Below, piece after piece: positions 1 through 9,835 of a DNA stretch of 9,835 nucleotides. A program made the position numbers and the translations under genes. How positions within the stretch are numbered: the first letter of the stretch is position 1; each line of letters opens with the position of its first letter. Below the pieces are notes generated by a model. The model ran no database searches. It saw only the letters and a list, made by a program, of their open reading frames with translations, and was not told the DNA's origin. The DNA comes from Pyrobaculum sp. Its GTDB lineage: Archaea > Thermoproteota > Thermoprotei > Thermoproteales > Thermoproteaceae. The DNA is taken from NCBI GenBank assembly GCA_009903905.1, contig WYEI01000312.1, positions 1-9,835 of the forward strand, given 5' to 3'.

Positions 1-5
1 TGGTC

Positions 6-1073
6 TTGCCGCTACGGTTTCTCGGCACTTTAAGGCTTAAGTATGCAGATATCGATAAAGCCGTGAAGAGAATTAAGCTTAAGCTCGCGCCTGGCGTGGA
101 GACGGAGTTTACGGACAGAGATCGCGCTCTTGTGCAGGTGGTGGAGTGGGCTGAGAGGAGTACGAGGTTTCCTGTCGTCGTGTTTGGGCCGGAGGGTTGT
201 GGTAAGTCTGCGTTCCTTAGGCAGGCCGCCGAGGCGTTGGGCGGGTTTGGCTTTGATGTCGTGTATGTGGATGCGGCGCATAGAGATTTCGTGGCTTATA
301 CAGACGTGGCGGAGGTGGCTAGGCGGCTTCTTGACGCCGCCTCCGACGTCTCTGGCTTGGCCCAGCTGAAGCTGGCCTACCTAGCCGTAGATCTGGCCAA
401 GGAGCTGATGGGGCGGTGGGGCAAGAAGAAAGTGGCGGTACTTGTGGACGAAGTGTTTCAAGCCGTCGGGCTGGACAAAGCAGGAATATACGTAAAGAGC
501 CTCTTGAACCTAATCGAATACCCGCCGAGGAGTTACGAAAAAATCGTAGCCATCGCCGTCACAAGCGAGGGGCTCTCAAGAGCCGAAATCGGCAGACACA
601 GGTGGGCCGACGTAATGCCTATGTGGAATATGCCGCGGGAGGGCTTTAGGCAACTGTATGAGAAACTGCCTGGCCCCAAGCCTCCCTTCGAAGATGTCTG
701 GAGGTGGACCGGCGGGAATCCGGGGATGCTTTCTAGGCTTTACTCAACTGGCTGGAACAGCGGTGCCGTGGTGACGCGGCTCATTAGAGAGAAGAGGCTG
801 ACGCCGGATTTCGTGACAAGGTGGAGGAGCTGGCTTGAGAAGACTGTGGAGGACCCCGAGGCCTTGTGGAGCCCAGACGCCCCCGAGGAGTTGATCAAAC
901 AGCTGGTGGAGAGAAACCTCATCCTCTACAACATATACGAAAGAGAGGAGATATTCTGGGTAGACGCCCCGCCGCCAGAGAGGGACCCCGAACTCGGCAT
1001 TGGGAAGAACGTGGCATGGCAAACCCCCATACACAGAGAGGCGGTGAGAATGGCGCTAGGGGCGCCTTCTTGA
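6..1073 (+). CDS. Archaeal AAA-type P-loop ATPase, left copy
   Basis: This is a 355-residue ATP-binding protein of the archaeal ATPase type (STAND/AAA-like). Walker A is GPEGCGKS at residues 61-68. Walker B ends in Asp-Glu at residues 148-149, after a run of hydrophobic residues. The C-terminal 150 residues look like the helical/winged region typical of the family. A TTG start at 6 is chosen because it aligns with the GTG start of the paralog at 9184; only five bases are visible upstream, so a start further left cannot be excluded. Residues 32 to about 176, which hold the whole nucleotide-binding core, are encoded by a tract identical to the right-hand copy, while both flanks are diverged. 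Members of this family are often multicopy in thermophilic archaea and their cellular role is mostly unknown. I see no nuclease or transposase domain. Sixty bases separate it from the PaREP1 gene, which has its own promoter. Confidence 0.88.
   Translation: MPLRFLGTLRLKYADIDKAVKRIKLKLAPGVETEFTDRDRALVQVVEWAERSTRFPVVVFGPEGCGKSAFLRQAAEALGGFGFDVVYVDAAHRDFVAYTDVAEVARRLLDAASDVSGLAQLKLAYLAVDLAKELMGRWGKKKVAVLVDEVFQAVGLDKAGIYVKSLLNLIEYPPRSYEKIVAIAVTSEGLSRAEIGRHRWADVMPMWNMPREGFRQLYEKLPGPKPPFEDVWRWTGGNPGMLSRLYSTGWNSGAVVTRLIREKRLTPDFVTRWRSWLEKTVEDPEALWSPDAPEELIKQLVERNLILYNIYEREEIFWVDAPPPERDPELGIGKNVAWQTPIHREAVRMALGAPS
100..532 (+). repeat. 433-bp identical direct repeat, left copy
   Basis: By hand alignment this tract matches 9278-9710 base for base at a constant offset of 9178. 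It lies wholly inside the ATPase gene and spans Walker A and Walker B. Both edges are abrupt: the preceding 94 bp are about 71% identical to the paralog and the following 125 bp about 74%. Silent sites inside the tract are also identical, which points to recent gene conversion or recombination rather than selection on the protein. Confidence 0.92.
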
Positions 1074-1106
1074 CATCCGCCGCCTCAGCGGCGTCTGTGT
1101 AAAAGG

Positions 1107-1114
1107 TTTTTAAA
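1107..1114 (+). promoter_or_regulatory. TATA-like box for the PaREP1 gene
   Basis: A TTTTTAAA box is centred about 24 bases before the GTG at 1134. This is the spacing expected if transcription starts at or next to the start codon, as in leaderless crenarchaeal mRNAs. No Shine-Dalgarno-like sequence is apparent before the GTG. Confidence 0.6.
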
Positions 1115-1133
1115 GAGAGATGTAGCTGTTTTC

Positions 1134-1685
1134 GTGGTTGTTGAGCTTGTGGAGCGTCCTCTTCCCAAGCCCTCCGACGAGGGCTATATAGAGGCTAGGC
1201 TTCTCGAGGCTCTCGTGGAGGCCCGTCTGGCGCTTCGTTTTCTTGAGGAGGGCCTTACGAGGAACGCGGCCGGCAAGGCCTTCCAGGCGTGGAGGGCCCT
1301 CCTGGCGGCCCTGCTGCGCCTAGAGCTGGAGAGGCTCAAGGCGTTGGTCAAGACTGAGGAGGAGCGCCGCTGGCTTGAATCTACCGCGGTGCCTAGGGTC
1401 CCCACGACCAAGATGGTCGCGCTTTCGCTCATGCTCGAGAAGGCTGGCCACGAGGGCATATCGCTCTGGACTGACCGCGCGCTCCTCCTTCACGACTATC
1501 AGTACAACGGGCCGGATCCCGACATGGCTCTTTCGAAGTTCGGGAGTAGGGAGGAGGCTGTGGAGTACGTCTTGAGGCTTGCGGGCGAGGTGGCGAGACG
1601 CGTCGAGGCTCTTAGGGGCAGGGTCAAGCGGCCCGACGAGCTGGATAGGGCGCTCGCGGAGTTAAGGGGTGCCCTGGGGCGATAG
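1134..1685 (+). CDS. PaREP1-family protein
   Basis: This is a 183-residue, almost wholly alpha-helical, highly charged protein of the PaREP1/PaREP8 type, a family multicopy in Pyrobaculum and relatives whose function is not established. The family look shows in the N-terminal VVELVERPLPKP segment, the Glu-Ala-Arg-rich helices around residues 20-75 (EARLLEALVEARLALRF), and the central Trp-Thr-Asp and His-Asp-Tyr-Gln-Tyr-Asn-Gly motifs near residues 115-127. The C-terminal 50 residues are predicted helical, possibly coiled coil. The length is within the family's usual range and the frame is clean, so it looks intact. The GTG start is supported by a TATA box about 24 bases upstream and by the near-identical start of the 17-codon fragment at 2342. 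It is transcribed in the same direction as the ATPase, but probably from its own promoter. I see no signal peptide or membrane segment. Confidence 0.85.
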   Translation: MVVELVERPLPKPSDEGYIEARLLEALVEARLALRFLEEGLTRNAAGKAFQAWRALLAALLRLELERLKALVKTEEERRWLESTAVPRVPTTKMVALSLMLEKAGHEGISLWTDRALLLHDYQYNGPDPDMALSKFGSREEAVEYVLRLAGEVARRVEALRGRVKRPDELDRALAELRGALGR

Positions 1686-1706
1686 CGCCGTCGAGGCCGC
1701 CGCAGC

Positions 1707-1718
1707 GCCGACGTCGGC
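1707..1718. repeat. 12-bp perfect palindrome after the PaREP1 gene
   Basis: GCCGACGTCGGC is a perfect inverted repeat 22 bases after the PaREP1 stop codon. It could pair with itself or bind a dimeric protein, but the region is GC-rich and no T-tract follows, so it may be chance. Confidence 0.25.
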
Positions 1719-1797
1719 CGGCCTCTCGCCATCTCACCGCCTAGAGCGTCTAATGCCTTGCATCGTTGGAGATCTGCCCTTCCCGACTTGAGGGGCC

Positions 1798-2320
1798 TCA
1801 GATGTAGTAGAGAACCGCCAGGAGGGCCGTGAAGATGGCGCCTTTCGCCAGCTCCCGCCGGCCCATCCTCGCTATGTCTTGACAGCAGGAGTACTTGATG
1901 TTTCTCTTGATGTTTGCCGTGAATTTGCGGCTCCGCGGCGGCTATAAGCGCGGCGGGCCAGAGAGGCGCCGTCAGGTCCACAGCGGGGATCCAGACGTAC
2001 AGCGCCACGTGGGGCTTGACGTACCTGAATGCGAGCCGCGACTCGACGTAGTAGGCGGTGGCCACGTGATATCCGACGAACATAGAGGAGGTAGTCCCTC
2101 AGCGCCAGCCGGTGGATCACAACAGCCTTCGCCAGAAGGATGGTCGAGGAGAGGAAGGCGGTGCCCGTCACGATACCCTCCACGGTCCGTCTCCCCCCTC
2201 TATGCATGAGTACGGCATACGACGCGAAGACCAGGAGGCCTATGGCGTAGGCCAGGAGGCTCCACCAGCCGAGCGCCGCGGCGGCGTCTGCGTGTGGGCT
2301 CTGGCTGTTTCTAGCTTTTA
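1798..2320 (-). pseudogene. Frameshifted remnant of a small membrane protein
   Basis: Three consecutive minus-strand segments in three frames read as one membrane protein. The first (about 2320 to 2086) holds two hydrophobic helices, one around GWWSLLAYAIGLLVFASYAV and one around GTAFLSSTILLAKAVV, ending at RDYLL. The second (about 2085 to 1931) continues FVGYHVATAYYVESRLAF and carries a third hydrophobic stretch. The third (about 1930 to 1798) reads RKFTANIKRNIKY, then a terminal helix GAIFTALLAVLYYI and a TGA stop. Moving between segments takes a +1 shift near 2085 and another near 1940. No in-frame start codon precedes the first helix; the frame only stays open by running antisense into the PaREP1 and methyltransferase fragments, so the N-terminus seems lost. 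I do not recognise the family. A sequencing error could explain one shift but is unlikely to explain both plus a missing start. Confidence 0.6.
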
Positions 2321-2324
2321 AAAA
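2316..2324. promoter_or_regulatory. TATA-like box of the PaREP1 fragment
   Basis: TTTTAAAAA is centred about 22 bases before the GTG at 2342, matching the arrangement at the intact PaREP1 gene. The core is palindromic and could also fire leftward towards the membrane pseudogene, though no start codon is correctly placed on that side. Confidence 0.5.
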
Positions 2325-2341
2325 GGACTGCAGGAGTTCCC

Positions 2342-2395
2342 GTGGTTGTTGAGCTTGTGGAGAAGCCGCTTCCCAAGCCCTCGTCAGAGGGCTAG
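2342..2395 (+). pseudogene. PaREP1 5' fragment, 17 codons
   Basis: The 17 sense codons read VVELVEKPLPKPSSEG after the initiator and match the N-terminus of the intact PaREP1 protein with two substitutions (Arg to Lys and Asp to Ser). The DNA match stops at GGGCTA. The codon that is Tyr (TAT) in the intact gene becomes TAG because the next base belongs to foreign sequence. The fragment keeps a TATA-like box at the leaderless distance, so it could still be transcribed and would yield a short peptide. I read it as the promoter-proximal stub of a second PaREP1 gene that was cut off by recombination or deletion. Confidence 0.8.
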
Positions 2396-2640
2396 ATGTT
2401 GTGAAAATAGATTGCGAGGGTTGCGGATGGGCTCTGCTCACTCTGGGATGTCAAGAGATTAGGAGGGCTGGGGAATACGCAATAGAAATACACGGTCCAG
2501 AGCCCCTACTGTTGAGAAAACTGGAAAAATGCGGATTTCGCTCTAGGGGAATTCCGAGTAGTAATCTTGTTCCAATATGGAGTATTTGGCATTTTAAACG
2601 ACTCCAAGCGGTCTTAATGCGGCTCGCCCCCTCAATGTTT
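2392..2640 (+). pseudogene. FkbM-type methyltransferase C-terminal fragment
   Basis: Starting at the PaREP1 stub junction, the frame reads LDVVKIDCEGCGWALL. This resembles the FkbM SAM-dependent methyltransferase motif, usually an Asp-Val-(Val/Ile)-Lys-x-Asp-x-Glu-Gly-x-Glu block followed by a small or hydrophobic run. It continues with EYAIEIHGPEPLLLRKLEKC and then Gly-Phe, like the family's late strand and final Lys-Leu-x-x-x-Gly-Phe helix. The second Glu of the motif is replaced by Gly here. FkbM enzymes O-methylate sugars and other small molecules and are common in glycan loci. The N-terminal SAM-binding half is missing. The frame stays open to 2718, into the next gene, so the original end is unclear. 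The stretch is more AT-rich than the PaREP1 DNA to its left. A GTG at 2401 could begin translation, but only of a non-catalytic tail. Confidence 0.5.
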
Positions 2641-2646
2641 AAATTA
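2638..2646 (+). promoter_or_regulatory. TATA-like box of the glycan operon
   Basis: TTTAAATTA is centred about 24 bases before the GTG at 2666. It lies in an AT-rich stretch immediately before the first gene of the overlapping block and is the most convincing promoter for the whole operon. Confidence 0.65.
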
Positions 2647-2665
2647 CTTTATAATCCCCTACGCT

Positions 2666-3484
2666 GTGAAGGCTGTTGTTGCTGCTGCTGGCTTAGGGTC
2701 TCGTCTTCTGCCGGCTAGTAAGGAGATGCCTAAGGAGATGTTTCCAGTGTTTGATTTTGAAGACGGCGAGATGGTGGTTAAGCCGGTTCTCCAAATCGTA
2801 TTTGAGCAACTATACGACGCGGGCGTTAGGGAGTTTTGTTTCGTGGTGGGCAGGGGGAAGCGCGCCATTGAGGATTACTTCACGCCTGACTGGAGCTTCG
2901 TGGAGGAGCTGGAAAAGGCAGGTAAACAGGTGCAGGCCAAGTCGCTGAGGAGATTCTACAGTAAGATAGAGAACTCCTCCATTGTATATGTGAACCAGCC
3001 CCGGCCTCTGGGCTTCGGCCACGCGGTGCTCACGGCGAGGTCCGTCGTTGACGACGACTTCATAGTTGCCGGCGGCGACACCTACCTGGCGGATCCAGCG
3101 CCTCTCCGCGAGCTGGCGGCGTCAAGACCAATCTCTATTTTGGTTAAGGAGGTGGAGAACCCCAGGCAGTACGGAGTGGCGGTGGTTAGAGATGGGAGAA
3201 TCGTAAGGGTGGTGGAGAAGCCTAAAGAGCCGCCGTCAAACGTTGCAATATTGCCCTTCTACAAGTTCCCCCGCGGCTTCTTCAAATACCTAGAGCGAGT
3301 TAGGCCGGGCGTGGGGGGCGAGCTACAGCTCACAGACGCCATTCAGCTGGCAATTGAGGAGGGTGTGGAGGCGAGGCCTATATATTATGCCGACGTGTAT
3401 TTCGATGTTGGCACTCCCCAAACCTATTTAAAAGCGTTGGAATGGATTATCGATGTGGCGAGAAAAAACGCTGGAGCTCATTAA
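2666..3484 (+). CDS. galU: GalU-type UTP--glucose-1-phosphate uridylyltransferase
   Basis: This 272-residue nucleotidyltransferase is predicted to make UDP-glucose from UTP and glucose-1-phosphate in the cytoplasm. The N-terminus KAVVAAAGLGSRLLPASKEM with Pro-Lys-Glu-Met following (residues 2-25) is the nucleotide-binding signature, with Arg13 and Lys23 in the expected places. PLGFGHAVLTA (114-124) matches the GalU substrate loop. GGD at 136-138 supplies the metal-binding Asp. YGVAV and GGELQLTDAI follow in family order. The long spacing between the first block and the GHAV motif is typical of GalU rather than RmlA. A dTTP-using enzyme remains possible, but the adjacent Ugd and UDP-xylose synthase genes favour UTP. 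The GTG start gives the usual family N-terminus and sits about 24 bases after a TATA-like box. Its 3' end overlaps the next gene by 32 bp. Confidence 0.88.
   Translation: MKAVVAAAGLGSRLLPASKEMPKEMFPVFDFEDGEMVVKPVLQIVFEQLYDAGVREFCFVVGRGKRAIEDYFTPDWSFVEELEKAGKQVQAKSLRRFYSKIENSSIVYVNQPRPLGFGHAVLTARSVVDDDFIVAGGDTYLADPAPLRELAASRPISILVKEVENPRQYGVAVVRDGRIVRVVEKPKEPPSNVAILPFYKFPRGFFKYLERVRPGVGGELQLTDAIQLAIEEGVEARPIYYADVYFDVGTPQTYLKALEWIIDVARKNAGAH
3425..3433 (+). promoter_or_regulatory. Possible internal TATA box for the decarboxylase gene
   Basis: TATTTAAAA lies inside the 3' end of the GalU-type gene, centred 24 bases before the ATG at 3453. The spacing fits a leaderless start, so the decarboxylase may be expressed from its own promoter as well as from the operon. 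Confidence 0.45.
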
Positions 3485-4424
3485 CGCCCCCAGGCCCAGA
3501 GGCCGCGTCTTGATCACAGGCTGTGCGGGCTTCATAGGGAGCTGGCTCGCGGAGGCGCTGGCAGATGCCGCCGAGGTGTACTGCGTGGACAACCTATCCA
3601 CGGGGCGTCTAGAAAACCTATCCGCCGTCTTGGACAGAGTGGTTTTCATCAAGGGAGACGTCGCCGAGGTAGACCTGCCGCGGTTCGACGTGGCTTTCCA
3701 CGGGGCGGCGCTTCCCGCCCCCGACTACTACGTGCAGCGACCGGCGGAAACGATGTTGCCCGACAGCTTCGGCCTCTTCCGCGTGTTGAAAAAAGCCGCC
3801 GAGAGCGGCGGACGCGTAGTTTTTCTCAGTAGTTCCGAGGTCTACGGAGATCCTGAGGTGGTGCCGACGCCGGAGACGTACTGGGGCCGAGTCAACCCCG
3901 TAGGCGTCAGAAGCCCCTACGACGAGTCGAAGAGGTTTGGGGAGGCTCTCTCCATGGCTTTCCACAGAGAATACGGCGTCGACGTGGTGGTGGCGCGCAT
4001 TTTCAACACCTACGGACCCCGTCTCGACCCAGACAGCTCATACGCCAGGGTGGTGACGAAGTTCCTCTTCCAAGCGCTGAGGGGGGAGCCCATCACTATC
4101 CACGGCGACGGGACGCAGACGAGGAGCTTCACATACGTCAGCGACATAGTTCGGGCGCTACTACTGCTGGCCACGTGCGGGCGGTGTAGCGGCGAGGTGT
4201 ACAACGTCGGCAGCGACGAGGAGGTTTCAATACTTCAGCTGGCTCATCTCGTCAAGGAGGTTACCGGCAGCAATTCGCCTATTGTATACACAGCTCCGAG
4301 GCCAGACGACCCAAGGCGCAGGAGGCCCGACATCACTAAGATTAAGGGCTTGGGCTGGACACCTATTGTAAAACTTAAAGAAGGCCTTTATCTAACTGCT
4401 TCATGGCTTCGCTCGCTGTTGTAG
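3453..4424 (+). CDS. UDP-glucuronate decarboxylase (UDP-xylose synthase)
   Basis: This 323-residue extended short-chain dehydrogenase is predicted to convert UDP-glucuronate to UDP-xylose with bound NAD. The Rossmann motif GCAGFIG is at residues 23-29. The active-site strand SSSEVYGDPEVVP (126-138) and YWGRVNPVGVRSPYDESK (143-160), with Tyr156 and Lys160, match the UXS subfamily better than UDP-glucose 4-epimerases. RIFNTYGPR (182-190), the GDGTQTRSFTYVSD block and the late DDPRRRRPDI block are also characteristic of UXS. In the TNxxGT helix, the usual Asn aligns with Asp104 in PDSFG; this is unusual but does not change the assignment. It overlaps the upstream gene by 32 bp and the downstream Ugd gene by 22 bp, and Ugd makes its substrate. 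I see no transmembrane anchor, unlike animal UXS. Confidence 0.85.
   Translation: MWREKTLELINAPRPRGRVLITGCAGFIGSWLAEALADAAEVYCVDNLSTGRLENLSAVLDRVVFIKGDVAEVDLPRFDVAFHGAALPAPDYYVQRPAETMLPDSFGLFRVLKKAAESGGRVVFLSSSEVYGDPEVVPTPETYWGRVNPVGVRSPYDESKRFGEALSMAFHREYGVDVVVARIFNTYGPRLDPDSSYARVVTKFLFQALRGEPITIHGDGTQTRSFTYVSDIVRALLLLATCGRCSGEVYNVGSDEEVSILQLAHLVKEVTGSNSPIVYTAPRPDDPRRRRPDITKIKGLGWTPIVKLKEGLYLTASWLRSLL
4374..4380 (+). promoter_or_regulatory. Weak TATA-like box before the Ugd gene
   Basis: CTTAAAG is centred about 26 bases before the ATG at 4403, inside the decarboxylase gene. The spacing is right for a leaderless start but the box is short, so it may be chance. Confidence 0.28.
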
Positions 4425-5683
4425 GGCTTGGCTACGTCGGGTTGATACACGCCGTAGGCTTCACGTTGATCGGACACAGAGTTGTGGGCTACGACATAAA
4501 CCGCGCCGTTGTTGAGTCGTTGAGGAGGGGAAGGCCTCACATCTACGAGCCGGGGCTTGAGGAGGCTCTTCGAAAAGCCCTAGAAAGCGGGAGGCTGAAG
4601 TTTACGGATTCTCTTGAGGACGCCGTTGCTGAGTCCGAGGCCGCTTTCATCGCAGTTGGGACGCCGTCGGCGCCAGACGGCTCTGCGGATTTAAGCCAGG
4701 TGGAGGCCGCGGCGAGAGCCGTCGGCAGGGCGATGAGGGGGAAGAAATGGTACCTCGTCGTGGTGAAATCAACGGTGCCGCCGGGCACCACTGAAGGCCT
4801 CGTGGCTGGGGCTGTTGCCGAGGAGAGCGACGCCGAGCTGGGGGTGGGGTTCTCCGTGGCTTCTAATCCAGAATTCCTCAGGGAGGGCACGGCTCTGGAG
4901 GACTTCTTCAAGCCCGATAGGGTTGTTATCGGGGCGGGGGACGAGAAGGCGGCTTCTTTCCTCCTTGAGGTATATAGACCTATAGAGGCCCCTAAGATCG
5001 TCATGAAGCCGCGGGAGGCGGAGCTGGTCAAGTACGTGTCTAACGTATTTCTTGCGCTTAAGATCAGCTTCGCCAACGAGGTTGGGCTTCTGGCTAAGAA
5101 ACTGAGCGTGGACACCTATAGGGTTTTCGAGGCCGTGGGGCTCGACAGGAGGATTGGGCCGCATTACTTCGGCGCGGGTCTTGGCTTCGGCGGGTCCTGC
5201 TTCCCAAAGGATCTGCGGGCGTACATAAAGCTGGGCGAACGGCTTGGCGTGGATCTACACATAGCGAAGGCAAGCTACGTGGTTAATGAATACATGCTTC
5301 AATACGCCGTTGAGTTGTTGGAGAAGCATCTAGGAGATCTGAGGGGGAGGAGGATCGGGGTCCTTGGCCTTGCCTTTAAGCCCAATACAGACGACGTAAG
5401 AGAGTCCAGAGGTGTAGAGCTCGCAAAAATGCTTGTAGCCAGGGGGGCTGTAGTGTATGTCCATGACCCTGTTGCAGTGGAGAAAGCTAAGGCGGTTCTG
5501 GGCAACGCCGTGGTCTACGTGGAGGATCCCCAGTTTCTTGTGGACAATACAGAGGCGGTGGTTATTGCCACCGCGTGGCCGCAATATGAAGAACTAAACT
5601 ACACAAACACCATCGTCATAGGTGGAAGACGAGTAAAAAAGGCAAGAGAAGCAAAAATATACGAAGGAATAGCATGGGCCTAA
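4403..5683 (+). CDS. ugd: UDP-glucose 6-dehydrogenase
   Basis: This 426-residue enzyme is predicted to oxidise UDP-glucose to UDP-glucuronate with two NAD. The N-terminal NAD-binding motif GLGYVG is at residues 8-13. GTPSAPDGSADLS and KSTVPPGTT follow in order. SNPEFLREGTALEDFFKPDR is the family signature. VKYVSNVFLALKISFANE forms the central helix. The catalytic Cys is Cys266 in GFGGSCFPKD. The C-terminal UDP-binding domain starts at GVLGLAFKPNTDDVRESR. The length is normal and all key residues are present. The ATG at 4403 overlaps the decarboxylase by 22 bp, and the stop overlaps the next glycosyltransferase by 10 bp. The last 30 or so codons shift towards A-ending codons, unlike the rest of the gene. 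UDP-glucuronate may serve both as a direct glycan donor and as the decarboxylase substrate. Confidence 0.93.
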   Translation: MASLAVVGLGYVGLIHAVGFTLIGHRVVGYDINRAVVESLRRGRPHIYEPGLEEALRKALESGRLKFTDSLEDAVAESEAAFIAVGTPSAPDGSADLSQVEAAARAVGRAMRGKKWYLVVVKSTVPPGTTEGLVAGAVAEESDAELGVGFSVASNPEFLREGTALEDFFKPDRVVIGAGDEKAASFLLEVYRPIEAPKIVMKPREAELVKYVSNVFLALKISFANEVGLLAKKLSVDTYRVFEAVGLDRRIGPHYFGAGLGFGGSCFPKDLRAYIKLGERLGVDLHIAKASYVVNEYMLQYAVELLEKHLGDLRGRRIGVLGLAFKPNTDDVRESRGVELAKMLVARGAVVYVHDPVAVEKAKAVLGNAVVYVEDPQFLVDNTEAVVIATAWPQYEELNYTNTIVIGGRRVKKAREAKIYEGIAWA

Positions 5684-6789
5684 AAGTAGCTATATTGACA
5701 CCCACATACTGCGGCCGAGATATTCTTGAGTACTACTTCCAAAGCGCAATTAAACATAAAATAGATCCTGATATTTTTTTATTTGTAGTAAAACCATGTC
5801 AAGATAAGCAGAAAGATTCCATCATCACTATTGAAAAATATAAAGATATTTTAGATAACATCGCTATAGTTAATTATAGAGGAGAATATGGACTTATAAA
5901 ACAAATTTTACTTGGTCTTAGAATACTAAAAAGATTAAATTTTGATATAGTAATTTTTACAGACGATGATACATATTTTATTGATAATAAATATATTACT
6001 AAATATGTTGAACATTATGAAAATAGAATAATTGGCGGAGTTGCTGGACGTGTGGTTGATGCTAAAGTTCAACCTACTGGAGACATTACGCTACAAGGTC
6101 AGCATGTAACCATATATCCTAAAAAACTTTATCTCTGGCGTATACCTGCAACGAATGAGATATACCAGACATATTTCACAAAGGGTGGGTATGTAGCAGT
6201 TTGGGGAAATGATAGCTACCACGTAATTAGAGGAAAGAGAATTATGCCATCGCTATTAGGAGGGGGATCAAATATGTCAATAAGATTAAAGGCGTTAGAG
6301 AATCTCATAGACAGAGACTACCTACTACCTAACATGTATATTGGACAAAGATACGAACAAATACTAGGATATCATATAGTTAAAAATAAATATAAAGTTA
6401 TAAAAGATTACGATATTGTTACATTGCATTTATTTAGAGAGACTGGCGAGACAAGAGCTCCAAGGCCTTCTAGGCGTGGCACTCTCACAGCTTCTGATGA
6501 GTTCATTTATTATTATATGAAAAATTTATATAAATCAGATTTTTCATTGATATATCACTTTATTTCAATTTTACAAAGATTATATAGGCATACATTTATA
6601 GAACCGCGATTAGGTGGTGGAAAATGCCTGTTTGAAACATGGATTGGCCGCATACTTGGGCAATTATTTGGAAATACTCTTGGGATTTGGTATAATCTAA
6701 CGAAAAATAAAGATTATTTATATTATTCTTTTACTAATTTCGATAAAAAAATAAGATTTTTAGACAGATGTATGAATTCTAGGCGATGA
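5674..6789 (+). CDS. AT-rich GT-A fold (GT2-like) glycosyltransferase
   Basis: This 371-residue protein begins VAILTPTYCGRDILEYYFQS, the nucleotide-sugar-binding start of GT2-like enzymes. It has an FTDDDTYF motif with Asp97-Asp99 as the likely metal/donor site, and GGGSNMSIR further on, which resembles the acceptor-side region where GT2 enzymes recognise a new chain segment. The C-terminal 100 residues are rich in Tyr, Phe and Ile but I see no clear multi-spanning domain, so it is probably cytosolic or membrane-associated. The donor and acceptor are unknown. Codon use is strikingly AT-rich (ATA, AAA, TAT, TTA), opposite to the GC-rich genes on both sides, and the change is sharp at the right border near 6785. 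This suggests acquisition from an AT-rich archaeon or virus-associated source. It overlaps Ugd by 10 bp and the next gene by 4 bp (ATGA), so translation is probably coupled. Confidence 0.75.
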   Translation: MGLKVAILTPTYCGRDILEYYFQSAIKHKIDPDIFLFVVKPCQDKQKDSIITIEKYKDILDNIAIVNYRGEYGLIKQILLGLRILKRLNFDIVIFTDDDTYFIDNKYITKYVEHYENRIIGGVAGRVVDAKVQPTGDITLQGQHVTIYPKKLYLWRIPATNEIYQTYFTKGGYVAVWGNDSYHVIRGKRIMPSLLGGGSNMSIRLKALENLIDRDYLLPNMYIGQRYEQILGYHIVKNKYKVIKDYDIVTLHLFRETGETRAPRPSRRGTLTASDEFIYYYMKNLYKSDFSLIYHFISILQRLYRHTFIEPRLGGGKCLFETWIGRILGQLFGNTLGIWYNLTKNKDYLYYSFTNFDKKIRFLDRCMNSRR

Positions 6790-8003
6790 CAGCCATATCA
6801 GTCGTAGCTCATCACTATTGGGGCTCGCCGGGTGGTGGTCAGTTGGTCTGTGCCTCTGCGGCGTTGGCGCTTGACGAGTTGGGCTATAGGCCGGTGCTTG
6901 CCGGTACTTTCAAGTTCGATGCATCGCGGTATTTGGAGTGGTATGGCATAGATCTGCGGAGGTATGAGGTTGTGACTCTGCCGTTTGGCGCCAGGGCGTT
7001 TGGGCTGTGGAGTAGGCTGTTTGTGTGGTATCCTGCGTTGAAGGCGGTGAAGAGGTTTAGGCCCGATTTGGTGTTTATTGACGAGGTGGCGTATAAGCCG
7101 CTTCTGGGGCGTAAGGCGTTCCGTCTTGTGGAGTACATCCACTTCCCCTACGAGGTGGCTGTTGACCCGAGGTTTAGGGGTACTGGGCTTGCGTATGGCG
7201 AGGATCCGTACATAATGGAGCGGTACGGCAGGTTTCCGCTGAATCTGTACTGGAGGGTCTACACGTGGCTTCTGCCGAGGTATATGCGGGATAACCCGTT
7301 CCGGGCGGCTGATGTGGTGCTTGTGAATTCGCGGTGGACGGCCTCGGTGGCTGAGATGGTGTATGGCGAGGAGCCGGAGGTGCTCAACCCGCCGCTTCCG
7401 CCCAACGTCGAGGTGGTGGAGAGGCCGAGGCCCTTCGGGGAGAGGGAGCCGGTCGTCGTGATGCTGGGCCGCTTCTCGCAGGAGAAGCGGTATCACTGGG
7501 TGGTGAGGGAGGTGGCGCCCCGCCTGGTGAAGGAGGTGCCGGGGGCCCGCCTGGTGATATTTGGCGGGGCCGCCACGCCGACGCTCCAGGCGTACTACCG
7601 CCGTGTGTGGAGGCTGGCGGAGGAGGCGGGGCTCAGGGTGGCCGACAGCTTGGAGGCCAAGGCCGACGTGTATCTCGTCGCCAATGCGCCGCGCAGGTTG
7701 ATAAACGAGGCTATGGATAGGGCGAGGGTCTTCCTCCACGCCACGATAAACGAGCACTGGGGCATCGCCGTTGCGGAGGCCATGGCGCGGGGGTTGCCCG
7801 TGGTGGTGCACAGATCCGGCGGGGCCTGGACGGACCTGGCGGAGGAGGGGCGGTACGGCCTCGGCTACGAGACTGCGGAGGAGGCCGTGGAGGCTTTGGC
7901 GCGGCTACTCCTCAAGGAGGCGAAGTTCGACACCACCGAGAAGGCGAGGGAGCTGACCTACCCCAAGTTTAGGGAGAGGCTGGCGAAGGTGTTGGGGCTG
8001 TGA
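6786..8003 (+). CDS. GT4-family glycosyltransferase, ALG11-like
   Basis: This 405-residue GT-B fold enzyme has a Gly-rich acceptor loop (SPGGGQL, with Gly16-Gln19) at the N-terminus. The retaining GT4 Glu-x7-Glu motif is at Glu323 and Glu331 in NEHWGIAVAEAMARGLPVV, followed by His-x-Ser-Gly-Gly. The linker VLNPPLPP and the start of the donor domain VVMLGRFSQEKRY are classic GT4 features. The GGGQ loop, the NEHWGI block and the HRSGG segment recall ALG11, the alpha-1,2-mannosyltransferase of eukaryotic N-glycan assembly, but the sugar transferred cannot be deduced. It probably extends a lipid-linked or surface glycan on the cytoplasmic face; hydrophobic Trp/Tyr-rich stretches near residues 75-90 and 150-165 could touch the membrane. 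It starts at an ATGA overlap with the AT-rich gene and ends in a 4-bp GTGA overlap with the next gene. Its composition is GC-rich like the rest of the operon. Confidence 0.85.
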   Translation: MTAISVVAHHYWGSPGGGQLVCASAALALDELGYRPVLAGTFKFDASRYLEWYGIDLRRYEVVTLPFGARAFGLWSRLFVWYPALKAVKRFRPDLVFIDEVAYKPLLGRKAFRLVEYIHFPYEVAVDPRFRGTGLAYGEDPYIMERYGRFPLNLYWRVYTWLLPRYMRDNPFRAADVVLVNSRWTASVAEMVYGEEPEVLNPPLPPNVEVVERPRPFGEREPVVVMLGRFSQEKRYHWVVREVAPRLVKEVPGARLVIFGGAATPTLQAYYRRVWRLAEEAGLRVADSLEAKADVYLVANAPRRLINEAMDRARVFLHATINEHWGIAVAEAMARGLPVVVHRSGGAWTDLAEEGRYGLGYETAEEAVEALARLLLKEAKFDTTEKARELTYPKFRERLAKVLGL

Positions 8004-8770
8004 TCCTCGCCACCTATCTGCCTATTTTTAGGGCGCATGAGCTCCGTATATTCCAGAAGAACGTGGAGATGTTGCGGCCGGACCAAGTGCTGGTCTGCGT
8101 CGACTACTTCTTCGACGAGAGGCAACGTGACATGTTGCGGCTCTATCTCCCGCCCGGCGCTTCGTTGATCGTCGGCAATTGGCGCAACCGCACCTCCTGC
8201 TTGCTGAGGCTTGTGGATGTTATAGCTAGGGAGGGGGACGGCTTAGTTGTGGACTCCGACGTGGTTCTCGCCGGGGAGTTCCCCGAAATAAACAGGTGGG
8301 TGGAGGAGCCTCTGTATCACGTGGCTGAGGCTCCTTGGCGCCATAGAAGAGTGGTGAGGGTGGAGAGGAGGGGCGGCGTGGATGTTTACTACTGGCGCAT
8401 CAAGGCGTTGTGGAGTAGGTATATGCAGGTTTTTGTGGGGCCTAAGCTCGCCGTTCGGATAAAGAAGAGGCTCCTCCTTGACGTCAAGCCTGTTCTGGAC
8501 GTGGTCGAGTCTATGGATCCTCTCCTCGCCTCCGTCATCGCCGACGAGACCACGCTCGGCGTAGTCTACGACAGGGCTGGAATAGCCGAGGTGCCGTTTG
8601 TCGTGGCGTGTCGGCACTACCCCCACGGCAGCTACCCCAAGGCGCCGGAAGACCGGGCGTTGCGGAAGCGGATCTACGCCAAGGCTCTGTGGTTGTTTTT
8701 CCGCAGGCTGGGCTACTGGCCGCCGGCGTTGCGATACCTATTGACGTACGTAGCGCAGTCTCTGCGCTGA
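8000..8770 (+). CDS. Putative GT-A type glycosyltransferase with a DxD motif
   Basis: I do not recognise this 256-residue protein as a named family. The N-terminal strand ILATYLPIFRAHELRIF, the NWRNRT segment at 60-65, and GLVVDSDVVL with Asp85-Ser-Asp87 give a layout like the nucleotide-sugar-binding half of a small GT-A enzyme. A later DETTLGVVYDRAGI and ACRHYPHGSYPK segment could supply the catalytic base and metal-binding His. The C-terminus is basic and aromatic (WLFFRRLGYWPPALRYLL), suggesting peripheral membrane contact. It begins with GTG in a 4-bp overlap with the GT4 gene and is the last gene of the block, so it probably adds or modifies a sugar of the same glycan. Family assignment and catalytic residues are inferred only from this motif and the neighbours. 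Confidence 0.6.
   Translation: MILATYLPIFRAHELRIFQKNVEMLRPDQVLVCVDYFFDERQRDMLRLYLPPGASLIVGNWRNRTSCLLRLVDVIAREGDGLVVDSDVVLAGEFPEINRWVEEPLYHVAEAPWRHRRVVRVERRGGVDVYYWRIKALWSRYMQVFVGPKLAVRIKKRLLLDVKPVLDVVESMDPLLASVIADETTLGVVYDRAGIAEVPFVVACRHYPHGSYPKAPEDRALRKRIYAKALWLFFRRLGYWPPALRYLLTYVAQSLR
8752..8768 (+). terminator. Hairpin at the end of the last glycosyltransferase gene
   Basis: AGCGCAG and CTGCGCT are perfect 7-bp arms around a 3-base loop, and the hairpin reaches into the TGA stop codon. It could stabilise the 3' end or help termination. There is no T-tract after it, which is the usual archaeal signal, so the terminator label is tentative. Confidence 0.3.
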
Positions 8771-9183
8771 GCTAGAGGGGCCGGTTGCAACAGTCGCGAA
8801 GCAGTAGCCCGCTGACAAACTCTCTGTGTGTTTGAGCCGATGGCGTCGTGGTTACCGCAACTGCAGGGAGGGGCGTTTAATATATCCCCGCCGTATGTGG
8901 TGCCGTGTTGAGGCTAAGCCACTGGGCGTTGTAGGTTTTGCCGCGATGCAACGTTTCGAGTTGTGTAACTGGTACGGCGGGAGCTGTTGCTGGGGCTCTT
9001 GCGTCGCCTTTTTAGCTCGGCCGCTGGCCCCTCTCGCCATTTCGCCGGCTTGTTGCTATCTGTCTCTAGCTAGTTTATTGATCGTCCTAGACGCCGTAGC
9101 TGACTCTTCGCGCGGGCTGGGGTTCTTCTTTATTCCTCAGCGTCGCTGGCGGCCTTTGGGGCTTGTGCCATGTGACGCTTGCC
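8771..9183. other. 413-bp gap with no convincing gene, possible decayed sequence
   Basis: No clean gene fits here. A plus-strand frame from 8826 stays open to 9218, but it runs into the start of the right-hand ATPase in another frame, is Cys/Trp/Arg-rich in the manner of noncoding GC-rich DNA, and has no family resemblance over most of its length. A short stretch VEAKPLGVVGFAAM (8907 onward) and a hydrophobic stretch near LASLLIVLDAVA look like parts of a membrane protein, possibly broken by frameshifts. No tRNA cloverleaf or box C/D sRNA signature was seen. A strong TATA-like box lies at 8876-8885. Confidence 0.4.
8876..8885 (+). promoter_or_regulatory. Orphan TATA-like box
   Basis: TTTAATATAT stands out in a GC-rich region and is centred 24 bases before a GTG at 8905. 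That GTG opens only a 9-codon frame ending in TAG, so the promoter drives either a small RNA, a tiny peptide or the remains of a dead gene. Confidence 0.45.
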
Positions 9184-9835
9184 GTGCATCTGCGGCTTCC
9201 CGGCGCTGGAAGGTTTAAGTACGCAGATGTTGAGAATGCCGTGAGGAGGATTGTGCTTGAGCTTGTTCCTGGTCTCAAGACGGAGTTTACGGACAGAGAT
9301 CGCGCTCTTGTGCAGGTGGTGGAGTGGGCTGAGAGGAGTACGAGGTTTCCTGTCGTCGTGTTTGGGCCGGAGGGTTGTGGTAAGTCTGCGTTCCTTAGGC
9401 AGGCCGCCGAGGCGTTGGGCGGGTTTGGCTTTGATGTCGTGTATGTGGATGCGGCGCATAGAGATTTCGTGGCTTATACAGACGTGGCGGAGGTGGCTAG
9501 GCGGCTTCTTGACGCCGCCTCCGACGTCTCTGGCTTGGCCCAGCTGAAGCTGGCCTACCTAGCCGTAGATCTGGCCAAGGAGCTGATGGGGCGGTGGGGC
9601 AAGAAGAAAGTGGCGGTACTTGTGGACGAAGTGTTTCAAGCCGTCGGGCTGGACAAAGCAGGAATATACGTAAAGAGCCTCTTGAACCTAATCGAATACC
9701 CGCCGAGGAGCTATGAGAAAATCGTAGCCATCGCCGCCACAAGCGAAGGCGTGACGCGGGAGGAGATTGGGAGACACCTCTGGGCTGAGTTGCGGCCTAT
9801 GTGGAACATGCCTAGGGAGGGCTTCCAGCAGCTGT
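9184..9835 (+). CDS. Archaeal AAA-type P-loop ATPase, right copy (cut by window edge)
   Basis: This is a paralog of the ATPase at 6-1073; the first 217 codons are visible and the frame is open at the right edge. The GTG start at 9184 aligns with the TTG start of the left copy, giving HLRLPGAGRFKYADVENAVR against PLRFLGTLRLKYADIDKAVK. Walker A (GPEGCGKS) and Walker B are identical to the left copy because both lie in the shared 433-bp tract. After about residue 176 the copies diverge, for example TSEGVTREEIGRHLWAEL here against TSEGLSRAEIGRHRWADV on the left. The two proteins thus share one nucleotide-binding core but differ at the N-terminal 31 residues and in the visible downstream part. No clear TATA box lies at the leaderless distance, so its promoter is unknown. 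Confidence 0.88.
   Translation, partial: MHLRLPGAGRFKYADVENAVRRIVLELVPGLKTEFTDRDRALVQVVEWAERSTRFPVVVFGPEGCGKSAFLRQAAEALGGFGFDVVYVDAAHRDFVAYTDVAEVARRLLDAASDVSGLAQLKLAYLAVDLAKELMGRWGKKKVAVLVDEVFQAVGLDKAGIYVKSLLNLIEYPPRSYEKIVAIAATSEGVTREEIGRHLWAELRPMWNMPREGFQQL
9278..9710 (+). repeat. 433-bp identical direct repeat, right copy
   Basis: Identical to 100-532 at a constant offset of 9178 and in the same orientation. Homologous recombination between the two copies would delete or circularise the 9.2 kb between them, including the entire glycan operon, and leave one intact hybrid ATPase gene. Confidence 0.92.

What the first reader, a model, noticed from the sequence alone, without database searches (positions are those of the whole stretch)
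100..532. Gene-conversion tract confined to the ATP-binding core of two ATPase paralogs
The two ATPase genes are identical over 433 bp, including silent sites, yet only about 71% identical over the preceding 94 bp and 74% over the following 125 bp (my hand counts: 27 and 33 mismatches). The tract covers residues 32 to about 176, with both Walker motifs, so one shared ATPase engine is joined to different ends. Such a mosaic suggests recent or ongoing conversion that homogenises the motor while the partner-specific parts diversify.
Basis: partly seen in the sequence, partly recalled or inferred. Interest (0 to 1): 0.72.

Follow-up and report, generated by a model that had tools for sequence, protein, structure and literature searches.

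The report
Shuffled middle segment in archaeal ATPases
Two related ATPase genes in a heat-loving archaeon share an identical middle piece between very different ends, because members of this gene family swap segments by recombination; the swapped piece carries one of the family's more variable parts, so the swapping seems to mix variants more than to keep a motor uniform.

Summary
Third positions: 0 of 144 differ in the tract, 20 of 42 after it. Both genes are PF01637 ATPases; the best named genome match is Pyrobaculum sp. WP30.

Recombination between paralogs is supported; "homogenising a motor while the ends diversify" is not. In 6 of 8 genomes residues 86-121, inside the tract, are the least or second least conserved of 11 segments. 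Of 62 tracts, 21 overlap 100-545 by 30% or less. WP30 copies are mosaics: 34 of 78 pairs significant, 10 of 78 on third positions, against at most 2 and 0 in 20 recombination-free simulations. A second genome of the genus has nearly the same tract (128-542, 98% inside, 58% outside). Other records join A-type tails to very different middles (P0041: tail 91%, middle 25%).

Best reading: segmental gene conversion shuffling modules of an NLR/Cdc6-like ATPase often neighbouring the HEPN protein PaREP1. Function, donor and direction are unproven; exact identity could be inflated by assembly.

The parts
63..1073 (+). ATPase copy A, PF01637 ATPase_2, 336 aa from GTG 63 (longer frame from TTG 6)
   Evidence: Pfam E 1.2e-69 on the longer frame; 24 of 42 related loci align from about this codon; predicted fold matches 2QEN and 2FNA
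100..532 (+). identical tract, copy 1
   Evidence: 0 of 433 mismatches to 9278-9710
36..43 (+). CTTAAGTA, TATA-like box 20-27 nt before GTG 63 (inferred; motif recalled)
   Evidence: sequence; TTTAAGTA in copy B; CTTAAGTA also upstream of the WP30 gene at 1032513
186..209 (+). Walker A, GPEGCGKS, residues 42-49
   Evidence: translation; P43, C46, G47 and K48 invariant in 77 aligned sequences; motif name recalled
243..425 (+). variable segment, residues 61-121, between Walker A and B
   Evidence: within-genome amino-acid identity of residues 86-121 is 0.36-0.69 in 8 genomes, lowest or second lowest of 11 segments in 6; 22-25% identity to several proteins with A-type tails
432..452 (+). Walker B strand, VAVLVDE, residues 124-130
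   Evidence: D129 invariant in 77 aligned sequences; motif name recalled
747..821 (+). second variable segment, residues 229-253, outside the tract
   Evidence: within-genome identity 0.27-0.37 in 8 genomes
1134..1685 (+). PaREP1 (PF05942, HEPN family), 60 bp after ATPase A, same strand
   Evidence: Pfam E 1.3e-27; HEPN assignment from passages of PMC2701414 and PMC3710099
9241..9835 (+). ATPase copy B, truncated by the window end
   Evidence: Pfam E 4.8e-57 on the longer frame; 9040-9835 is 85% identical to Pyrobaculum WP30, L001 4861-5652
9278..9710 (+). identical tract, copy 2
9214..9221 (+). TTTAAGTA, TATA-like box of copy B (inferred)
   Evidence: sequence

Best explanation
The tract is a recent product of homologous recombination (most simply gene conversion) between members of a multi-copy archaeal ATPase family. 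It is one instance of a family-wide process that moves segments between paralogs: roughly an N-terminal/P-loop segment, a central segment from after Walker A to just past Walker B, and C-terminal segments. The central segment carries one of the more variable parts of the protein, so transfer shuffles variants among copies rather than keeping a uniform motor. Shown by tests here: the mosaic, its recurrence in other genomes, and the variability of the moved segment. Inferred: nonreciprocal conversion as the DNA mechanism; a signal-responsive NLR/Cdc6-like role, with PaREP1 as a frequent neighbour; that the variability serves recognition. Unresolved: donor and direction; a third donor is possible.
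For: Exact tract with silent sites. Copy B is the positional counterpart of the WP30 gene at 1032513: upstream and gene align and 533-657 is 97% identical; copy A's 658-950 is nearest to WP30 1094213 (85-90%) while its core is nearest to 1032513 (88% against 71%). Conservation-corrected test: WP30 34/78 pairs (10/78 on third positions), G3 15/28 (3/28), G4 7/10 (3/10), G2 5/6 (0/6), G5 1/3 (0/3); G19 13/36 (3/36), G18 12/28 (2/28), G15 6/10 (4/10). A simpler permutation test gave 26/78, 8/28, 8/10, 4/6, 0/3 in the first five. Simulation of the WP30 set without recombination: mean 0.2, maximum 2 of 78 pairs on all sites, 0 on third positions, in 20 runs. G4 pair: tract 128-542, 98% inside, 58% outside. 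WP30 identity in the central module correlates with the C-terminal variable module at 0.12, against 0.81 (minimum 0.69) in 100 simulations. 118 homologs plus copy A: pairwise identity in residues 61-121 correlates 0.88 with the adjacent 122-157 but 0.15 with 229-300. A-type N-terminus, this middle and A-type tail recur together in P0001 and P0002, and B-type ends with this middle in P0014, so the phasing is not a chimera of the window alone.
Against: G2 and G5 show nothing on third positions. Breakpoints are not concentrated in conserved patches (local conservation 0.586 against 0.606 at random), so no joint sequence is identified. That 0 of 13 WP30 copies have one and the same nearest paralog in four modules is not significant alone (13 of 100 simulations equal it). 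B against WP30 1032513 differs more in the tract (52/433) than in the 3' flank (4/125), p=0.002, so 'B is the native donor' is not secured. In G3 and G15 residues 86-121 are not among the two most variable segments. Pairs share members, so counts of pairs are not counts of events.
Confidence: 0.8

Rival explanations
1. Assembly effect: two similar but not identical cores were collapsed to one consensus, creating perfect identity with sharp borders.
For: The window starts 99 bp before one copy and ends 125 bp after the other, as contigs ending near a repeat do; whether the window is a whole contig is unknown. No genome is held for the window and reads were not available.
Against: Both gene combinations recur in other protein records: A type with this middle in P0001 and P0002, B type in P0014, P0004 and P0011. 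The G4 genome, a contig of 2.0 Mb, shows a 415-bp tract at 98% in nearly the same place with a 260-bp exact run. This supports the mosaic, not the perfect identity as such.
Confidence: 0.12
2. Homogenisation: selection keeps one ATP-binding engine uniform by conversion while partner-specific ends diversify.
For: 28 of 62 tracts lie 90% or more inside 100-545. Concerted evolution of whole genes is reported for seven archaeal genes, all from methanogens (PMC6053082, passages).
Against: Residues 86-121 are highly variable within most genomes, A-type tails carry middles 22-25% identical, and tracts also occur towards both ends.
Confidence: 0.08
3. Recent whole-gene duplication followed by replacement of both ends by other paralogs, leaving the core as the untouched remnant.
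For: Tracts in N-terminal and C-terminal segments exist in relatives, so end replacement is possible.
Against: A's N-terminus and tail occur together in P0001 and P0002, B's in P0014 and in WP30 1032513; two end replacements are less simple than one core transfer.
Confidence: 0.08
4. Strong constraint on the DNA itself (silent sites) keeps the core identical without exchange.
For: None found.
Against: The same core differs from WP30 1032513 at 52 of 433 positions, with silent divergence 0.35-0.76 in its three parts; middle segments of other copies differ widely.
Confidence: 0.01
5. Crossing-over between the two direct repeats (excision or duplication of the 9.2-kb interval) made the identity, rather than nonreciprocal conversion.
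For: The copies are direct repeats 9178 bp apart; the neighbourhood is rearranged against WP30 (PaREP1 region 93.5% identical but inverted).
Against: One crossover gives hybrid genes, but A and B keep ends that belong together in other records.
Confidence: 0.06

Closest known systems
Archaeal Walker ATPases with solved structures: PABY2304 (2QEN) and SSO1545 (2FNA)
   Different: Only 13% and 16% identical; no PDB sequence matched at E 0.001; neither is in the 50 rows shown by Foldseek itself. That they belong to PF01637 is recalled
NLR/CED-4 and Cdc6/Orc1 type NTPases
Concerted evolution of prokaryotic paralogs (PMC6053082, passages seen)
   Same: Conversion between paralogs in one genome
   Different: There whole genes stay uniform; here variable segments are exchanged and copies stay diverse. 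Its main text has no occurrence of 'Pyrobaculum' or 'ATPase'
Cassette-type antigenic variation (recalled)
   Same: Variable segments moved between homologous copies by recombination
   Different: No silent-cassette arrangement was seen: 33 of 35 full-length copies, copy A included, have no in-frame stop; expression was not testable
HEPN two-gene modules with an ATPase (PMC3710099, passages seen)
   Same: A HEPN protein encoded next to an ATPase; MAE_18760-type HEPN with a ParA/Soj-like ATPase is proposed there as a toxin-antitoxin pair
   Different: Its PaREP1/8 row lists tandem PaREP and MNT/REase operons, not PF01637, and says R is lacking and H conserved; here R is present in 3 of 12

Membership tests
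PF01637 ATPase_2 | profile score over the curated cut-off | tested here: met
   235.1 and 193.8 bits against cut-off 33.2
PF01637 ATPase_2 | P-loop and Walker B acidic residue | tested here: met
   GPEGCGKS, with P43, C46, G47, K48 and D129 invariant in 77 sequences
PF01637 ATPase_2 | same fold as solved archaeal relatives | tested here: met
STAND/NLR-type signal NTPase | NTPase plus winged-helix arrangement like NLR or Cdc6 | tested here: inconclusive
STAND/NLR-type signal NTPase | ligand-triggered oligomerisation and effector output | not testable with these tools
   needs biochemistry
Gene conversion tract | identity including silent sites with sharp borders between diverged paralogs | tested here: met
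Gene conversion tract | nonreciprocal transfer with known donor and recipient | tested here: inconclusive
   WP30 comparison suggests a B-like donor, but tract and 3' flank of B disagree
Concerted evolution (homogenisation) | the converted region is more alike among paralogs within a genome than the rest | tested here: not met
   residues 86-121 are the lowest or second lowest of 11 segments in 6 of 8 genomes
HEPN toxin-antitoxin pair with PaREP1 | stable adjacent gene pair | tested here: inconclusive
   PaREP1 within 700 bp of 9/13 (WP30), 3/8 (G3), 3/5 (G2), 1/3 (G5) ATPases; random means 0.34, 0.31, 0.18, 0.11: enriched in three of four genomes, not universal
HEPN toxin-antitoxin pair with PaREP1 | Rx4-6H catalytic motif conserved | tested here: not met
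   aligned H in 12 of 12, R five before it in 3 of 12, copy A's neighbour among the three

The most novel reading that the evidence does not exclude
Thermoproteaceae keep a combinatorial repertoire of small NLR-like ATPases whose variable segments, one inside the ATP-binding core, are reshuffled by gene conversion; paired with HEPN-fold PaREP1 proteins they act as a rapidly re-mixed sensor set against viruses or other intruders, an archaeal parallel to plant NLR clusters.
Probability: 0.17. Interest if true: 0.85.

Novelty: new variant of a known kind. Interest (0 to 1): 0.5.

Why it matters
Segment exchange between paralogs is known, but here the exchanged piece lies inside an ATP-binding domain and is itself one of the more variable parts, so A-type tails are found with middles only 22-25% identical. 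Single trees of the family would then mislead, because segments have different histories. Residues 61-121 and 229-253 become candidates for interaction surfaces (inference). It also gives testable targets for PaREP1 and these ATPases, two multi-copy gene families of Pyrobaculum whose functions are unproven.

Tried and rejected
Own genome: not held. Viral-contig scan: no match. PDB sequence search: no match. PADLOC: only weak hits over the P-loop region, for copy A best mad8 at 4e-6 over 39 residues; PaREP1 none; not counted as membership. Foldseek's own top rows are mixed AAA+ chains with TM-scores 0.27-0.48; the family reading rests on the second look. Breakpoints in conserved joints: not found. 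Covariation of PaREP1 with any ATPase segment: none significant, n=12, best r 0.34, p 0.058. 'One nearest paralog in all modules': 0 of 13, 0 of 8, 0 of 5, but for WP30 not significant alone. Donor by diagnostic residues: 3 sites, one on the tract border; the other 2 match the B lineage, too few to use. Ten literature searches: I saw listings; of five papers I saw passages, none whole.

Rows left out: 2 partial matches and 2; weak or partial matches were mostly not fetched. One search left out G4; its PaREP1 list is only what one search printed (23 of 26, 33 of 40, 36 of 43, 35 of 38 for G1, G3, G2, G5), and one of its five G2 ATPases is incomplete. The protein search scored 7999 candidates, found 1498 and listed the best 120; searches used 118 of these 120 (two outside 300-380 aa dropped) plus copy A; the fold alignment used 76 of 120 plus copy A.

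Full report
At third codon positions 5/12, 0/144 and 20/42 differ before, in and after the tract. The start codon is probably GTG 63 rather than TTG 6: 24 of 42 related loci align from residue 18-20 of the longer frame and P0001 and P0041 have Met there, although some homologs are longer (352-358 aa). With that start, 57 of the '94 preceding bp' are upstream sequence. Copy B is cut off by the window end.

WHERE THE PIECES COME FROM. Window 9040-9835 aligns at 85% with the WP30 gene at 1032513 and its upstream region; copy B's 533-657 is 97% identical to it. Copy A's 658-950 is nearest to WP30 1094213 (85-90%), but its core is nearest to 1032513 (88% against 71%). That suggests a B-like donor and A as recipient. 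Against this, B's tract differs from WP30 1032513 at 52/433 sites while its 3' flank differs at 4/125 (Fisher p=0.002), so a third donor, or conversion on the WP30 side, is open. In WP30 a broken remnant (1041786-1042022) shares the core of 1032513 at 95-96% over 301-532 and 72% over the next 32 sites: about the same 3' border.

IS IT GENERAL? I aligned full-length copies within genomes (13, 4, 8, 5 and 3 copies in G1=WP30, G2=P. oguniense, G3, G4, G5; 9, 8 and 5 in G19, G18, G15). A test that subtracts family conservation site by site found significant local excess identity in 34/78, 5/6, 15/28, 7/10 and 1/3 pairs and in 13/36, 12/28 and 6/10. On third positions only: 10/78, 0/6, 3/28, 3/10, 0/3, 3/36, 2/28, 4/10. 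In 20 simulations of the WP30 set without recombination (average-linkage tree, site rates from the data, 200 permutations each) the test gave a mean of 0.2 and a maximum of 2 of 78 pairs on all sites and none on third positions. Module identities in WP30 are nearly uncorrelated (central against C-terminal variable module 0.12; simulated mean 0.81, minimum 0.69, 100 runs). The G4 pair is a near copy of the window case: 128-542, 98% inside, 58% outside, longest exact run 260 bp. Pairs share members, so these counts are not independent events. No simulation was made for the other genomes.

WHAT IS MOVED. Tracts are not confined to the core: of 62 all-site tracts in five genomes, 28 lie 90% or more inside 100-545 and 21 overlap it by 30% or less; of 16 third-position tracts, 6 and 5. 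The moved core is not a uniform engine: within-genome amino-acid identity in residues 86-121 is 0.37, 0.50, 0.62, 0.36, 0.37 (G1-G5) and 0.38, 0.39, 0.69 (G19, G18, G15), lowest or second lowest of 11 segments in six of eight (not G3, G15). Residues 229-253, outside the tract, are 0.27-0.37 throughout. The Walker A part of the tract (residues 37-60) is well conserved everywhere (0.72-0.84). Among 118 homologs, those with A-type tails have middles from 97% down to 22% identical; P0062, 89% in the tail and 22% in the middle, is on a contig of 167 kb. Identity of residues 61-121 follows the adjacent 122-157 (r=0.88) but not 229-300 (r=0.15). These homologs were chosen by similarity to copy A, so the sample leans to its type.

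CONSTRAINT. Once in place the middle seems conserved: between B and its WP30 counterpart dN is 0.022 and dS 0.351 in residues 61-121. Variety would then come from exchange of types, not from fast point change; this is inference from one pair.

NEIGHBOUR. PaREP1 (PF05942, a HEPN family per PMC2701414 and PMC3710099, passages) follows copy A by 60 bp. PaREP1 lies within 700 bp of 9/13, 3/8, 3/5 and 1/3 ATPases in WP30, G3, G2 and G5, against 0.34, 0.31, 0.18 and 0.11 expected (p 0.0002, 0.003, 0.0006, 0.11; G4 not examined, PaREP1 list incomplete). The aligned H is present in 12/12 neighbours, an R five before it in 3/12, so RNase activity of this kind is doubtful for most. PaREP1 identity does not track any ATPase segment significantly (n=12). 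The PaREP1 row of PMC3710099 that I saw does not list this pairing; I did not read the paper whole. Titles and abstract starts in the ten literature searches name neither the pairing nor conversion in this family; the library lacks most subscription papers, so this is no proof of absence.

MECHANISM AND CAVEATS. Shown: mosaic genes, recurrence, variable cargo. Inferred: gene conversion by homologous recombination; a recognition role of the variable parts; cooperation with PaREP1. The perfect identity could be inflated by assembly, since the window begins 99 bp before one tract copy and ends 125 bp after the other; the mosaic itself does not depend on that, because both combinations occur in other records.

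VERDICT. Observation confirmed; conversion reading supported; homogenisation reading not supported. New variant of a known kind, interest 0.5.

Noticed in passing
window 2316-2397: Remnant of a PaREP1 5' end with the stretch before it and an early stop, 78% to 1108-1189 and 91.6% over 83 bp to WP30, L009 3201-3283.
   Followed up: partly
window 5674-6789: AT-rich ORF (GC about 0.32-0.34 in windows inside it, 0.57-0.66 in windows at 4801-5400 and 7201-7800), weakly like glycosyltransferase family 2 (E 0.069, below the cut-off); may be recently acquired.
   Followed up: partly
window 2666-8770: Sugar-nucleotide and glycosyltransferase genes (nucleotidyl transferase, epimerase, UDP-glucose dehydrogenase, GT4) lie between the two ATPase direct repeats; crossing-over could delete or duplicate them.
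   Followed up: no
window 1108-1942; L001 9760-10610: PaREP1 region 93.5% identical to WP30 but inverted relative to the ATPase there: a rearranged neighbourhood.
   Followed up: partly
G001 1041786-1042022 and 1091018-1092013; G002 2040708-2041705: Broken or fragmentary ATPase copies; the first shares the core of an intact copy up to about the same 3' border.
   Followed up: partly
WP30, G2 and G3 genomes: Enriched adjacency of PF01637 ATPases and PaREP1 genes, not named in the listings and passages that I saw.
   Followed up: partly
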